Assembly (NCBI RefSeq): GCF_012926615.1
Contig: NZ_JABBNU010000006.1
Coordinates: 1 to 64,000, forward strand
Reading direction: 5' to 3'
Length of the DNA: 64,000 bases
Source: Marinigracilibium pacificum
Lineage (GTDB): Bacteria; Bacteroidota; Bacteroidia; Cytophagales; Cyclobacteriaceae
Shown: piece after piece, positions 1 to 64,000 of the stretch
Numbering within the stretch: the first letter of the stretch is position 1
Layout of the letters: each line of letters opens with the position of its first letter
The notes under the pieces: model-generated
Told to the model about the DNA's origin: nothing
The model's input: only the letters and a program-made list of their open reading frames with translations
Database searches by the model: none
Made by a program: the position numbers and the translations under genes

Positions 1-153
1 CACAGAAGAGTTATCATCATGTGGTAAATTATAAAACCATTCTTTTCTTGTATCCAACCACAATTCTCTACCTATTGGCAAGTTGTTTTTCAACTTGTTT
101 AAAACTGTCTCAATCTCTTTACACTTTATATTTGTCTGTGAAAATGTTCCCAT
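1..153 (-). CDS. Hypothetical protein, N-terminal part only (runs off left edge)
   Basis: An open minus-strand frame starts at an ATG (complement of 151-153) and stays open for 51 codons to the window edge. The translation begins MGTFSQTNIKCKEIETVLNK and continues with a mixed charged and aromatic composition that looks like real protein. No family is recognised. A purine-rich GAAATCTAAA lies just before the start. The rest of the gene is outside the window, so neither function nor length can be judged. It could also be a degraded gene, because the DNA to its right contains apparent coding remnants. Confidence 0.45.
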   Translation of the reverse strand, partial: MGTFSQTNIKCKEIETVLNKLKNNLPIGRELWLDTRKEWFYNLPHDDNSSV

Positions 154-738
154 TTTAGATTTCTATTATGGTTGCAGCTAACGAAGGAATAAGCGCGACT
201 CTATTGCTCTTATTTCCTTTATAACTTCGTTGTTTGTTTTGTTAATAATTCCCTTTAAAAATTCTAAAATAGCTCTTGGTTGAATAAAATCAAATATTTT
301 CTTAATAAATACCCCTTTGTAAACGTATGTAACTATAGAATTTTTAATTCTGTATCTAAACGTTTACAACCGTTTACGATCGACTAACTTTTGATGATGT
401 AATCGGTTTACTTGTTTTCTGGTAATAAAAGCTCCAATTCACTCTTTACAAAAATCTGTTTTAACAAAATGTCGCGCTCGGCATTCTCCTTTTCCTGCTC
501 TTTTACCTTTTTATTATTTTGAACTAGCCTACTTTCTGAATTTCAATCCTTTTTGTCTGTCTTACACCAAATAATTAATGTAGATCTCAGGTTCGCTGTA
601 ATTCCTATTGTCTTTATTCGCTTTTTTTGAACTCGAAAGGTTCCTTTACTACTCCTTTCAATATAGTCTGATAATCTTTATCAGCCGTGAGATTAAACGT
701 ATATATACGTATAATAAACGTTTAATCTCACGCTTAAT
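154..738. other. Gene-free region with possible gene remnants and repeated motifs
   Basis: No convincing intact gene was found here. On the minus strand a 45-codon open stretch (408-542) ends in a stop codon and encodes a Lys/Glu-rich helical sequence ending in LLLPENK. The same frame continues upstream beyond one TGA. A second minus-strand frame around 610-690 ends with EPFEFKKSE and a stop. These look like pieces of one or more decayed genes. The region also holds TGTAAACG/CGTTTACA motifs at 317-333 and 358-382 and a long hairpin at 686-732. Confidence 0.4.
686..732. repeat. 15-bp perfect inverted repeat with palindromic core, downstream of the PhnA-like gene
   Basis: The arms CGTGAGATTAAACGT (686-700) and its exact reverse complement (718-732) flank a 17-nt loop. 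ACGTATATATACGT (697-710) is itself a perfect 14-bp palindrome, so two alternative hairpins compete. The element begins 6 bp beyond the stop of the minus-strand PhnA-like gene. It could act as a transcript-end hairpin, although no T-run follows on that strand. Confidence 0.55.
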
Positions 739-1317
739 TTATTTCGTTTTCTTAACGTATTTGGTCAATATTACGATCTGCTGGCCATTTACTTTTCCTT
801 CTATCTGCTCTGCGTTATCATAAACCAGGCTAATATTTCTTACGGCTGTTCCTCTCTTTGCTGTAAACCCTGCTCCACTAACCGAAAGGTCTTTTGTTAA
901 TACTACTGTATCTCCTGCTTCAAGTGTTACTCCATTACTATCTTTATGAACGACACTTTCTTCACTGCCCTGCGATTGGCCAGCCTCAGCCCAGCTTTTA
1001 GTCTCTTCATCCAGATATAGGATGTTAAGTAAATCAAGTGCCCAGCTTTCGTCTCTTAATTTATTAAGCGTACGCCAGGCCATTACCTGTACAGCCGGCA
1101 CTGTACTCCACATGGTATTGCCTATACTACGCCAGTGATTGATGTTTCCTGATACCGGATCTTCAATATGCTCCAGGCAGGTATTACATATTATTATGGA
1201 ACTGTCAACTTCGCCTTCGGTTGCCGGTGGAACTGTATAGATGTTTTCGGGGTTGCTGGCTTCACACAATTCACATTTGTTTTGACTGCGGACTAATAAT
1301 TCTTCTTTGATTTCCAT
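739..1317 (-). CDS. PhnA-like zinc-ribbon protein (YjdM/PhnA family)
   Basis: This 192-aa protein starts with a zinc-ribbon-like segment with two Cys pairs (CELC near residue 15 and CNTC near residue 44). It ends in the basic PhnA domain (KDSNGVTLEAGDTVVLTKDL and onwards), typical of small proteins first named for the E. coli phn region. The middle (about residues 60-110) is an extra segment seen in the longer Bacteroidota forms. Despite the name, the family is not established as phosphonate-degrading, and its role is unknown. It is a stand-alone gene on the minus strand, starting at an ATG. The upstream DNA (1318-1540) carries a duplicated CGTTTGTAAACG motif. Confidence 0.8.
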   Translation of the reverse strand: MEIKEELLVRSQNKCELCEASNPENIYTVPPATEGEVDSSIIICNTCLEHIEDPVSGNINHWRSIGNTMWSTVPAVQVMAWRTLNKLRDESWALDLLNILYLDEETKSWAEAGQSQGSEESVVHKDSNGVTLEAGDTVVLTKDLSVSGAGFTAKRGTAVRNISLVYDNAEQIEGKVNGQQIVILTKYVKKTK

Positions 1318-1426
1318 TGTTGTTTATTTTATGCCACAATTTACTGCTTTTTACTAGTTGGATATTGATTTTGCCTCCAAAAAGCGGTTTTAATCATGTT
1401 TTATTGTCATTCGGAATTCAGGCTAT

Positions 1427-1459
1427 CCGTTTGTAAACGGTTGTAATCGTTTGTAAACG
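1427..1459. repeat. Two copies of CGTTTGTAAACG, 20 bp apart, in the phnA-ssb divergent gap
   Basis: CGTTTGTAAACG occurs at 1428-1439 (extended to CCGTTTGTAAACGG) and again at 1448-1459. Each copy is an inverted repeat with arms CGTTT/AAACG around a GT core. The 20-bp period is about two helical turns, as expected for paired operator sites. The gap separates two divergent genes, so either or both could be controlled. Related TGTAAACG/CGTTTACA words occur at 317-333 and 358-382. Confidence 0.5.
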
Positions 1460-1567
1460 AAAGTAAATGGAAAGTAGCTGTTTATATTTTTTTATTGCCC
1501 AAAAAGCTCTTTTCATTTGTAGCTCAATCAATTAACATTTGTGTTCAACCATAAAAACATACTAACT

Positions 1568-1930
1568 ATGAATTCAATTAGAAATCGTGTGCAGTTAATC
1601 GGAAACCTTGGAACTGACCCTGAAATGAAAGAGTTTGATTCAGGAAACAAAATGACAACGCTAAGTCTGGCTACTTCAGAATCTTATCTTAACGCAAAAG
1701 GTGAGCGTGTAAATGACACGCAATGGCACCGAATTGTGCTTTGGGGCAAGCTTGCTGAGATAGCTGGCAAATATCTGTCAAAAGGACGTGAGGTAGTGAT
1801 CGAAGGTAAATTAATTCACCGGTCATACGAAGATCAGCAGGGTAATAAAAGGTTTATATCTGAAGTAGTTGCCCAGGATCTTCTAATGTTGAATGGAGCT
1901 AAAAAAGAAGCAGTTGCTGATTTGGATTAA
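1568..1930 (+). CDS. ssb: Single-stranded DNA-binding protein
   Basis: The protein is 120 aa from the ATG at 1568. A GTG at 1541 would add nine residues, but the ATG gives the canonical SSB opening MNSIRNRVQLIGNLG. The OB-fold is recognisable through TQWHRIVLWGKLAEIAGKYL and GREVVIEGKL. SSB coats single-stranded DNA during replication, recombination and repair. The usual long acidic, glycine-rich tail with a terminal DDDIPF-type motif is absent, and the protein ends KKEAVADLD. This resembles the short secondary SSBs of Bacteroidota (accessory or recombination roles) rather than the main replicative form. A hairpin follows at 1960-1987. Confidence 0.9.
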   Translation: MNSIRNRVQLIGNLGTDPEMKEFDSGNKMTTLSLATSESYLNAKGERVNDTQWHRIVLWGKLAEIAGKYLSKGREVVIEGKLIHRSYEDQQGNKRFISEVVAQDLLMLNGAKKEAVADLD

Positions 1931-1959
1931 TCCACTTTGAATACCAATTGTTTCATTCA

Positions 1960-1990
1960 AAACACGCTCCGGTTCAGGGGCGTGTTTAAT
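1960..1990 (+). terminator. Terminator-like hairpin after ssb
   Basis: An 11-bp stem (1960-1970 with 1977-1987, one G-T pair) closes a 6-nt loop. It lies 29 bp after the ssb stop. The downstream T-run is weak. Confidence 0.6.
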
Positions 1991-2131
1991 TCTATTATTG
2001 CATGCTTCTCTCCAGCAGTTAAACTTATAGATACTGGTTTGATATTATCGGCACTATTTGATCGATATAAATAGCAACGAAAAGCAAACAATATGGTGTC
2101 AGTCCGGGCGTTAACTAATTGAGCTGTTTTC

Positions 2132-2165
2132 AATTAAAAAACCGGACATTATCCTGTCCGGTTTC
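2132..2165 (-). terminator. Rho-independent terminator of the gcvT-comB operon
   Basis: A 10-bp stem AAACCGGACA/TGTCCGGTTT (2139-2148 with 2155-2164) has a 6-nt loop. On the minus strand it is followed by a T-rich run. It lies 25 bp past the comB stop. Confidence 0.8.
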
Positions 2166-2189
2166 TTAACATATTATTCCTTTAAAATT

Positions 2190-2897
2190 CTATAGTTTGA
2201 TTAGCTCTTCACCTCTCAATACAGGAATTTCAGTGTATTTATCTATTTCAAGACAAAACTCGATGTCTTTACCAATTCCGATTTTCTGTAGTCTGCTAAC
2301 GTGCGATGATTTCTGTACAAAACCCAAAAGATCACTCTTTGCAGCCTGATACATCTTTTCCATCATCAATGGCGGATCACAAGCACTTTTGTGAGTTTCA
2401 TTTAGTGCTTCAACCAATGCGCCGGCAAACAGTGAGTCTTCCATATTGACTTTGCCCTTCCATCCGGCACAAAGTATCAATACATCATATGGACTTTTCT
2501 TGCAATGTTCAGCAACAGCACTCAGGTTAAGGAAAGATCCGATGATTACTTCACTCGCATTTTTGCTTTTATTGATAGCAACAGTGCCATTTGTAGTGGT
2601 AACCCCGATCTTTTTTCCTTTGTATTCTTCATTCATATAGCCAAATGGAGAATTACCCAGGTCAAAGCCTTCCACATGTTTTCCATTACGCTCACCAGCA
2701 ATGATGTATCCTTTTTCTTTTAGTTTTCTACATTCTTCGAGGTCAGCCTTTGGAGTTATACTTTTAACACCATTTGCAATACCTGCTGTCATGCATGATG
2801 TGGCTCTAAGAATATCCACCACTACAACTAATTTGTTTTCAACCGGATACAGGTGTAATAATTCCGGAGACAGACATACATCAATCGTTTTGCTCAT
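2190..2897 (-). CDS. comB: Probable 2-phosphosulfolactate phosphatase
   Basis: This 235-aa protein has the ComB-family signature blocks: DILRAT (residues 28-33), GERNG (68-72), GFDLGNSP (77-84) and TTTNGT (100-105). ComB enzymes are Mg-dependent phosphatases that turn 2-phosphosulfolactate into 3-sulfolactate. That step belongs to coenzyme M synthesis in methanogens and to sulfolactate formation in some bacteria. Only 3 bp separate it from gcvT upstream, so the two are probably cotranscribed. Its substrate here is not proven. Cytophagales make sulfonolipids, so a link to C3-sulfonate metabolism is possible, but no other gene of such a pathway is next to it. The family call is firm and the physiological role is inferred. 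Confidence 0.82.
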   Translation of the reverse strand: MSKTIDVCLSPELLHLYPVENKLVVVVDILRATSCMTAGIANGVKSITPKADLEECRKLKEKGYIIAGERNGKHVEGFDLGNSPFGYMNEEYKGKKIGVTTTNGTVAINKSKNASEVIIGSFLNLSAVAEHCKKSPYDVLILCAGWKGKVNMEDSLFAGALVEALNETHKSACDPPLMMEKMYQAAKSDLLGFVQKSSHVSRLQKIGIGKDIEFCLEIDKYTEIPVLRGEELIKL

Positions 2898-2900
2898 TTT

Positions 2901-3992
2901 TTATCCTTTATAAAGAGGTAGTTTTTCTACTATTGCTTTCAGCTTTCTGTTTCTCACAACAATAAAGATTTCTGTACCTGCAGTAGCATTTTCTTTAGTG
3001 ACATATCCGAGTCCGATACCTTTTTCAAGCATAGGAGACTGAGACCCTGATGTTACTATTCCAATTTCGTTACCATCAGCATCTTCAATCAAATAATCCT
3101 TTCTAGGGATGCCTCTGTCTTCAAGAATAAAACCTACAAGTTTTCTGGATACTCCTTCTTCTTTTTGCTTCTGAAGGTTTTCAGAATTAATAAAATCTTT
3201 GGTGAATTTGGTGATCCAGCCTAATCCTGCCTCAAGAGGAGAGGTGGTGTCATCAATATCATTACCATACAGACAGTAACCTTTTTCTAGTCGAAGCGTG
3301 TCACGGGCACCAAGACCAATAGGTTTGATGTCAGCATCTTTACCGGCTTCGAAGATTGCATCCCACAATTTCAAGGCATCTTCGTTTTTAACATAAAGCT
3401 CAAATCCACCTGATCCGGTATATCCCGTTCCTGAAATGATTACATCATCAACGCCACCGATAGAGCCAGTGGTAAAGTGGTAAAATTTCACTGATGACAG
3501 GTCAACTTCTGTTAACTTCTGTAAAATTTCTGTTGCTTTTGGACCCTGAACGGCAAAAAGTGAATAATCATCAGACTCATTTCGAAGCTCAGCTCCAATA
3601 GACTTATTATATTTACTTATGTGAGCGAAGTCTTTATCTATGTTACTTGCATTTACAACAAGTAGGTACTTTTCATCACCAAATCGATAAACGATAAGGT
3701 CATCAACAATACCACCAGTTTCATTTGGAAGGCAGCTGTATTGAGCCTGTCCGTCTACCAGTTTGGAAGCATCGTTTGAAGTAACTTTCTGAATCAGTTC
3801 AAGGGCTTTTGGTCCTTCAACCCAGAATTCACCCATGTGTGATACGTCAAAAACTCCTACGCCCTCTCTTACTGTTTTATGTTCTTCAATGTCAGAAGAA
3901 TAACGAACTGGCATATTATATCCGGCAAAAGGCATCATTTTAGCACCTAATTGCTCATGAACGTCATTTAATGCAATTTTTTTGAGCTCCAT
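2901..3992 (-). CDS. gcvT: Glycine cleavage system T protein (aminomethyltransferase)
   Basis: This 363-aa protein is the usual length for GcvT and matches along its whole length. Recognisable parts are [28 protein letters not shown] (residues 48-55), the folate-binding [14 protein letters not shown] block, [20 protein letters not shown], and the C-terminal barrel with [12 protein letters not shown]. GcvT transfers the aminomethyl group held on lipoylated H protein to tetrahydrofolate, giving 5,10-methylene-THF and ammonia. It is the first gene of a two-gene minus-strand operon with comB. The other glycine cleavage genes (gcvH, gcvP) are not in the window, which is common in Bacteroidota. No glycine riboswitch was recognised in the 3993-4200 leader. 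Confidence 0.97.
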
Positions 3993-4271
3993 GTTGTTTG
4001 TGTTTATTGAAAATCGCCGTAAAGGTATAAAAAATGAACAATTCTATTTCAGGAATTTTACTTTTAACGCTTGTTTAAACAGTAATTGGTAACAATTATT
4101 TAATGTCTAATGATTGCATTTAAAAATTATTTGTCAGACTTTCGTGAAATAATCTTCTTGTTTTCGAACTATCAAATACTCGAATCCGTTAGTATTTAAA
4201 TCTAAATAAGATACTCATATCGGCATATATTCGGATTGATCCCATTCAACTCAGTTGTTTTTCTGGATATT

Positions 4272-4307
4272 GGTACCTTTTAAGGAAGGTACCGCCGATT
4301 CTTTTTT
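4272..4307 (+). terminator. Terminator-like hairpin with no upstream gene
   Basis: GGTACCTT (4272-4279) pairs with AAGGTACC (4286-4293) around a 6-nt loop. GCCGAT at 4294-4299 could also pair with ATCGGC at 4219-4224. The run TTCTTTTTT follows. The structure is oriented for plus-strand transcripts. Confidence 0.5.
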
Positions 4308-4431
4308 ACTAATTCCAGAATTAATTTAATTTTTTTTTAAAAAGTGAAAACATTTATAACCCTTTGAGGTTTAAAAAGATAATTAAACTGTGGTGTGGTA
4401 TAGGTTTAATTTTCATGATGGCTGAGAAGCT

Positions 4432-4464
4432 AACCGCCTGAGTGGTAACAGGCGGTTTTTTTTT
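4432..4464 (+). terminator. Strong rho-independent terminator with no upstream gene
   Basis: AACCGCCTG (4432-4440) pairs perfectly with CAGGCGGTT (4449-4457) around an 8-nt loop, and nine T follow (4456-4464). It has all the features of an intrinsic terminator on the plus strand, but the nearest gene to the left is on the minus strand. Confidence 0.75.
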
Positions 4465-4606
4465 GTATTATCGGTACGTATTCTTAAAATAGTGATATAT
4501 TTTAAGTAAATTGTATAAGAATTAGAGAGCGCCTTTCATACCTGTTTTTCAGGGTTACATTTTATTACCAAAATATTAATCATTATGATTCTTAATGCCC
4601 CATATC

Positions 4607-7600
4607 ATGAAACTTTCAATTTTACCCAATCTAAAATCCCATATAATTATCTTATATGATGTGTTGTTCTTGTCTTGTGTTCTTTCATTAGTTAATGTCG
4701 TAAATATTTATGCCCAGCAGGGAGAAAATAAAATTGAACTTCAAGCGACAGGCAATGAAGTAATGTGGAATGAAGGAAACGATGCTGAATCGGTTTATTC
4801 CTTGAAATTTAAAAATATCACCTCAGAAACTACTACCTACCAGATTAAAGTTGTAAATGATGTTGATCAACCCGATTCAATAGATGGTCAATATGGAAAA
4901 TTGATTTACCAGACTGATTATGTGTTTTTAGACACTGGAGCTTCAGAATTCGAATGGTATGAAATCGTTAGTAATGAAAATTTGATTTGGGAACTAGATA
5001 TCCCGGGAGGTAAGTTTGATCCTCCACCGACTCCAATAAAAGAGTTAATAAATAATCCCGGAGAAGAAGATTTTTATTTTCCTTTTTTTGGAGAAGTTAT
5101 TTCATTAAGAGATTTTGCTTTGGCTGAGCAAGGAGGTATAGGTTATTTTCCTGAAAAGGATGGAGACTTCTTTTCTTATGAATATCCTGTAGATAGTTAT
5201 TATCCTGATGGATTTATTTACCCATTGCTTTCTGTTGTGCCTCAAATATTAGAAGTATATTATAAAGAATATCCCGATTTTGCTGTTATACAATTCTTTT
5301 ATAAACTTTGGTCTCGACCTGATGATGATTTTATTTATCAAATTAAGGTAAATAAAAATGGGGATATCAAGTTTTTATATAAGCTTATGGAATTTAGCCC
5401 TACTTGTAATAATGTTGCAACTTTTATGGGACTGGAGTCATTAGATGGTATTCGTACTCATAATAATGAAACACCGGGACCTTATTGCTTTTATGATGAA
5501 AAAATTGTTCTAGAAGATATATCTGTTTCCTATAATTATTTACCTCAGAGAATTTTATATCCAAATATTAAATCAGTAACACTTAATCCGGGAGAAGAAA
5601 CTACCATCGATTTTTATCCTAGAAAAAATCTGGGCCCCGGAAACTATACAACTAATATTAAAATTTCAGATGATAACTCTGAAATATACCAGATTCCAAT
5701 CTTTGCAACGGTATATTCAAATGAAGTTGAAATATCTACCTTGTCTAAGATGATTTGGAGATCAGGTTCTATTACATCTGATATGCTTGATATTAAAATC
5801 AAGAACTTAATAAATGAGGAAAGAAATTTCATTATTCGTTCTGATTTTTCATTTAGTAATCAAGGTGCCACAGATAAATTTATTGTTTCAGATAGAATGT
5901 ATTTACCATTTGATACAGATGATTTTTATATTGGGAATGAGGTTGGGAACAACAAATTTTTGACTAAAAATTATATCTTTCCTAATATAGTTATACCAGA
6001 AAATAAACTTGATTACCCCGGTTTTTACACTGCTCTTGGAGGTAGTTATGCCCGATTCGGTGACATCTTAAAATATAATAATAGACAGGATAGTACCTTT
6101 AAATTTACTTTCTTTGATGAAGAGGTTCACCTCAAAGATTTTATGCTTAGTGAATATGGCTATTTTGCTAACTATAATCCTCCTCCAGGACAATATTATC
6201 CTCCTTATGATTTTGATCCGGGTGATATGTCTGAGCCAAATGGAATAATCGCTCCATTTGTGGGTGAAATTACCTTTAATCCATCTGATAATTTATCGGG
6301 TATTTTTTATGATGAATTGATAATTGAAGGTCAAAAAGTTGCAGCGATTTATTTCAATAGGTTTAAACCAGATGGAAGTGAAACTATATTGACCTGCAGG
6401 TTATTGATTTTACGAAACGGTGATTTTATAATTGAAAAGGCTGGTAATTTTGATGATTTCCCTTCCATTAGAAAAACAGCAGGGATTGAAAGTAAGGATG
6501 GAACTGAATATGCTTATAGAAATATGGATCCGACAGTCCAGTTTGATAACAACAGGATTTTTATTTTCAGAGATAGATTCCCGTTATTTGCTCCACTAGT
6601 ATCAACTACCGCTGCTAATGCTACAGAAATGGTTCAAATGAATCCGAATTTTAAAGCAATACCTGGTTTGCATAATGTAGCTATTTACCTTGACGAAATT
6701 GTTGGCAATGACACAATTCCTAATGTTGCAAAAACCAGATTGCAAGCTGATGTGCTCACTGTAGATTGTGCTCTGACAGATCAAAATTTAAGTTTAAACA
6801 GTGATATAAGTGCCAGTTCAAGTGCAGCCTCCTGGTGGCAACCAGACCGGATGATTGATGGTGCCCAGAATACTCGTTGGTCAACAACTGCAAACCAGGC
6901 GGAGATTATTGTCGACTTGAATCAAGATATTAATTTGGATGAGATTAAAATTTTCTGGGATTATGCAAGAGCTAAAAGTTATTCTGTTTATTCAAAACTA
7001 ATCGATACTGACGCCTGGACATTGATCTACTCAGATATGAATAATTTAGAGGTAAACAACCTGCTATTATTCACTGATGTTTCTTCGAGATACCTGAAAA
7101 TAGTATGTTCCGTTCCGTTTACAACCTATGGATATTCAATTAAGGAGCTGGAAGTTTATGGAGGTTGTTTGACAGAGCCTATCGTACCTGCCAGTGGAGA
7201 AATTTTCCCATTTACTCTCAATTTGAAACCAGGAGATGAAGTTCAATTGATAGCTAATGTAGTTGACAGCAAGGGAAATGTCATTGATCAGCCTGATGGA
7301 GAGTGGTTTACAAATAGTGGAAATGTAAATGTTGATGTAAATGGTTTATTAACTGCTTTGAGTCCTGGAGCATTTACTGTAGAATATCACATTGGAGCTT
7401 TAATATTAACCCGGGACGGTTTTGTCTCTCCCGATGATTGTGCGATATCTCCGTCTGATAACCTTGCATTAAATATGCCTTCATTTGGTTCAAGCCAGGA
7501 AGGTCAGTTCTTCGAGGCTAAAAAAGCCAACGATGGAAACCTCTCTTCCAGATGGTCTAGCAGATATGCAGATAACCAGTGGTATTATGTTGAGCTTGGT

Positions 7601-8131
7601 GACGAATATGAAATTTTTGGAGTAAACATTGTCTGGAATTATAGTGCAGCCAGTTCTTATGAACTTCAATACAGAAATAGCGAAGGTGTGTGGAAAGTAT
7701 TTTATCAGGATTTTGATGCTGATGGCGGAACTGATGTTTTAAAATTTGAAACCGGTATCATCACTGACGCCATCCGTTTGTGGGGATTTGAAAGAAATAC
7801 ATCTTATGGAATTTCAATACATGAATTTCAGGTATTTGGAAGTTGCCCTTCTACAGGAGCTTCAAGTGAATTGCTGTTAACCGGGGTGTCTGCTTACCCA
7901 AATCCGTTAGGACAAACACTTCAGCTAAAATTAAATACAGAAAAAACAGAAAAATATCAATTAAAATTGTACGATAGTAATTTTAATTTGTATTTTAACG
8001 GCGAATTTGAGTTAGGAATGAATCCCATAGAACTTCCCATCAATATATCGACACTTCCGGTTGGTGTTTATATTCTAAAAATGGTAAGCAAAGAGGGAGT
8101 GTCAACCAGTATTAAGCTGGTGAAGGAATGA
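4607..8131 (+). CDS. Giant secreted T9SS protein with two discoidin domains, no protease domain
   Basis: The product is 1174 aa from the ATG at 4607, which puts MKLSIL before the signal-peptide hydrophobic stretch; an ATG at 4595 would add four residues. After the signal peptide (ending near IYAQQ), residues about 130-300 and 480-690 are two divergent copies of one module. Each has a FFGEVISLRDF or FFDEEVHLKDF opening, a predicted beta-rich body, a NGDI/NGDF motif, and GLESLDG or GIESKDG near its end. The C-terminal cassette is a discoidin-like (F5/8 type C) domain (about 720-855), an Ig-like Big_2-type domain (865-945), a second discoidin-like domain (945-1080) and a T9SS type A sorting domain (1090-1174, starting YPNP). 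It is the first of three tandem genes with this cassette. Function is unknown; surface binding or adhesion is an inference. Confidence 0.85.
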   Translation: MKLSILPNLKSHIIILYDVLFLSCVLSLVNVVNIYAQQGENKIELQATGNEVMWNEGNDAESVYSLKFKNITSETTTYQIKVVNDVDQPDSIDGQYGKLIYQTDYVFLDTGASEFEWYEIVSNENLIWELDIPGGKFDPPPTPIKELINNPGEEDFYFPFFGEVISLRDFALAEQGGIGYFPEKDGDFFSYEYPVDSYYPDGFIYPLLSVVPQILEVYYKEYPDFAVIQFFYKLWSRPDDDFIYQIKVNKNGDIKFLYKLMEFSPTCNNVATFMGLESLDGIRTHNNETPGPYCFYDEKIVLEDISVSYNYLPQRILYPNIKSVTLNPGEETTIDFYPRKNLGPGNYTTNIKISDDNSEIYQIPIFATVYSNEVEISTLSKMIWRSGSITSDMLDIKIKNLINEERNFIIRSDFSFSNQGATDKFIVSDRMYLPFDTDDFYIGNEVGNNKFLTKNYIFPNIVIPENKLDYPGFYTALGGSYARFGDILKYNNRQDSTFKFTFFDEEVHLKDFMLSEYGYFANYNPPPGQYYPPYDFDPGDMSEPNGIIAPFVGEITFNPSDNLSGIFYDELIIEGQKVAAIYFNRFKPDGSETILTCRLLILRNGDFIIEKAGNFDDFPSIRKTAGIESKDGTEYAYRNMDPTVQFDNNRIFIFRDRFPLFAPLVSTTAANATEMVQMNPNFKAIPGLHNVAIYLDEIVGNDTIPNVAKTRLQADVLTVDCALTDQNLSLNSDISASSSAASWWQPDRMIDGAQNTRWSTTANQAEIIVDLNQDINLDEIKIFWDYARAKSYSVYSKLIDTDAWTLIYSDMNNLEVNNLLLFTDVSSRYLKIVCSVPFTTYGYSIKELEVYGGCLTEPIVPASGEIFPFTLNLKPGDEVQLIANVVDSKGNVIDQPDGEWFTNSGNVNVDVNGLLTALSPGAFTVEYHIGALILTRDGFVSPDDCAISPSDNLALNMPSFGSSQEGQFFEAKKANDGNLSSRWSSRYADNQWYYVELGDEYEIFGVNIVWNYSAASSYELQYRNSEGVWKVFYQDFDADGGTDVLKFETGIITDAIRLWGFERNTSYGISIHEFQVFGSCPSTGASSELLLTGVSAYPNPLGQTLQLKLNTEKTEKYQLKLYDSNFNLYFNGEFELGMNPIELPINISTLPVGVYILKMVSKEGVSTSIKLVKE

Positions 8132-8172
8132 GAAGAAATTTGTTAAGTTAAGTATTAGTATTTTTATCAATC

Positions 8173-11100
8173 ATGAAAAATTCTACCACTATAGCAGATA
8201 GAGTGAATTTGCTCTATCTGCTTGTATTTTTTATTTTTTTTAATCAATTGGGTATAGCCCAGAATCACTGCGAAAAAGGAGTTGTCAACATTAAAGTGTC
8301 TGAAGAAATGGCTGTGGAATTATCACAATCACTTCAGAACCATAGAGCAGTGGTTACACGATTTGGCGTTCCGGAAATTGATGCTGTTTCAGAAGGGTTT
8401 AAGTGCTCTTCGATCAAAAGGTTATTCCCTTATAACCCAAGATTTGAAGAAAAACATCGAAAGTATGATCTTCATCGCTGGTTTACAATAAGAATTGATA
8501 AAAGTATCCCTATTGAACAAGCAATTCATGATTATGGCGAATTAGAATATGTTGAGATTGCCGAGCCGGTTATGTTACCGGTAAGCTATGATGTAGAAGA
8601 GTCTTCTTTCGATGCATCTAAAACAGGATCTCTGCCAACAGGTAATAATGATCCGTTTTTTGGATTTCAATATTCTTTTGAAAATGTGAACAATCCAATA
8701 GGTGGAGATGTATCAGCATTGCTAGCCTGGAAACAAAGTACCGGAAATCCTGATGTAATTGTTGCGGTTATCGATGGTGGAATAGAACAAACACACCCTG
8801 ATCTTGCGCCTAATTTATGGATAAACGAAGATGAGATACCTAATAATGGTATTGATGATGATAATAATGGATACATTGATGATTATAACGGGTTTGGGTT
8901 TGGAGAAAGAACAGGAGAATACACACCAAATAATCATGGAACTCATGTAGGAGGAACTGTTGCTGCAGCTACCAATAATGGAATTGGGGTAGCCGGTATT
9001 GCCGGAGGTTCTGGTACACTTCCTGGAGTGAAATTAATGTCATGCGCCGCATTTAGTCCGAACGGTACAGGCGGTTTTCAGGAAAGTTTTGTCTATGCAG
9101 CAGATAATGGAGCCGTAATTACCCAAAATTCCTGGCGATTTTTAACACCAAATATATACATCAAATCTTATGAAGATGCGATAAATTATTTTATCAATGA
9201 GGCAGGTAATGATGAATTTGGAAATCAGGTTGGTCCGATGGCTGGTGGTCTGGTAGTCTTTGCTGCCGGGAATGAAAATAGCGGAGAGCAGTTTTTTCCT
9301 TCGTATCTACCACAGGTAATTGCGGTAGCCGCAACTAATAATGCTGATGTAAGAGCTGGGTTTTCGAATTATGGAGACTGGATAGATATATCTGCTCCGG
9401 GAGTTAGTATTTTAAGTACGGTAACTGGTAATAATTATAGTTATTTTTCAGGAACATCAATGGCATGTCCACATGTGTCAGGAGCTGCAGCTCTAATTGT
9501 TTCATCATTTGGTAAACAAGGCTTCACCCCCGAAAAAGTCAAAGCATTATTGTATGGATCAGCAGATAATATTGATCAAGTAAATCCTGAATTTGAAAAT
9601 CAACTTGGCTGGGGAAGACTAAATCTGGCATCATCATTAAAAGCAAAAGTTTATAATGATCCTGCTATAAATCTTTCAAGTGATATTTTAGATATTGGTA
9701 ATATACCACTTGGCTATAATGAGGAGCTTATAATTAATGTTAGAAATATAGGTTTACAGCCACTAAGAATTTTATCAGTTGAAACAATAAGTGATGCGTT
9801 AAAATCAACTACTTTTCCAAGAAGCCCAATTGCTGTTTTTGATAAAGATTTTGTTAGAATTAGCTTTACTCCCAATAAGGTCGGGCCATTCAATGAACTA
9901 GTTGTAATAAAATCTAATGACCCTCTAATTCCATCAAAGCAAGTTACAATTACAGGAAATATATTGTCTTCAGCTGTACTTGAATTAAAAGAAAGTTACC
10001 CTGCGGTAGAGATTGATAATAAAACCATAGATGAATTCACTTTTGAATTTGCGAATGTTGGAAATGTTAAATTAGAATATAAACTTTCATTAGTAGGCCC
10101 ACAAGGCGAAGGGTTTCCGATAAATACTATTGTAAATACTACCGGACAAACACCGGTGAATACATCAGACCAGGTGAGAATGAAAATCGATGCCCGGGGT
10201 GTACCTCGAGGTACCTACTCATACGGTGTCAGGTTTGAAACTAACCAGTTGGGTGGAAATGTTGATACTTTGTTTTTTGATGTCAAAGTATTGGGTCCGG
10301 AGTTAACGATTACTCCTACTGCTTCTTTTATTAAGGTTGCTGATAATCAGCCTGGTATGCTTGAGTTTGAGCTGAAGAATATTGGTGAAACTAATGTCCG
10401 GTATTCAGTCAATATGTTACCGGGTATGAGTTTCAATGAAACAGATACTGCAAGTAAATTTGTTACTGCAACAGGGTTTGAAGTTGATAATTCCAGTGAA
10501 TATTTGGAAGAATGGGCCAGCTCAATCAATGGAAATTGGACTATTAATGAAAATAGCCCAAGTACAGGGAGAAAAGCTCTTTATGGTAAAATTGATTCCG
10601 GATTCGGATTAGGGATTAGAACAAGTTTTACTCCCCCAATAGGTGAATCTTATGTTTTAGAAATGGATTTGAAAATTTCAGAAGGAGCATCATGGATGGT
10701 ATCGTTACCAGCAACAAATATTGGTGAGTTAAGAAGGATCATTTTTAATACATCTGAAAATAAACTGGAATTAAATATATTTTATGGTGATCTCATCGAA
10801 TTGGATTATGAATATCCGATTGGAGAATATTTCAAATTAGCTATTGAAAATAACGAGTTTGGAAATGAGCATCGGATTTATATCAATGGAGATTTAGTAT
10901 ATACTTTAACTAATGATGATTTCCTTGAAGGGCTTGATCTTCCCAAAAACATATTTGGGGTTTTTATAGCTGCACTCAATGAATGTCAGGGAGGGTGTGA
11001 GGTTTATGTAGATAACTATCAAGTTTATAAAGGAGCTTACAGATCTCTTGATAAAAGTTATTTTGAAGGTGAGTTAGCTTCAGGTATGCTATCTACAGGT

Positions 11101-14100
11101 TCATCAAAGTTGGTCTCCATTCCTTTTGAGAGATTAAATTCCGGATATGGATATTATTACAATGATATAAAGATTGATTATTCCTCAATGGAATTAATAC
11201 ATTCTTTGGTAACACAAGTAGAAGGTAATCCTTCCTTTAATGTGAGTTTTGATCAAACAGATTTTGATATTTATTATAACTCAGATAGCACCATCTATTT
11301 TGATATAGAAAATACAGGGGGAAAGGATTTGATTATTTCCACTTCAGTAATTGATAATGAGGAATACCCGTTTACTCCAAAGCAATCTGTTATATATGAA
11401 GAAACTTTTGATTCTCCCTATTTACTTGATGGCTGGGAGCAAGTAGATAATGATGGCTATGAAGGTTATAATTCAAAATGGGTATTGAACCCCGGAACCT
11501 ACCATTCCAATGACGATCCTTCTTCATGTCTGGTTGATAATTATATTGGATTATATGACACTCAGTTTGGAGGCAAAGCAGACCTCATTTCCCCGGGTAT
11601 TAAAATCCAAAATGAAAACACTTATTTAACATTTAGTGCTTCCTTTTTCAATTTAATTGGAAAGGCTTCATTTGAAGTAAATATATCTGTTGATGACAAA
11701 GCTTCCTGGACACAGGTACTCTATTGGGATAATTGGGATGTACCTCATTACTGTGAAGAAGTCAAAATTTTATTAGATGATCATGTAGATCCAGGCGATA
11801 TTGTTTATGTGAAATTTTCAGCGGATATAGGATATGCCAGTTCTGTTGCAATGGATAATTTTAAAATTGTTGAAGAAAATAGTGTAATTATTCTAAACAG
11901 TTCATCTAAATATTTACCTGTTGGAGCCAAGACTAAAATCCCTTTAAAATTTAATTCACGTGATATTGATGATGGTTTGTATAGTAGCTCTGTTAGTTTT
12001 TTCGATTTTCAATCCGGAGAAACATTTAGTCAGGATTTAAATATCAGGGTTCTGACTCCGGGTGAACTTTCGGTTAATATAAATGAATTTAATCTTGAAA
12101 TAGAACAGGAGGAAGTTGTTACTAAAGAGGTTGAATTTACAAATACTGGAGAAAGTCCATTAATATTGAATTTTGATTATAAGCTACCTAATCAGGATAA
12201 TCTTGTAGATATTCAAAATCTCTTCTCGGTAAATTTTGATGAATATCCGGTCGGAGACTTGAAACAAAGCACCAGAATAAATGCCTCTTCTTCAGCTCAG
12301 GTAGGTGATGTTTCTCCATACTCAGGAGAAAAGCATCTAATATTAAATTCATCTTCTGAAGAAGATTACTTCAATACTAAATTATCGAAAATAAATCTTG
12401 ACAAACAGGATAGTGTAACCTCGATATCATTCTTTTATAATTTTGATAATGCACAATCTGTTTCCCTGACTTTATTTCCATACAACATACCAAATACAAT
12501 AATGTATCCACTTGTTGAGATGGAGAAAGCCTCTGTAAGTTTCAGACAGCTACCATCATCTACGACAGTTGGGTCCCTGGATTATCCTGGGTACAAGCAT
12601 TTTGTATATAGCTATAACAGGCTTACCAGGGAGAATAAAATTTATATCGATGGAAGGTTAATCATTAATAAATTAAACTATTCAAATCCAGTTGAAGCTT
12701 TTGCGATTAATGAAAAACGGCCACAATCTAATTCCGGATATCTTTTGTTTGATTCAATCAGGGTTGACAATGGTAAAGCTGCCATGCCAACGGTAAGGGT
12801 TGAAAAACGAAGTATATATTTAAATCCTGGAGAGTCCAAAACTCTGCCGGTAATTATCGATGCATCCCGACTTAAAACCGGTACACTTTTAGAATCATTA
12901 TCCGGAAATTATAATTCATACAATCAGGAGAGTTTTATTCTTCCTGTAAATCTGAATGTTTCTGAACCGGAGTGTTATCTGAATTCAAAAACAAATCAGG
13001 TGATGTTGGGGACACTAAAAGCTAGTTCATTTAATACAGAGTGGACTCAACCTGATAAGGCAAATGATGGAAAGTTTGTTTCAAAATGGGAATCTGACAC
13101 TAATCCGGATCAATATCTGGAAGTAGACCTTGGAAAGGTAAACATGATTAAAAGAGTTCGGATATTATGGGGTACAAATTATGCTTCTTCATTTGATGTA
13201 TATGCCAGATCCGGCTTAACTGATGATTGGACGAAAGTGTTGAATATCCAGGGACATACTAGTCGGGAGTTTGAAGAATCTTTGTCAAATGAGATTGAAG
13301 CCCGATATGTTCGAATCAAAATGAATACACCGGCAACTATCCACGGTTATGCCGTACATGAATTTGAACTATTTGGTGGTTGTGCTACCGGAGTTCCGGT
13401 TATATCTGAATTAAAAATAATTCCTGAATATTATTCGCTCAAAGCTGGTGAAACCATGCAATATCAAGTTGAAGCTAAGGATCAATTTGGGAAAACATAC
13501 ACTCCGACAAATATCATTTGGAGTGCAATTGGTAGTGCTGAAATAGATGAGTCAACAGGTTTATTAACCGGAATTTCTGATGGTGAATATGAAGTTATGG
13601 TAACAGTTGATGGCGTGTCTGCAACTGCCTATGGCACCGTCATCAATAATGATTGTAAAGTTTCTTTGGTTGGCAGCCTGTCATTAAATAAGTATTCAGC
13701 AGCATCTAGTGATCAAGGCGGATCTTTTGTTGCTCAAAGAGCAAATGATGGAGATATTTCAACAAGCTGGAGATCAAAATATGCCGATAACCAATGGTGG
13801 TATGTTGAATTAGGAGATGTCTATAATATCCACGAGGTCAATGTTGACTGGGGTGTGAATTATGCCACTTCCTATGAATTACAATACCGTGATTCCGAAG
13901 GAGTATGGCAGGTATTTTATAAAGATTTGAATGCCAATGGAGGGCTTGACGAGCTTAACCTGGATGGTAGTGTTAGTACAGATGCTATCAGGCTTTGGGC
14001 TTTTACCCGTTCAGGCTCATGGGGATTTAATATCGATGAAATTGAAGTATATGGAGTTTGTTCTCCTGAAAATATTAGTGGTGTTTCTTCTGTTACATTT

Positions 14101-14349
14101 AACCTGACAGCATATCCAAATCCGTTGGATGGAGTACTGCAAATTAAAGTAGGGGAATCTTATAATGGTGAATACAATGTGTGGTTGTATGATAGCCAGT
14201 TTAATACGGTTTACAATGGAGAAGTTGAATTAAGTGCCAACCCGGCTGAATTACCAATGAATGTAAATACCCTGGCACCAGGAGTCTATTTACTTAAACT
14301 TGTTGATTCAGAAGGGTACTCTACAACTGTCAAGTTGTTTAAGGAATAG
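8173..14349 (+). CDS. Giant secreted subtilisin-like protease (S8) with discoidin domains and T9SS signal
   Basis: This 2058-aa product has a signal peptide (hydrophobic residues 13-28, ending GIAQ) and an N-terminal propeptide-like region (about 32-135). The peptidase S8 domain follows with the full triad: Asp201 (AVIDGG), His255 (HGTHVGG) and Ser429 (GTSMACPH), plus oxyanion Asn367 (AAGNEN). After it come beta-sandwich repeats with ASPM/SPD-2/HYDIN-like sequence (such as SNDPLIPSKQ), concanavalin-like segments, a discoidin domain (about 1600-1737), an Ig-like domain (1749-1826), a second discoidin domain (1826-1963) and a T9SS type A signal (1976-2058). It lies 41 bp after the previous gene and 36 bp before its paralogue, so an operon is likely. 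It is probably an exported protease anchored or released by T9SS; the substrate is unknown. Confidence 0.93.
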   Translation: MKNSTTIADRVNLLYLLVFFIFFNQLGIAQNHCEKGVVNIKVSEEMAVELSQSLQNHRAVVTRFGVPEIDAVSEGFKCSSIKRLFPYNPRFEEKHRKYDLHRWFTIRIDKSIPIEQAIHDYGELEYVEIAEPVMLPVSYDVEESSFDASKTGSLPTGNNDPFFGFQYSFENVNNPIGGDVSALLAWKQSTGNPDVIVAVIDGGIEQTHPDLAPNLWINEDEIPNNGIDDDNNGYIDDYNGFGFGERTGEYTPNNHGTHVGGTVAAATNNGIGVAGIAGGSGTLPGVKLMSCAAFSPNGTGGFQESFVYAADNGAVITQNSWRFLTPNIYIKSYEDAINYFINEAGNDEFGNQVGPMAGGLVVFAAGNENSGEQFFPSYLPQVIAVAATNNADVRAGFSNYGDWIDISAPGVSILSTVTGNNYSYFSGTSMACPHVSGAAALIVSSFGKQGFTPEKVKALLYGSADNIDQVNPEFENQLGWGRLNLASSLKAKVYNDPAINLSSDILDIGNIPLGYNEELIINVRNIGLQPLRILSVETISDALKSTTFPRSPIAVFDKDFVRISFTPNKVGPFNELVVIKSNDPLIPSKQVTITGNILSSAVLELKESYPAVEIDNKTIDEFTFEFANVGNVKLEYKLSLVGPQGEGFPINTIVNTTGQTPVNTSDQVRMKIDARGVPRGTYSYGVRFETNQLGGNVDTLFFDVKVLGPELTITPTASFIKVADNQPGMLEFELKNIGETNVRYSVNMLPGMSFNETDTASKFVTATGFEVDNSSEYLEEWASSINGNWTINENSPSTGRKALYGKIDSGFGLGIRTSFTPPIGESYVLEMDLKISEGASWMVSLPATNIGELRRIIFNTSENKLELNIFYGDLIELDYEYPIGEYFKLAIENNEFGNEHRIYINGDLVYTLTNDDFLEGLDLPKNIFGVFIAALNECQGGCEVYVDNYQVYKGAYRSLDKSYFEGELASGMLSTGSSKLVSIPFERLNSGYGYYYNDIKIDYSSMELIHSLVTQVEGNPSFNVSFDQTDFDIYYNSDSTIYFDIENTGGKDLIISTSVIDNEEYPFTPKQSVIYEETFDSPYLLDGWEQVDNDGYEGYNSKWVLNPGTYHSNDDPSSCLVDNYIGLYDTQFGGKADLISPGIKIQNENTYLTFSASFFNLIGKASFEVNISVDDKASWTQVLYWDNWDVPHYCEEVKILLDDHVDPGDIVYVKFSADIGYASSVAMDNFKIVEENSVIILNSSSKYLPVGAKTKIPLKFNSRDIDDGLYSSSVSFFDFQSGETFSQDLNIRVLTPGELSVNINEFNLEIEQEEVVTKEVEFTNTGESPLILNFDYKLPNQDNLVDIQNLFSVNFDEYPVGDLKQSTRINASSSAQVGDVSPYSGEKHLILNSSSEEDYFNTKLSKINLDKQDSVTSISFFYNFDNAQSVSLTLFPYNIPNTIMYPLVEMEKASVSFRQLPSSTTVGSLDYPGYKHFVYSYNRLTRENKIYIDGRLIINKLNYSNPVEAFAINEKRPQSNSGYLLFDSIRVDNGKAAMPTVRVEKRSIYLNPGESKTLPVIIDASRLKTGTLLESLSGNYNSYNQESFILPVNLNVSEPECYLNSKTNQVMLGTLKASSFNTEWTQPDKANDGKFVSKWESDTNPDQYLEVDLGKVNMIKRVRILWGTNYASSFDVYARSGLTDDWTKVLNIQGHTSREFEESLSNEIEARYVRIKMNTPATIHGYAVHEFELFGGCATGVPVISELKIIPEYYSLKAGETMQYQVEAKDQFGKTYTPTNIIWSAIGSAEIDESTGLLTGISDGEYEVMVTVDGVSATAYGTVINNDCKVSLVGSLSLNKYSAASSDQGGSFVAQRANDGDISTSWRSKYADNQWWYVELGDVYNIHEVNVDWGVNYATSYELQYRDSEGVWQVFYKDLNANGGLDELNLDGSVSTDAIRLWAFTRSGSWGFNIDEIEVYGVCSPENISGVSSVTFNLTAYPNPLDGVLQIKVGESYNGEYNVWLYDSQFNTVYNGEVELSANPAELPMNVNTLAPGVYLLKLVDSEGYSTTVKLFKE

Positions 14350-14385
14350 TACCTCGATAAATTAACTACTGAGTCCCTTAATGTC

Positions 14386-17300
14386 GTGAAAAAATTTACT
14401 CATGTCCTCAACCCGGCATCAATAATTTTGATGCTGGTTGTTATTCTATTGCCTGATTTTGCCTTTGGTCAGGATCATTGTAAAAAAGGTATTGTCAATA
14501 TTAAAGTTTCCGAAGAGATGGCTGACCAACTGGAAAGTACTCTTAACGCTGCGGATAGTTCTTTTGCAGTTTATTCAGGAAACGAAGAACTGGATGCTAT
14601 GTCCAGCCAGTTTAAATGCCGGCGTATTTCCAGGATGTTTCCATATAACGAGCGTTTTGAAGCTAAACACAGAAAATATGGATTGCACAGATGGTATACA
14701 GTTTTAATTGATTCCGGAGTTGCAATCGCTGATGCTGTGAAAGAGTATGGTGAACTGGAATTTGTGGAATTTGCCGAGCCCGAATTTGAAACTCAGCTTG
14801 TTGATGGTTCATTCGAACCCATTGTTGTTGAGAGTGAATTTATTGCGCCCTTGATATCCTCTCCTAATGATCCATTGTATAATAACCAATGGCATTATGT
14901 CAATACTGGTCAAGGTGGGGGTGTACCAGGAGCAGATATAAATTTATTGAAAGCCTGGAGAACAACTACCGGTAACAATGATGTGATTGTATCAGTCCAT
15001 GATCAGGGAATTGAATCGACCCATGAAGATTTATCTGCAAATTTATGGGTAAACGAGGATGAGATTCCCGGGAATGGGATCGATGATGATGGAAATGGTT
15101 ACATCGATGATGTTAATGGTTATGGTTTTAGAGAAAACATTGGGAATTATACTCCGGGAAACCATGGAACTCACGTAGCAGGTACCATTGCTGCTGTAAC
15201 CAATAATGGCAAAGGAGGAGCCGGAATTGCTGGAGGTTCTGGTAATGGAGATGGCGTAAAGGTTATGTCTTGTGCTGTGTTTTTAAATAATTCAGGATTT
15301 AGGTTTCAGCAAAGTTTTGTATATGCTGCTGATAATGGCGCAGTAATTTCTCAAAATTCATGGAGTTATAATAATCCGGGAATATTTGTAAGGTCAATTG
15401 CTGATGCTATAGATTACTTTATAGCCGAAGCCGGTAAAGATGAATTTGGAAATCAGTATGGAAAATTAAACGGAGGTATAGTTATCTTTGCTGCGGCAAA
15501 TGATAATGATTACAGACGGTATTTTCCAGCATCCTATGAGCCAGTAGTTGCAGTTGCTGCAACAAGTGGGAAAGATAAAAAATCATACTATTCGAACTAT
15601 GGTGACTGGGTAGATATTGCTGCTCCAGGGGGTGATTTTTGGGAAGATAATATGATATTGAGTACTATCACGTCTAATAGATATGCTTATTATCAAGGAA
15701 CCTCCATGGCATGCCCACATGTTTCCGGTGCTGTTGCCTTACTTGTATCTGCCTATGGTAAAATTGGCTATTCCCCGGAGAGAATCAAATCTCAATTGTT
15801 TAATTCAGCAGACGATATTTCCGATAAGAATCCTGGTTATCCATTTCAATTAGGTTGGGGAAGGCTTGATGTTGGAAACGCAATGAAACAACAAGTTATC
15901 AAGAATCCTTATGTCTGGTTGTTTGATTCATTATTAGACGTAGGCTCTGTGATTAATCTGCCATCAACAGAATTTCAATTTCATCTGGCTAATAGGGGGA
16001 TTAATGAATTAAAAATAGAATCAATAACTTCAAGTAATGGGATTATTCAAGATCAATACTTTAATAATAATCTTATTAGTGTTAAAGCGTTTGAAAGAAA
16101 AAGTTTAACCTTCAAAGGGAGTACAGAATTTATAGGGGCCTGGGTAGATACCTTGATTATTAAAACTAATGACCCGATTAACTCTGAAATGAAATTACCA
16201 GTTAAGGGTGAATTTCTGACTCCTCCAAAGATGATAATAGTAAATCCTCCTTCTCATTTAGTTGTTAAAAATTCCGAGGATACACAGAGTTATTTTTATT
16301 TGAAAAACGAGGGTGGAAATAATCTGGAGGCTTCAATTGAATCAATTAATCCTCCTTCTGGATCAACTCGCCCTAACTTGAATTTAAGTATAAGTAATCC
16401 TCTTGAAGTTATAGTTGCTCCTGGTGATTCACTAAAAGTTGAATTCACAATTAATTCAACCTTTAAAGACAGAGGTGAATATAATTCTGAGATAAAAATC
16501 ATCTCAAATGATCCGGAAAATGAAAATTTGGTTTTGCCTGTAAGTATTTCATTAATAGGACCTTCTGTTGTTTTTGATGCCGATAATTTTGAAGATAAAG
16601 TGACGACAGATGGAATAAAAATTTATTCTACAACGGTTACCAATGTAGGTGAGATCGGTACAGAAATTGAATTTGGAAAACAGCCAAGTGAATTCTATAA
16701 TGGATTTGTAAAAGGAATCGATTATATCTACGGAACAGGTTTTGAAAAAAGAAGCAATCTGGTTGGAAATCGTGATAAATTTATAACTAACTCTTATTGG
16801 AAGGTTTCATCAATCAATCCATATACGGGAATTAATAATCTGCGAGGAGAATTTAATACCGGTGAATCAGGGGGTATAACACCTCGATTATATACTGTTC
16901 CTATTGGAAGGAGGGATTTAGTTATGGAATTTAAATTTTCCATAGCTAGTGGAAATAAGTGGATGTTTGTATTAGCCGACAGGATTAGTCCGAATGAAAA
17001 CCTTACTATTGATTTGGAAGCCAAGAAGATGATTCTTGATAGTTATAACCTCGATGCTATCGAGGTTGATATTGATTTGCAAATGAATCAGTACTACCAT
17101 TTAAGAATTGAAGCTACAAATGGTCATCATAATTTAAAAGTATTTATCGATGATGTTTTATACCTTGAAAGTGAAGAAGAAGACAGGTTTAAATTTTCAG
17201 AAGTAGGGTTTAGTTTGCCAGAACCATGCAGCGGTAATTGTATAATTGATATAGATGATTATAAAATTTATCGAGGTGAATATAAAAGCTTCGATTATGA

Positions 17301-20300
17301 TCAGATTGAGATCGTAAGTGAAAAAAGCTTTCTAAATCCTGGTGAATCATCTAATGTGGAGATTAAAGTAATTGGTTCAGGCCATGATTATGGTGAATAT
17401 TTTAATGATGTATCGGTTGATTATAAAGTTGATGCTGGTTTGTTTGCCTTAAGAACATTGATTTATGATCTGCCATCTGTAGATATTCAGGTGAATAATA
17501 ATGCATCGGTCTATTATCAACAAGACACCACCTTAATGTTGAATGTCAAAAATACCGGTGGGACAAATCTTCTATTATTTACTGAATTTGCTGACATATT
17601 TAATTCTGAATTTCAGAAGAAACAGAATTATTTGATCAATGAAAATTTCGAATCACAAAATCCCCCATTAGGATGGGAAGTAAATGCAATTAGAGGTTCT
17701 TTACTCTGGGGTCCTGTCGGGAATGTATATAATAGACCTGAGCCCACAGAAGAATGTTTGATAGATGATAATGATATAGGAATGGATGGTTATGATGGCT
17801 TTGGTAATTCTGAATTGATTTCTCCTTTAATAAGCTATAACGGTGGCGATTTATATCTGGAATATGATGGAAGCATGACTAACTTATTAGGCCGAACCTC
17901 TCTGATTCTGAGCATAAAACAAGAAGATCAAACCGAGTGGACCGACATATTAGTTTGGGATGATTACTTTCAGGATTATAGTTGTCGACACGTGAAATTT
18001 AATTTGAAAGATTATTTACCAGCCGGTAAAAGGTTCCAATTTAGGTGGGTTGGCGATCAAATTGATTATGCGTCAGGAGTTAGTTTAGATAATATTAAGG
18101 TATATAGCGAAGGAAGTTCATTAATAAATAATTCCTTAGGTGTTATTTCAATTCCTATAGAAGGAGAAGTGGATCTGCCTTTAAGTATTGATGCAATAGG
18201 TTTACTTTCAGGTGAGTATCCTGTTGAGATGCACTTGTTTGATTTGATTTATGATCTTGATACTACTTTAAACTTTGATTTAACTGTATTAGAGCCTGCC
18301 AAACCGATACTTAAAAACACCAGGTTCCAGACTATTGTAGAGCAAGGAAGAACGGTGTCAATTCCACTAACAATTGAAAATTCTGGAGAGAGCCCCTTAG
18401 AAATTGAGATGCCATATGAATTACCTGTTGTAGATAATAATTTTGATGTCGGAGAAGTAATATTTAAAATGGATCCTGATCAATGGCCTCTGGGTGGGTT
18501 GAAAAAAGCCGCGGGAATTGGATTGAATGAAGGAGTTACGATTTCTTCTTTAATGCCATACTCTGGTACTAATCATATTATAATGAATGGTAATTCTAAT
18601 TCAAATATTGCAAGCTCTGCTTATGTACCAATATATTTTTCAATTGATTCCCTGACAAGCATTTCCATGTTTGTGAATTTTGATTCAGCACAAAGTTCTT
18701 CTATCAATATTCAATCTACCAAATTAAGAACTCAAAGTGGAAAACCATATTTCAGGGTTGAAGATGGAGAGTTGTTTTATGTGTCTAATTCCGGAGTGGA
18801 GGCAACAGGCGTCAGAGTAGGTAAAGGGTATCAACAATTAGTATTCAGTTATAATCCTTCAACGAAAGAGAATAAACTTTTTCTGAATGGTAATGAAGTG
18901 TTTAATAGAGTTGAATACAATGAACCAATTAAATCATTAGCAATATCGGCTAGTAGTCAGGAACAAAATTATTTAAATATCGATGACATCATGATCAGGA
19001 ATGGTCATGCATTAATGCCTGTTATAAGGCCGGATATCTTAAAGCTCAAGGTAATGCCTGGAGAAACAGCAAATGTCAATGTGCTGATCGATGGTTCATT
19101 GCTTAATAAAGGCGATTATCAAAAAATTATACCGTTGTTAGAGTCTGGTGTTCTTAATGGAACGGATACTGAAAACTTGAATTATGAATTTTCGATTGTT
19201 GAAGCGGCCTGTAATTTGTCTTCAATAACTAATCAGTCCTTCTTGGGCATATCTTCAGCAACCTCTTCAAATTCTGAATGGCAGCTGCCTGATAGAGCTA
19301 ATGATGGTTTGGTTTTCACAAAATGGCAATCTACTTTCGACCCTGATCAGTATTATGAAGTTGATCTTGGCAAGGTAAACATGATCGATAGCATTAGAAT
19401 TCTATGGGATTTTAATTATGCTTCATCCTTCGAGATTTTAGTGAGATCTTCCGAAACTGATGAATGGACTACTTGGTATTCAACTTTTACGAATACTTCA
19501 AAATTAACTGAGTTATTACTTCCACAGACTACAGCGAGATATGTCAGATTGAAACTAAATACTCCTGCGACAATGTATGGGTATTCATTCTTTGAGTTTG
19601 AACTGTTTGGTGGTTGTGCCGAAGGTGATCCTGTACTTACTTCAATCCATATTAATCCTGAATACTATTCTCTCAGCTCAGGAGAAAGTGTGCAATATGA
19701 TTTTAAAGCAAAAGATCAGTTTGGAAATGAATACATTCCTTCGGTGGTATCCTGGAATGCTACTGGAAATGTAGATATTGATTCTGAAACTGGCTTGTTA
19801 ACTGGTATTGCCGATGGCAATTATCAGGTAGAGATCATTGCAGATGGTGTTTCAGGTTATGCTAACGGGTCTGTGGTAAGTTCTGACTGTGAAGTATCTC
19901 TGGTGGGAAGTCTTTCTTTAAATAAATCATCGACAGCATCCAGTTTTGAAAGTAATGCGTTTAATGCAGGCTTTGCTAATGACGGAAACACTGCTACAGA
20001 TTGGAGATCGAAATTTGCTGATAACCAGTGGTGGTATGTTGAGCTTGGCTCTACTTACAATATCCATGAAGTAAATATTGACTGGGGAGTGAATTTTGCT
20101 ACCTCATATGAACTTCAATACCGTGATGCTGATGGAGTCTGGAGAGTGTTTTACAAAGATTTAAGTGCCAATGGAGGTATTGATAAGATCGGTTTTGATG
20201 GCTCTGTGAGTACAGATGCCATAAGGTTGTGGTCATTTTCCCGTTCCGGACCGTGGGGATTCAATGTAAATGAAGTAGAGGTATATGGGGTGTGTACTCC

Positions 20301-20586
20301 AGATAGCCAGTTAGAAACTGCTTCAGCTGAAATGGCTGTGCTTCTGTATCCAAATCCACCAGAAGATGTTGTAAACCTTCGCCTGAATAATAATAAGGAG
20401 GGTAAATGGACAGCAGAGCTTTATGATGCACAATTTAATTCTCATGGAGAAGTAGAAATAAACCTTAAGGCTGGTTCTAATGTTGAGCTACCATTTAGAA
20501 TGGGAGGGCTTTACAGAGGAACATACTTCTTGAAATTAACCGATTACGACGGTGAAGTGACTGTTTTGAGAATATTAAAAGAATAA
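14386..20586 (+). CDS. Giant secreted subtilisin-like protease (S8), paralogue of the preceding gene
   Basis: The product is 2066 aa, starting at GTG 14386; the ATG at 14381 runs into a stop after two codons. The layout matches the upstream protease: signal peptide ending FAFGQ, propeptide-like region (about 32-135), S8 domain, beta-sandwich repeats, then discoidin (about 1607-1745), Ig-like (1752-1831), discoidin (1834-1970) and T9SS type A (1982-2066). The triad is Asp206 (HDQG), His260 (HGTHVAG) and Ser440 (GTSMACPH). The oxyanion Asn372 sits in AAANDN rather than the usual AAGN. The propeptides of the two proteases are strongly alike (both have MFPYN/LFPYN and FE.KHRKY), and the cassette is nearly repeated at DNA level around 13783 and 20017. 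It arose by tandem duplication with later divergence. A hairpin follows at 20607-20633. Confidence 0.93.
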   Translation: MKKFTHVLNPASIILMLVVILLPDFAFGQDHCKKGIVNIKVSEEMADQLESTLNAADSSFAVYSGNEELDAMSSQFKCRRISRMFPYNERFEAKHRKYGLHRWYTVLIDSGVAIADAVKEYGELEFVEFAEPEFETQLVDGSFEPIVVESEFIAPLISSPNDPLYNNQWHYVNTGQGGGVPGADINLLKAWRTTTGNNDVIVSVHDQGIESTHEDLSANLWVNEDEIPGNGIDDDGNGYIDDVNGYGFRENIGNYTPGNHGTHVAGTIAAVTNNGKGGAGIAGGSGNGDGVKVMSCAVFLNNSGFRFQQSFVYAADNGAVISQNSWSYNNPGIFVRSIADAIDYFIAEAGKDEFGNQYGKLNGGIVIFAAANDNDYRRYFPASYEPVVAVAATSGKDKKSYYSNYGDWVDIAAPGGDFWEDNMILSTITSNRYAYYQGTSMACPHVSGAVALLVSAYGKIGYSPERIKSQLFNSADDISDKNPGYPFQLGWGRLDVGNAMKQQVIKNPYVWLFDSLLDVGSVINLPSTEFQFHLANRGINELKIESITSSNGIIQDQYFNNNLISVKAFERKSLTFKGSTEFIGAWVDTLIIKTNDPINSEMKLPVKGEFLTPPKMIIVNPPSHLVVKNSEDTQSYFYLKNEGGNNLEASIESINPPSGSTRPNLNLSISNPLEVIVAPGDSLKVEFTINSTFKDRGEYNSEIKIISNDPENENLVLPVSISLIGPSVVFDADNFEDKVTTDGIKIYSTTVTNVGEIGTEIEFGKQPSEFYNGFVKGIDYIYGTGFEKRSNLVGNRDKFITNSYWKVSSINPYTGINNLRGEFNTGESGGITPRLYTVPIGRRDLVMEFKFSIASGNKWMFVLADRISPNENLTIDLEAKKMILDSYNLDAIEVDIDLQMNQYYHLRIEATNGHHNLKVFIDDVLYLESEEEDRFKFSEVGFSLPEPCSGNCIIDIDDYKIYRGEYKSFDYDQIEIVSEKSFLNPGESSNVEIKVIGSGHDYGEYFNDVSVDYKVDAGLFALRTLIYDLPSVDIQVNNNASVYYQQDTTLMLNVKNTGGTNLLLFTEFADIFNSEFQKKQNYLINENFESQNPPLGWEVNAIRGSLLWGPVGNVYNRPEPTEECLIDDNDIGMDGYDGFGNSELISPLISYNGGDLYLEYDGSMTNLLGRTSLILSIKQEDQTEWTDILVWDDYFQDYSCRHVKFNLKDYLPAGKRFQFRWVGDQIDYASGVSLDNIKVYSEGSSLINNSLGVISIPIEGEVDLPLSIDAIGLLSGEYPVEMHLFDLIYDLDTTLNFDLTVLEPAKPILKNTRFQTIVEQGRTVSIPLTIENSGESPLEIEMPYELPVVDNNFDVGEVIFKMDPDQWPLGGLKKAAGIGLNEGVTISSLMPYSGTNHIIMNGNSNSNIASSAYVPIYFSIDSLTSISMFVNFDSAQSSSINIQSTKLRTQSGKPYFRVEDGELFYVSNSGVEATGVRVGKGYQQLVFSYNPSTKENKLFLNGNEVFNRVEYNEPIKSLAISASSQEQNYLNIDDIMIRNGHALMPVIRPDILKLKVMPGETANVNVLIDGSLLNKGDYQKIIPLLESGVLNGTDTENLNYEFSIVEAACNLSSITNQSFLGISSATSSNSEWQLPDRANDGLVFTKWQSTFDPDQYYEVDLGKVNMIDSIRILWDFNYASSFEILVRSSETDEWTTWYSTFTNTSKLTELLLPQTTARYVRLKLNTPATMYGYSFFEFELFGGCAEGDPVLTSIHINPEYYSLSSGESVQYDFKAKDQFGNEYIPSVVSWNATGNVDIDSETGLLTGIADGNYQVEIIADGVSGYANGSVVSSDCEVSLVGSLSLNKSSTASSFESNAFNAGFANDGNTATDWRSKFADNQWWYVELGSTYNIHEVNIDWGVNFATSYELQYRDADGVWRVFYKDLSANGGIDKIGFDGSVSTDAIRLWSFSRSGPWGFNVNEVEVYGVCTPDSQLETASAEMAVLLYPNPPEDVVNLRLNNNKEGKWTAELYDAQFNSHGEVEINLKAGSNVELPFRMGGLYRGTYFLKLTDYDGEVTVLRILKE

Positions 20587-20606
20587 TTGATTGGCCCGGT
20601 TGTTTG

Positions 20607-20633
20607 GCGGTCGTTCCCAAAAGGAGCGGCCGC
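20607..20633. terminator. Hairpin between convergent genes
   Basis: An 11-bp stem (20607-20617 with 20623-20633, two G-T pairs) closes a CAAAA loop. It lies between the stop of the giant protease and the stop of the minus-strand ABM protein, so it can end transcripts from either side. The T-run is short. Confidence 0.55.
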
Positions 20634-20636
20634 TCT

Positions 20637-20948
20637 TTATTTACCGTAATCTCTTTCTACTTTCGAGATTCTTAATTTGAAATCAGCATACCAGGTAGTT
20701 CTGCCTTTTTCCCTTGCGATAGTATGTTCGCTATGAAGTTTCCAGTTTTTTATCGATTCAAGATCTTTCCAGTAAGAAACTGTAATGCCAACTTCATTTC
20801 TGGCTGATTCTAACCCGAGAAATCCCGGTTGATCTTTCGCAAGTTCAACCATTCTGTTAGCGGTATCTTCATATCCATCATTATCAGAACTAAGAACTGA
20901 TGTGAATATTACTGCATAGTAAGGTGGCTTTGGTGTATTTGCTATCAT
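20637..20948 (-). CDS. Antibiotic biosynthesis monooxygenase (ABM) family protein
   Basis: This 103-aa protein has the small ferredoxin-like ABM fold: YYAVIFTSVL near the start, a MVELAKDQPGFLGLES block, and ITVSYWKDLESIKNWK followed by HSEHTIAREKGR. These proteins are often dimeric and include heme-degrading or quinol-oxidising enzymes, but many have unknown substrates. It overlaps the upstream rnhB by 4 bp, so translation is probably coupled. The active-site chemistry cannot be read from sequence, so the family name should not be taken as evidence of antibiotic synthesis. Confidence 0.85.
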   Translation of the reverse strand: MIANTPKPPYYAVIFTSVLSSDNDGYEDTANRMVELAKDQPGFLGLESARNEVGITVSYWKDLESIKNWKLHSEHTIAREKGRTTWYADFKLRISKVERDYGK

Positions 20949-21553
20949 TTTTCTTTGAACAAATCTAATTGTCTGGGTAGTAACTGGAAGCTTTTGCGAT
21001 GTAATGGAGTAATTCCATATTCTCTGATGCCATCACGATGCTGGCGTGTTGGATAACCATAATTCTTTTCCCATCCGTAATATGGATGCTCTTGGGCATA
21101 TTCCTCCATTAAATTATCTCGATAGGTTTTAGCTAAAATAGATGCAGCAGCAATCGAAAAGTATTTTGAATCTCCTTTCACAATGCATTCGTGACTGATC
21201 GAAGGGTAAGGAGTAAACCTGTTTCCATCTATAAGCAATAAGTCAGGTGTAGTCTTTAGCTGATCAACAGCTCTATGCATCGCAAGGAAAGATGCTTTCA
21301 GAATGTTGATTTTATCGATCTCTTCAGGCTCAACTATTGCAACTGCCCAGCTAATTGATGCTTCTTTGATTTCACTGACCAGAGAATCTCTGGTTTTTTT
21401 ATTTAGAGCTTTGCTGTCAGTAAGTATTTTGTGATCAAAATCTTTCGGTAAAATTACCGCACCTGCAACTACGGGGCCTGCAAGGCAGCCTCTGCCAGCT
21501 TCATCACAGCCAGCTTCAAATTTTGTATCTTCTGAAAAATATGATTTTAACAC
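20945..21553 (-). CDS. rnhB: Ribonuclease HII
   Basis: This 202-aa enzyme cuts the RNA strand of RNA/DNA hybrids and removes misincorporated ribonucleotides. The catalytic acidic residues are present: Asp17 and Glu18 (CDEAGRG), Asp109 (LLIDGN) and Asp128 (KGDSK). SIAAASILAKTYRD and HPYYGWEKNYGYPTRQH are typical RNase HII blocks. The start is GTG (complement of 21551-21553), which gives the natural length; no ATG fits better. It lies 19 bp from the TonB receptor stop upstream and overlaps the ABM protein downstream, so the three may form one transcript. Confidence 0.96.
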   Translation of the reverse strand: MLKSYFSEDTKFEAGCDEAGRGCLAGPVVAGAVILPKDFDHKILTDSKALNKKTRDSLVSEIKEASISWAVAIVEPEEIDKINILKASFLAMHRAVDQLKTTPDLLLIDGNRFTPYPSISHECIVKGDSKYFSIAAASILAKTYRDNLMEEYAQEHPYYGWEKNYGYPTRQHRDGIREYGITPLHRKSFQLLPRQLDLFKEK

Positions 21554-21572
21554 CTGACAAAACTATAATATT

Positions 21573-23846
21573 TTAATGAGAATGCGAATCTGCAAATGGT
21601 AATTCCCACTTCAATCCAAGGTAAAAGTTTCTTCCAGCTACCGGACCATAATTATATGATGTGTCAAAATTATCCGCAAAGCCCAATGGAGCATCAACTG
21701 ATTCAGTTCCCGAAATAGGTGAATATTTTTGTATATAGTTGAAAATATTGTTTACTCCTCCATAAATTGAAAAGTCATGATTAAATGATTTTTCAATCTT
21801 TAAATCAGCGACCAGATAGGCTGGAGTCCATTGCGGACGAGCAACAGGTTCACCAGATTGACTAATGTCATAGGTCAATGGCATCCTTACCGGACCGTTA
21901 AGTCTTAAATTTAACCCCGAGGTAAGTCCAGCTTTTGACATTTTATATGAAATAGAACTTAGTGCTGTCCACTTAGGTGAAAATTCAATGGAAGAATATT
22001 CATTATTATTGATTTCATATACTTCCTGGATATTTATGCCCTGGTTCAGAGTGATGCCATTGTGAAAGTCTATCACATTTGAAAGGTTTATTCCTCTGGA
22101 AACAAAATAGCCTTGAGTATTTCGATATATTATTTCTCCGGGAGTATCATAGTCAGGTGTGATACGATTAGAAAACCGTGTGTAAAACATGTCCACGTCA
22201 AACATGCCCTGATTATTATTAAAAGTATAAATATGATTAAAGTTTAAAGCTATGTTATATGATTTTTCAGGGTTAAGATCTTCTTCTATTACAATCTCTC
22301 GTTGACCTGAAACAAATGCATGATCCTCTGTAAATAGATTAATGATTCTAAATCCGGTTCCAAAGCTCAAGGAGGTTGAAGTTACCGGACTGAATTTTTT
22401 CTTTACATGTAACCTGGGTGAAGGGATAAGACCATTTAGTGAAAAATAATCTAATCTTAAACCTCCTAATATTTTCCACGAATCATTAATTGACCATTCA
22501 TCTTCAATAAAAACTCCGGGTACAAATTGAGTTGAAGGGTCGTTTTCAATGCCATTTGAAGAATTGCTCTCAGTAGCTACTGTATTATCATCATAATGAT
22601 TATACCTGAAGGTCAGTCCGGAAATGAATTTATGATTATCTGCAGAAAAGTTTTTAGTTAAATTGACAAAGCCTGTGTGTTGGGTAGCTTCATATAAATC
22701 ACTGCCATAATAACTGTTTTGATCATGGCTGCTAACAGAAAAATTTATATTCAGGTTTTTGATATTTGCAAATTCATAATCGCCAAAAAACATAAACCTT
22801 TTTGTGTAAATGCTCTCACCATAAATCGAATCATTTCCTCTTGTTTCACGGTAATTATTATGAGTAAGGTAATCTTTAACACCGTTTCTGCGATCTTCAT
22901 AATATACCTGCGCACCAAGTTTAAATTTATTATTGTTTTTTTGATTAATATCCCAAAGTGTATACATGGAGATCCTGTCAAGGTCTACCATATCATTAAA
23001 TTGATCATCATTAACATCTCTAAAGTGACGTTTATGACCACCATTTATTGCAATGACACCATTTGTTTTACCTAAACGGGTAGAATAGATTCCATTTGCA
23101 TAAACTTCTCCAAAACTGCTGCCCATAATATCAAAGGCTAATTTTGGAATATGATATTGATCTTTTGTGATTACATTAATTACCCCGGCCATTGCTTCTG
23201 ATCCGTATAAAGTAGATGCAGGACCTCTGACAACTTCAAGGCGCTCAATAATACTTGTCGGAATACTGTTTAGTCCGTAAACACTGGCAAGATTGCCAAA
23301 AAGAGGGGTGCCATTAATAAGTATTGCTGTGTATGAACCCGGAAGACCATTTATACTTACCGAATTAGTATAGCAAACTCCACAAGCAATTACTTCATTC
23401 ACCCCGTTAATCATTTTAAATGATTCCATTAATGATGATCCCCCCGATGGAATAAACTCTTCTAATTGTCTGGATGATATGACTTCAACTTTTACAGGAG
23501 AGTTTTTTCTGGTATTAGGCATCATTGAGCCTGTTATTGTTACTTCATTAAGTCCAAGGATATTTTCTTCAAGATTTACCGATATTTTATCACCTGGTGA
23601 GACTTCAATTTCTTTGGCCTTAAATCCAATGCAACTTACTATTAACGTTAGGTCATTATGTTCAGTAATATCTAAACTGAAATTTCCATTTTCATCAGTT
23701 ACTGTTCCGGTTCCATAAGTAGTTTTAATTGTTGCGCCAGGTACAGGTTGCCCTTCGCCGTAAACAATACCACTTATTTTTTCAGTCTGTCCAAAACTGT
23801 AGAAACTTATTAATAATGTGATAATCAGTAGTTTTAGTTTACCCAT
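21573..23846 (-). CDS. TonB-dependent receptor with CGVC plug motif
   Basis: This 757-aa outer-membrane receptor has a signal peptide ending YSFGQ and a carboxypeptidase-regulatory-like beta-sandwich (about 24-95). A plug domain (about 115-225) and a C-terminal 22-strand-type barrel ending in YLGLKW with a short His-rich tail (SHSH) complete it. The plug contains CGVC (Cys155, Cys158) followed by NSVSINGLPG and GTPLFGNLASVYGL, a conserved subfamily signature. Receptors of this layout import metal chelates, vitamins or other large solutes using TonB energy. The ligand cannot be read directly. The Cys pair, His tail and operator-like TCTAAA repeats upstream point to a metal, as an inference. 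No TonB, ExbB or SusD partner lies nearby. Confidence 0.9.
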   Translation of the reverse strand: MGKLKLLIITLLISFYSFGQTEKISGIVYGEGQPVPGATIKTTYGTGTVTDENGNFSLDITEHNDLTLIVSCIGFKAKEIEVSPGDKISVNLEENILGLNEVTITGSMMPNTRKNSPVKVEVISSRQLEEFIPSGGSSLMESFKMINGVNEVIACGVCYTNSVSINGLPGSYTAILINGTPLFGNLASVYGLNSIPTSIIERLEVVRGPASTLYGSEAMAGVINVITKDQYHIPKLAFDIMGSSFGEVYANGIYSTRLGKTNGVIAINGGHKRHFRDVNDDQFNDMVDLDRISMYTLWDINQKNNNKFKLGAQVYYEDRRNGVKDYLTHNNYRETRGNDSIYGESIYTKRFMFFGDYEFANIKNLNINFSVSSHDQNSYYGSDLYEATQHTGFVNLTKNFSADNHKFISGLTFRYNHYDDNTVATESNSSNGIENDPSTQFVPGVFIEDEWSINDSWKILGGLRLDYFSLNGLIPSPRLHVKKKFSPVTSTSLSFGTGFRIINLFTEDHAFVSGQREIVIEEDLNPEKSYNIALNFNHIYTFNNNQGMFDVDMFYTRFSNRITPDYDTPGEIIYRNTQGYFVSRGINLSNVIDFHNGITLNQGINIQEVYEINNNEYSSIEFSPKWTALSSISYKMSKAGLTSGLNLRLNGPVRMPLTYDISQSGEPVARPQWTPAYLVADLKIEKSFNHDFSIYGGVNNIFNYIQKYSPISGTESVDAPLGFADNFDTSYNYGPVAGRNFYLGLKWELPFADSHSH

Positions 23847-23854
23847 AAGGTTAT

Positions 23855-23904
23855 TCTAAATCTTTAATTTAGATTATTAAAAATAATTTTAGACAAATCT
23901 AAAA
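23855..23904. promoter_or_regulatory. Two inverted repeats with TCTAAA half-sites upstream of the TonB receptor
   Basis: Repeat 1 is TCTAAAT-CTTTA-ATTTAGA (23855-23873). Repeat 2 is TTTTAGA-CAAA-TCTAAAA (23887-23904), with perfect 7-bp arms. A further half-site TTAGATTTGT at 23968-23977 matches repeat 2 read on the other strand. On the minus strand repeat 2 contains TAGATTTG, which fits the Bacteroidota -7 consensus TAnnTTTG, so a bound protein could block the promoter. The half-site resembles those of DtxR/MntR-type metal regulators; that assignment is inferred. Confidence 0.5.
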
Positions 23905-23980
23905 AATATATATGACTAATCATGAATTATTTGATGCTAATAATTCGGTAACCAAAATGAAAACAAGTTAGATTTGTGAC

Positions 23981-24529
23981 ATGGATGAGAAATTTAACCC
24001 TTGGACAACCCTTGACGGGAAGGAAGTTTATGATAATCCCTGGATAAAAGTAGTGGAGTATAGAGTACTTACTCCAGGCGGTTCAAAAGGGATATATGGA
24101 AAAGTTAGTTTTAAAAATAAGGCAATAGGTATAATCCCTGTAGATGAGCAAGGTAACACTTGGCTGGTAGGTCAATATAGATATACTCTTGATGAGTATT
24201 GCTGGGAAATTCCTATGGGTGGTGGACCAATTGGGATTGACATGCTTGAATCAGCAAAAAGAGAGCTAAAGGAAGAAACCGGTTTAATCGCTCAGGACTG
24301 GAAACAGATTATGAGAATTCACACAAGTAATTCGGTTACCGATGAGGAGGGGTTTGTATATCTGGCAACTGATCTTACTCAGGAGGAGCCGGAGCCAGAA
24401 GATACTGAAATATTGAAAGTTAAAAAGCTTCATTTATCTGAAGCGGTAGAATGGGTGATGAATGATAAAATTACCGATGCTATATCAGCATCAGGGATAT
24501 TAAAGGCTGCGCGTCTTTTTGATATATGA
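23981..24529 (+). CDS. Nudix hydrolase, ADP-ribose pyrophosphatase-like
   Basis: This 182-aa protein resembles the ADP-sugar/ADP-ribose branch of Nudix enzymes: VEYRVLTPGG, GIIPVDEQGNTWLVGQYRYTL, then the Nudix box near residues 80-102 ending RELKEETGL. The catalytic REL-EE core is intact. In the pattern GX5EX7REUXEEXGU the first Glu position is Ile, which is tolerated in this branch but may affect metal binding. It probably hydrolyses a nucleoside diphosphate linked to another moiety. It overlaps the MATE gene by 4 bp (ATGA), so the two are translationally coupled. The divergent gap to the TonB receptor holds the repeats described at 23855-23904. Confidence 0.88.
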   Translation: MDEKFNPWTTLDGKEVYDNPWIKVVEYRVLTPGGSKGIYGKVSFKNKAIGIIPVDEQGNTWLVGQYRYTLDEYCWEIPMGGGPIGIDMLESAKRELKEETGLIAQDWKQIMRIHTSNSVTDEEGFVYLATDLTQEEPEPEDTEILKVKKLHLSEAVEWVMNDKITDAISASGILKAARLFDI

Positions 24530-25875
24530 ATTATATAGATCATTTTAAGACTAATCTGAAGCTTGCCGTGCCCGTAATGATCAGTCAACTTGGTCATATC
24601 ATGGTAAATGTTGCCGATAGTGCAATGGTGGGGCATCTCGGTAAGACTCCACTAGCGGGAGCTGCTTTGGCAAATAGTATTTTTAGTCTTGCTTTAACAT
24701 TTGGAATTGGTTTATCAATAGGAGTTACGCCTTATGTTGCTGCTGCTGATGGAGAAAAGAATTTCAAAAAAATGGGGAGCTTCTTATATAATGGAATGCT
24801 GGTTGGAATTGCTAGTGGGTTAATCCTGTGTCTGTTGATATTTGCAGTATTTCCACTATTGCCATATTTTAATCAGCCGCCTGAAGTGGTAGAAGTGGCT
24901 AAGCCATATCTTGCTATTATTGGTTTTTCATTAATTCCCCTAATGTTATTTCAAATTCTGAGGCAGTTTGTTGAAGGGTTGACCTTTACTCGTGAGGCAA
25001 TGGTGATAATTTTGGCTGCCAACTTGATTAATATTATTCTTAATTACATTTTCATTTTCGGGAAATTGGGACTTCCTCCAATGGGATTAGTTGGTGCAGG
25101 ATACTCAACTTTAATTTCCAGAGTTTTGATGATGATTGCTTTGTGGTATTTTGTTGCTAAAAACAAAAGGTTTGTTATCCATAGGAGGTTTACACTTAAA
25201 GCTCGGTTCAAAAAAGAAACAATTAAAAATATTTTGAGTGTTGGAATACCTGGTGGTATCCAATATACTTTTGAAGTTGGAGCCTTTGCAATGGCTGTGA
25301 TAATGATGGGCTGGATGGGAAAGGTTGAGCAAGCAGCTCATCAGGTTGCAATTTCATTAGCTTCAATATCTTATATGATGGCGTCCGGTTTGTCTGCTGC
25401 GGCAACAATCAGGGTTGGTAACCAACTAGGTAAAAAGGATTTTTCCACACTAAAGAAAGCTACTCATACATTATTTGCAATGGGGCTGTTGTTCATGGGA
25501 GTTTGTGCTCTTTTATTTACTCTTGGAAGCCATTGGTTGCCTACCTTATTTATCGATGATGCCGAAGTTGTTGCCCTTGCATCACAATTAATTATAATCG
25601 CCGCTATATTTCAATTGTCTGATGGTTTACAGGTAGTTTGTCTTGGAGCACTTCGAGGATTGACTGATGTGAAAGTGCCTACCTTTATTACCTTATTAGC
25701 ATATTGGGTATTTGGGTTACCGGTTTCTTGGTTTCTTGGTTTTAAACTAGATTATGGAGCTCAGGGGATTTGGTATGGATTACTAATTGGATTGACTATA
25801 GCCGGAGTGTTATCATTAATCAGGTTTGAATGGTATACCAATCGAATGATAAGGAGGTATAAAGGGGAGGTGTAA
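24526..25875 (+). CDS. MATE family efflux transporter
   Basis: This 449-aa inner-membrane protein has about 12 transmembrane segments in two similar halves. MATE hallmarks are AVPVMISQLGHIMVNVADSAMV near the start, the second-half VGIPGGIQYTFEVGAF, and MGWMGKVEQAAHQVA. MATE proteins expel drugs or metabolites in exchange for Na+ or H+. The substrate is unknown. The upstream Nudix gene overlaps by 4 bp. A 70-bp gap separates it from the next gene. Confidence 0.93.
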   Translation: MNYIDHFKTNLKLAVPVMISQLGHIMVNVADSAMVGHLGKTPLAGAALANSIFSLALTFGIGLSIGVTPYVAAADGEKNFKKMGSFLYNGMLVGIASGLILCLLIFAVFPLLPYFNQPPEVVEVAKPYLAIIGFSLIPLMLFQILRQFVEGLTFTREAMVIILAANLINIILNYIFIFGKLGLPPMGLVGAGYSTLISRVLMMIALWYFVAKNKRFVIHRRFTLKARFKKETIKNILSVGIPGGIQYTFEVGAFAMAVIMMGWMGKVEQAAHQVAISLASISYMMASGLSAAATIRVGNQLGKKDFSTLKKATHTLFAMGLLFMGVCALLFTLGSHWLPTLFIDDAEVVALASQLIIIAAIFQLSDGLQVVCLGALRGLTDVKVPTFITLLAYWVFGLPVSWFLGFKLDYGAQGIWYGLLIGLTIAGVLSLIRFEWYTNRMIRRYKGEV

Positions 25876-25945
25876 TAATATCCTGACAGAAGCAATTTGT
25901 CTTTAAGAAAAAATATGCATCTTTATAGTTTAATATTTTTTAGTT

Positions 25946-27310
25946 ATGAGTAATTATAATATTGTCATATTTGTCTTCATTTTAGCCATTTTTTCATCCT
26001 GTAAATCTGATATAAATCAGGAGGTTGTATCATCGGCATCTGAAGATGATAATTATGGTATCCTGTCAATGCAAGAAAGAGCCAAGGCTATCGATTCGCT
26101 ATTAAAGATCAGGGTCGAAAGGGTTTTGCCAGAACTAATGGGTCGAACAGGTATTGATATGTGGATTCTAATCAGTAGAGAGTATAATGAAGATCCTGTT
26201 TTAGAGACAATGCTTCCTGCAGAATGGATGTCTGCCAGAAGGAGGACAATCCTTGTGATATCTTATAATGGAGATAGTCTTAATACTTATGCTATCGCCA
26301 GATATAATGTAGGAGATGTTTTTAAGAAGGCTTGGGATAAAGAAGAGGAGCCAGATCAATGGATAGCCTTGAGACGACTTATAGAAAAGCACAGGCCGAA
26401 TAAAATTGGCATTAATGTATCAGAAAATTATGCATTGGCTGATGGTCTGCCCAAAACAGAATATGATGCCTTAGTTTCTGTATTGCCTGATAACTATGTG
26501 AATAAACTGGTGTCGGCAGAAGCATTGGCTGTAGGATGGCTTGAAACCAGGACATCAGAAGAAATGGCTCTTTATAAGGATATTTGTAATGTAGCTCATA
26601 AGATTATTGCTGAAGGATTTTCGAATAAAGTAATTACTCCTGGTGAAACTACAACTGATGATGTAGTGTGGTTTTTCAGGCAGCGGGTTAATGATTTGGG
26701 ATTAAAATCATGGTTTCATCCGACTGTTAGTGTTCAAAGATCTGATTCAGAAAATTTTGATCACTTGCGAAGTTTCTCTGACAGTCCTGGTGATAGAATT
26801 ATAATGCCGGGAGATCTTCTACATGTTGATTTTGGAATCACATATCTAAGGTTAAATACTGATACACAGCAACATGCTTATGTTTTAAAGGAGGGAGAAG
26901 AAAATGCTCCTCAATATCTTGTTGAAGCATTAAAAACAGGTAATAGGTTACAAGATATCCTGACTAGTCAGTTTATAACAGCACGAAGCGGAAATGATAT
27001 TTTAGCTATGGCTTTAGCTAAAGCAGATGAAGAAGGAATTAAGGCAACTATTTATACTCACCCGATCGGGTATCATGGTCATGCAGCCGGCCCAACTATT
27101 GGAATGTGGGATTCGCAGGGTGGTGTACCGGGAACTGGTGATTATCCGTTATTTCCGCGTACAGCTTACAGTATAGAATTAAATCATGCCGTTGATATTG
27201 AGCAGTGGGGTAAGGAAATCAGAATAATGTTAGAGGAAGATGCTTATTTCGATGGTGATAAAGTAACATATATTGACGGACGACAGGAAGAATTACTTTT
27301 AATTGAATAA
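25946..27310 (+). CDS. M24 family metallopeptidase, predicted lipoprotein (Xaa-Pro aminopeptidase-like)
   Basis: This 454-aa product has a lipoprotein signal (hydrophobic residues 7-17, then FSSC), so it should be anchored in an envelope membrane rather than cytoplasmic. The C-terminal half has the pita-bread fold metal ligands: Asp295 and Asp306 (HVDFGI and 11 residues on), the His in HPIGYHGHAAGP, Glu in SIELN and Glu in IMLEED. Family members remove N-terminal residues before proline or cleave related bonds with two metal ions. The N-terminal half (about 40-220) is a creatinase-like domain. It begins a five-gene same-strand run with gaps of 20 bp or less, then overlaps. Confidence 0.88.
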   Translation: MSNYNIVIFVFILAIFSSCKSDINQEVVSSASEDDNYGILSMQERAKAIDSLLKIRVERVLPELMGRTGIDMWILISREYNEDPVLETMLPAEWMSARRRTILVISYNGDSLNTYAIARYNVGDVFKKAWDKEEEPDQWIALRRLIEKHRPNKIGINVSENYALADGLPKTEYDALVSVLPDNYVNKLVSAEALAVGWLETRTSEEMALYKDICNVAHKIIAEGFSNKVITPGETTTDDVVWFFRQRVNDLGLKSWFHPTVSVQRSDSENFDHLRSFSDSPGDRIIMPGDLLHVDFGITYLRLNTDTQQHAYVLKEGEENAPQYLVEALKTGNRLQDILTSQFITARSGNDILAMALAKADEEGIKATIYTHPIGYHGHAAGPTIGMWDSQGGVPGTGDYPLFPRTAYSIELNHAVDIEQWGKEIRIMLEEDAYFDGDKVTYIDGRQEELLLIE

Positions 27311-27330
27311 GTTTGAACAGCTAACTGGTT

Positions 27331-28227
27331 ATGATACATATTTTAGATCTCAACTTCAGGAATATCAGAGAATCTATTGCGGCTTTTACAGTAGAAACTA
27401 ATGATGGTCCGGTTTTAATTGAAACGGGCCCACATTCGACATACCGATATTTAAGGACATCAATGAAAATGAGGGGGCTTGATGTCAGAGATGTAAAGCA
27501 TGTGTTATTAACTCATATTCACCTTGATCACGCAGGAGCTGCATGGAAACTGGCAAATAAAGAAGCCCAAATATACGTTCATCCAAGAGGCGAAAAACAC
27601 TTGGCAAATCCAGAAAGACTGATGGAAAGTGCTACCAGGATATATGGAGACCAGATGGATTCTTTATGGGGTAAAATGAAAAAAATCCCAAGTGAAAGAA
27701 TTACTACTGTTGATCATGAAGAAGTTGTAACCATGGGAGGAGTTGACTTTAAAGCACTTCATACTCCAGGTCATGCTTCTCATCATATTGCATGGCAGGT
27801 TGGTGATGCAATATTTACAGGTGATGTTGGTGGTGTTAAAATTAATGGTGGTCCTGTAGTTGCCCCTTGTCCACCACCTGATATTGATATTGAAGCCTGG
27901 GATAATTCGATAGAAATTTTAAGGTCTGCATCTCCGGAAAGTTTATATCTCACTCATTTTGGAGAGATTTCTGGTAGAGAAAACGTTAAATCACATCTTG
28001 ATCAATTGCAGGAAAACATGCACAGACTGACAGAATGGATGAAACCTTATGTGGATGCTGAGGAAACTGATGAGCGGATAATACCCGAATTTCAAAAAAT
28101 TATGCATCGTATTTTGAAAGAAAATGGTGCAACTATTGGTATGCTTGAACAATATGAGGCTGCAAATCCAAGTTGGATGTCTGTGGCAGGACTTAAGAGA
28201 TACTGGGTTAAAAAAGATAATAAATAG
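27331..28227 (+). CDS. MBL-fold metallo-hydrolase
   Basis: This 298-aa protein has the metallo-beta-lactamase fold with the zinc motif HIHLDH (His62, His64, Asp66, His67). TPGHASHH, FTGDVGGV and YLTHFGE supply the remaining ligands. The arrangement is that of the broad glyoxalase-II-like group, which hydrolyses thioesters or related esters. Substrate is unknown. A roughly 80-residue C-terminal helical extension (HLDQLQENMHRLTEWM and onwards) is additional to the core. It is 20 bp after the M24 lipoprotein and 6 bp before plsC. Confidence 0.9.
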   Translation: MIHILDLNFRNIRESIAAFTVETNDGPVLIETGPHSTYRYLRTSMKMRGLDVRDVKHVLLTHIHLDHAGAAWKLANKEAQIYVHPRGEKHLANPERLMESATRIYGDQMDSLWGKMKKIPSERITTVDHEEVVTMGGVDFKALHTPGHASHHIAWQVGDAIFTGDVGGVKINGGPVVAPCPPPDIDIEAWDNSIEILRSASPESLYLTHFGEISGRENVKSHLDQLQENMHRLTEWMKPYVDAEETDERIIPEFQKIMHRILKENGATIGMLEQYEAANPSWMSVAGLKRYWVKKDNK

Positions 28228-28233
28228 TTTGTG

Positions 28234-28995
28234 ATGAAGAATTTTTTGAAGTGGATATATACTATTTATGCAGCCATTACTTTCGTTTTGGTGTTTTTGT
28301 GTATCTATCCTTTTTTCTTGATAATGATTTTTATAAAGCCGTTACAGGGGTATTTACACTTTATTAATCATATGTGGGCCAGAACATGGTTTACTATTGT
28401 AGGGATGCCTGTGAAAGTTGTTTATGAAAAGAAATTTTCATCTAAAAAACAGGTGATCTTCGTAGCGAATCACTTTAGCTATATGGATATAGCATTGATG
28501 ACATGGTTATTTAATAACTTCATTTTTATGGGTAAGTCATCAATTGCCCGGGTTCCTTTATTTGGCTATATGTTTCGTAAGCTACACATTACGGTAGACA
28601 GAAGCAGGGCAAAAGACAGATATGCCGCATACCGAAAAGGATTGGAGAAGATTAAAGAAGGTAAAAGTCTTGCGATTTTTCCTGAAGGAGGGATAAAAGC
28701 GAAGAACCCTCCACAAATGGCAATGTTTAAAGATGGGGCCTTCAGACTGGCAATCGAGCAAAATGTTGCGCTTGTCCCGGTTACTCTTCCTTATAATTGG
28801 TTAGTTTTGCCTGATGACCAATTTTTACTTAGCTGGCATAGCCAAAAGATGATTGTTCATGAACCAATTGAAACCCATGATCTTACTGAAAAGGATATCC
28901 CTGAATTGAAGAAAAGGGTTTATAGTATAATACAAAATAAGTTGGATGAGCATTTTCCTGCTTATGCAATCGAATCAGAAACCGTTAACGCATGA
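28234..28995 (+). CDS. plsC: 1-acyl-sn-glycerol-3-phosphate acyltransferase
   Basis: The protein is 253 aa from the ATG at 28234, with a GTG directly before it at 28231. It has an N-terminal transmembrane segment (about 10-32) and the acyltransferase motifs: NHFSYMD (catalytic His80 and Asp85) and FPEGG (149-153). PlsC adds the second acyl chain to lysophosphatidic acid to make phosphatidic acid at the inner membrane. TVDRSRAKDRYAAYRKGLEK lies between the motifs, as usual. Its stop overlaps gatC by 4 bp (ATGA). Other acyltransferases of this family acylate lipid A or ornithine lipids, so the exact acceptor is not certain. Confidence 0.92.
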   Translation: MKNFLKWIYTIYAAITFVLVFLCIYPFFLIMIFIKPLQGYLHFINHMWARTWFTIVGMPVKVVYEKKFSSKKQVIFVANHFSYMDIALMTWLFNNFIFMGKSSIARVPLFGYMFRKLHITVDRSRAKDRYAAYRKGLEKIKEGKSLAIFPEGGIKAKNPPQMAMFKDGAFRLAIEQNVALVPVTLPYNWLVLPDDQFLLSWHSQKMIVHEPIETHDLTEKDIPELKKRVYSIIQNKLDEHFPAYAIESETVNA

Positions 28996-29279
28996 AAATA
29001 GATAAGGAAACTGTTAGAAAAATAGCTCACCTGTCAAGACTTGAACTAAGTGCTGATCAGGAAGAAAATATGATTTCTAAACTATCAGAGATCCTTGAAT
29101 GGGTTGAAAAGTTAAATGAACTTGATACTGACGGCATTGATCCGCTAATCAATATTTCACAGGAAGTTAATCGGTGGAGAGAAGACGAAACACAAATAGA
29201 AATCACTCATGAGGAAGCGTTGAAAAATGCACCTAAGCATGATGAAGATTTCTTTATTGTACCTAAAGTGGTAGAATAA
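28992..29279 (+). CDS. gatC: Aspartyl/glutamyl-tRNA amidotransferase subunit C
   Basis: This 95-aa subunit begins with the family signature DKETVRKIAHLSRLELS and contains LSEILEWVEKLNELDTDGI. It ends EDFFIVPKVVE, the conserved tail that inserts between GatA and GatB. GatCAB converts Glu-tRNA(Gln), and where relevant Asp-tRNA(Asn), to the amidated form. gatA and gatB are not in this window, which is normal for Bacteroidota. It overlaps plsC by 4 bp and the next gene by one base (TAATG). Confidence 0.95.
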   Translation: MKIDKETVRKIAHLSRLELSADQEENMISKLSEILEWVEKLNELDTDGIDPLINISQEVNRWREDETQIEITHEEALKNAPKHDEDFFIVPKVVE

Positions 29280-32176
29280 TGACAAAATTTTTGATTGATA
29301 CAAAAAACAGTGTTACCGCAAGAATCCTGATTTTTGTAATTGCACTTGCATTTTTGGGAGTAGCATACTGGTGTATATCTGCATACATTCAAGGATCTGA
29401 CAAGGTTTTTCCTTGGATGGAAATGATCAGTCTCCAAAAATCTCCTCAGTCTGTCTTTTCATTTTCATTTATCACCAATCAATTTAATATTCTTGCCCAG
29501 AATTTTGTTGGACTAACATCTTTTGGGTCAGGACTGATGACCATCGAAGAGGAGCCTTTTCTATATCATTTAATCATTTTCTTTCTAGGATTTTCAGTAA
29601 TATTAAGTGCTATTCCAGCCTTAAATAAATATTATTTTTATATCGGCCTTTCATTGGCCATGCTAATATTAATATGGTCTGAAATAGATGCGTTGATGCT
29701 TTTTGGAAGTATCGAAAAATATCCTGTTATCGCATCTGTGATATTGATATTGGGACCGACATTCTTCTTTAAGTTTCGGTCAAAACAGACAAAATTCGGG
29801 CGCAGATGGATGGTTAATATGATGACTATATTACTGTTTATCCTTATGGTTATCAATTTTAGTGAGGTTGAGCGACCACTAATGCTGTTATCTGCAAACC
29901 TAATTTATGGTGACTTGATCATTTTTGGTATTTTGGTGTTATTTACTGCTCATGACCTCTTAACATTAGCTGCCTATTATATCGGGGGTAATTCAAAATC
30001 GAATCCAACATACTTACCTTTTGTATTTGTTTTTATTTTGTTAATCGGCAACCTGATTTTGTTATATCTGGGTTTTCATGAAGATTTTCAGAGTGATCTG
30101 ATACTAGCGCCGGCAATTTTGATGCTTGTTGGTGCTTATTTAGGCGGATGGATTTCTTGGAGACTTAAGCTCAAAGAAGGGGAGTTGATAATTCAATGGG
30201 AAAATGATGGTAAGTTTTTCTATTTAGGGTTAGGACTGGTAGTATTTGGATTGATAGCATTTCAAGCTTCAACAGCAATTGATACCTTATTATATTCTAT
30301 CAATGATATTATTATTTTCCTTCAGATAGGACTTTTATTTAGTTTCTTTCTTTATGTCTTTATTAATTTCAATCAGTTTCTAAAGCAAGGAATTCGCATT
30401 GGAGATAATTTGTACAGACCAAAAATAATTCCTTATGTAAGTGTTTTTGTTCTTGGAGCAGTAATAGGAATAGGGCTGTATTTTCTAAGCGGACAGCTGA
30501 TTACAAAATATGCTAAAGCGTCACATCAGTCTTTATTGGGTGATTATCATTATTTTCTTGATGAAAGGCAACAGGCTGAAGTTTATTTTCGCAGATCCAG
30601 ATTTATTGCAAATCGTAATATTCATGCGAATATGGCGATGGCATCACTTATGCGTTTGAGAGGAGAGAAAGTTCGTGAGCAGGTATTTTATGCCGAAGCT
30701 GTAAAATTGGCTCCTGATTTGAAGGCTCAGCTCAACGCTATCAGGTTACTAAGAGAAGAAGGCCGTGATTTTGAAGCATTATTTAGTGCAACAGATGTAG
30801 AGAAGTATTTCGAAAATGATCCTCAATATTGGATTACCAGGGGGGCGGCCTACGCAAATGTCAAGGTATACGATTCGGCTGTATGGAGCTTTGAAAGAGC
30901 TTATGATCTTGGGTTTAAAGAAAAAGCTGTATCAAATATTATGGCAGTAGAACGACTGCTAAATATTGATGAAGATACTGACTCATTATTATCACTCACA
31001 GGTTCCGAGATAAGGTCAGATTTATTTTATGGGAACTGGACTTCTCTACAAAATCTAAAAAGAGCAGATATTGGAAGTTTGAAATATGCTGGTTCTGACT
31101 CAGTTTTAAATAAAAGTTCATTTATTCTGTTGAATAATGCGGTTGTCAATAAATTGATAAATCTAAATGATTCAATTGTCGATCTTGAGCCATATCGATA
31201 TCAAATGAAAAATGCTGAATTTATCGGAGACATTGAGCAGCTAAGCATTTTTGATAATTATTTGAAGGGAAATTTCACTAGCGCACTTTATGAGTTAGCA
31301 GGATTAGCAGGAAGTTCTACTGGTAGCTATTACCGGTTTTTACAAGGAATGATTATGGGTGATATGTTTCATCCGGGACTTGCGGCGGATTATTTCCTAA
31401 GAGCAGAAGCTAGCGGTTTTGAAGGTAGCGCATGGGTAGGAATACTTGCTCTATTAGAAAATGGTGAGTTAGAAGAAGCGCAAAGTATTTATAAAGATGC
31501 AATTGAATCAGGCTCAACTCCTCCTGAATATATAAAAGACCATCGCTTATTGTTAACTGAGGGAATACCTGAATCACCCGAACATGAAGCAGTTATTTTG
31601 AAGTCTATTTTAAGAAAAAATCCATATTCTAATATTACTGATTTGATTGGTCTGGATTCAATTTCAGATGGCGTAATAGGGCTTTTGGTGAAATATGAAG
31701 TTTCAAAAGGAAGGTTATCTCGTGCAAGGGAGCTTACGTCAGGTAATATACCTTTAGATAGAGTATCTCAAATGGTGTTGTCAGGTAAGGCCTTAAATGA
31801 AGCTCCGGTAACTGTTCGAGAAAAAGTTTATAATGAATTTTATTCAGAGTATTTAAAAATGTCTTCTGATGATCTTGAGGCAAAATCATTAAAACTTTTG
31901 TATGAAATCCCTATAATACTTGCAATTTCATCTGAACTTGAAAAACGAGGTGAATTGTTAAAAGCAAATAATGTAATGGCAAATGCTTTTAACACACAAC
32001 CTTCAAATGAAGTATTACAAGTTGAATATGTTATGAGTTGTGCAAAGTCTGGTCTTGAAGACTATGCAAGAAAAACATTTGTTGACATAGAGAAAACTAT
32101 TCCTTCGGACAGTGCTCAGTCTATAAGAAAGTCTATCGATGAATTGTTAGTTAAACCTGAAACAGACTGGGAATAA
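29279..32176 (+). CDS. Large membrane protein with C-terminal TPR-like repeats, unknown function
   Basis: This 965-aa protein has about 10-11 predicted transmembrane segments in residues 15-400. Regions of helical TPR-like repeats follow (about 415-960), for example FLDERQQAEVYFRRSR and WITRGAAYANVKVYDSAVWS. No enzymatic motif was seen. The architecture, a polytopic membrane part with a soluble helical-repeat half, suggests a scaffold or envelope assembly factor. A function cannot be named. Its start overlaps the gatC stop by one base, so it is probably translated by coupling. No catalytic or secretion signature argues for a specific system. Confidence 0.75.
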   Translation: MTKFLIDTKNSVTARILIFVIALAFLGVAYWCISAYIQGSDKVFPWMEMISLQKSPQSVFSFSFITNQFNILAQNFVGLTSFGSGLMTIEEEPFLYHLIIFFLGFSVILSAIPALNKYYFYIGLSLAMLILIWSEIDALMLFGSIEKYPVIASVILILGPTFFFKFRSKQTKFGRRWMVNMMTILLFILMVINFSEVERPLMLLSANLIYGDLIIFGILVLFTAHDLLTLAAYYIGGNSKSNPTYLPFVFVFILLIGNLILLYLGFHEDFQSDLILAPAILMLVGAYLGGWISWRLKLKEGELIIQWENDGKFFYLGLGLVVFGLIAFQASTAIDTLLYSINDIIIFLQIGLLFSFFLYVFINFNQFLKQGIRIGDNLYRPKIIPYVSVFVLGAVIGIGLYFLSGQLITKYAKASHQSLLGDYHYFLDERQQAEVYFRRSRFIANRNIHANMAMASLMRLRGEKVREQVFYAEAVKLAPDLKAQLNAIRLLREEGRDFEALFSATDVEKYFENDPQYWITRGAAYANVKVYDSAVWSFERAYDLGFKEKAVSNIMAVERLLNIDEDTDSLLSLTGSEIRSDLFYGNWTSLQNLKRADIGSLKYAGSDSVLNKSSFILLNNAVVNKLINLNDSIVDLEPYRYQMKNAEFIGDIEQLSIFDNYLKGNFTSALYELAGLAGSSTGSYYRFLQGMIMGDMFHPGLAADYFLRAEASGFEGSAWVGILALLENGELEEAQSIYKDAIESGSTPPEYIKDHRLLLTEGIPESPEHEAVILKSILRKNPYSNITDLIGLDSISDGVIGLLVKYEVSKGRLSRARELTSGNIPLDRVSQMVLSGKALNEAPVTVREKVYNEFYSEYLKMSSDDLEAKSLKLLYEIPIILAISSELEKRGELLKANNVMANAFNTQPSNEVLQVEYVMSCAKSGLEDYARKTFVDIEKTIPSDSAQSIRKSIDELLVKPETDWE

Positions 32177-32268
32177 TCCGATTGTCATTATTTCTTTCCG
32201 CTTGTAAATAATTGGTTTCCTATTTGAACAATCATTAGTTTATTTAGGTTGCTAATAAAACAGAGATT

Positions 32269-32982
32269 ATGGCTAAGGTTATCGAAACAAACAATATTTC
32301 TAAAATATATAAAATGGGTACTCAAACAGTGGAAGCGCTAAAGAGTATTTCCATTTCAATTGATAAAGGAGAATATGTTGCATTTATGGGGCCATCAGGT
32401 TCTGGGAAATCGACATTGATGAATATTGTTGGTTGTCTTGATACTCCTACAGCAGGTTCATATATATTAAATAACAATGATGTTTCAAGTCTTTCTGATA
32501 ATGAACTTGCATTGATCAGAAACAAGGAAATTGGATTTGTATTTCAAACATTCAACCTTTTACCTAGATCTACAGCATTAGAAAATGTTGCTCTTCCTTT
32601 AATTTACGCTGGCTATAGTAAATCAGAACGCCTTGAAAAAGCAATGGAAGTACTTAAAAGTGTTGGATTAGGAGACAGAGCAGACCATAAACCCAATGAA
32701 CTTTCAGGGGGACAACGTCAGCGTGTTGCTGTTGCCAGAGCTTTGGTGAATGATCCGAGTATTATTCTAGCAGATGAACCTACAGGTAACCTGGATACTA
32801 AGACCTCTTATGAGATCATGGATCTTTTTCAAAATCTTCATGACCAGGGAAATACAATTATTATGGTGACTCACGAAGATGATATAGCACATTACGCCCA
32901 TCGTATTGTCAGACTTCGTGACGGATTAATTGAAACTGATACTATAAATACCGATATTCGTAGCGGAAAAATAGAAGCTTAG
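32269..32982 (+). CDS. ABC transporter ATP-binding protein, LolD/MacB type
   Basis: This 237-aa ATPase has Walker A GPSGSGKS (residues 41-48), a Q-loop in [10 protein letters not shown], signature LSGGQ (145-149), Walker B IILADE (165-170) and the MVTHEDD switch His. The sequence is of the LolD/MacB/FtsE branch that powers lipoprotein release or envelope export by partner FtsX-like permeases. No such permease is adjacent; the next gene is the cobalamin adenosyltransferase 2 bp later. The partner must be encoded elsewhere, so the exported substrate is not known. Confidence 0.92.
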
Positions 32983-32984
32983 TA

Positions 32985-33533
32985 ATGAAGGTATATACTA
33001 AAACAGGTGATGACGGAACTACCGGAATCCTTGGAGGTACACGTCTAACAAAATCTCATATCCGTATTGAGGCCTATGGTACTGTTGATGAATTATTATC
33101 CTGGATAGGAATGGTTCGTGATCAGGAGGTTAACTCATCTAGAAAAGATATCTTGGTGAATATTCAAGACAGACTTTTTACCCTTGGATCATATCTCGCC
33201 TCAGATCCTGTCAAATCAAAAGTGGTTATTCCTGAAATTAAGGAGGAGGATATAAAAGCTCTGGAGTTAGAAATGGATCAAATGGATGAAAAATTACCTC
33301 CCTTGAGAAATTTTGTTTTACCAGGAGGCCATCAGTCAGTAAGTTATGTCCATATAGCACGGACTGTGTGCAGAAGAGCTGAACGGGCTGTGGTGTTATT
33401 AAATGAAAATCAGGAAGTCAATAGTTTGGTTATACAGTACCTTAACAGATTATCAGATTATCTGTTTGTGTTGTCCAGAATGAATGCACATGAGCTTAAT
33501 GCTGAAGAAACTCCCTGGGTTCCGAAAAAGTAA
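32985..33533 (+). CDS. Cob(I)yrinic acid a,c-diamide adenosyltransferase, PduO type
   Basis: This 182-aa protein carries the PduO-type markers: KVYTKTGDDGTTGILGG near the start, RIEAYGTVDEL, then LPPLRNFVLPGG and ARTVCRRAERAVV. It transfers the adenosyl group of ATP to cob(I)alamin, making coenzyme B12 for mutases. It is 2 bp after the ABC ATPase and probably cotranscribed. No B12-dependent enzyme or cobalamin riboswitch is in the window. PduO is the usual adenosyltransferase in Bacteroidota. Confidence 0.94.
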   Translation: MKVYTKTGDDGTTGILGGTRLTKSHIRIEAYGTVDELLSWIGMVRDQEVNSSRKDILVNIQDRLFTLGSYLASDPVKSKVVIPEIKEEDIKALELEMDQMDEKLPPLRNFVLPGGHQSVSYVHIARTVCRRAERAVVLLNENQEVNSLVIQYLNRLSDYLFVLSRMNAHELNAEETPWVPKK

Positions 33534-33556
33534 ATCTCATATTATTTTAAGCCTCA

Positions 33557-33574
33557 AATTCTGTATACAGAATT
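33557..33574. promoter_or_regulatory. Perfect 18-bp palindrome upstream of ilvE
   Basis: AATTCTGTATACAGAATT at 33557-33574 is perfectly self-complementary. It lies 24 bp after the adenosyltransferase stop and 164 bp before the ilvE start. A dimeric regulator could bind it, or it may be only a stem. No T-run follows, so terminator function is doubtful. Confidence 0.4.
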
Positions 33575-33737
33575 AAATTTTGTTTTTAGATTAATTTTAT
33601 CGTATACCAATATTTTATTTTGGTTAATTCATAGTTGTTTTTCTTTATTTTTGAAAAAGCTTGGGTTTCAATGTCTAAAATTGATAGATTTGCAAATATT
33701 TTAATTGAAGAGCCGATTCTTCTAAAATGTACCCAAC

Positions 33738-34802
33738 ATGACCGAAACGATTGATATTAAAGTAACAAAAATACAGGAGTCTAAACTGCCTGGTGTTGAT
33801 TTTGATAATATTCCCTTCGGGCGAATTTATACTGATCACATGTTTATGGCAGATTATAAAGATGGTAAATGGCAAAATTTTCAAATTTTACCATACGGGC
33901 CTCTTCAACTTGATCCTGCTACAACCACACTCCATTATGCACAATCAATATTTGAAGGATTAAAGGCTTATAAGTCGGAATCCGGAGAAACGTTGGTTTT
34001 CAGGCCTTTCGCAAATTATGAAAGACTGAATAAATCAGCAGAGAGAATGTGTATCCCTGAAATACCTAAAGAAATTTATGAGCAGGGAATGAGAGCATTA
34101 TTAGAAATTGATAATGATTGGATTCCAAATGAGGTTGGTAAGTCTTTGTATATCAGGCCATTTATTTTTGGTACAGATGATTTTATAGGGATCAGACCTT
34201 CAGATAACTATAAGTTTTTAATAATTACTTGTCCTGTAGGTGCATATTATGCTGAACCAGTAAGTGTTAAAATTGAAACACATTTTACACGTGCTGTAAA
34301 AGGTGGTGTTGGATATGCCAAGACAGCAGGTAATTATGCTGCTTCTTTGTACCCTGCAAAACTTGCTGCTGAGCAAGGTTATCAACAGTTAATCTGGACT
34401 GATGGCCAGGAACATAAGTATATTGAAGAATCTGGAACAATGAATGTAATGTTCCGAATTGATGATACTTTGGTTACTCCTCACCCTGGAGATTCGGTTT
34501 TACCTGGAATTACCAGAGATAGTGTATTACAACTTGCTCGTGACTGGGGGTATAAGGTTGAAGAAAGAAAAATTTCTGTTGATGAAATATTAAAAGCTGC
34601 ACAGGAAGGTCGTATTAAAGAAGCATTTGGTACCGGAACTGCAGCTACCATTGCACAGATTAAGAAGATCGGTTACGAAGGGGTAGATTATGAATTGCCT
34701 CCGGTGAAAGACAGAGAGTGGTCAAATAGATTCCTTAAAGAGCTTGATATGATTAAATATGGTCAGACTGAAGATAAGTTCGGTTGGAATTATAAATTAT
34801 AA
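33738..34802 (+). CDS. ilvE: Branched-chain amino acid aminotransferase
   Basis: This 354-aa class IV PLP aminotransferase has the conserved motifs YAQSIFEGLKAYKSE, the PLP lysine in YAKTAGNYAASL, and IEESGTMNVMF. It interconverts Leu, Ile and Val with their 2-oxoacids using glutamate. The length and the FGTDDFIGIRPSDNYKF block suit the longer Bacteroidota/eukaryote-like branch rather than the E. coli one. It is monocistronic, with a terminator at 34821-34850 and the 18-bp palindrome upstream. Confidence 0.95.
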   Translation: MTETIDIKVTKIQESKLPGVDFDNIPFGRIYTDHMFMADYKDGKWQNFQILPYGPLQLDPATTTLHYAQSIFEGLKAYKSESGETLVFRPFANYERLNKSAERMCIPEIPKEIYEQGMRALLEIDNDWIPNEVGKSLYIRPFIFGTDDFIGIRPSDNYKFLIITCPVGAYYAEPVSVKIETHFTRAVKGGVGYAKTAGNYAASLYPAKLAAEQGYQQLIWTDGQEHKYIEESGTMNVMFRIDDTLVTPHPGDSVLPGITRDSVLQLARDWGYKVEERKISVDEILKAAQEGRIKEAFGTGTAATIAQIKKIGYEGVDYELPPVKDREWSNRFLKELDMIKYGQTEDKFGWNYKL

Positions 34803-34817
34803 AAGATCCTAAAAACA

Positions 34818-34850
34818 TTAAAATCACGGCTTTCAGTCGTGATTTTTTTT
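34818..34850 (+). terminator. Rho-independent terminator after ilvE
   Basis: AAATCACG (34821-34828) pairs with CGTGATTT (34838-34845), and T's continue to 34850. It is 18 bp after the ilvE stop. Confidence 0.8.
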
Positions 34851-34939
34851 ATTTTATAATCGTTAATTCATTTCTGTTATTAAATTACCGTTCAATCATC
34901 AGCCTGGACACTAATTTGAGAATAAACAAAATCTGTTGT

Positions 34940-35449
34940 ATGCGAATACTAATATTTTTATTATTGTTTACGTTTACTGCAACTGCAGCTTTTAGTCAGC
35001 AGTTTATCCGGATTACTAATAAATCGGGGTCAAAAAGAAAGGTGATAAACACTGGAGATCCTTTTATATACAAATTATACAATGATGAAACGGTCTATCG
35101 CGATCAGTTAATCGGAGTGTCTGACTCTACAATTCAGCTTACTTATGAACGTGTGAAGCCTGAAGATATTCAAGAGGTATATAATGTAAACCGAAATTAT
35201 ATGGATAAGCTTTCCGGATATATGATAGCCGGAGGAATAATTTTAGTGTCGATTGATTTTATTAACATCAAGATTGTTCAGGATGCAGATTATGAGCCAA
35301 GCACAGGTATTTTAGTTGCAAGTGCAGCCATGGTTGGTGGAGGAGCATTATATTTGATTTTGAGGCGAAAGAAATACCGTCTGGACAAAGGTTGGGATCT
35401 GAAGTTGATAAATATTGATTCGTTTGAAGATGTCTCAAATGATCAATAA
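34940..35449 (+). CDS. Hypothetical exported/membrane protein
   Basis: The product is 169 aa from the ATG at 34940. An upstream TTG at 34916 would add eight residues, but the ATG gives a clean signal peptide (hydrophobic residues 2-17, ending AAFSQQ). The middle (about 25-85) looks beta-rich, with FIYKLYNDETVYRDQL. Two hydrophobic stretches (about 91-108 and 127-144) flank a polar stretch, and the protein ends with a basic and then acidic tail. No family is recognised. It stands alone between ilvE and prfB; proteins of this kind are common orphan genes of Bacteroidota. Confidence 0.65.
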   Translation: MRILIFLLLFTFTATAAFSQQFIRITNKSGSKRKVINTGDPFIYKLYNDETVYRDQLIGVSDSTIQLTYERVKPEDIQEVYNVNRNYMDKLSGYMIAGGIILVSIDFINIKIVQDADYEPSTGILVASAAMVGGGALYLILRRKKYRLDKGWDLKLINIDSFEDVSNDQ

Positions 35450-35527
35450 GCCTTCATGCTTCATGATTAATTTATTTGTGCCTAACTTTGTCCTTGAAAA
35501 TAATTAAGAATTAATTTTTAACAATAT

Positions 35528-36641
35528 ATGACTGCAGATCAGCTTAAGAGTGCAAAGGCCAGAGTAGAGGCCTTGAGGGGGTATCTTTGACTACGATAAG
35601 AAAGTAGAAGAAATAAAAGAAATGGAAGACCTTTCTGCACAGCCAGACTTTTGGAGTGATCCGAATGAAGCTGAAAAAGTGATGAAAGGGATGAGGTCTC
35701 TGAAACAATGGACGAAAGCTTTTGAAAAAGTAAAAGGTCTTTATGATGATACTGAGACTTTTTATGAATTCTTTTCAATGGATGAGGCTACGGAGAAAGA
35801 AGTTGATGATAGCTTTGACAAATTGGAAGATGCTCTTGAAGAGTTGGAGTTTAAGAGAATGCTTTCAAATGAGGAAGACCAATTAAGTGCTATGATGGAG
35901 ATTAATCCTGGTGCCGGAGGTACAGAGAGTCAGGATTGGTCAGATATTTTAATGAGGATGTACGTAATGTGGGGTGAGAAAAACGGGTATAGTGTTCGAG
36001 AGGTAAGTTATCAGCCGGGTGATGTTGCCGGACTGAAATCTGCAACATTGGAATTTACCGGAGACTTTGCATATGGATATCTGAAAGCTGAGACTGGTGT
36101 TCATCGTCTGGTTAGAATTTCTCCTTTTGATAGTGGTGGACGAAGACATACCTCGTTTTCATCGGTGTATGTTTATCCTGTTGTTGATGATTCAATTAAT
36201 ATTGAGATAAATCAGGCAGATATTACCTGGGAGACATTCCGCGCTGGAGGTAAAGGTGGGCAGAATGTTAACAAAGTTGAAACAGCCGTAAGGTTGAGAC
36301 ATGCTCCTTCAGGAGTTGTTGTTGAATGTCAGCAGGAAAGAAGTCAGCTTCAGAATAAAGAAAAGGCTTTGAATATGCTTAAATCAAGATTATATCAGAT
36401 TGAGATTGAAAAGCGAAATAAAGCAAAAGCAGAAGTTGAAAGTTCGAAAATGGCTATTGATTTTGGTAGCCAGATTAGAAATTATGTGCTTCATCCTTAT
36501 AAACTAATCAAAGACGCCCGTACAGGTGTGGAAAGAACTGATGTTCAAAATGTTCTTGATGGAGATATAAATGATTATATCAAGGCATTCCTTATGGGGA
36601 AGAAATACGATAAGCACGGAGAAAATACCGAAGAAGTATGA
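35528..36641 (+). CDS. prfB: Peptide chain release factor 2, made by programmed +1 frameshift
   Basis: The 370-aa RF2 is read in two frames. The first starts at ATG 35528 and runs 20 codons to an in-frame TGA (35588-35590). The ribosome then slips +1 on the CTT codon and continues as GAC, joining the long second frame. The site has all the classic parts: AGGGGG (an internal Shine-Dalgarno-like sequence), TAT, CTT, TGA and a following C. RF2 reads UAA and UGA, so low RF2 favours slipping and more RF2; this is autoregulation. The SPF tripeptide (198-200) and GGQ (243-245) are present. A conventional call would start at 35622 and lose the N-terminus. The stop overlaps the next start by 4 bp. Confidence 0.95.
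35578..35591 (+). promoter_or_regulatory. Programmed +1 frameshift site of prfB
   Basis: AGGGGG, then TAT CTT TGA C (ending 35591). The Shine-Dalgarno-like stretch lies just upstream of the CTT slippery codon and the TGA stop, the arrangement established for RF2 autoregulation. Confidence 0.93.
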
Positions 36642-37771
36642 GTATGAAGGTCGGAATGGTCGACCTGAAAAAGCAACATTCCCTAATGCGGGATGAGATA
36701 TTTCAGGCCCTGGACAAGGTAATGGATGAATCCATGTTTGTTCAGGGTCGTTTTGTTCGCGAATTTGAGTCATTATTATCAGGTTATTTAAAAACAGATT
36801 ATTGTTTAGGGTGTAATTCGGGTACTGATGCACTATTTATTGCTTTAAAGGCTTTAAAACTTAAGCCTGGTGATCAGGTTATCATCCCGGCAAATGGCTA
36901 TGCGGCTGCTGCGGAGGCGGTCATTAGATGTGGAGGCAGACCGGTTTTTTCCCCTTTTAATACAGAGACTTTCGCTCTTGAGGCTGAAAATATAGAGCAT
37001 TTAATAACCGAAAAAACCGTTGGGGTAATTGCAGTTCATTTGTATGGTCAGGTATCTCCTTTAGATGATTTTCGCAGGCTGAAGGATGATTATGGCCTTT
37101 GGGTATTAGAAGATTTTGCTCAGGCAGTAGGCAGTAGATGGTGGTCTGATGAAAAAGGTGAATATATTATGGCTGGAGCTTTTGGAGATATTTCTGCAAC
37201 TTCATTTTACCCTACTAAAAATCTGGGTGCATTAGGTGATTCGGGAGCTTGTGTGACAAATAATTATAAATATTTTCAGTGGATGAAAATATTTGCTGAT
37301 CACGGGCAAAGTGAAAAAGATTATCACGCTATTTCAGGGATAAATAGTAGGATGGATACCTTTCAAGCTGCAGTACTAAAGGCTAAACTAAATTTTCTGG
37401 ATGAGTTTATTGAAGCTAGACGAAGGAATGCTGTAAAATACCGTGAGTTGATTAAATCTAATGGAATGTTTGAATTGCCTTATGAACATCCACAAAGTTT
37501 TCATACCTATCACCAGTTTGTGTTAAGGTTTAATACAAATCAAAGGGATGAATTTAGAGAATATCTGAAAAAAAACGGAGTAGCCACGCAGATTCACTAC
37601 CCTATATTGCTTGTTGATCAGCCAGCATTTAGAAAATATGTGAATCAAAATGAATCATTTGACGAATATAGTTGTTTGGTGGATAGAATAGTATCAATTC
37701 CAGTTCATGCGGAATTAACTGAAAAGCAAACAAATTATGTGGTAGAGGTGATAAATAGTTTTTGTAAGTAG
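36638..37771 (+). CDS. DegT/DnrJ/EryC1-family sugar aminotransferase
   Basis: This 377-aa PLP enzyme has the DegT family layout: NSGTDAL (residues 60-66), [10 protein letters not shown] (Asp159), and the PLP lysine Lys194 in [13 protein letters not shown]. Such enzymes transaminate a keto-sugar nucleotide to make an amino sugar for surface polysaccharides. It overlaps prfB by 4 bp, so a housekeeping gene and a polysaccharide gene share a transcript. Which keto-sugar is used is unknown, because no dehydratase partner is in the window. It marks the left end of the polysaccharide region. Confidence 0.9.
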
Positions 37772-37862
37772 GTCACATATTTTATTGAAAAGAGTATTAA
37801 TCAGTGTAAATTGAATTGTCAGAATAGGGAAATAATTTTTTCTTCTGTCGTTATAGCAAGTA

Positions 37863-39065
37863 ATGAATAAACTAATATATACTTTCTTATTAGCCTTAGT
37901 ATTTACAAATATTAGCAAGGCCCAAGCAAAGGATTCTGTTTTTATCCTATTAGAAAATCCAAAGGTTCAGATCGAATCGACCGATGCAGTAAATAATTTA
38001 TACAACTATAGATTTGAAAGAGCAGATCTTCAATTTGGATGGTTACAACAAGAATATCCATGGCATCCTTTGGGTTATTTTCTTAGAGGCCTTTCAGAAT
38101 GGTGGAAAATCTTACCAAATATGCAGGATAAGTCCAGAGATGCAAGATTTCATGCTTATATGGATTCAGCTATTATTCTGGCAGAAAATTTATATAAAAG
38201 ACCTCCTAATAAAGTAGAGGCTTCTTTTTTTCTTGCTGCTGCATATGGTTTTAAAGGAAGACTGTTGAGCGAAAGAGAAGAATGGGTGAAGGCAGCTTCT
38301 GCAGGAAAAAAATCATTAAAGTATCTTGAAGATTCAGAAGAATTTACTAATCTGAGTCCAGAGTTTTTATTTGGCCATGCATTATATAATTATTATTCAG
38401 TATGGATTCCGGAGAATTATCCTGCATTAAAACCAATTTTAATTTTCTTTAAAAAAGGAGAGAAGGATCTTGGTATTAAACAACTAAGAGAAGTAGCAAA
38501 TAATGCTTTTTATACACGGACAGAGGCTCAGCATTTTCTGGTTAAAATACTTAATTCTGAAAGGAAGGATAGAAGTGAGGCTTTGTTAGTAGCTAAATAT
38601 TTATCAGATACCTATCCGAGAAACTCTGTTTTTCTTATGTACTACGCTCGATTGTTGTATAACTCTGGGCAATGGTCTAAAATGGAGCCTGAGTGTAAAA
38701 AGATAATGACCAGAGTTGATAGTAGCGAATTTGGTTATGGGCCTTGGGCAGGTAAATATGCTTCTTTTTTTCTTGGAGAATATTATAAAGCAAGAAGAGA
38801 TAATCAAAATGCTAAGTATTATTATGAACGAGCTGTTGAGTTTGGTGAAGTAGGCGAAATGGAAGAGTCAGGATATCATCTTTATAGTTTGCTAAACTTA
38901 CTACGAATTGCCGATGAGGAGGGGGATCATGATGCAGCTGAAACATATGTAAAGGATATCAAAAGTAATTCTGATAGGAAGCATCCTGCGAATGAGGCAG
39001 CGAGGGAATATTTAAAAGAACGGCGGAAGGAAAAAAAAGAAGGTAAATTTTTAGGGATATTTTAA
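37863..39065 (+). CDS. Exported protein with TPR-like repeats, unknown function
   Basis: This 400-aa protein has a signal peptide (hydrophobic residues 6-17, ending KAQAKD). The rest is helical with TPR-like stretches, for example SFFLAAAYGFKGRLL, EAQHFLVKIL and YYKARRDNQNAKYYYERAVE. The C-terminus is very basic (KERRKEKKEGK). It is probably periplasmic, but no specific role can be named. It sits 8 bp before the NeuD-like acetyltransferase and could be cotranscribed with it. It may serve polysaccharide export or assembly, as a guess from location only. Confidence 0.7.
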   Translation: MNKLIYTFLLALVFTNISKAQAKDSVFILLENPKVQIESTDAVNNLYNYRFERADLQFGWLQQEYPWHPLGYFLRGLSEWWKILPNMQDKSRDARFHAYMDSAIILAENLYKRPPNKVEASFFLAAAYGFKGRLLSEREEWVKAASAGKKSLKYLEDSEEFTNLSPEFLFGHALYNYYSVWIPENYPALKPILIFFKKGEKDLGIKQLREVANNAFYTRTEAQHFLVKILNSERKDRSEALLVAKYLSDTYPRNSVFLMYYARLLYNSGQWSKMEPECKKIMTRVDSSEFGYGPWAGKYASFFLGEYYKARRDNQNAKYYYERAVEFGEVGEMEESGYHLYSLLNLLRIADEEGDHDAAETYVKDIKSNSDRKHPANEAAREYLKERRKEKKEGKFLGIF

Positions 39066-39073
39066 ATTCTATT

Positions 39074-39706
39074 ATGGATAAAATTGTATTAATCGGTGGT
39101 GGAGGACACTGTAAATCTGTGATAGATGTAATCGAAGAACAGGGGAAATATCAAATTGCTGAAATTTTAGATGTTGAAGAAAAGATTGGTAACGATGTTC
39201 TGGATTACAAAATCAGTGCAAAGGATACTGACTTACCTGAGCTGATTAAGAAGTACGATAATTTTTTGATAACTATTGGTCAGATTAGTTCTTCTAAAAT
39301 TAGAGAAAGATTTTATAATCAAATAAAGTCTTTGGGAGGGAAATTGCCAGTGATAATATCTCCTAGAGCACATGTTAGCAGGTATGCTAAAATTGGTGAG
39401 GGAACTGTTATTTTACATGGTGTAATAGTCAATGCGAATGCAACCATTGGAAATAATAATATTATTAATTCAAATGCAGTGATTGAGCATGATGCAAAAA
39501 CAGGCGATCATTGTCATATTTCCACCGGAGCGATACTTAATGGTGAAGCAATATTAGGTAGTAGAAGTTTTATGGGAAGTGGTTCTCGGACTGCCCAGTG
39601 CGTAGAGATTCCTGAAGAAACAGTTATTGGTGCATCCGGGTATGTACACAGGTCTTTACCTGAATCAGGTTTATATTTGGGTGTTCCGGTTAAAAAAGTT
39701 GATTAA
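39074..39706 (+). CDS. NeuD/PglD-family sugar O- or N-acetyltransferase
   Basis: This 210-aa enzyme has an N-terminal Rossmann-like subdomain (VLIGGGGHCKSVIDVIEEQG) and a C-terminal left-handed beta-helix. The helix contains hexapeptide repeats such as GEGTVILHGVIVNANATIG and the EHDA motif, where a His is the usual catalytic base. NeuD/PglD enzymes acetylate a sugar-nucleotide amine or a sialic acid hydroxyl for surface glycans. Together with the DegT aminotransferase it could finish an N-acetylated amino sugar, as PglD does after PglE. Its stop overlaps the next start by one base. Confidence 0.88.
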   Translation: MDKIVLIGGGGHCKSVIDVIEEQGKYQIAEILDVEEKIGNDVLDYKISAKDTDLPELIKKYDNFLITIGQISSSKIRERFYNQIKSLGGKLPVIISPRAHVSRYAKIGEGTVILHGVIVNANATIGNNNIINSNAVIEHDAKTGDHCHISTGAILNGEAILGSRSFMGSGSRTAQCVEIPEETVIGASGYVHRSLPESGLYLGVPVKKVD

Positions 39707-41037
39707 TGAGAAGTATTGATCTGTTGGTTGGTCCTTTATTTCTAATCTTAACAGTAGGATTGGCATGGTTTATAAGGCCTTCTGTGACAGATAAAAAAGA
39801 TCAAAAATATTATTTTCCGGCATTATTACTCAGATTGTTTGGAGCCTTGGCACTAGGCTTGTTATATGAATTTTATTATGGCGGAGGTGACACGTTTACT
39901 TTTCATCGACATGGAAGTAGAATAATCTGGTCATCACTTTTTGATGACCCTAAGATTTGGTGGGAGCTTATGACCCATCAAGGGGAATATCTGCCTGCTT
40001 CATTTGAATATGCCAGTAATATCTGGACATTTAAAGATCCTGCATCTTATTTTGTAGTGAGAACAGCAGCATTATTTGATATTATAACATTTGGTAGCTA
40101 TGTAGGTACTGCCTTTTGTTTTGCATTTGTTGCTTTTTTGAGTCACTGGATGCTCTATAGGTCATTCTCAAGGTTGTTTCCTACAATATCCAGATATATA
40201 GCCTATGCAGTATTATTTATTCCATCTATAATTTTCTGGGGTTCCGGGATTTTAAAAGATACGATTACTCTGATTGCATTATGTTGGTTAGTGTATTTTT
40301 TTATTGAATTTTTTATTCATAAAAGAAGGAGTGTTTTTCTTGTTATACTTGCGTTACTAGCAGCATATACTTTGTTTCATGTCAAAATATATATATTTCT
40401 TATTGCCATTCCATGTTTGTTATTATGGTGGACAACAAAAAATATATCACTGATTAAAGACCCAATCCTAAAAGCCGCTGCACTCCCTTTCTTGGGTGTA
40501 ATATTAGTTGTCGGCTCCTTTTATGCAATGCGGATTGTTGGTGAACAAAATAAAAAGTATAGTCTCGATAATATAGCAGAAACAGTACAGACACAGGCTT
40601 ATGATATTGCCTTTTGGACTGGAAAGGGGGCCGGGTCAACATATAATTTGGGAGAGCTTGATGGAACTTGGATTAGCATGTTTAAGTTAGCTCCTCAGGC
40701 AGTAAATGTAGCGCTATTCAGACCGTATCCATGGGAAGTGCGTAATCCTTTGATGATACTTTCTATGGTTGAAAGTTTAGGTATGTTGCTTTTTACTTTA
40801 TATATTTTTACCCGTACCGGATTAAAAGAAATGATTGTGAATTTGAAAAGACCTGAGGTATTATTTTGTTTGGCTTTTTCTTTGTCATTTGCTTTTGCTA
40901 CAGGGATTTCAACTTTTAATTTTGGTACCTTGTCAAGATACCGTATACCCTTGTTACCATTCTATGTATTAGGATTATTGATTATTTGGTACTGGCAGGA
41001 GGAAAGCAAGTTTAATAAACAGTTAGTGTTTAAGTGA
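39706..41037 (+). CDS. Multi-pass membrane protein, candidate polysaccharide polymerase
   Basis: This 443-aa protein has about 10-11 predicted transmembrane segments and an extracellular-type region carrying YGGGDTFTFHRHGSRI (about residues 53-68). IPSIIFWGSGILKDTITLIA is a second conserved block. It resembles an uncharacterised family of Bacteroidota polysaccharide-locus membrane proteins. The likely roles are repeat-unit polymerase (Wzy-like) or membrane glycosyltransferase. No Wzy candidate is otherwise present, so this is the best one by context. Sequence alone does not settle it. The next gene lies on the opposite strand and overlaps its end by 8 bp. Confidence 0.6.
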   Translation: MRSIDLLVGPLFLILTVGLAWFIRPSVTDKKDQKYYFPALLLRLFGALALGLLYEFYYGGGDTFTFHRHGSRIIWSSLFDDPKIWWELMTHQGEYLPASFEYASNIWTFKDPASYFVVRTAALFDIITFGSYVGTAFCFAFVAFLSHWMLYRSFSRLFPTISRYIAYAVLFIPSIIFWGSGILKDTITLIALCWLVYFFIEFFIHKRRSVFLVILALLAAYTLFHVKIYIFLIAIPCLLLWWTTKNISLIKDPILKAAALPFLGVILVVGSFYAMRIVGEQNKKYSLDNIAETVQTQAYDIAFWTGKGAGSTYNLGELDGTWISMFKLAPQAVNVALFRPYPWEVRNPLMILSMVESLGMLLFTLYIFTRTGLKEMIVNLKRPEVLFCLAFSLSFAFATGISTFNFGTLSRYRIPLLPFYVLGLLIIWYWQEESKFNKQLVFK

Positions 41038-42097
41038 AAAGATTTAGGAACTTTTGTTTGTTAGCAACTGTTGAAAATTCATTCTCCACTTTTTTAATTC
41101 CCTTTTGTCCCATTTCTTTTCTTAAACTGTGATTTGAAATAAGAATTGAAATGAAATTTTTCCAATCTTCATTATTTCTAGCCAGAAATCCTTCATTCCC
41201 ATGAGAAACAATTTCTTCATTGACCCCTACTGGTGAAACTATTGCTGGCTTTCCTAATGATAAATACTGCAAAGCTTTAAATCCACATTTCCCCTTAGTC
41301 CATTGGTCATCAGGAAGAGGCATTATGCCAATATCAATTTTACTAAGATCTTCTATTTCTCTTTCTTTAGACCATTTTATGAAGGTGTAATTATTTAAGT
41401 CAGGCGATGGATCCTCATTACATATTACCTGAAAGTTGAAATGGATTTTTTGTTGTAATTCTTTTATAGCAGGAAAAATTGGAATTAAATACTTAAGTGT
41501 TGAATGAGTACCTGTCCAACCTATAGTAACTAAATTGTTGTTTGTTTCATCATCATTTTCAGGTTTATGGTAAGAGGTGTCAAGTGTTGTAGGGATTATA
41601 GTTACATTATTATTAAATTTTGAAGCAAATTCAGCTAAATATTGATTTCCAACTGAGACTTTATAAGACCATTTGCAAATTGATTTTACTTTTGATGGAT
41701 TTTTAAGTATTTGACCAATAGAATTTACACCTGACTTATCTGGCAACCAGATTGCATCATCAAAATCAAAAATAATTTTTTTATTTAGTATTTTTGAAAC
41801 GATAAATTCAAACCAGGGAAGACCAAGTGGAGTAGCTTCTCTATGTATAAAAACAAAGTCATAATTATATAGTGTAAATAAAGTGAATAGGCGTTTCAGG
41901 AAGCCCAGAATTGTATAATATACTTTAATGATAAAACCTCCTGAAGAGTATAAGTTATTCCATGCTTTTTCTGAAAAAAATGAGGATTGTGTGTACTTAA
42001 TTCCTTCCTTATTTAGATATTTGAAGTATTGTTCAAACCTAAACCTTTGTGAGGGTGCTTGATTGTATGGATATGGAGTGATGAAAGCTACTTTCAT
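41030..42097 (-). CDS. Family 4-type glycosyltransferase, opposite strand to the locus
   Basis: This 355-aa protein has a GT-B fold: VAFITPYPYNQAPSQRFRFE at the start, IIPTTLDTSYHKPE in the middle, and the C-terminal GIMPLPDDQWTKGKCGFKAL followed by SLGKPAIVSPVGVNEEI. It would transfer a sugar to the growing polysaccharide; donor and acceptor cannot be read. It is the only minus-strand gene in the 35.5-53.7 kb block and overlaps the preceding plus-strand gene tail-to-tail. Its upstream region (42098-42383) holds inverted and direct repeats. Confidence 0.88.
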   Translation of the reverse strand: MKVAFITPYPYNQAPSQRFRFEQYFKYLNKEGIKYTQSSFFSEKAWNNLYSSGGFIIKVYYTILGFLKRLFTLFTLYNYDFVFIHREATPLGLPWFEFIVSKILNKKIIFDFDDAIWLPDKSGVNSIGQILKNPSKVKSICKWSYKVSVGNQYLAEFASKFNNNVTIIPTTLDTSYHKPENDDETNNNLVTIGWTGTHSTLKYLIPIFPAIKELQQKIHFNFQVICNEDPSPDLNNYTFIKWSKEREIEDLSKIDIGIMPLPDDQWTKGKCGFKALQYLSLGKPAIVSPVGVNEEIVSHGNEGFLARNNEDWKNFISILISNHSLRKEMGQKGIKKVENEFSTVANKQKFLNLFT

Positions 42098-42126
42098 ACA
42101 AAAAAATGTTGAATAATCAGGTAGAT

Positions 42127-42170
42127 AATTTACTGCTTATGTATTTACAAACTGTTGTAAATTTACTGCT
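42127..42170. promoter_or_regulatory. Operator-like repeats between divergent polysaccharide genes
   Basis: AATTTACTGCT occurs twice (42127-42137 and 42160-42170). Between and overlapping them lies a perfect inverted repeat ATTTACAA-ACTG-TTGTAAAT (42143-42162). The 286-bp gap between the minus-strand glycosyltransferase and the plus-strand methyltransferase is otherwise AT-rich and featureless. Confidence 0.35.
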
Positions 42171-42383
42171 GCATTTTTGAAAGTATTGTAAAATAATGAA
42201 ATATTTGGCTTACCAAGCTTAATGATTAATAATCGAAATTGGATTAATAGAGTTATTCATTTCGAAATGTAGGATAGGAGTTGATCATGACTGTACTAAT
42301 AAATTGCTAGGTGATTTTATGAGAATGGTAAAGGTTTGTTATTGAATAGTATAATTGGAACAGTATTTATATTTTTTTATTAG

Positions 42384-42971
42384 ATGAATAAATTAGAATT
42401 AATAGCTAATATAGCTAGGCATAATTTAAAATCCTTCAAGACTTTTTTGCGTAAAACCCTTAATAAATCTGACTTGGATAGGTGGAGGAAAAGATCGTCA
42501 TTTGATGAAAATTGGGATAGTAGAACAATAAAAATGGCTTCTTATGTTCAACCCAATTCCTCCGTTATAGAATTTGGAGCAGGAAGATTAGTCTTAAAAG
42601 ATCATTTACCTGCTAATTGTAATTATACCCCATCTGATATTGTGGAAAGAGGCCATAATACTTTAGTAATAGATTTAAATAAATACCCTCTTCCGGATCT
42701 TGATAATTTTGATTATGCAATATTTAGTGGAGTATTGGAATATGTTAATAAGCTTCCAAAGTTTGTTGATTTTCTTTCTCCAAGAATGAAAACTATTGTA
42801 GCTTCTTATGCAACTCTTGAAAAGAATAAGTTAAGAGGAATTCATGGTTGGGTTAATAGTTATACAGAACAGCAATTTGTCGAGATTTTTGAAAATAGTG
42901 GTTACGTTATGTCTGAAAAAGCTTTTTGGAAAAATCAGACCATATACGTCTTTGAAAATAAAAAGTCATAA
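42384..42971 (+). CDS. SAM-dependent methyltransferase-like protein
   Basis: This 195-aa protein has a class I methyltransferase-like core: motif I SVIEFGAGRLVLKDHL (a GxG-type loop at about residues 59-62), then DYAIFSGVLEYVNKLPKF (motif IV region). The basic N-terminus (about 15-35) precedes the core. It is shorter than most class I enzymes and ends soon after the core. It could methylate a sugar or a lipid carrier in the polysaccharide pathway, as location suggests. The next gene begins 30 bp later. Confidence 0.7.
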   Translation: MNKLELIANIARHNLKSFKTFLRKTLNKSDLDRWRKRSSFDENWDSRTIKMASYVQPNSSVIEFGAGRLVLKDHLPANCNYTPSDIVERGHNTLVIDLNKYPLPDLDNFDYAIFSGVLEYVNKLPKFVDFLSPRMKTIVASYATLEKNKLRGIHGWVNSYTEQQFVEIFENSGYVMSEKAFWKNQTIYVFENKKS

Positions 42972-43001
42972 TTAGAAAAAAATAACCTTATTTAGCCTAA
43001 A

Positions 43002-44141
43002 ATGGGATTAAGTTTAATTAAGAAGGTGGCAGTTGTGATCGGTACAAGACCAGAGGCGATCAAAATGGCACCAGTTATTCTAAAATTGAAATCATCCAAA
43101 GAAATTAAAGTCAAAGTTATATCTACTGGGCAACATAGGGAACTATTAGATCAGGTTATTCAATTATTTGACTTTAAAGTTGATTTTTCCTTAAATATAA
43201 TGGAGTCAAATCAATCATTGGCAGGAATTACCTCTAAAGTAGTAACCAAGCTTGATGATGTATTTAGAAAGGAAGATTTTGATCTTATCCTTGTTCATGG
43301 TGACACAACCACAGCTATGGGGGCTTCATTGGCAGCTTTTTATAATAAAATTAAAGTTGCCCATGTTGAAGCAGGATTAAGAACAAATGATATTTATGCT
43401 CCTTTTCCGGAAGAAATAAATAGGAAATTGATTGCTTCTATTGCCTTTAGAAATTATTCGCCTACATTAAGCTCCAAAAACAATTTATTAGATGAGAATA
43501 TTACTGAAAGCAAAATTTTAATCACGGGTAATACGGTGATTGATGCTTTATTTTATATTCTTGATCAAATAAAAAGGAATAAAATTGAAATTAATCCTGA
43601 AATTAGAAATCTAGTTTCAAACAAAAAGAAAAGCTATTTATTAGTTACAGGTCATAGAAGAGAGAATTTTGGGGAGGGGTTTTTATCTATTTGTTCAGCA
43701 CTAAAGCATTTAGCACAAAATAATCCGAATTTAACAATAATTTATCCGGTACATTTGAATCCAAATGTTAAGGAAATAGTCCATCATCATTTAAATGATC
43801 TTGAAAATGTTCAATTAATAGAGCCTTTAGATTATAGCTCCTTTGTTTACTTAATGGCAGAAGCCTCAATAATCCTGACTGATTCAGGAGGAGTCCAGGA
43901 GGAAGCTCCTAGTTTGGGGATTCCGGTATTGGTTATGCGCGAAAAAACCGAAAGACCTGAAGCAGTTGAAAGTGGAACTGTAAAAATTGTAGGGACCAAT
44001 AAAGAATTAATCATTCAAGAGGTTGAAACACTACTGTCTGATAAGGATTATTATAAGAGTATGTCTGAAAAGTTAAACCCTTATGGTGATGGAAATGCAG
44101 CTGACAGAATACTAGATGATATTTTGAAACTAGATTTCTAA
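43002..44141 (+). CDS. wecB: UDP-N-acetylglucosamine 2-epimerase (non-hydrolysing)
   Basis: This 379-aa protein has the full signature series: VIGTRPEAIKMAPV, STGQHRELLDQV, VHGDTTTAMGASLAAF, HVEAGLRTND followed by PFPEEINR, TGHRRENFG and LTDSGGVQEEAPSLG. It interconverts UDP-GlcNAc and UDP-ManNAc, supplying ManNAc or its derivatives to surface polysaccharides. It lies directly against the flippase gene (no bases between the stop and the next start). The product could be used unmodified, since no ManNAc dehydrogenase is present. Confidence 0.95.
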   Translation: MGLSLIKKVAVVIGTRPEAIKMAPVILKLKSSKEIKVKVISTGQHRELLDQVIQLFDFKVDFSLNIMESNQSLAGITSKVVTKLDDVFRKEDFDLILVHGDTTTAMGASLAAFYNKIKVAHVEAGLRTNDIYAPFPEEINRKLIASIAFRNYSPTLSSKNNLLDENITESKILITGNTVIDALFYILDQIKRNKIEINPEIRNLVSNKKKSYLLVTGHRRENFGEGFLSICSALKHLAQNNPNLTIIYPVHLNPNVKEIVHHHLNDLENVQLIEPLDYSSFVYLMAEASIILTDSGGVQEEAPSLGIPVLVMREKTERPEAVESGTVKIVGTNKELIIQEVETLLSDKDYYKSMSEKLNPYGDGNAADRILDDILKLDF

Positions 44142-45530
44142 ATGGTGAAGTTTGCTAATCAGTTCTTTAATTTAATATCGAAGCTAAAATCATCTCAATT
44201 TTTCAGACAAATATTTGTCACTCTTCTTGGTAATGGTTTAGGGTTTGCAATAGGGTTTTTACTAACCCCTGTAATTTCCAGATTATATCCTCCTGAGGCT
44301 TATGGTCTATTTTCAATTATTAACTCAATTGTAGCTGTGTTAGTTATGTTATCAACATTAAACTATACTAATGCTATTGTTCTTCCAAAATCAAACCACA
44401 AGTTTTATCGTCTTATACAGATAAGTTTCTTTTTGGTATTAATTACTTCTGTCTTACTAGTGCTTATTCTTTTGTTGTTTGAAGATTTTTTTGCTGAAAA
44501 TATAGAATTACCAGTTAGTGATGTATGGCTTTATATGATTCCTGTTCTGGTTTTTTTGTCAGGTGTATTTCAGATTCTTAATAGTTGGTCTATAAAGAAT
44601 GGGGAATTTAAATCAATTTCTAAATCGAAGTTCGTAGGTATACTCAGTGGAAAAAGCGTAGCCATACTAATAGGGTTTATAAAGCCTTTTAATTATGTGG
44701 GGATATTGATTGGTGAATTAATAGGTAAATTTTTCTTTATTTCTTTACTTCTTAATAAACGGGTTATTAGAAGAACTAAATTCATTTTAACTAATTTAAA
44801 CCTATCAAAAATAAAAGAAGTTGCTGTTGAATATAAAAGGTATCCTCTTTTTGCCTTGCCAGCAAATTGGCTACAAGCCTTAATTTTACAAATTCCTGTA
44901 TATTTTCTTAGTCATTATTTCGACCTTGAATCGGTAGGGTATTATTCGATGGCAAATGGATTATTAATAATCCCTTTAAATGTCTTAGGTAATTCTGTGG
45001 CTTCTGTTTTCATGAAGAGAGCCGTTGATTTACAGTATGTTAAGGAGAGGTTGGCAAGAGAGACGGAAAATTTATACTTCAAATTGTTATATGTGGTAAT
45101 TGTTCCATTTGCAGTTTTATTTATTTATGGAGAAAATATTTTCACCATTTTATTGGGGGATCAATGGGGAACCTCTGGTGAGCTTGCCTCAATTATGACT
45201 GTTTATTTTGTGTTTCAAACTTGCGCGATTCCGATCTCTCTAATTTATATGGTAAAGCAAAAGGAAAAACAGTTCTTGTATTTTCAAATCGTTTCAGTTC
45301 TAATTGTATTGACTTCATTGTTTTTGTCGTTGGATTTCAGTTCTTTGATGATTTCTATGAAGTTTTATGCAGGAGCAAATGTTTTGGTGTATTTGATTGG
45401 GATATATATGACATTTAGTTTCGTAGGGAAATCAAATAAATCTATTTTATTTATTATTGGTAAATCAATCTTGGTTATTTCAATGGCTTTTTCTATTGTT
45501 TGGGGGATAAGTTATTTATTTAATTTGTGA
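44142..45530 (+). CDS. wzx: Polysaccharide biosynthesis flippase, Wzx-like
   Basis: This 462-aa inner-membrane protein has about 12-14 transmembrane segments, with FVTLLGNGLGFAIGFLLTPVIS and RLYPPEAYGLFSIINSIVAVL in the first third. That is typical of the MOP/MVF superfamily O-antigen flippases. It would move undecaprenyl-linked repeat units across the inner membrane. It lies between the epimerase and the glycosyltransferases, as in most Wzx/Wzy-dependent loci. No Wzz was found. Confidence 0.9.
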   Translation: MVKFANQFFNLISKLKSSQFFRQIFVTLLGNGLGFAIGFLLTPVISRLYPPEAYGLFSIINSIVAVLVMLSTLNYTNAIVLPKSNHKFYRLIQISFFLVLITSVLLVLILLLFEDFFAENIELPVSDVWLYMIPVLVFLSGVFQILNSWSIKNGEFKSISKSKFVGILSGKSVAILIGFIKPFNYVGILIGELIGKFFFISLLLNKRVIRRTKFILTNLNLSKIKEVAVEYKRYPLFALPANWLQALILQIPVYFLSHYFDLESVGYYSMANGLLIIPLNVLGNSVASVFMKRAVDLQYVKERLARETENLYFKLLYVVIVPFAVLFIYGENIFTILLGDQWGTSGELASIMTVYFVFQTCAIPISLIYMVKQKEKQFLYFQIVSVLIVLTSLFLSLDFSSLMISMKFYAGANVLVYLIGIYMTFSFVGKSNKSILFIIGKSILVISMAFSIVWGISYLFNL

Positions 45531-46738
45531 TGAATGTATTATTTATAAGTGTTTCAGCACCACCAAAAACAGGGGCAGAAAGTTTACAAGTTGCAAGGTT
45601 TTTAGCAACTTTATCTAAAAAAGCTAAGGTTACTTTAGTGACTACTGAACCCGTAAATGAAGGATGGCGTAAAACAGATGATTCACTGAATGAGTGTCTA
45701 GATGACCTTGATAAAATTATTCAGATTCCAGCTAAATTAAATAAATATTTAACCCGGATATGTAGTTTAATTGATGCAGACTACCTTCAAAAGCCAGATT
45801 CTGATTTTTTATTTTATAAAAAGTGGAATAGTGTTATCGGTCAAATTCATCATAAACCAGATGTAATCTATGCAAGAGCTTCTCCTTTTTCATCAATTCT
45901 ATTGGGGATTAAATTAAAAGAATACTTTGATGTTCCTTTGTTTTCTCATTTCAGTGACCCATTTTATTATAATCCTTATAGTAAAAAAAATGAGTTTAAG
46001 AGGAATGCTGAAAAGACAATCCTAGAGAAATCAGATATGATTTCATTTACAACAGAATTAACTAAAAAGTTTTATGAGGATAAGTACCCTTCTTTTAAAA
46101 GCAAATTTTTAGTGATCCCAAATGTATATCCACATGACTTGAAACTAGATACTAAAACAGGATTTCAAAATTCAAAATTTATTATTTCTTATACTGGAAA
46201 CTTATATGGTAAAAGAAATTTCTCGTCAGTTCTAGAAGCTCTGAAATATATAGAAGAAAATTATAAAGAAGTATATGAACAGATAGAGGTAAATATTGCG
46301 GGTAATATACAAGAGCCTGTAATGGATGAAATCAATAGATATAATTTGGCTTGTTTAAATTATTTGGGGGTCATAACTCAAACTCAATGTACTGAATTAA
46401 ATAGTAAATCAGACTTACTTGTTGTAATCGATAAGGAATTAGAAGAAGAGATCGATAGAGTGTTTTTGCCTTCTAAAATATTAGATTATATAGTATTGAA
46501 AAAAGTGATTCTGGCTGTGACTCCTTTATATAGTGAGAGTTATAACTTAATTAATGATAAGTTTGGAGTAGCTTTTAATCATGATCAAACTTTAGATATA
46601 GCTGATTTTTTAATCAGGGTTGTTAAAGATAGAAACTCTTTAAATGACTATATAAAAAGTACTCCGCCGGAATTTTACAGCGCAAATCATCAGACAACAA
46701 TCTTATTAGAGAAATTTCAATATTTACTGGATGCCTAA
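45530..46738 (+). CDS. Glycosyltransferase, GT-B type
   Basis: The protein is 402 aa from the ATG at 45530; a GTG three bases earlier is less likely. It has a GT-B arrangement with VLFISVSAPPKTGAESLQVA at the start and ISYTGNLYGKRNFSSVLEAL in the second half. The latter marks the start of the nucleotide-sugar domain, and IDRVFLPSKILDYIVLKK is the C-terminal donor-site helix region. Donor and acceptor are unknown. Its start overlaps the wzx stop by one base and its stop overlaps the next gene by 8 bp. Confidence 0.85.
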   Translation: MNVLFISVSAPPKTGAESLQVARFLATLSKKAKVTLVTTEPVNEGWRKTDDSLNECLDDLDKIIQIPAKLNKYLTRICSLIDADYLQKPDSDFLFYKKWNSVIGQIHHKPDVIYARASPFSSILLGIKLKEYFDVPLFSHFSDPFYYNPYSKKNEFKRNAEKTILEKSDMISFTTELTKKFYEDKYPSFKSKFLVIPNVYPHDLKLDTKTGFQNSKFIISYTGNLYGKRNFSSVLEALKYIEENYKEVYEQIEVNIAGNIQEPVMDEINRYNLACLNYLGVITQTQCTELNSKSDLLVVIDKELEEEIDRVFLPSKILDYIVLKKVILAVTPLYSESYNLINDKFGVAFNHDQTLDIADFLIRVVKDRNSLNDYIKSTPPEFYSANHQTTILLEKFQYLLDA

Positions 46739-47978
46739 GGAAAGAATTATACTTTTAATTCCCAACATAGAATACGGAGGAGCTCAAAAGAGTTTTGTTT
46801 CACTTGCTAACGAACTCTCTCATATTTACGAGGTGATTGTATGTGTATTCTACATTCCGGAAAAATTTGGATATAAGCTAAATGATAATGTAGAAATTGT
46901 CGAACTAGATAATAGCACTTCAGATAATTTGTTTGGCAAAGGAGTTAATTTTTTTAAAAGACTTAATCGACTTAATGAGATAATTTCTAGCTACTCTGTA
47001 GAGATTGTAGTGAGTTTTTTAGAAGGAGCTAACTATATTAATTGTTTATCAAAGGCTAATAATAAAATAATAAGTATCCGGGGAAGTATATTTTCTGACC
47101 AAACTATAACTGGAGTAGTAGGTTTAGCAAGGAAATACTTTTTGATGCCATTATTATATCCAATGGCAAAATCAATTATTGTAGTTAACGAAGGTATAAA
47201 GAATGAATTAAGAAAATTTAAGTTCATATCTACCAACAAGATTAAAGTAATTGTCAATTTTTATGATTCAGAAAAGATTGAAGATAGTAGTTTACTGCCA
47301 AAACCAGCAGGATTTGGTCAATTGTATGATAAAAGTAAAATTCTAGTTACTGTAGGTAGGCTTGCCCCTGAAAAAGGATATAACTATTTACTTGAAATAT
47401 TTAATGAATTCTCGGTTAAAAACTCTGTCTATAAACTAGTTATTGTAGGTGACGGGGCACAAAAAACAGAATTGATCAATCATGCTGAATATTTATTTGG
47501 AAAGGAAAATGTCTGGCATTCTGAACATGAAAAAGACTATAGGAGCATAAAGGAAAGAAAAGTATTTTTTATCGGATATTCGGATAATCCATATAAATGG
47601 ATGAAGTCTGCAAAAGCATATTTATTAACATCTACTTCTGAAGGATACCCTAATGTGTTAAGAGAATCGATGATAGTCGGAACACCTGTTATTTCTTCAG
47701 ATTGTCCCGATGGACCTCGTCACATGTTAAGTGATAATTGTATTATGTCTGATTCTAATGATTACCCGGAAATTTATAGCAGAGGGGTATTGTTAGATGC
47801 ATTTAAACCTGATGATGTTAACGCCAAGGCTAAAATAAAAAGTTGGGTTGATGGTTTAGAAAAAGTATTGGGAGATGAAAACCTGCTAGGCAGGATATCT
47901 TCTTCAGGTAAAGAATGGTCTCAAACTCTTTCAAAAGAGAAAATTATTGATTTATGGCTTCAGGTGATAAAAAAATAA
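46731..47978 (+). CDS. Family 4 glycosyltransferase
   Basis: This 415-aa GT-B enzyme has the N-terminal IEYGGAQKSFVSLANEL motif and the central TVGRLAPEKGYNYLLEIF. The C-terminal EGYPNVLRESMIVGTPVIS block carries the E-x7-E retaining signature region. It adds one sugar of the repeat unit with retention of configuration; the sugar cannot be predicted. It overlaps the next gene by 25 bp, unusually long for this tightly packed locus. Confidence 0.9.
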   Translation: MPKERIILLIPNIEYGGAQKSFVSLANELSHIYEVIVCVFYIPEKFGYKLNDNVEIVELDNSTSDNLFGKGVNFFKRLNRLNEIISSYSVEIVVSFLEGANYINCLSKANNKIISIRGSIFSDQTITGVVGLARKYFLMPLLYPMAKSIIVVNEGIKNELRKFKFISTNKIKVIVNFYDSEKIEDSSLLPKPAGFGQLYDKSKILVTVGRLAPEKGYNYLLEIFNEFSVKNSVYKLVIVGDGAQKTELINHAEYLFGKENVWHSEHEKDYRSIKERKVFFIGYSDNPYKWMKSAKAYLLTSTSEGYPNVLRESMIVGTPVISSDCPDGPRHMLSDNCIMSDSNDYPEIYSRGVLLDAFKPDDVNAKAKIKSWVDGLEKVLGDENLLGRISSSGKEWSQTLSKEKIIDLWLQVIKK

Positions 47979-49087
47979 AGGTATTAATCATTGATAATTC
48001 CTTAGATTTTACGGGAGCTTTCAAAGCTATTTGTCAGGTAGTTAATCAATTGTCTGATCGGATAGATTTCTACATGGTTTTATCTAAGTCGTCTGCCTTA
48101 AATATAGAAAACTTAAAAGTAAAAAAGGGTTTTCGTCTGAACTTGATAGAAATATCCAAGAAGGTTCAAAATCTATTATGGTATTTCCCTTTGCTTATTC
48201 TTAATTCTCTTAAAGTAAATAGTGTTATTAAGAAGAATAAAATTCAAATTATTCATGTTAATGACCTTTATAATATGATTGGTGTTTGTGTTAAAATTCT
48301 CAACCCAAATATCAAATTAATCTATCATATTAGACTTTTACCTGACTCTTATGTTGGAAAACTATATAAATATTGGGTTAAAATTATTCTCAGGTATGCA
48401 GATCAAATTATTTGTGTGTCTGAATCTGTATATCATAGTATTCCAAAAAAATGTAATGTCAAATTAATATATGATGGAATACCATTAGAATACGACTTTT
48501 CTCATAGTATTAACCAAGTTAATGAAGGTCCTGTGAGATTTGTATATATAAGTAATTACACTCCAGGAAAAGGGCAAGATAAAGCTTTGTTGGCATTTAA
48601 ACGATTGTTAGATAATGGAGCAAAAGCTACACTGGATTTTTATGGTGGTACAATGAATAATCATTTAAATGATAATTATAAAATTGATTTAAAGAATAAA
48701 ATAGAGGAATTGGGATTAGTTGATTCTGTAAGATTAAACGGGTTTGCGTCTCCTGTCAATAAGGTGTTTGATAATTCTGATATTGTACTGTTATTAAGTG
48801 ATAGTGAATCATTTTCATTTGTTGTGTTAGAAGCTATGAGTAGGAGTAAACCTGTAATTGCGACAAGGTGTGGAGGCCCCGAAGAGTTAATCGAATCGGG
48901 AAAAAATGGTGTCCTGGTTGGTAAAAATGGTATTGATGAATTAACAAGAGCAATGTATCAATTATATGCGGATAAAGAATTGAGAATGAAAATGGGTAGA
49001 GCCGGATTAGAAAGAGTTAAATTGAAATTTAGCCTTGACAATACAATAGACGAGATTTATAAAATTTATTCAGATAGTTATGCCTGA
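47954..49087 (+). CDS. Family 4 glycosyltransferase
   Basis: This 377-aa GT-B enzyme opens with VLIIDNSLDFTGAFKAICQV. The central ISNYTPGKGQDKALLAF and the C-terminal SDSESFSFVVLEAMSRSKPV carry the usual donor-binding E-x7-E region. It probably adds another sugar of the same glycan. Its first 25 bp overlap the preceding gene and its stop overlaps the next start by 8 bp. Position is the only guide to the substrate. Confidence 0.9.
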   Translation: MASGDKKIKVLIIDNSLDFTGAFKAICQVVNQLSDRIDFYMVLSKSSALNIENLKVKKGFRLNLIEISKKVQNLLWYFPLLILNSLKVNSVIKKNKIQIIHVNDLYNMIGVCVKILNPNIKLIYHIRLLPDSYVGKLYKYWVKIILRYADQIICVSESVYHSIPKKCNVKLIYDGIPLEYDFSHSINQVNEGPVRFVYISNYTPGKGQDKALLAFKRLLDNGAKATLDFYGGTMNNHLNDNYKIDLKNKIEELGLVDSVRLNGFASPVNKVFDNSDIVLLLSDSESFSFVVLEAMSRSKPVIATRCGGPEELIESGKNGVLVGKNGIDELTRAMYQLYADKELRMKMGRAGLERVKLKFSLDNTIDEIYKIYSDSYA

Positions 49088-50207
49088 AAAAATACTGGTA
49101 AAAGGATATTATGGCTTTGGAAATTTTGGAGATGATGTGTTGATGGTCACTACCATTAATTTAATCAAGGAAATATGCCCGGAAGCTGAGTTGTATGTTT
49201 TTTCTAATAGCAAGCAAAATGAATATCTTGAAAGGTTAATTGTATATCCATTTGAAATAATTGATTGGCGCTACTCTGGTAATTTTGATTATATAGTTCA
49301 TGGAGGGGGAGGGATTTATTTTGATTTTAAAGAAGGGAGATTAAAAGACCTTTTTATCAATTCTATTATTAGAATTTTCGGGCTTCATAACTATTCAAAA
49401 TTCTTTTATACCGTTAAAAGAAGAACCGGTGGATCAATAATTACATGTTACAGGAGGTTAGGTCTTGGCATTGGAGTTGGTTCTTTCACTTCGTCTTCAA
49501 GGAAGTTCAGAGATTCAGCGGTAGAGTTAGGTTCTTTTGACTTTATGGCTGTAAGAGATAAGCGTAGTTTTAAAAGAATCAATGATTATAACTTGAATAC
49601 AAAATTATTCGAAGGAATAGATCTGGCATTTTTAAAGGACTTTTGGTTACCAAATACTTCTAAATCAGATCAATATAAAGGCAGTGACAAAATTGGGTTT
49701 ATTTTAAGGAATTGGGATGAAGGTAATCAATATATTGATCTTATATTGAAAGATATAGAACAAGTAAAGGAGCTTGGTTACAATATTTCATTAATCCTGT
49801 TTGATAAGAATTACGATGAAGATTTATTTAAATATAAAAGTCATTTTGATGAGCTTATAGTTTGGAATCCATTAAGCCCGGAATGTGATTTGTCGTATTT
49901 TTTACAAAAGCTGAGTGAGTATAAATTATTAATTACTTCTAGAGCTCATGGTGCTATCATTCCTGCAAATCTAGGTGTTCCTTCAATCATAATTGAAATT
50001 GAAGAAAAACTAAGGAATGTTCATGAAATGTTGAAGAGTTCTTCACAACTAATTAAGTTGAATCAATTGGGTAATGGGGAATTGAAATATTTGATAGATG
50101 AATCTCTTAAAAATATTGAAGCATTAAATTCCGGGGTAGATAAAGATCTTGACATAAATAGAAGTCAAGGTGAGCTACTAATTAATGCAGTAAAAGAAAA
50201 TTGGTGA
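49080..50207 (+). CDS. Polysaccharide pyruvyl transferase family protein
   Basis: This 375-aa protein has the pyruvyltransferase fold features: GYYGFGNFGDDVLM near the start, YIVHGGGGIYFDF, LGLGIGVGSFTSS, then SRAHGAIIPANLGVPSIII near the end. Family members transfer a pyruvyl ketal from PEP onto a sugar, giving the glycan an acidic group. It is the last enzyme gene of the locus and overlaps the preceding glycosyltransferase by 8 bp. Which residue is pyruvylated is unknown. An envelope-linked pyruvylated glycan can anchor surface proteins in some bacteria, which is speculative here. Confidence 0.9.
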   Translation: MPEKILVKGYYGFGNFGDDVLMVTTINLIKEICPEAELYVFSNSKQNEYLERLIVYPFEIIDWRYSGNFDYIVHGGGGIYFDFKEGRLKDLFINSIIRIFGLHNYSKFFYTVKRRTGGSIITCYRRLGLGIGVGSFTSSSRKFRDSAVELGSFDFMAVRDKRSFKRINDYNLNTKLFEGIDLAFLKDFWLPNTSKSDQYKGSDKIGFILRNWDEGNQYIDLILKDIEQVKELGYNISLILFDKNYDEDLFKYKSHFDELIVWNPLSPECDLSYFLQKLSEYKLLITSRAHGAIIPANLGVPSIIIEIEEKLRNVHEMLKSSSQLIKLNQLGNGELKYLIDESLKNIEALNSGVDKDLDINRSQGELLINAVKENW

Positions 50208-50216
50208 TCATTGGTG

Positions 50217-53200
50217 ATGAGAAATTATTTTGTTGTAATACTTTTTTTAGTTGTTTTTTCGAATGAAGTGATTTCACAATGTGAAGATCTAAATTTTGAT
50301 ACACCGGAAATTGTGTGTATAAATGAGGTGTTTGAAATTTCATCTACGGATCAACAATATCATTATTCAATTGATTATTCTGCAGGAGATTTTTTAAATG
50401 GTCAATTAAATACAGATTTTATTCTAAATGATAATGAATTTTATCGGGCGAGATCATTAAAAATAGTAAAGGATGGTTCTAATTATGTTGGTTTTGCTAT
50501 AAGTCAGACAAGTAATAAAATAATAAGACTAAACTTTGGTCCGAGTTTAGAAAACGTCCCCAAGATATCATATATAGACAATAATCAAGGGTTATTATCG
50601 GGGCCTTTTGGGTTTGATTTATTAGAAGTTGATGGTATTTGGTTTATGTTAATTGCCAATACAACTAAAAATAATATTTTAAAAGTAAAGTTTAACCAGG
50701 GACTAGATTCAAATGATTTATCAATTTCTGAAGTCAATGTTCAAACTCCTGTTAACTCTCCAAATGATATAAAATTTATCAAATATGATGGAAAGAATAT
50801 ATATGTTGCTGTCACTGGTAATGAAGAATTGTTGATTATTGATTTTCAAAATGGAATTGCTAATGACCCTCTTTCAAATAAGTATTCTTTGACAGGACAT
50901 ACTCTTCGGGGAATTGATTTTATTAATCTTTGTGGTACTTATACTGGTTATGTCCTTTCCTACTCGAAAAATCAACTTTTGAAGCTGGATTTTGGGTCAG
51001 ATTTAATGTCGCAGCCTGAAGTAAATAAAATTAATCTTTCAGGAAGTCAATTGTATTTCCCTGCTTCCATAGATATTAAATACGAAATTGGAGGATACTT
51101 TGCATTCATTCAGGGTGCCTTAGGAAATACATATCGGGTTAAAATTGGAGATGATATTTCTAAAAGTAATTTGACTAATGAAGAATTGAATTTGCCAACT
51201 TCTGATCAAGGATTTAGTCTGGAGGTGATTCAGGATAATTCGGAATGGTATCTTTTTGTAATCGATTTAAAAAGTCGACAGCTGGTTAGAGTCAGTTATG
51301 ATTCTCCCAATACAGCTGAGAAATCCTTCATTGATCAGAATGGTTTTAAAATCAATAGTTTTGATTTTGCAGGGAGAAAGTATTTGATTTTTAAATATTT
51401 AAATGGAAATGGCGATGTTGAATATAAAATTGATTCAATTGATGTTGGTAAAGATATTTCTCCACAAGTCAGCATCAAAATGGATTCTCTAAATTGCATT
51501 GGGACAAATGTTGAGTTGAGTGGGTATCCTGATAACAGTGTTGACTCATGGCAGTGGCAGTTTGGTGATGGAAACTCTTCTTCTGGTCAAAATGTAGTTC
51601 ATCAATATCAAGCAGATGGTTCTTACCCAATTAGACTAGATGTTGCCAATTCTGTAACCGGTTGTAAAAATATTGTATTTGATACGGTTATGATTTTTCC
51701 AAAACCTGTTGCTGATTTTGGATACTCTGAAAATTTGATTTGCTCAAACAATACCGTTTCATTTGTTAATAGCTCAGTTCTTGAAGGGGCCGAAGGTAAT
51801 GAGCGCTTTTCATGGTTTGTAGATGAATTAAAAATTTCTGAAGATGAAAATTTGGATTATAAGTTTGTTTCTTCAGGTTTTCATGAAGTTAAATTGATTA
51901 CTTCAATTCCGGGGTGTTCTGATTCTGCTTCAATTCAGGTTGAGGTAAATGAAGGGCCGAAAGCTAACTTTACTTTCAAGGAAGAATGTGAGGATTCATT
52001 TATTAGTTTTTCGGATAAATCTTCAGGTGTCAATATTCTTTCAAGATTGTGGAGTTTTGGGAATGGAGATATGGCAACAAATCTAAATCCAAAAATTTAC
52101 TATAAAGAGGATGGCTATTATGCAATTTCTCTAAAAGTATTGAGTGAAAATGGATGTGAAAATATAAAATATGATACATTAAAGGTTCATGATAATCCAG
52201 TTCCGTCATTTGTATCATCCTTACTTTGTGAAAATGTGCCTGTTCAGTTTAATGATGAAACTAAAATCAATGAAGATGAAATTGTAAGCTGGAAATGGAC
52301 AATAAACAATGAATTGGCCTCTTCTTCTAAAAGGCCATCGTTAACATTTGATTCATCTGGAAAATATCAAATAGGATTAACAGTTAAGTCACAGTTTGGA
52401 TGTGAATCAGTAGTAATAAGAGATGTAACAATTAGTGATACTCCAAATGTTGACTTTGAAATTGAAAATGCCTGTTCCGACAGCTATGTTAGTTTTTTAG
52501 ACAATAGTTCGGTAGGGGAGGATAGTATAAAAAGTTGGCTGTGGACAATTGATGGGAAGGAGTACTTAAGTGAAGATGTCAAAAGATTTTATTCTAATGT
52601 TGGAGAATATTATGCAAGCCTTAGAGTTGTTTCCAGTAACCTGTGTGTGAATGAAATTACAAAAACGTTTAACATTGGGCAATCACCAATTTCAGCCTTT
52701 AGTTATGAAAATCCATGTGAAGGAGAAGAATCAAATTTTATTTCGGAGGCAAATGATGTTGTTGGATACCATTGGATTTTTGATAATCAAGTTGTAAAAG
52801 AAGGGAGTCTGGTCAATTGGACGTTTTCTAAGGCTGGTAATCATAATGTTTCACATGTAGTTGTGTCAGATAATGGATGTACGGATACTTTAACTAAAAT
52901 TGTTGATATTAATAAAGTTCCGGAGATTGAGTTTTCTGTAGCTAATAAGGTGGGAGGTGCTCCTTTTCTTGTAAGTTTTGATAACAATAGCAAATATGCA
53001 GAATCATTTATTTGGGACCTGGAAGGTGATGGTAAAGTAAAAAGTAATATTGAAAAGCCAACCCATCTATATGAATTTAGAGGGAATTATAAGGTTAGCT
53101 TAACAGGCATATCACCTGATGGGTGTGAAAGCACCGGATATATAAATCTTTCTGTTGTGAATCCTGAGGTTGATCTTCAAATAAGTTCTATTGAATTAGT

Positions 53201-53732
53201 CAATAACCAAGAAGGTAAATTTCTATCAATAGAAATTAGAAATAATGGAAATACCAGAGAAGAGAATGTTATTGTTGAATTGGATCTCGGGAATGGAGAA
53301 TTAATCAACAAGGTAGTGCCATTTCCAATAGAAATAGGTTCTAATAATTATTATTTATTCCCGGTTAATGATGAAATTTTGAATGATAATAAAACCCTAT
53401 GTGCAAATTTATCATTTGGGTCAGAATCAAATGACCTGAATCCATCTAATAATAGACTGTGTCTTTATTTAAATGATCACACTATTAATGCTTACTTCTC
53501 AAAAAACCCTTCTGCAGATAATGCATTTATTTTATTGTCAAGTAAAGTAAATAGTGAAGCGCAAGTTAGCGTGTTTTCATATTCAGGAGCAATACTGTAT
53601 GATCGGGAATATAACTTAATAACTGGAATGAATCATTTAATGTTTGAAGCAGAAAAGTTATCTCCGGGTGTTTATCCGATCTCAATAGTTGTTGATGGCC
53701 AAAAGATAGTTTTGAAATTTATAAAACAATAA
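50217..53732 (+). CDS. Secreted protein with a seven-blade propeller, seven PKD-like domains and probable T9SS signal
   Basis: The product is 1171 aa from the ATG at 50217, with TTG and GTG just upstream. It has a signal peptide ending EVISQ and seven similar blade-like repeats (about residues 75-410, each with a core like NKIIRLNFG or NQLLKLDFG), suggesting a seven-bladed beta-propeller. Seven PKD-type domains follow (about 430-985). The first has WQFGDG, and nearly all end with a Gly/Asn-x-Cys. A CARDB-like domain (about 990-1080) precedes a C-terminal T9SS type A-like end (SPGVYPISIVVDGQ followed by KFIKQ). It lies 9 bp after the pyruvyltransferase and may be cotranscribed with the polysaccharide operon. 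It is probably a surface adhesin or structural protein. Confidence 0.85.
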   Translation: MRNYFVVILFLVVFSNEVISQCEDLNFDTPEIVCINEVFEISSTDQQYHYSIDYSAGDFLNGQLNTDFILNDNEFYRARSLKIVKDGSNYVGFAISQTSNKIIRLNFGPSLENVPKISYIDNNQGLLSGPFGFDLLEVDGIWFMLIANTTKNNILKVKFNQGLDSNDLSISEVNVQTPVNSPNDIKFIKYDGKNIYVAVTGNEELLIIDFQNGIANDPLSNKYSLTGHTLRGIDFINLCGTYTGYVLSYSKNQLLKLDFGSDLMSQPEVNKINLSGSQLYFPASIDIKYEIGGYFAFIQGALGNTYRVKIGDDISKSNLTNEELNLPTSDQGFSLEVIQDNSEWYLFVIDLKSRQLVRVSYDSPNTAEKSFIDQNGFKINSFDFAGRKYLIFKYLNGNGDVEYKIDSIDVGKDISPQVSIKMDSLNCIGTNVELSGYPDNSVDSWQWQFGDGNSSSGQNVVHQYQADGSYPIRLDVANSVTGCKNIVFDTVMIFPKPVADFGYSENLICSNNTVSFVNSSVLEGAEGNERFSWFVDELKISEDENLDYKFVSSGFHEVKLITSIPGCSDSASIQVEVNEGPKANFTFKEECEDSFISFSDKSSGVNILSRLWSFGNGDMATNLNPKIYYKEDGYYAISLKVLSENGCENIKYDTLKVHDNPVPSFVSSLLCENVPVQFNDETKINEDEIVSWKWTINNELASSSKRPSLTFDSSGKYQIGLTVKSQFGCESVVIRDVTISDTPNVDFEIENACSDSYVSFLDNSSVGEDSIKSWLWTIDGKEYLSEDVKRFYSNVGEYYASLRVVSSNLCVNEITKTFNIGQSPISAFSYENPCEGEESNFISEANDVVGYHWIFDNQVVKEGSLVNWTFSKAGNHNVSHVVVSDNGCTDTLTKIVDINKVPEIEFSVANKVGGAPFLVSFDNNSKYAESFIWDLEGDGKVKSNIEKPTHLYEFRGNYKVSLTGISPDGCESTGYINLSVVNPEVDLQISSIELVNNQEGKFLSIEIRNNGNTREENVIVELDLGNGELINKVVPFPIEIGSNNYYLFPVNDEILNDNKTLCANLSFGSESNDLNPSNNRLCLYLNDHTINAYFSKNPSADNAFILLSSKVNSEAQVSVFSYSGAILYDREYNLITGMNHLMFEAEKLSPGVYPISIVVDGQKIVLKFIKQ

Positions 53733-53744
53733 TTAGTTGTAGAG

Positions 53745-53771
53745 GTAATAAATTTAATGCAAATTTATTAC
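53745..53771 (+). terminator. AT-rich hairpin after the propeller/PKD gene
   Basis: GTAATAAATTT (53745-53755) and AAATTTATTAC (53761-53771) form a perfect 11-bp stem with a 5-nt loop, 12 bp after the stop. AT-rich stems are weak terminators, so it might instead be an operator. Confidence 0.4.
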
Positions 53772-53853
53772 TGTGAATTTATCAGCTACCTAATAATATT
53801 TTAATATTTAACAATTTACTAAATATTTATTCGCTTAGTTAGTCTATTGTTTA

Positions 53854-53876
53854 TATCTTTGCCAAACATTTGGTAA
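53854..53876 (+). promoter_or_regulatory. -7-type promoter box overlapped by an operator-like repeat, upstream of the Lrp gene
   Basis: TATCTTTG (53854-53861) fits the Bacteroidota -7 consensus TAnnTTTG. An inverted repeat TTGCCAAA-CA-TTTGGTAA (53859-53876, one mismatch) overlaps its end, 15 bp before the Lrp-family start. No good -33 TTG was seen at the right spacing. Autorepression is inferred. Confidence 0.4.
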
Positions 53877-53891
53877 TAAATAGAGAGTTAA

Positions 53892-54380
53892 ATGAGCATA
53901 CCAGTCAAATTAGATAAAATTGATCGAAAGATATTAGAGATTCTTCAGGCAAACGCCAAGATCACAAATAGTCAATTGTCGAAAGAAATTGGTCTTTCAC
54001 CGGCACCGACACTCGAGAGGGTTAAGAAATTAGAACAATCGGGAGTAATTCATTCTTACCATGCGCAGTTAAATCCTGCCAAAATAGGGTTAGGAGTTAA
54101 TACATTTGTATTGGTTAGCTTAACTGGTCACAATAAGGATATTATCGAAATCTTTATTGAAGAGATCAACAAAATTGATGAGGTAATTGAGTGTCACCAT
54201 ATAACAGGTTCAGGTGATTTTATTTTAAAAATTATAACTGGTGATATTGCCGCTTACCAGCAGTTAATGTTGGAAAGGGTTTCTGCAATTAAGGTTGTAG
54301 ACAATTTGCAGTCAATGGTTATACTATCGACATTTAAAGACAGTAAAGTAATGCCAATTCCTGATGCTGTTTTAAAATAA
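53892..54380 (+). CDS. Lrp/AsnC family transcriptional regulator
   Basis: This 162-aa protein has the AsnC-type helix-turn-helix (LDKIDRKILEILQANAKITN, then LSKEIGLSPAPTLERVKKLE) at residues 7-50. A RAM ligand-binding domain follows (about 75-155). These octameric regulators respond to amino acids and often repress themselves. A perfect terminator follows at 54385-54423. The ligand is unknown. It is close to an aromatic amino-acid decarboxylase, but the two are separated by a minus-strand gene. Confidence 0.94.
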   Translation: MSIPVKLDKIDRKILEILQANAKITNSQLSKEIGLSPAPTLERVKKLEQSGVIHSYHAQLNPAKIGLGVNTFVLVSLTGHNKDIIEIFIEEINKIDEVIECHHITGSGDFILKIITGDIAAYQQLMLERVSAIKVVDNLQSMVILSTFKDSKVMPIPDAVLK

Positions 54381-54384
54381 TATC

Positions 54385-54423
54385 AAATTAAAAAGCCGAT
54401 GATTGTCATCGGCTTTTTAATTT
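54385..54423. terminator. Bidirectional terminator
   Basis: An 18-bp perfect stem (54385-54402 with 54406-54423) has a 3-nt loop, with T-runs on both strands. It lies between convergent genes: the Lrp regulator on plus and the hypothetical gene on minus. Confidence 0.9.
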
Positions 54424-54451
54424 ATATGTAGAGAGTGAAATCAAATTCCCC

Positions 54452-55033
54452 TTAAGATAATACTTGAGAAAATTTTATTTTCTTCAGGTTAAAATCCTTA
54501 AGCATTCCATTTTGCTTATTCATTAATTTATTTTTTTGGATAGCAATGAGTTCTTTGCTGAAACCTGCTATATATGCAACCAGAAAGAATTGATCTATAA
54601 ATTTTTGTGTCGATTTATATACCTGTCTGATTTTATACCCATAGTCACATGCGAGAATTTTGTTTTCTCTTTCGTCAATGATTTTATTATCATAAGCCCA
54701 AAGTGTATACATAATTGAGCAACTGTAATCATAGGCTATTAGCTCATCTGAGTCATGCATTTCACCTCCAAATAAGTTTCTGTATCCTATAGATTCAAGA
54801 TCTTCAAGCAGGCTGCAAAATTGATTGTAGTTTTCAACTGAAGTATTGTCAAAAACATTAATCACATCTTTGGTCATTAGAATACTTGGATAATGAAGTA
54901 GCATGGAAGGCAAACCTAAAAGTAAAGCGTTATCATATTGTGATTTATTGATTTCGCGATATAGGTCTTCCTGACTAAAGCTCTCACTCAGAGTGGTCAC
55001 TTTAATGTTGTTAGTGTGGTGGTTTGTTGGCAT
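54452..55033 (-). CDS. Hypothetical protein
   Basis: This 193-aa protein has no recognised domain. It appears mostly helical, with polar and aromatic stretches (for example YDYSCSIMYTLWAYDNKII), no signal peptide and a basic C-terminus. It is convergent with the Lrp gene across a strong terminator and divergent from the decarboxylase gene. Base composition does not differ visibly from its neighbours. Its position gives no firm hint. Confidence 0.65.
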   Translation of the reverse strand: MPTNHHTNNIKVTTLSESFSQEDLYREINKSQYDNALLLGLPSMLLHYPSILMTKDVINVFDNTSVENYNQFCSLLEDLESIGYRNLFGGEMHDSDELIAYDYSCSIMYTLWAYDNKIIDERENKILACDYGYKIRQVYKSTQKFIDQFFLVAYIAGFSKELIAIQKNKLMNKQNGMLKDFNLKKIKFSQVLS

Positions 55034-55185
55034 TTTGGGAGATAGTTTTCATGATATACAGAACTAATTTAATAGTATTTTTCTAATATTAAAATTAGTT
55101 ATTTTAATTTTTTTATTATCTGGATTTATAAACACCTATGATTAACTGGTAATGATTAAATTCAAGCTTTTAAAATATCAATTAA

Positions 55186-56622
55186 ATGAACACACCTGAA
55201 GAATTTCGAGAAAGGGGTTATAAGATAGTCGATTGGATTGCAGACTATTTTACAAATATTGAATCTTTTCCTGTGAAGCCGGATATTCAGCCGGGAGAAA
55301 TTAAATCTCAGATAGCTACAGATTTTCCTGAGCAACCCGAATCTTTTGATGATATATTTAAAGATTTTGAAGAGAAAATTGTTCCAGGAATGACTCATTG
55401 GCAGCACCCTGGGTTTATGGGGTATTTTCCGGCTAATAATAGTTTTCCATCTATTTTGGCTGAGATGCTGACCGCAGGAATGGGAGCGCAGTGTATGGTC
55501 TGGCTTACTTCACCAGCAGCTGAAGAACTCGAAGAACTCATGATGCTGTGGTTGCGAAAAGCAATAGGTCTACCTGATGAATTTACTGGTGTAATTCAGG
55601 ATACAGCTTCTACAGCAACTTTAGTGGCAATTCTTTCTGCCAGAGAAAAGTATTCTCATTTCGCAGTAAATAAAAGTGGATTTACCGGTCGAGAAAAATT
55701 TAGGGTTTATTCTTCAAACCAAGTACATAGCAGTATTGATAAGGCTGTAAGAATAGCAGGTATTGGAGAAGAAAACCTTATAAAAGTCCCTGTGAATGAT
55801 GATTTTTCAATGAATATTGATGCTCTTAAGGAACAAATTGAAGAGGATCTGAAATCAGGGTACAGACCACTATGTATTGTCTCTGCTCTGGGAACTACCA
55901 GTTCTACTGCTTGTGATTCAATAGATCAAATTGGACAGATCGCAAAAGCCTACGATATCTGGCATCATGTGGATGCTGCCTATTTAGGAACTGCATTGAT
56001 ATTAGATGAATACCGTTACTTGATTAATGGAATTGAAAATGCAGATAGCTTTGTTTTCAACCCTCATAAATGGATGATGGTGAACTTTGATTGCTCTGCC
56101 TATTACGTTAAGGATACAGATCTATTGCAAAAGACATTTTCAATAATGCCTGAATATCTTAAAACTGATATTGATAAGCAGGTTAATAATTATAGAGATT
56201 GGGGGATACAGCTAGGAAGAAGATTCAGGGCACTAAAACTTTGGTTTGTATTGCGAAGTTTTGGACTTGAAGGATTGAAAAAGAAAATTTCAGCCCATAT
56301 AAAATTGACCAAAAATTTCGAATCATTCATTGCAAGGAATGGAAATTTCGAAATACTCGCACCAGTTGTAGCAAATTTAGTTTGTTTCAGAGTCTTTAAG
56401 CTTGGCTGGACTGAAGAGATAGCCGATAGAGCTTCTTCGTTATTGATGAGTAAAGTGAATCAGACAGGTGATTTTTTTCTGACACACACAAAGCTTTCAG
56501 GGAAATATACCATTAGAGTGGTTATTGGTCAGACAAATGTTACCGAGAAACAAATAGAATCTCTTATTGCTTTAATAGAAAAAACACTGCCTGAAGTGAT
56601 AAATGAAGTAGAAGACAATTAG
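55186..56622 (+). CDS. Pyridoxal-dependent decarboxylase, aromatic L-amino-acid type
   Basis: This 478-aa group II PLP decarboxylase has the N-terminal PGMTHWQHPGFMGYFPANNS block, QDTASTATLVAIL, and the PLP lysine Lys295 in NPHKWMM. HVDAAYLGTALI binds the cofactor. Sequence and length match the tryptophan/phenylalanine/DOPA decarboxylase branch rather than glutamate decarboxylase. It would make an aromatic amine. The specific amino acid is not decidable from motifs. The gene stands alone, with a 107-bp gap to the next. Confidence 0.92.
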   Translation: MNTPEEFRERGYKIVDWIADYFTNIESFPVKPDIQPGEIKSQIATDFPEQPESFDDIFKDFEEKIVPGMTHWQHPGFMGYFPANNSFPSILAEMLTAGMGAQCMVWLTSPAAEELEELMMLWLRKAIGLPDEFTGVIQDTASTATLVAILSAREKYSHFAVNKSGFTGREKFRVYSSNQVHSSIDKAVRIAGIGEENLIKVPVNDDFSMNIDALKEQIEEDLKSGYRPLCIVSALGTTSSTACDSIDQIGQIAKAYDIWHHVDAAYLGTALILDEYRYLINGIENADSFVFNPHKWMMVNFDCSAYYVKDTDLLQKTFSIMPEYLKTDIDKQVNNYRDWGIQLGRRFRALKLWFVLRSFGLEGLKKKISAHIKLTKNFESFIARNGNFEILAPVVANLVCFRVFKLGWTEEIADRASSLLMSKVNQTGDFFLTHTKLSGKYTIRVVIGQTNVTEKQIESLIALIEKTLPEVINEVEDN

Positions 56623-56729
56623 AAATTGTAGTTAAACTTAATTCATTTACGTATAAGTAAGTAAAAAGGGCCAATCAATGTGCTGGTTGTTGTCTGATTA
56701 TCTAATTTTGTGCAAACTTCAATAATACA

Positions 56730-58100
56730 ATGATTTATAATTCAGTAATCGATACAATAGGTAATACACCTGTAATTAAATTGAATAAAGTTTCTGAAGG
56801 AATAAAAGGTACTGTTGCTGTAAAAGTAGAGTATTTTAATCCTGGTAACTCAATGAAAGACCGAATGGCATTGAAAATGATTGAAGATGCTGAGAAAAAT
56901 GGTCTTTTAAAACCAGGAGGTACAATTATTGAGTGTACTTCAGGGAATACAGGAATGGGACTTGCTCTTGGTGCTATAGCCAAAGGATATAAGTGCATTT
57001 TCACATTGGCTGATAAGCAATCTAAAGAAAAGATAGATATTCTTCGCGCAATGGGTGCAGAGGTTATTGTATGTCCTACTAATGTTGGTCCTGATGACCC
57101 AAGATCTTACTATTCTGTTGCTAGAAAAATGAATGAGGATATCCCAAATTCATTCTTCCCAAATCAGTATGATAATTTATCAAATGCAGCAGCGCATTAT
57201 GAAACTACAGGGCCTGAAATATGGAATGATACTGAAGGAAAAATAACTCATTATGCAGCTGGTGTAGGAACAGGAGGTTCGATGTGTGGAACTGCTAAGT
57301 ATTTGAAAGAACAAAACCCTGATATTGTTACTGTTGGTATTGATAGTTATGGTTCTGTATTCAAAAAATACAAGGAAACGGGAATATTTGATGAAAAGGA
57401 AATTTACCCTTATTTAACTGAGGGAATCGGAGAAGATATTTTACCTAAAAATGTTGATTTCAGTCTGATTGATCATTTTGTGAAAGTTACTGATAAGGAT
57501 GCTGCCATAATGACCCGTAGACTAGCAAGAGAGGAAGGGCTATTTGTAGGTTGGTCTTGTGGCTCGGCAGTTAAGGGTGCCTTAGACTGGGCTAAAGATA
57601 ATCTGAAAGAAGATGATCTTATGGTTATCATTCTTCCTGATCATGGAACCAGATACCTAGGTAAGATTTATAATGATGACTGGATGAAAGATCATGGTTT
57701 CATTGAGTCTAGAACTTATGCTACAGCCGAAGATATTATCAGCAGACAAAACGGAAATGGTAAGTTAGTTACATTAAGCAAAGATGCTAAAGTAAGTGAA
57801 GCTGTTAGTCTTTTAAATGAGAAAGGTATTTCTCAGATTCCTGTTACTGACGGAGAGAATTTTGTTGGTTCTTTAACTGACTCTAAAGTGCTTAGGAAGT
57901 TAATTGATAATCCGGACCTGAAGAATGGTGCGGTTTCAGAAATTATGGATGCTCCATTTCAATTTGTAGCTGCTAATAATACTTTAGATGTGTTGTCTTC
58001 ATTGATTGATGAAGAGCATAAGGCTTTGCTTGTCAGAGATGCAAAAAATGACATTCATATTATTACTCAGCATGACCTTCTTATGGCTATGACCAAATAA
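56730..58100 (+). CDS. Cystathionine beta-synthase with CBS domains
   Basis: This 456-aa PLP enzyme has a beta-family fold-II core: PLP lysine Lys43 in NSMKDRM, SGNTGMGLALGA (71-82) and GVGTGGSMCGTAKYL. Two CBS domains fill the C-terminal 115 residues (for example KGISQIPVTDGENFVGSLTD). The layout is that of eukaryotic-type cystathionine beta-synthase, but bacterial members can also act as cysteine synthases. It would join serine (or a derivative) with homocysteine or sulfide. The CBS pair may bind an adenosyl ligand. A terminator follows at 58124-58160. Confidence 0.9.
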   Translation: MIYNSVIDTIGNTPVIKLNKVSEGIKGTVAVKVEYFNPGNSMKDRMALKMIEDAEKNGLLKPGGTIIECTSGNTGMGLALGAIAKGYKCIFTLADKQSKEKIDILRAMGAEVIVCPTNVGPDDPRSYYSVARKMNEDIPNSFFPNQYDNLSNAAAHYETTGPEIWNDTEGKITHYAAGVGTGGSMCGTAKYLKEQNPDIVTVGIDSYGSVFKKYKETGIFDEKEIYPYLTEGIGEDILPKNVDFSLIDHFVKVTDKDAAIMTRRLAREEGLFVGWSCGSAVKGALDWAKDNLKEDDLMVIILPDHGTRYLGKIYNDDWMKDHGFIESRTYATAEDIISRQNGNGKLVTLSKDAKVSEAVSLLNEKGISQIPVTDGENFVGSLTDSKVLRKLIDNPDLKNGAVSEIMDAPFQFVAANNTLDVLSSLIDEEHKALLVRDAKNDIHIITQHDLLMAMTK

Positions 58101-58123
58101 GGAGAATTATTGCTGAATGAATA

Positions 58124-58160
58124 AAAAGGAAGCACTTCATTTGAGGTGCTTCCTTTTTTT
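58124..58160 (+). terminator. Rho-independent terminator after the cystathionine beta-synthase gene
   Basis: AAGGAAGCACTTCA pairs with TGAGGTGCTTCCTT (T-G pair allowed) around a 2-nt loop, then T's continue to 58160. Confidence 0.85.
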
Positions 58161-58163
58161 AAT

Positions 58164-58195
58164 AAAAAAACCCTGCCGCGACCAACGACAGGGCT
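58164..58195 (-). terminator. Terminator-like hairpin for the minus-strand threonine dehydrogenase
   Basis: On the minus strand CCCTG (complement of 58189-58193) pairs with CAGGG (complement of 58171-58175), and seven T follow. The stem is only 5 bp, with a 13-nt loop. Confidence 0.55.
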
Positions 58196-58259
58196 AATAC
58201 CAACTATTTGCACTGTTTAAGTAATAATTTAAACGATTTATGTTTGCAAAAGGTTTAAA

Positions 58260-59216
58260 TTATTTCTGAGATTCTAACAATTTTTCTAAGTTTATTAAAA
58301 TATCCTCAGTCATAGAATCAAGATTATATTCTGGTTTCCATCCCCAGTCATTTCTTGCACATGAATCGTCTATACTATCTGGCCAGCTATCTGCAATTTT
58401 TTGTCTGAAGTCGGGAGTGTATTCAATCTCAAAATCCGGCTTAAATTTTTTAATACTTTGGTAGATTTCTTCAGGTGTAAATGAGAATGCTGATAGATTA
58501 TAACTACTTCTAATCTTTATTTTTTCAGGGTCAGCTTTCATTATATCAATTGTAGCTCTTACTGCATCAGGCATATACATCATAGGTAATGCAGTGTTCT
58601 CAGAAAGGAAACAATCAAATTTTTCATTCTCAAGTGCTTTGTAATAAATATCAACAGCATAATCTGTTGTTCCACCACCTGGGAGAGATTTATATCCGAT
58701 CAATCCCGGATATCTGATGCTTCTTACATCGACGCCATATTTTTCGAAGTAGTACTGACACCATCTTTCTCCGGCCAATTTACTAATTCCATAAACCGTT
58801 GTTGGATTGGTTACAATCTGCTGAGGAGTATTTACTTTTGGAGTGTCCGGACCAAAAACAGCAATTGAACTAGGCCAATATATTCTGTTTACATGATCAA
58901 TATCTTTTGCTAAATCAAGGATATTAAACAAGCTGCCCATGTTTAAATCCCAGGCCCATTGTGGATTTTGTTCACCTTTAGCACTAAGTATAGCGGCTAA
59001 ATGATATATATGATTAATTCTGTATTTTTCTACAATACCAAGGAGTAGATCTTTATTCATTACATCCAACTGCTCATAAATAAAGTCTCCTGATACTTCT
59101 GAGGCAGGTTTTAAGTCTGATGCAATTACGTTGTCCTTACCATATTCTTCCTGAAGTCCGGTGACCAACTCAGTGCCAAGCTGACCTAAAGATCCAATTA
59201 CCAATATTTTTGTCAT
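58260..59216 (-). CDS. L-threonine 3-dehydrogenase, SDR-type
   Basis: This 318-aa extended SDR enzyme has a Rossmann GSLGQLG (residues 8-14), the WPSSIAVFG block (Ser116) and catalytic Tyr142/Lys146 in YGISK. The segment RYPGLIGYKSLPGGGTTDYA is typical of SDR-type threonine dehydrogenases. It oxidises threonine to 2-amino-3-oxobutyrate with NAD+. KBL, encoded 1.5 kb to the right, splits that product to glycine and acetyl-CoA. The two genes are on opposite strands and not one operon. Confidence 0.9.
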   Translation of the reverse strand: MTKILVIGSLGQLGTELVTGLQEEYGKDNVIASDLKPASEVSGDFIYEQLDVMNKDLLLGIVEKYRINHIYHLAAILSAKGEQNPQWAWDLNMGSLFNILDLAKDIDHVNRIYWPSSIAVFGPDTPKVNTPQQIVTNPTTVYGISKLAGERWCQYYFEKYGVDVRSIRYPGLIGYKSLPGGGTTDYAVDIYYKALENEKFDCFLSENTALPMMYMPDAVRATIDIMKADPEKIKIRSSYNLSAFSFTPEEIYQSIKKFKPDFEIEYTPDFRQKIADSWPDSIDDSCARNDWGWKPEYNLDSMTEDILINLEKLLESQK

Positions 59217-59392
59217 TGATGCAGATTTTTTTGCGAAATTATTAATAATGAACGGCTAAAAAAACATCATGTTGAAGATTTTACATTATTTATCTTGATA
59301 TCTTGATAATGTTTTATTGGTCTCGTTGGATTTATGGGTATTGTAGTGCTGATATATAAGTTTTTAGCCAAATATATACCTATTGTAATAGA

Positions 59393-59938
59393 TTAATTTG
59401 AAATAAAATTTTTTATATGAGTTAAATCCATACGATCGTTCAATCTTTGAGAATAATGAACATGGCTAATTGTTAAGTCTTTATCAATGAGAAACTCAGC
59501 AGGCATTGTATTTAAAGATTCACCCGTAGTAGGCATTCCCATTGGTAAATTTTTCATCTTTGCTCTAAAAGCAGTCTGGACAAATGATGTTATATGACTG
59601 ATAGCTGAGTTTTTTGCTGATTGCTCTAAACCGTATTTTTCATAAATGATTTTTTCCGGATCAGATATTATTGGAACAGGAGAGACTTCCTGGTGGAAAG
59701 TGCTTCTTTCTAAAACACTTCTTTTTGATTCAAAAAAGAAAATCATCTTAAAATCCGGATCATTGAGTTCTTCGTAAAACTTTACAAGGGTATGGACTCT
59801 CAGGTTACAAAATGGGCAACCCGCATGTCTGAAAAATGCAACAAGTATTTTTTTACCAGTATATTCAGCCAAGTTTATTTCTCTGTCAAATATATCTGTT
59901 TCATGAAAAATTGGTGCAATTACTTTTGTCTGTAACAT
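59393..59938 (-). CDS. Peroxiredoxin-like (AhpC/TSA family) protein
   Basis: This 181-aa protein has a thioredoxin fold with ILVAFFRHAGCPFCNLRV (a CPFC pair near residues 40-43), then MIFFFESKRSVLERSTF and the VPIISDPEKIIYEKYGLE block. These match AhpC/TSA-like proteins of the DUF899-like or peroxiredoxin-like group. It may reduce peroxides or act as a thiol oxidoreductase. It has no signal peptide. It sits alone, with 176 bp to the threonine dehydrogenase. Confidence 0.8.
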   Translation of the reverse strand: MLQTKVIAPIFHETDIFDREINLAEYTGKKILVAFFRHAGCPFCNLRVHTLVKFYEELNDPDFKMIFFFESKRSVLERSTFHQEVSPVPIISDPEKIIYEKYGLEQSAKNSAISHITSFVQTAFRAKMKNLPMGMPTTGESLNTMPAEFLIDKDLTISHVHYSQRLNDRMDLTHIKNFISN

Positions 59939-60060
59939 ATAGATTGGTTTATAATTATAATGCTCCGGAATAATAAAAGGTAACCATCATGGCATAAAGT
60001 ATTATGAGATTATAGGCTGACATACTATACATTTCATGTTCATAAAGCTATATTTGTAAT

Positions 60061-60720
60061 ATGGATTTCAGTACCTTTCTGAAGACAAAAAGAATTGATC
60101 CGGACAGTTTAAAAAAAACTGATCCTAGTCTATATCATTCCTGGGAACTCCTGTATGGTTATGTACACCCTAATAGTTTTGTTAGGCAGAAACTGTTTGT
60201 CATAAATAAAATTAGAAGGATGCATCCATTCGAAGGAGAAATTCCTAAGCCTGAATTAAAGCCAAAACCATCTGTTAAGCCGGCAATAGCTGCAAAGGCG
60301 GTAAGAGGTAAGGCAATAATCAAACCTAAAGTAAAAGCGCCTGACGATATTTCTGACACTAAAGAAGTTAAGGCTGTTAAACCTAAGCCGGTTCGTGTAA
60401 AACCGGTAATAAAAGCTTCCAAAGCAGAAGATCAACCGGAGCCTTCAGTACCAAAAGCCATAAAAAAACCACGGCCTGTAATCAGACCTAAAATGGCAAC
60501 TGATAAAGAATCGACTGAAAATACCGTAGAACAAAAATCAAAGCCGATAAAGCCTAAAATGAAAAGGCCTGTTATCAAAAAAAAGTCTGAAGATACAGAG
60601 CAAGAAAAAAAGGTCGAGCCAATAAATGAATCGGTAAATACTGAAAAGAAAAAGGCACCAAGACCAATAATGAAGAAACCCAAAATAAATAGACCAAATA
60701 AAGACGAAAACGATGTTTGA
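60061..60720 (+). CDS. Basic Lys/Pro-rich protein with a conserved-looking N-terminus, unknown function
   Basis: This 219-aa protein has two parts. Residues 1-60 ([20 protein letters not shown] and on to [12 protein letters not shown]) look folded. The rest is low-complexity with repeated KPK, KPV and KPKM words, strongly basic and probably disordered. No catalytic motif was seen. It overlaps kbl by 8 bp, so translation is coupled, and it could bind nucleic acid or acidic partners through the tail. Both antisense frames are open here because of the repetitive codons, not because of real genes. Confidence 0.7.
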
Positions 60721-61909
60721 TTCATTGAAAGAAGAACTACAGCAACAATTGCAGGAATTAAAGGATTCCGGTTTGTATAAATCTGAACGAATAATTACAA
60801 CACCACAAGGTGCTGAAATAAAGACTGATCAGGGAAATGAAGTGATCAATTTTTGTGCTAATAACTACCTTGGGTTATCGTCTCACCCAAAAATTCTTGA
60901 AGCTGCACATAAGACTTTAGATACTCACGGATTTGGAATGTCTTCTGTAAGATTTATTTGTGGTACTCAGGATATTCATAAAGAACTTGAAAGAAAGATT
61001 TCTGAATTTTTAGGTACTGAAGATACAATCTTATATGCTGCAGCATTTGATGCTAATGGAGGAGTGTTTGAACCTATTTTAGGAAAAGAAGATGCTATTA
61101 TTTCTGATGCATTAAATCATGCCTCAATTATTGATGGGGTCAGGTTATGTAAGGCTATGAGGTTCAGATATGAACATAACGACATGGCTGATCTTGAGAA
61201 GCAACTAATAGCTGCCAATGAGCAGGGTGCTAAACACAAAATCATAGTTACTGATGGAGTGTTCTCGATGGATGGAACTATTGCTCAGCTTGATAAAATT
61301 TGTGATCTGGCTGAAAAGTATAATGCCATGGTGATGACAGACGAATGTCATTCAACAGGGTTTATGGGTAAAACAGGTCGAGGGGTGCATGAATATCGCA
61401 ACTGCATGGGACGTGTTGATATAATTACCGGAACCTTAGGGAAGGCTCTTGGTGGTGCCTCTGGTGGATTTACATCCGGGAGAAAAGAGATAATCGAAAT
61501 GCTGAGACAAAAATCTCGTCCATACTTATTTAGTAATACTTTGGCACCTTCTATTACCGGAGCTTCAATTGCTGTTTTTGATCTGTTGTCAGAAACTACT
61601 GAACTAAGAGATAAGCTTGAGGATAATACTAAATACTTTAGAGCTAAAATGACTGAAGCTGGTTTTGATATTAAACCAGGTGAACATGCAATTGTTCCAA
61701 TCATGCTTTATGAAGCGCCGTTGGCACAGAAAATGGCTGAGCGACTTCTTGAAGAAGGAATCTATGTGATTGGATTTTATTACCCTGTTGTTCCAAAAGG
61801 TCAGGCGAGAATCAGAGTGCAGGTTTCTGCTGTTCATGAAAAAGAACATCTTGATAAAGCTATTAACGCCTTTGTGAAAATTGGTAAAGAATTAGGAGTT
61901 ATAAAATAA
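60713..61909 (+). CDS. kbl: Glycine C-acetyltransferase (2-amino-3-ketobutyrate CoA ligase)
   Basis: This 398-aa alpha-oxoamine synthase has the PLP lysine Lys244 in [15 protein letters not shown], the same position as in E. coli [32 protein letters not shown] and [10 protein letters not shown] are the other diagnostic blocks. It cleaves 2-amino-3-oxobutyrate with CoA to glycine and acetyl-CoA. The length and motifs fit KBL rather than serine palmitoyltransferase or AONS. It overlaps the Lys/Pro-rich gene by 8 bp and ends in a strong hairpin terminator. Confidence 0.96.
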
Positions 61910-61931
61910 GAATAAATAAAATTGAAAAAAC

Positions 61932-61959
61932 AAAAGGCCCTGTTCAGGGCCTTTTTTTA
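61932..61959. terminator. Bidirectional terminator after kbl
   Basis: AAAAGGCCCTG (61932-61942) pairs with CAGGGCCTTTT (61945-61955), and T's follow on plus to 61958. It overlaps the stop of the minus-strand cdaA, so it can end both transcripts. Confidence 0.9.
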
Positions 61960-62844
61960 TGATGTTTCTTCTAATGATTCCGTAGGTTTCTTTTTCTTCT
62001 TTTTCTTTCCTTCCTTATCAGAGTTTGTAATCATTTGTTCAAGTGATGGCTCTACTGTACGATAATACTCATTAATTCTTTTTCTGATTTCCTGTGGAGA
62101 AAGGTTGTGGTCGATTTTTCCACTTTTAGCTATTGAAAGCTGCCCGGTTTCTTCTGAAATAATTAGCACCAGAGTGTCAGTATTTTCACTCATTCCAATA
62201 GCAGCCCTGTGTCTTAATCCAAATTGAGCTGGAAGATTCTGTTCTGTAACTGGTAAAATACACCTTGCAGCTTTAATTCTTCCATTGTGTATGATAACAG
62301 CTCCGTCATGCAAAGGACTGTATTTGTTGAATATTGATAGCAGGATTCTTTTTGATATCACTGCATCCATCATGTCCCCCGATTCAACATAAAACTTAAG
62401 TTCTGAGTTTCTCGAAAATACAATTAAAGCACCAGTGTTAGAGCCTCCAAGTGTTTTTGCTGCTTCAACAACAGAAGATACATTTAGACTAATGACTTCC
62501 TTTTTATTTTTGATTCCTAGCAGCTCCATAAATGACTCACGATTAAAGGCTGTACTTCGACCAATAATTAACAAGAACTTTCTAATTTCCTGTTGAAATA
62601 AAATAATCACTGCAAGAACTCCAACTCCCATAAACTCACCAAGAATTGATGATAGAAGCTCCATCCCTGATGCTCTTACAACAAGGTAAATCAGATATAG
62701 TGAAAGGAAACCAAGAAATACTTTAACCGCAACGGAGCCTTTCATTAGCTTATAAAGCTGATACATAAGTATAGCTACCAGAAAGATATCGATAACATCT
62801 ATCCAGCTAATGTTCAGGAATCCGATTTTAAATAATAGGTTCAA
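61957..62844 (-). CDS. cdaA: Diadenylate cyclase (c-di-AMP synthase), CdaA type
   Basis: This 295-aa protein has three predicted N-terminal transmembrane segments (within residues 12-88) and a DAC domain with the catalytic motifs DGA (180-182) and RHR (211-213). It makes the second messenger c-di-AMP from two ATP at the membrane. A basic tail (GKKKKKKKP) follows. The start is TTG (complement of 62842-62844), 4 bp overlapping the folP stop, and no ATG fits the first transmembrane segment. A folP-cdaA order is common in Bacteroidota. c-di-AMP usually controls potassium and osmolyte balance. Confidence 0.94.
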   Translation of the reverse strand: MNLLFKIGFLNISWIDVIDIFLVAILMYQLYKLMKGSVAVKVFLGFLSLYLIYLVVRASGMELLSSILGEFMGVGVLAVIILFQQEIRKFLLIIGRSTAFNRESFMELLGIKNKKEVISLNVSSVVEAAKTLGGSNTGALIVFSRNSELKFYVESGDMMDAVISKRILLSIFNKYSPLHDGAVIIHNGRIKAARCILPVTEQNLPAQFGLRHRAAIGMSENTDTLVLIISEETGQLSIAKSGKIDHNLSPQEIRKRINEYYRTVEPSLEQMITNSDKEGKKKKKKKPTESLEETS

Positions 62845-63662
62845 GTGTTAATAAGGTTAAAAAGTTTAATGCATTCTACAGCTTCTTTAACGTCATGTAC
62901 TCGAAGTATGTTAGCTCCTTTTTCCAATGCAATCATATTCAAGGCAGTGGTTCCATTTAATGCTTCCTTGGAGCTGACTCCAAGTGGTTTGTATATCATG
63001 GATTTTCTGGAGACTCCCACGAGTAAAGGAACGCCAATTTCCTTAAAATAAGCTAAATTTTTGAGCATTTCATAATTTTGTTCAACGGTTTTTGCAAATC
63101 CAAAGCCAGGGTCTGCAATTAGATCTGAAACACCTTCATTTCGTAAGTGTCTAACCTTTTGAGCGAGACTCATAACTACTTCTTCTGTAACATTTTTGTA
63201 TTCCGTTAGCGACTGCATCGTTTGAGGGGTTCCTCGCATATGCATTAATATATATGGGCAGTTTTTCTTTATAATCAGATTAAACATATCATGATCAGCA
63301 TCACCACCCGAAACATCATTAATTATTTCTGCTCCTGCATCAAGTGCACTTTCTGCAACCTGACTTCTAAATGTATCTATTGAAAGTATTACTTCCGGAA
63401 ATTCCCTTTTTATTGTAGTTACTGCATTGACGATTTTTTTTGTTTCTTCCTCAATAGGTATCTCAATTGCTCCCGGGCGAGTACTATAGGCTCCAAGATC
63501 TAGAATTGATGCACCTTCACTGATCATTTTCTCAACCCTTTGCATTAAAAGGTTATCATCAACCCGGCTTTCACTATAAAATGAGTCATTAGTGAGGTTA
63601 ATTATCCCCATCACGACAGGAGTGTTTAAATTCAGTAGTTTTCCCCTTATCTTAAGTGTCAT
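62841..63662 (-). CDS. folP: Dihydropteroate synthase
   Basis: The protein is 273 aa from the ATG at 63662, which starts directly before LKIRGKLLNLNTPVVMGIIN. A longer frame continues upstream for 75 codons, but its sequence is not folate-enzyme-like and overlaps the promoter and the divergent gene. Motifs in order are INLTNDSFYSES, DLGAYSTRPGA, IINDVSGG, HMRG, DPGFGFAKT and GVSRKSM. It joins para-aminobenzoate with hydroxymethyldihydropterin pyrophosphate and is the target of sulfonamides. Its stop overlaps the cdaA start by 4 bp. Confidence 0.95.
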   Translation of the reverse strand: MTLKIRGKLLNLNTPVVMGIINLTNDSFYSESRVDDNLLMQRVEKMISEGASILDLGAYSTRPGAIEIPIEEETKKIVNAVTTIKREFPEVILSIDTFRSQVAESALDAGAEIINDVSGGDADHDMFNLIIKKNCPYILMHMRGTPQTMQSLTEYKNVTEEVVMSLAQKVRHLRNEGVSDLIADPGFGFAKTVEQNYEMLKNLAYFKEIGVPLLVGVSRKSMIYKPLGVSSKEALNGTTALNMIALEKGANILRVHDVKEAVECIKLFNLINT

Positions 63663-63710
63663 AATATTTTTAAAATTACTATCTTTCGCAGTCGAACAAA
63701 ATTCGGAGTT

Positions 63711-64000
63711 TTGGAAGAAAAAACCATAAAGCAATATAATCAAGTGATCGGTCATTGCCGTGAACTTTTTGAAAAGAAGGCAAAAGACTACGGGACAGCC
63801 TGGAGAATTATGAGGATGCCTTCGATAACTGATCAGATATACATAAAGATTAATCGAATTAGGTCTATTCAGGATAAAGGTCAGCAACAGGTCAATGAAG
63901 CTATTGAGGATGAGTTTGTAGCTATAATTAATTATAGTTTGATAGCCATGATCCAGATCTCACTTGAGGGAGACGATCGAATTGAAATTCCGGCTGATGA
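63711..64000 (+). CDS. DUF1599 domain protein, N-terminal part (runs off right edge)
   Basis: A plus-strand frame opens at TTG 63711 and continues to the right edge (about 96 codons seen). It begins EEKTIKQYNQVIGHCREL, then DYGTAWRIMRMPSITDQ and YIKINRIRSIQD, which resemble the DUF1599 (nucleotide modification-associated) family. No upstream ATG is available in frame, so the TTG start is likely. The gap to the divergent folP is 48 bp, so both are probably driven from overlapping promoters. The function is not established, and the C-terminus is outside the window. Confidence 0.75.
   Translation, partial: MEEKTIKQYNQVIGHCRELFEKKAKDYGTAWRIMRMPSITDQIYIKINRIRSIQDKGQQQVNEAIEDEFVAIINYSLIAMIQISLEGDDRIEIPAD

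What the first reader, a model, noticed from the sequence alone, without database searches (positions are those of the whole stretch)
4607..20586. Three tandem giant secreted proteins share one C-terminal cassette, two being subtilases
Three consecutive genes (1174, 2058, 2066 aa) each end in discoidin, Ig-like, discoidin and T9SS sorting domains. The first has no protease domain; the other two have complete S8 triads and closely similar propeptides. The genes lie 41 and 36 bp apart. This looks like a duplicated effector set in which the shared cassette targets all three to one surface or glycan while the N-terminal parts do different jobs. The first protein could be a ligand, inhibitor or substrate of the proteases.
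Basis: partly seen in the sequence, partly recalled or inferred. Interest (0 to 1): 0.7.

Follow-up and report, generated by a model that had tools for sequence, protein, structure and literature searches.

The report
Tandem surface proteases with shared anchor
A marine bacterium carries three giant secreted proteins side by side, two protein-cutting enzymes and one enzyme-less relative, that share a probable sugar-binding tail and whose middle parts change unusually fast between related species.

Summary
Three adjacent genes (P1, A, B; gaps 41 and 36 bp) encode secreted proteins ending in F5/8C (CBM32-like), Ig-like, F5/8C and a T9SS-type tail; A and B are S8 subtilases with propeptides and complete triads, P1 has no protease. 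In this genome the cassette was found only in these three genes. The genome is an unnamed Mangrovivirga. In the two other Mangrovivirga genomes held, the locus lies at the same place: one has P1 plus a single A/B chimera, the other A and B with a probable P1 stump. So the ancestral set was probably P1-A-B, and P1 is not obligatory. P1's N-terminal half is two NIDO-like modules related to modules of other T9SS proteases. Best reading: a subtilase counterpart of the gingipain/HagA arrangement, surface proteases plus a protease-less adhesin held on one ligand by a shared cassette. Unexpected: the proteases are recombinant mosaics with conserved catalytic and anchor ends and a centre diverging far faster than neighbouring genes or another giant subtilase of the genus. 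Also new: stem-loops inside the A and B start regions, and two conserved RNA-like elements upstream.

The parts
4595..8131 (+). P1, protease-less secreted protein (1178 aa from 4595; 1174 aa from 4607)
5045..5760 (+). P1 NIDO-like unit 1 with following stretch
   Evidence: hhalign against units in T9SS proteases, E 1.9e-12
6080..6670 (+). P1 NIDO-like unit 2
   Evidence: hhalign against unit 1 E 4.6e-7 and against units in T9SS proteases E 6.7e-7
6764..8128 (+). P1 cassette: F5/8C, Ig-like, F5/8C, T9SS-type sorting tail
8173..14349 (+). A, S8 subtilase (2058 aa)
8193..8222 (+). stem-loop inside the signal-peptide region of A (13 pairs, G-T included)
8278..8685 (+). A propeptide (Peptidase_S8_N)
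8752..9615 (+). A catalytic S8 domain, triad D201/H255/S429
10297..12966 (+). A fast-diverging central region
12967..14346 (+). A cassette: F5/8C, Ig-like, F5/8C, T9SS sorting tail
14386..20586 (+). B, S8 subtilase (2066 aa, GTG start)
14413..14437 (+). stem-loop inside the signal-peptide region of B (10 pairs, G-T included)
14488..14910 (+). B propeptide (Peptidase_S8_N)
14977..15861 (+). B catalytic S8 domain, triad D206/H260/S440
19204..20583 (+). B cassette: F5/8C, Ig-like, F5/8C, sorting tail (tail score just under both cut-offs)
20606..20634 (+). terminator-like hairpin (12 pairs, 8 GC) after B
4213..4305 (+). conserved RNA-like element 1 upstream of the locus
4377..4464 (+). conserved RNA-like element 2, ends in a terminator-like hairpin

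Best explanation
P1-A-B is one genus-specific, probably co-transcribed locus for T9SS-exported surface proteins. A and B are subtilases, presumably activated by removal of their propeptides; P1 is a protease-less adhesin built from NIDO-like and discoidin modules. The common F5/8C-Ig-F5/8C cassette holds all three on the same ligand, probably a polysaccharide of the cell's own matrix or of particulate food, so the proteases work next to the adhesin. The locus evolves by duplication, loss and recombination between tandem copies, which keeps the catalytic and anchor ends and lets the central region diverge. Shown: architecture, genomic uniqueness, shared locus, gene-content differences, mosaicism, divergence contrast. 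Inferred: co-transcription, activation, surface location, glycan binding, function of P1.
For: Domains; triads; cassette found only in the three genes of this genome and, as a full-length match, only in the 3 Mangrovivirga genomes of 390 family genomes (33; at most 4 candidates scored per genome); SprA of the T9SS present. Same place between the same flanking genes in G001 and G002. G001's single protease switches from A-like (331 of 414 diagnostic sites) to B-like (38 of 229 still A-like) near its residue 1338, chi2 242 against a maximum of 17.9 in 2000 permutations; segment trees pair it with G002's A at 100 in mid2 and with G002's B at 100 in mid3 (ultrafast bootstrap, 58). P1 stump before A in G002: p 0.002-0.024 in four tests with P1 tails or gene ends, against 0.22-0.52 for four A/B-type tails. 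Centre: 41% of 41 windows of G001's protease are under 60% identical to the better of G002's A and B, while orthologs of the giant subtilase L112 have 0 of 48 windows under 60% in each of three comparisons. NIDO-like relatives lie in two S8 proteases and one M43 protease. The second discoidin domain has its best sequence matches among solved structures in Paenibacillus chitosan-binding modules.
Against: No expression, secretion or binding data. Tails of B (both libraries) and P1 (Pfam) score just under cut-off. Only three species, so the fast-diverging centre could be relaxed constraint; synonymous sites are near saturation, so selection could not be tested. A second giant subtilase, L113, is itself only 62% identical to its G002 ortholog, so divergence varies among such genes. 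The second Ig segment does not recover the A pairing of G001's protease (supports 25 and 71). Replacement by incoming DNA could also make the chimera. The stump is weak by tblastn (E 0.10). The AF2 model of P1's N-terminal half failed (mean pLDDT 26.7), so NIDO-like rests on profile comparison with units picked because they hit P1; Pfam NIDO itself does not hit P1. Terminator-like hairpins inside the starts of A and B could cut co-transcription.
Confidence: 0.55

Rival explanations
1. Dentilisin-like complex: P1 is an accessory subunit needed to express, stabilise or anchor the subtilases, as PrcB/PrcA are for PrtP in Treponema denticola, where the three share one operon.
For: Non-protease gene directly upstream of subtilases with short gaps; NCBIfam denti_PrtP is the top model for A and B (131.9 and 116.3 bits, cut-off 300); operon order prcB-prcA-prtP and the need for PrcB described in PMC8167434 (passages).
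Against: G002 (M. halotolerans) keeps two open protease genes without P1, with at most a stump; no PrcA/PrcB-like match in P1; the subtilases score far below the PrtP cut-off.
Confidence: 0.12
2. P1 is a substrate, inhibitor or decoy of the proteases.
For: Co-localisation and shared cassette would put them together. One of four relatives of P1's first unit has a sub-threshold match to the proteinase-inhibitor family BsuPI (13.5 bits, cut-off 22.9, E 0.07).
Against: No inhibitor family among P1's own Pfam matches at E up to 1; P1 lost where both proteases remain, and kept with a single protease in G001.
Confidence: 0.08
3. Ordinary tandem duplicates for protein scavenging; the central region merely drifts under weak constraint, and chimera and loss are routine unequal recombination without functional meaning.
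For: Twelve S8 matches in the genome; near-saturated synonymous sites leave selection untested; the giant subtilase L113 is 62% identical to its G002 ortholog; tandem genes with discoidin and T9SS-like tails also occur in other genera.
Against: The giant T9SS subtilase L112 keeps at least 61% identity in every window, so size and secretion alone do not explain the divergence; the cassette stays conserved (second F5/8C 72-91% among the five subtilases).
Confidence: 0.25

Closest known systems
Gingipain/HagA set of Porphyromonas gingivalis (RgpA, Kgp, HagA; also adjacent PG0410/PG0411)
   Same: T9SS-exported proteases with propeptide and C-terminal adhesin modules, plus a protease-less and propeptide-less protein (HagA) made of the same kind of modules; recombination and modular rearrangement of the adhesin region (PMC5266723, passages).
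   Different: Here the catalytic domain is S8, not the gingipain type; modules are NIDO-like and F5/8C rather than cleaved adhesin domains; all three genes are adjacent (that rgpA, kgp and hagA are unlinked is recalled); the most variable part is the centre, not the terminal cassette.
Dentilisin operon prcB-prcA-prtP of Treponema denticola
   Same: Non-protease genes upstream of an S8 subtilase in one operon (PMC8167434, passages).
   Different: No lipoprotein partners recognised, PrtP model cut-off not reached, and P1 is missing in one species; a cassette shared by all three partners is not mentioned in the passages seen.
Giant T9SS subtilases with NIDO-like/HYDIN-Ig accessory regions (own genome C12, L112)
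   Same: S8_N-S8-accessory-T9SS tail; related NIDO-like modules.
   Different: No F5/8C match there at E up to 0.01; slower and more even divergence.
Discoidin/CBM32 modules of Paenibacillus chitosanase/glucanase (4zxe, 4zy9) and LamA
   Same: Second F5/8C domain matches at E 1e-26; fold match rank 28 with TMt 0.77; the LamA discoidin domain binds several polysaccharides (PMC2789033, abstract).
   Different: Those sit on glycoside hydrolases; the ligand here is untested.

Membership tests
S8 subtilase with PF16361 propeptide (A, B) | S8 domain above cut-off with Asp/His/Ser motifs and N-terminal propeptide | tested here: met
S8 subtilase (P1) | S8 domain | tested here: not met
   no S8 match at E up to 1
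T9SS type A cargo | C-terminal sorting domain above curated cut-off | tested here: inconclusive
   A over both cut-offs; P1 over TIGR04183 only; B just under both
T9SS type A cargo | T9SS machinery in the genome | tested here: met
   SprA_N 472.6 bits, one match; other components not searched
F5/8 type C (discoidin/CBM32-like) | PF00754 above cut-off, two stretches per protein | tested here: met
   relatives
Gingipain/HagA set | gingipain-type (cysteine peptidase) catalytic domain | tested here: not met
   only S8 among peptidase families at E up to 1
Gingipain/HagA set | cleaved adhesin domains | tested here: not met
   not among Pfam matches at E up to 1
Gingipain/HagA set | protease-less member sharing modules with the proteases | tested here: met
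Dentilisin (NF033595 PrtP) | score above 300 bits | tested here: not met
   131.9 and 116.3 bits
NIDO (PF06119) modules in P1 | Pfam match | tested here: inconclusive
   no direct hit; profile match to four units of which 3 hit NIDO
Operon | single transcript | not testable with these tools
   gaps 41/36 bp, no terminator-like site in the gaps

The most novel reading that the evidence does not exclude
An independently evolved, subtilase-based counterpart of the gingipain/HagA system in free-living marine bacteria, acting as a surface-diversification locus: recombination between tandem copies keeps catalytic and anchoring ends and renews a fast-diverging centre that sets the target, while stem-loops at the start of each protease gene brake translation of the giant secreted products.
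Probability: 0.25. Interest if true: 0.65.

Novelty: new variant of a known kind. Interest (0 to 1): 0.45.

Why it matters
If true, the proteases-plus-protease-less-adhesin design known from an oral pathogen arose separately, with another protease family, in marine bacteria, and a genus with cultured members (M. cuniculi, M. halotolerans) and three natural gene combinations would let the role of each part be tested. The contrast between constant ends and a changing centre asks what selects variation on T9SS surface proteases outside a host.

Tried and rejected
AF2 of P1's N-terminal half from two sequences gave pLDDT 26.7 and was not used. A PDB search with that half found nothing at E up to 1. 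Recent gene conversion of the second F5/8C domain was considered (A and B of G002 are 86% alike) but synonymous positions are near saturation, so it is not claimed. P1 relatives were sought with the whole protein in 39 genomes (19 with a match, but every listed match outside the genus lies in the cassette or tail, query residue 721 onward) and with the N-terminal half in 380 family genomes (at most 2 candidates scored per genome): outside the genus only G053 and G083 match, weakly, plus one more place in this genome (C12); all three lie in other proteases. The hairpins in the starts of A and B as true terminators: by eye the U-rich tail is not kept in the G002 orthologs, so a translation role is preferred. 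A conserved stem in P1's start is not significant (p 0.22 and 0.13), and G001's chimera lacks one (p 0.52). Rfam at E up to 5: six matches, none at its gathering score; a PyrR match of 29.5 bits (cut-off 54) over element 2 was discarded. A fourth BLASTN hit of element 2 (G089, of 148 genomes) lies antisense inside an ORF and was judged chance. TAnnTTTG motifs (Bacteroidetes -7 consensus, recalled) occur 8 times on the plus strand between 3900 and 21000, all inside ORFs; sigma-70-like sites were not evaluated, since 25 of 85 were not shown. Literature, judged from listings: T9SS with subtilase and discoidin gave one paper, on a methanotroph secretome, not opened; T9SS with at least three of subtilisin-like, tandem, C-terminal domain and Cytophagales gave six, not opened; T9SS with subtilase, carbohydrate-binding module and tandem gave none.
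Full report
The window belongs to a draft genome of 4,956,116 bases in 37 contigs. Two genus-mates are held. G002's contig C3 has the length (606,027) of NZ_JAPFQN010000003.1 of Mangrovivirga halotolerans M17, the record returned for this cassette. G001 is one contig of 4,661,901 bases, the genome size given for M. cuniculi R1DC9 (PMC8489838, listing and passages); that identification rests on length alone. So the window is from a third Mangrovivirga, unnamed here.

Observation. P1 (4595 or 4607-8131), A (8173-14349) and B (14386-20586) are open over their whole length. Each carries two F5/8 type C domains around an Ig-like linker and a T9SS-type tail; A and B carry S8 propeptide and catalytic domains with complete Asp/His/Ser motifs. 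Tail scores straddle the cut-offs, B being just under both. SprA of the T9SS is in the genome.

Is the cassette special? In this genome the 364-residue cassette of A finds only the three genes (3 matches from 14 scored candidates). In 390 family genomes (at most 4 candidates scored in each), 16 match the cassette profile at E 1e-20, but only the three Mangrovivirga genomes over its whole length; the other 13 match parts. In the four of those 13 that I opened (G015, G052, G141, G146), the matches lie on neighbouring large proteins whose BLAST similarity to A and B is confined to residues after about 1390; five of them have W(S/R)DEF(N/D) near the N-terminus, which I recall as typical of GH16 and did not test by a family search.

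The locus in relatives. In G001 and G002 the genes lie between the same neighbours: a GCV_T-domain protein and a 2-phosphosulpholactate phosphatase on one side, an ABM-domain protein, RNase HII and a TonB receptor on the other. G001 has P1 and one subtilase of 2045 aa, 46 bp apart; G002 has two subtilases of 2051 and 2054 aa, 38 bp apart, and no P1. Eight flanking proteins are 71-88% identical between this genome and the others and 83-99% between G001 and G002, so G001 and G002 are sisters. Upstream of A in G002 lies a short degraded stretch resembling P1's C-terminus: tblastn E is only 0.10, but scores against 500 mononucleotide shuffles give p 0.006 and 0.024 with the two P1 tails and 0.002 and 0.004 with P1 gene ends, against 0.22-0.52 for four A/B-type tails. 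The simplest history is P1-A-B in the ancestor, loss of P1 in G002, fusion of A and B in G001.

Mosaic proteases. G001's protease is A-like (vs G002 A: S8 88%, second Ig 93-94%) up to about its residue 1338 and B-like after it (vs G002 B: first F5/8C 83%, second 91%, tail 84%). Of 643 diagnostic sites, 331 of 414 are A-like before and 38 of 229 after the break; chi2 242, largest of 2000 permutations 17.9. Unrooted five-sequence segment trees (ultrafast bootstrap) pair it with G002's A at 100 (propeptide+S8, mid1, mid2) and 90 (first Ig), and with G002's B at 100, 100 and 93 (mid3, first F5/8C-Ig, second F5/8C); in the tail it falls in the B-type group (100). The second Ig segment is unresolved (25, 71), and other inner supports are 54-81. 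In this genome's A the centre is closest to G002's B (49% and 40%; 42% for residues 495-1595), while its tail is closest to G002's A (63%).

Fast centre. Between the sister species the second Ig is 93-94% identical but mid1 and mid2 only 39% and 46%. For G001's protease against the better of G002's A and B, 41% of 41 overlapping windows of 100 columns are under 60% identical; for A and B of this genome against the best of the other species' proteases 66% and 71% of windows are. For orthologs of another giant T9SS subtilase (2488 aa, L112) 0 of 48 windows fall under 60% in any of the three comparisons. Against this stands a second giant subtilase, L113: 62% identical to its G002 ortholog, with nothing better than 29% in G001, so speed varies among such genes. 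P1 is 55% identical between the two species that have it, 51% in its N-terminal part. Synonymous positions are near saturation, so positive selection was not testable.

What P1 is. Its N-terminal half holds two related units (hhalign E 4.6e-7 for this single comparison) that match four units in a T9SS S8 protease of this genome, an S8 protease of G083 and an M43 protease of G053 (E 1.9e-12 and 6.7e-7). Those units were chosen because they hit P1. Three of the four hit Pfam NIDO; one also has a sub-threshold match to the proteinase inhibitor family BsuPI (E 0.07). P1 is thus accessory modules plus the common cassette, without the enzyme. Adhesion is the likeliest job; the hint of an inhibitor is too weak to carry weight.

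What the cassette may bind. The second F5/8C domain has as best sequence matches among solved structures the chitosan-binding modules of a Paenibacillus chitosanase/glucanase (E 1e-26). In the fold search these rank 28 and below but have the only high coverage scores seen (TMt 0.75-0.77); rows above them are larger discoidin-bearing or other proteins aligned with TMq 0.17-0.26. The cassette model has mean pLDDT 64.6. A discoidin domain of Paenibacillus LamA binds several polysaccharides (PMC2789033, abstract). A polysaccharide ligand is therefore likely; which one is unknown.

Comparison. The arrangement works like the gingipain/HagA set: HagA lacks protease and propeptide and is made of modules of the kind found in RgpA and Kgp, whose adhesin regions are modular and recombine (PMC5266723, passages). 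It is not a member: the catalytic family and the modules differ. The dentilisin operon (PMC8167434, passages) is a second model, weakened by the absence of P1 in G002.

Expression signals. No terminator-like site lies in the two gaps; one follows B. Inside the signal-peptide regions of A and B lie stem-loops that, among 278 heuristically called genes of the contig, rank first (11 Watson-Crick pairs) and joint second (9, with three other genes). Given protein and codon usage, p is 0.0017 (A), 0.033 (B), 0.049 and 0.022 (A and B of G002), 0.52 (G001), 0.22 and 0.13 (P1 of this genome and G001); orthologs are not independent. Translation initiation in Flavobacterium johnsoniae is described as tuned by mRNA secondary structure (PMC6847099, start of abstract in the search listing), so a translational brake is a fair guess. 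Upstream, two elements (4213-4305, 4377-4464) have mean column identity 92% and 97% in the three genomes, are predicted to fold into branched or hairpin structures, and are found once per genome in 3 of 59 genomes, all of this genus.

Verdict.

Noticed in passing
window 8193-8222 and 14413-14437: Stem-loops inside the signal-peptide coding region of A and B, kept as structures in both G002 genes although the sequence differs; not significant in G001's chimera.
   Followed up: partly
window 4213-4305 and 4377-4464: Two RNA-like elements, mean column identity 92% and 97% in three Mangrovivirga genomes against a diverged background, single copy, no Rfam match above its cut-off; element 2 ends in a terminator-like hairpin.
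   Followed up: partly
L112:2046-9512: Giant T9SS subtilase of the same genome with NIDO-like accessory modules, 79-80% identical in both other species.
   Followed up: partly
L077, L078, L079, L080: Neighbouring large discoidin proteins with T9SS-like tails in other genera of the family; five have W(S/R)DEF(N/D) near the N-terminus (recalled as GH16-like).
   Followed up: no
L043:8122-8362: Degraded stump resembling the P1 C-terminus upstream of the first protease of G002 (M. halotolerans).
   Followed up: yes
window 14386 and L043:14557: B starts with GTG in both genomes that have it, whereas the A-type genes start with ATG.
   Followed up: no
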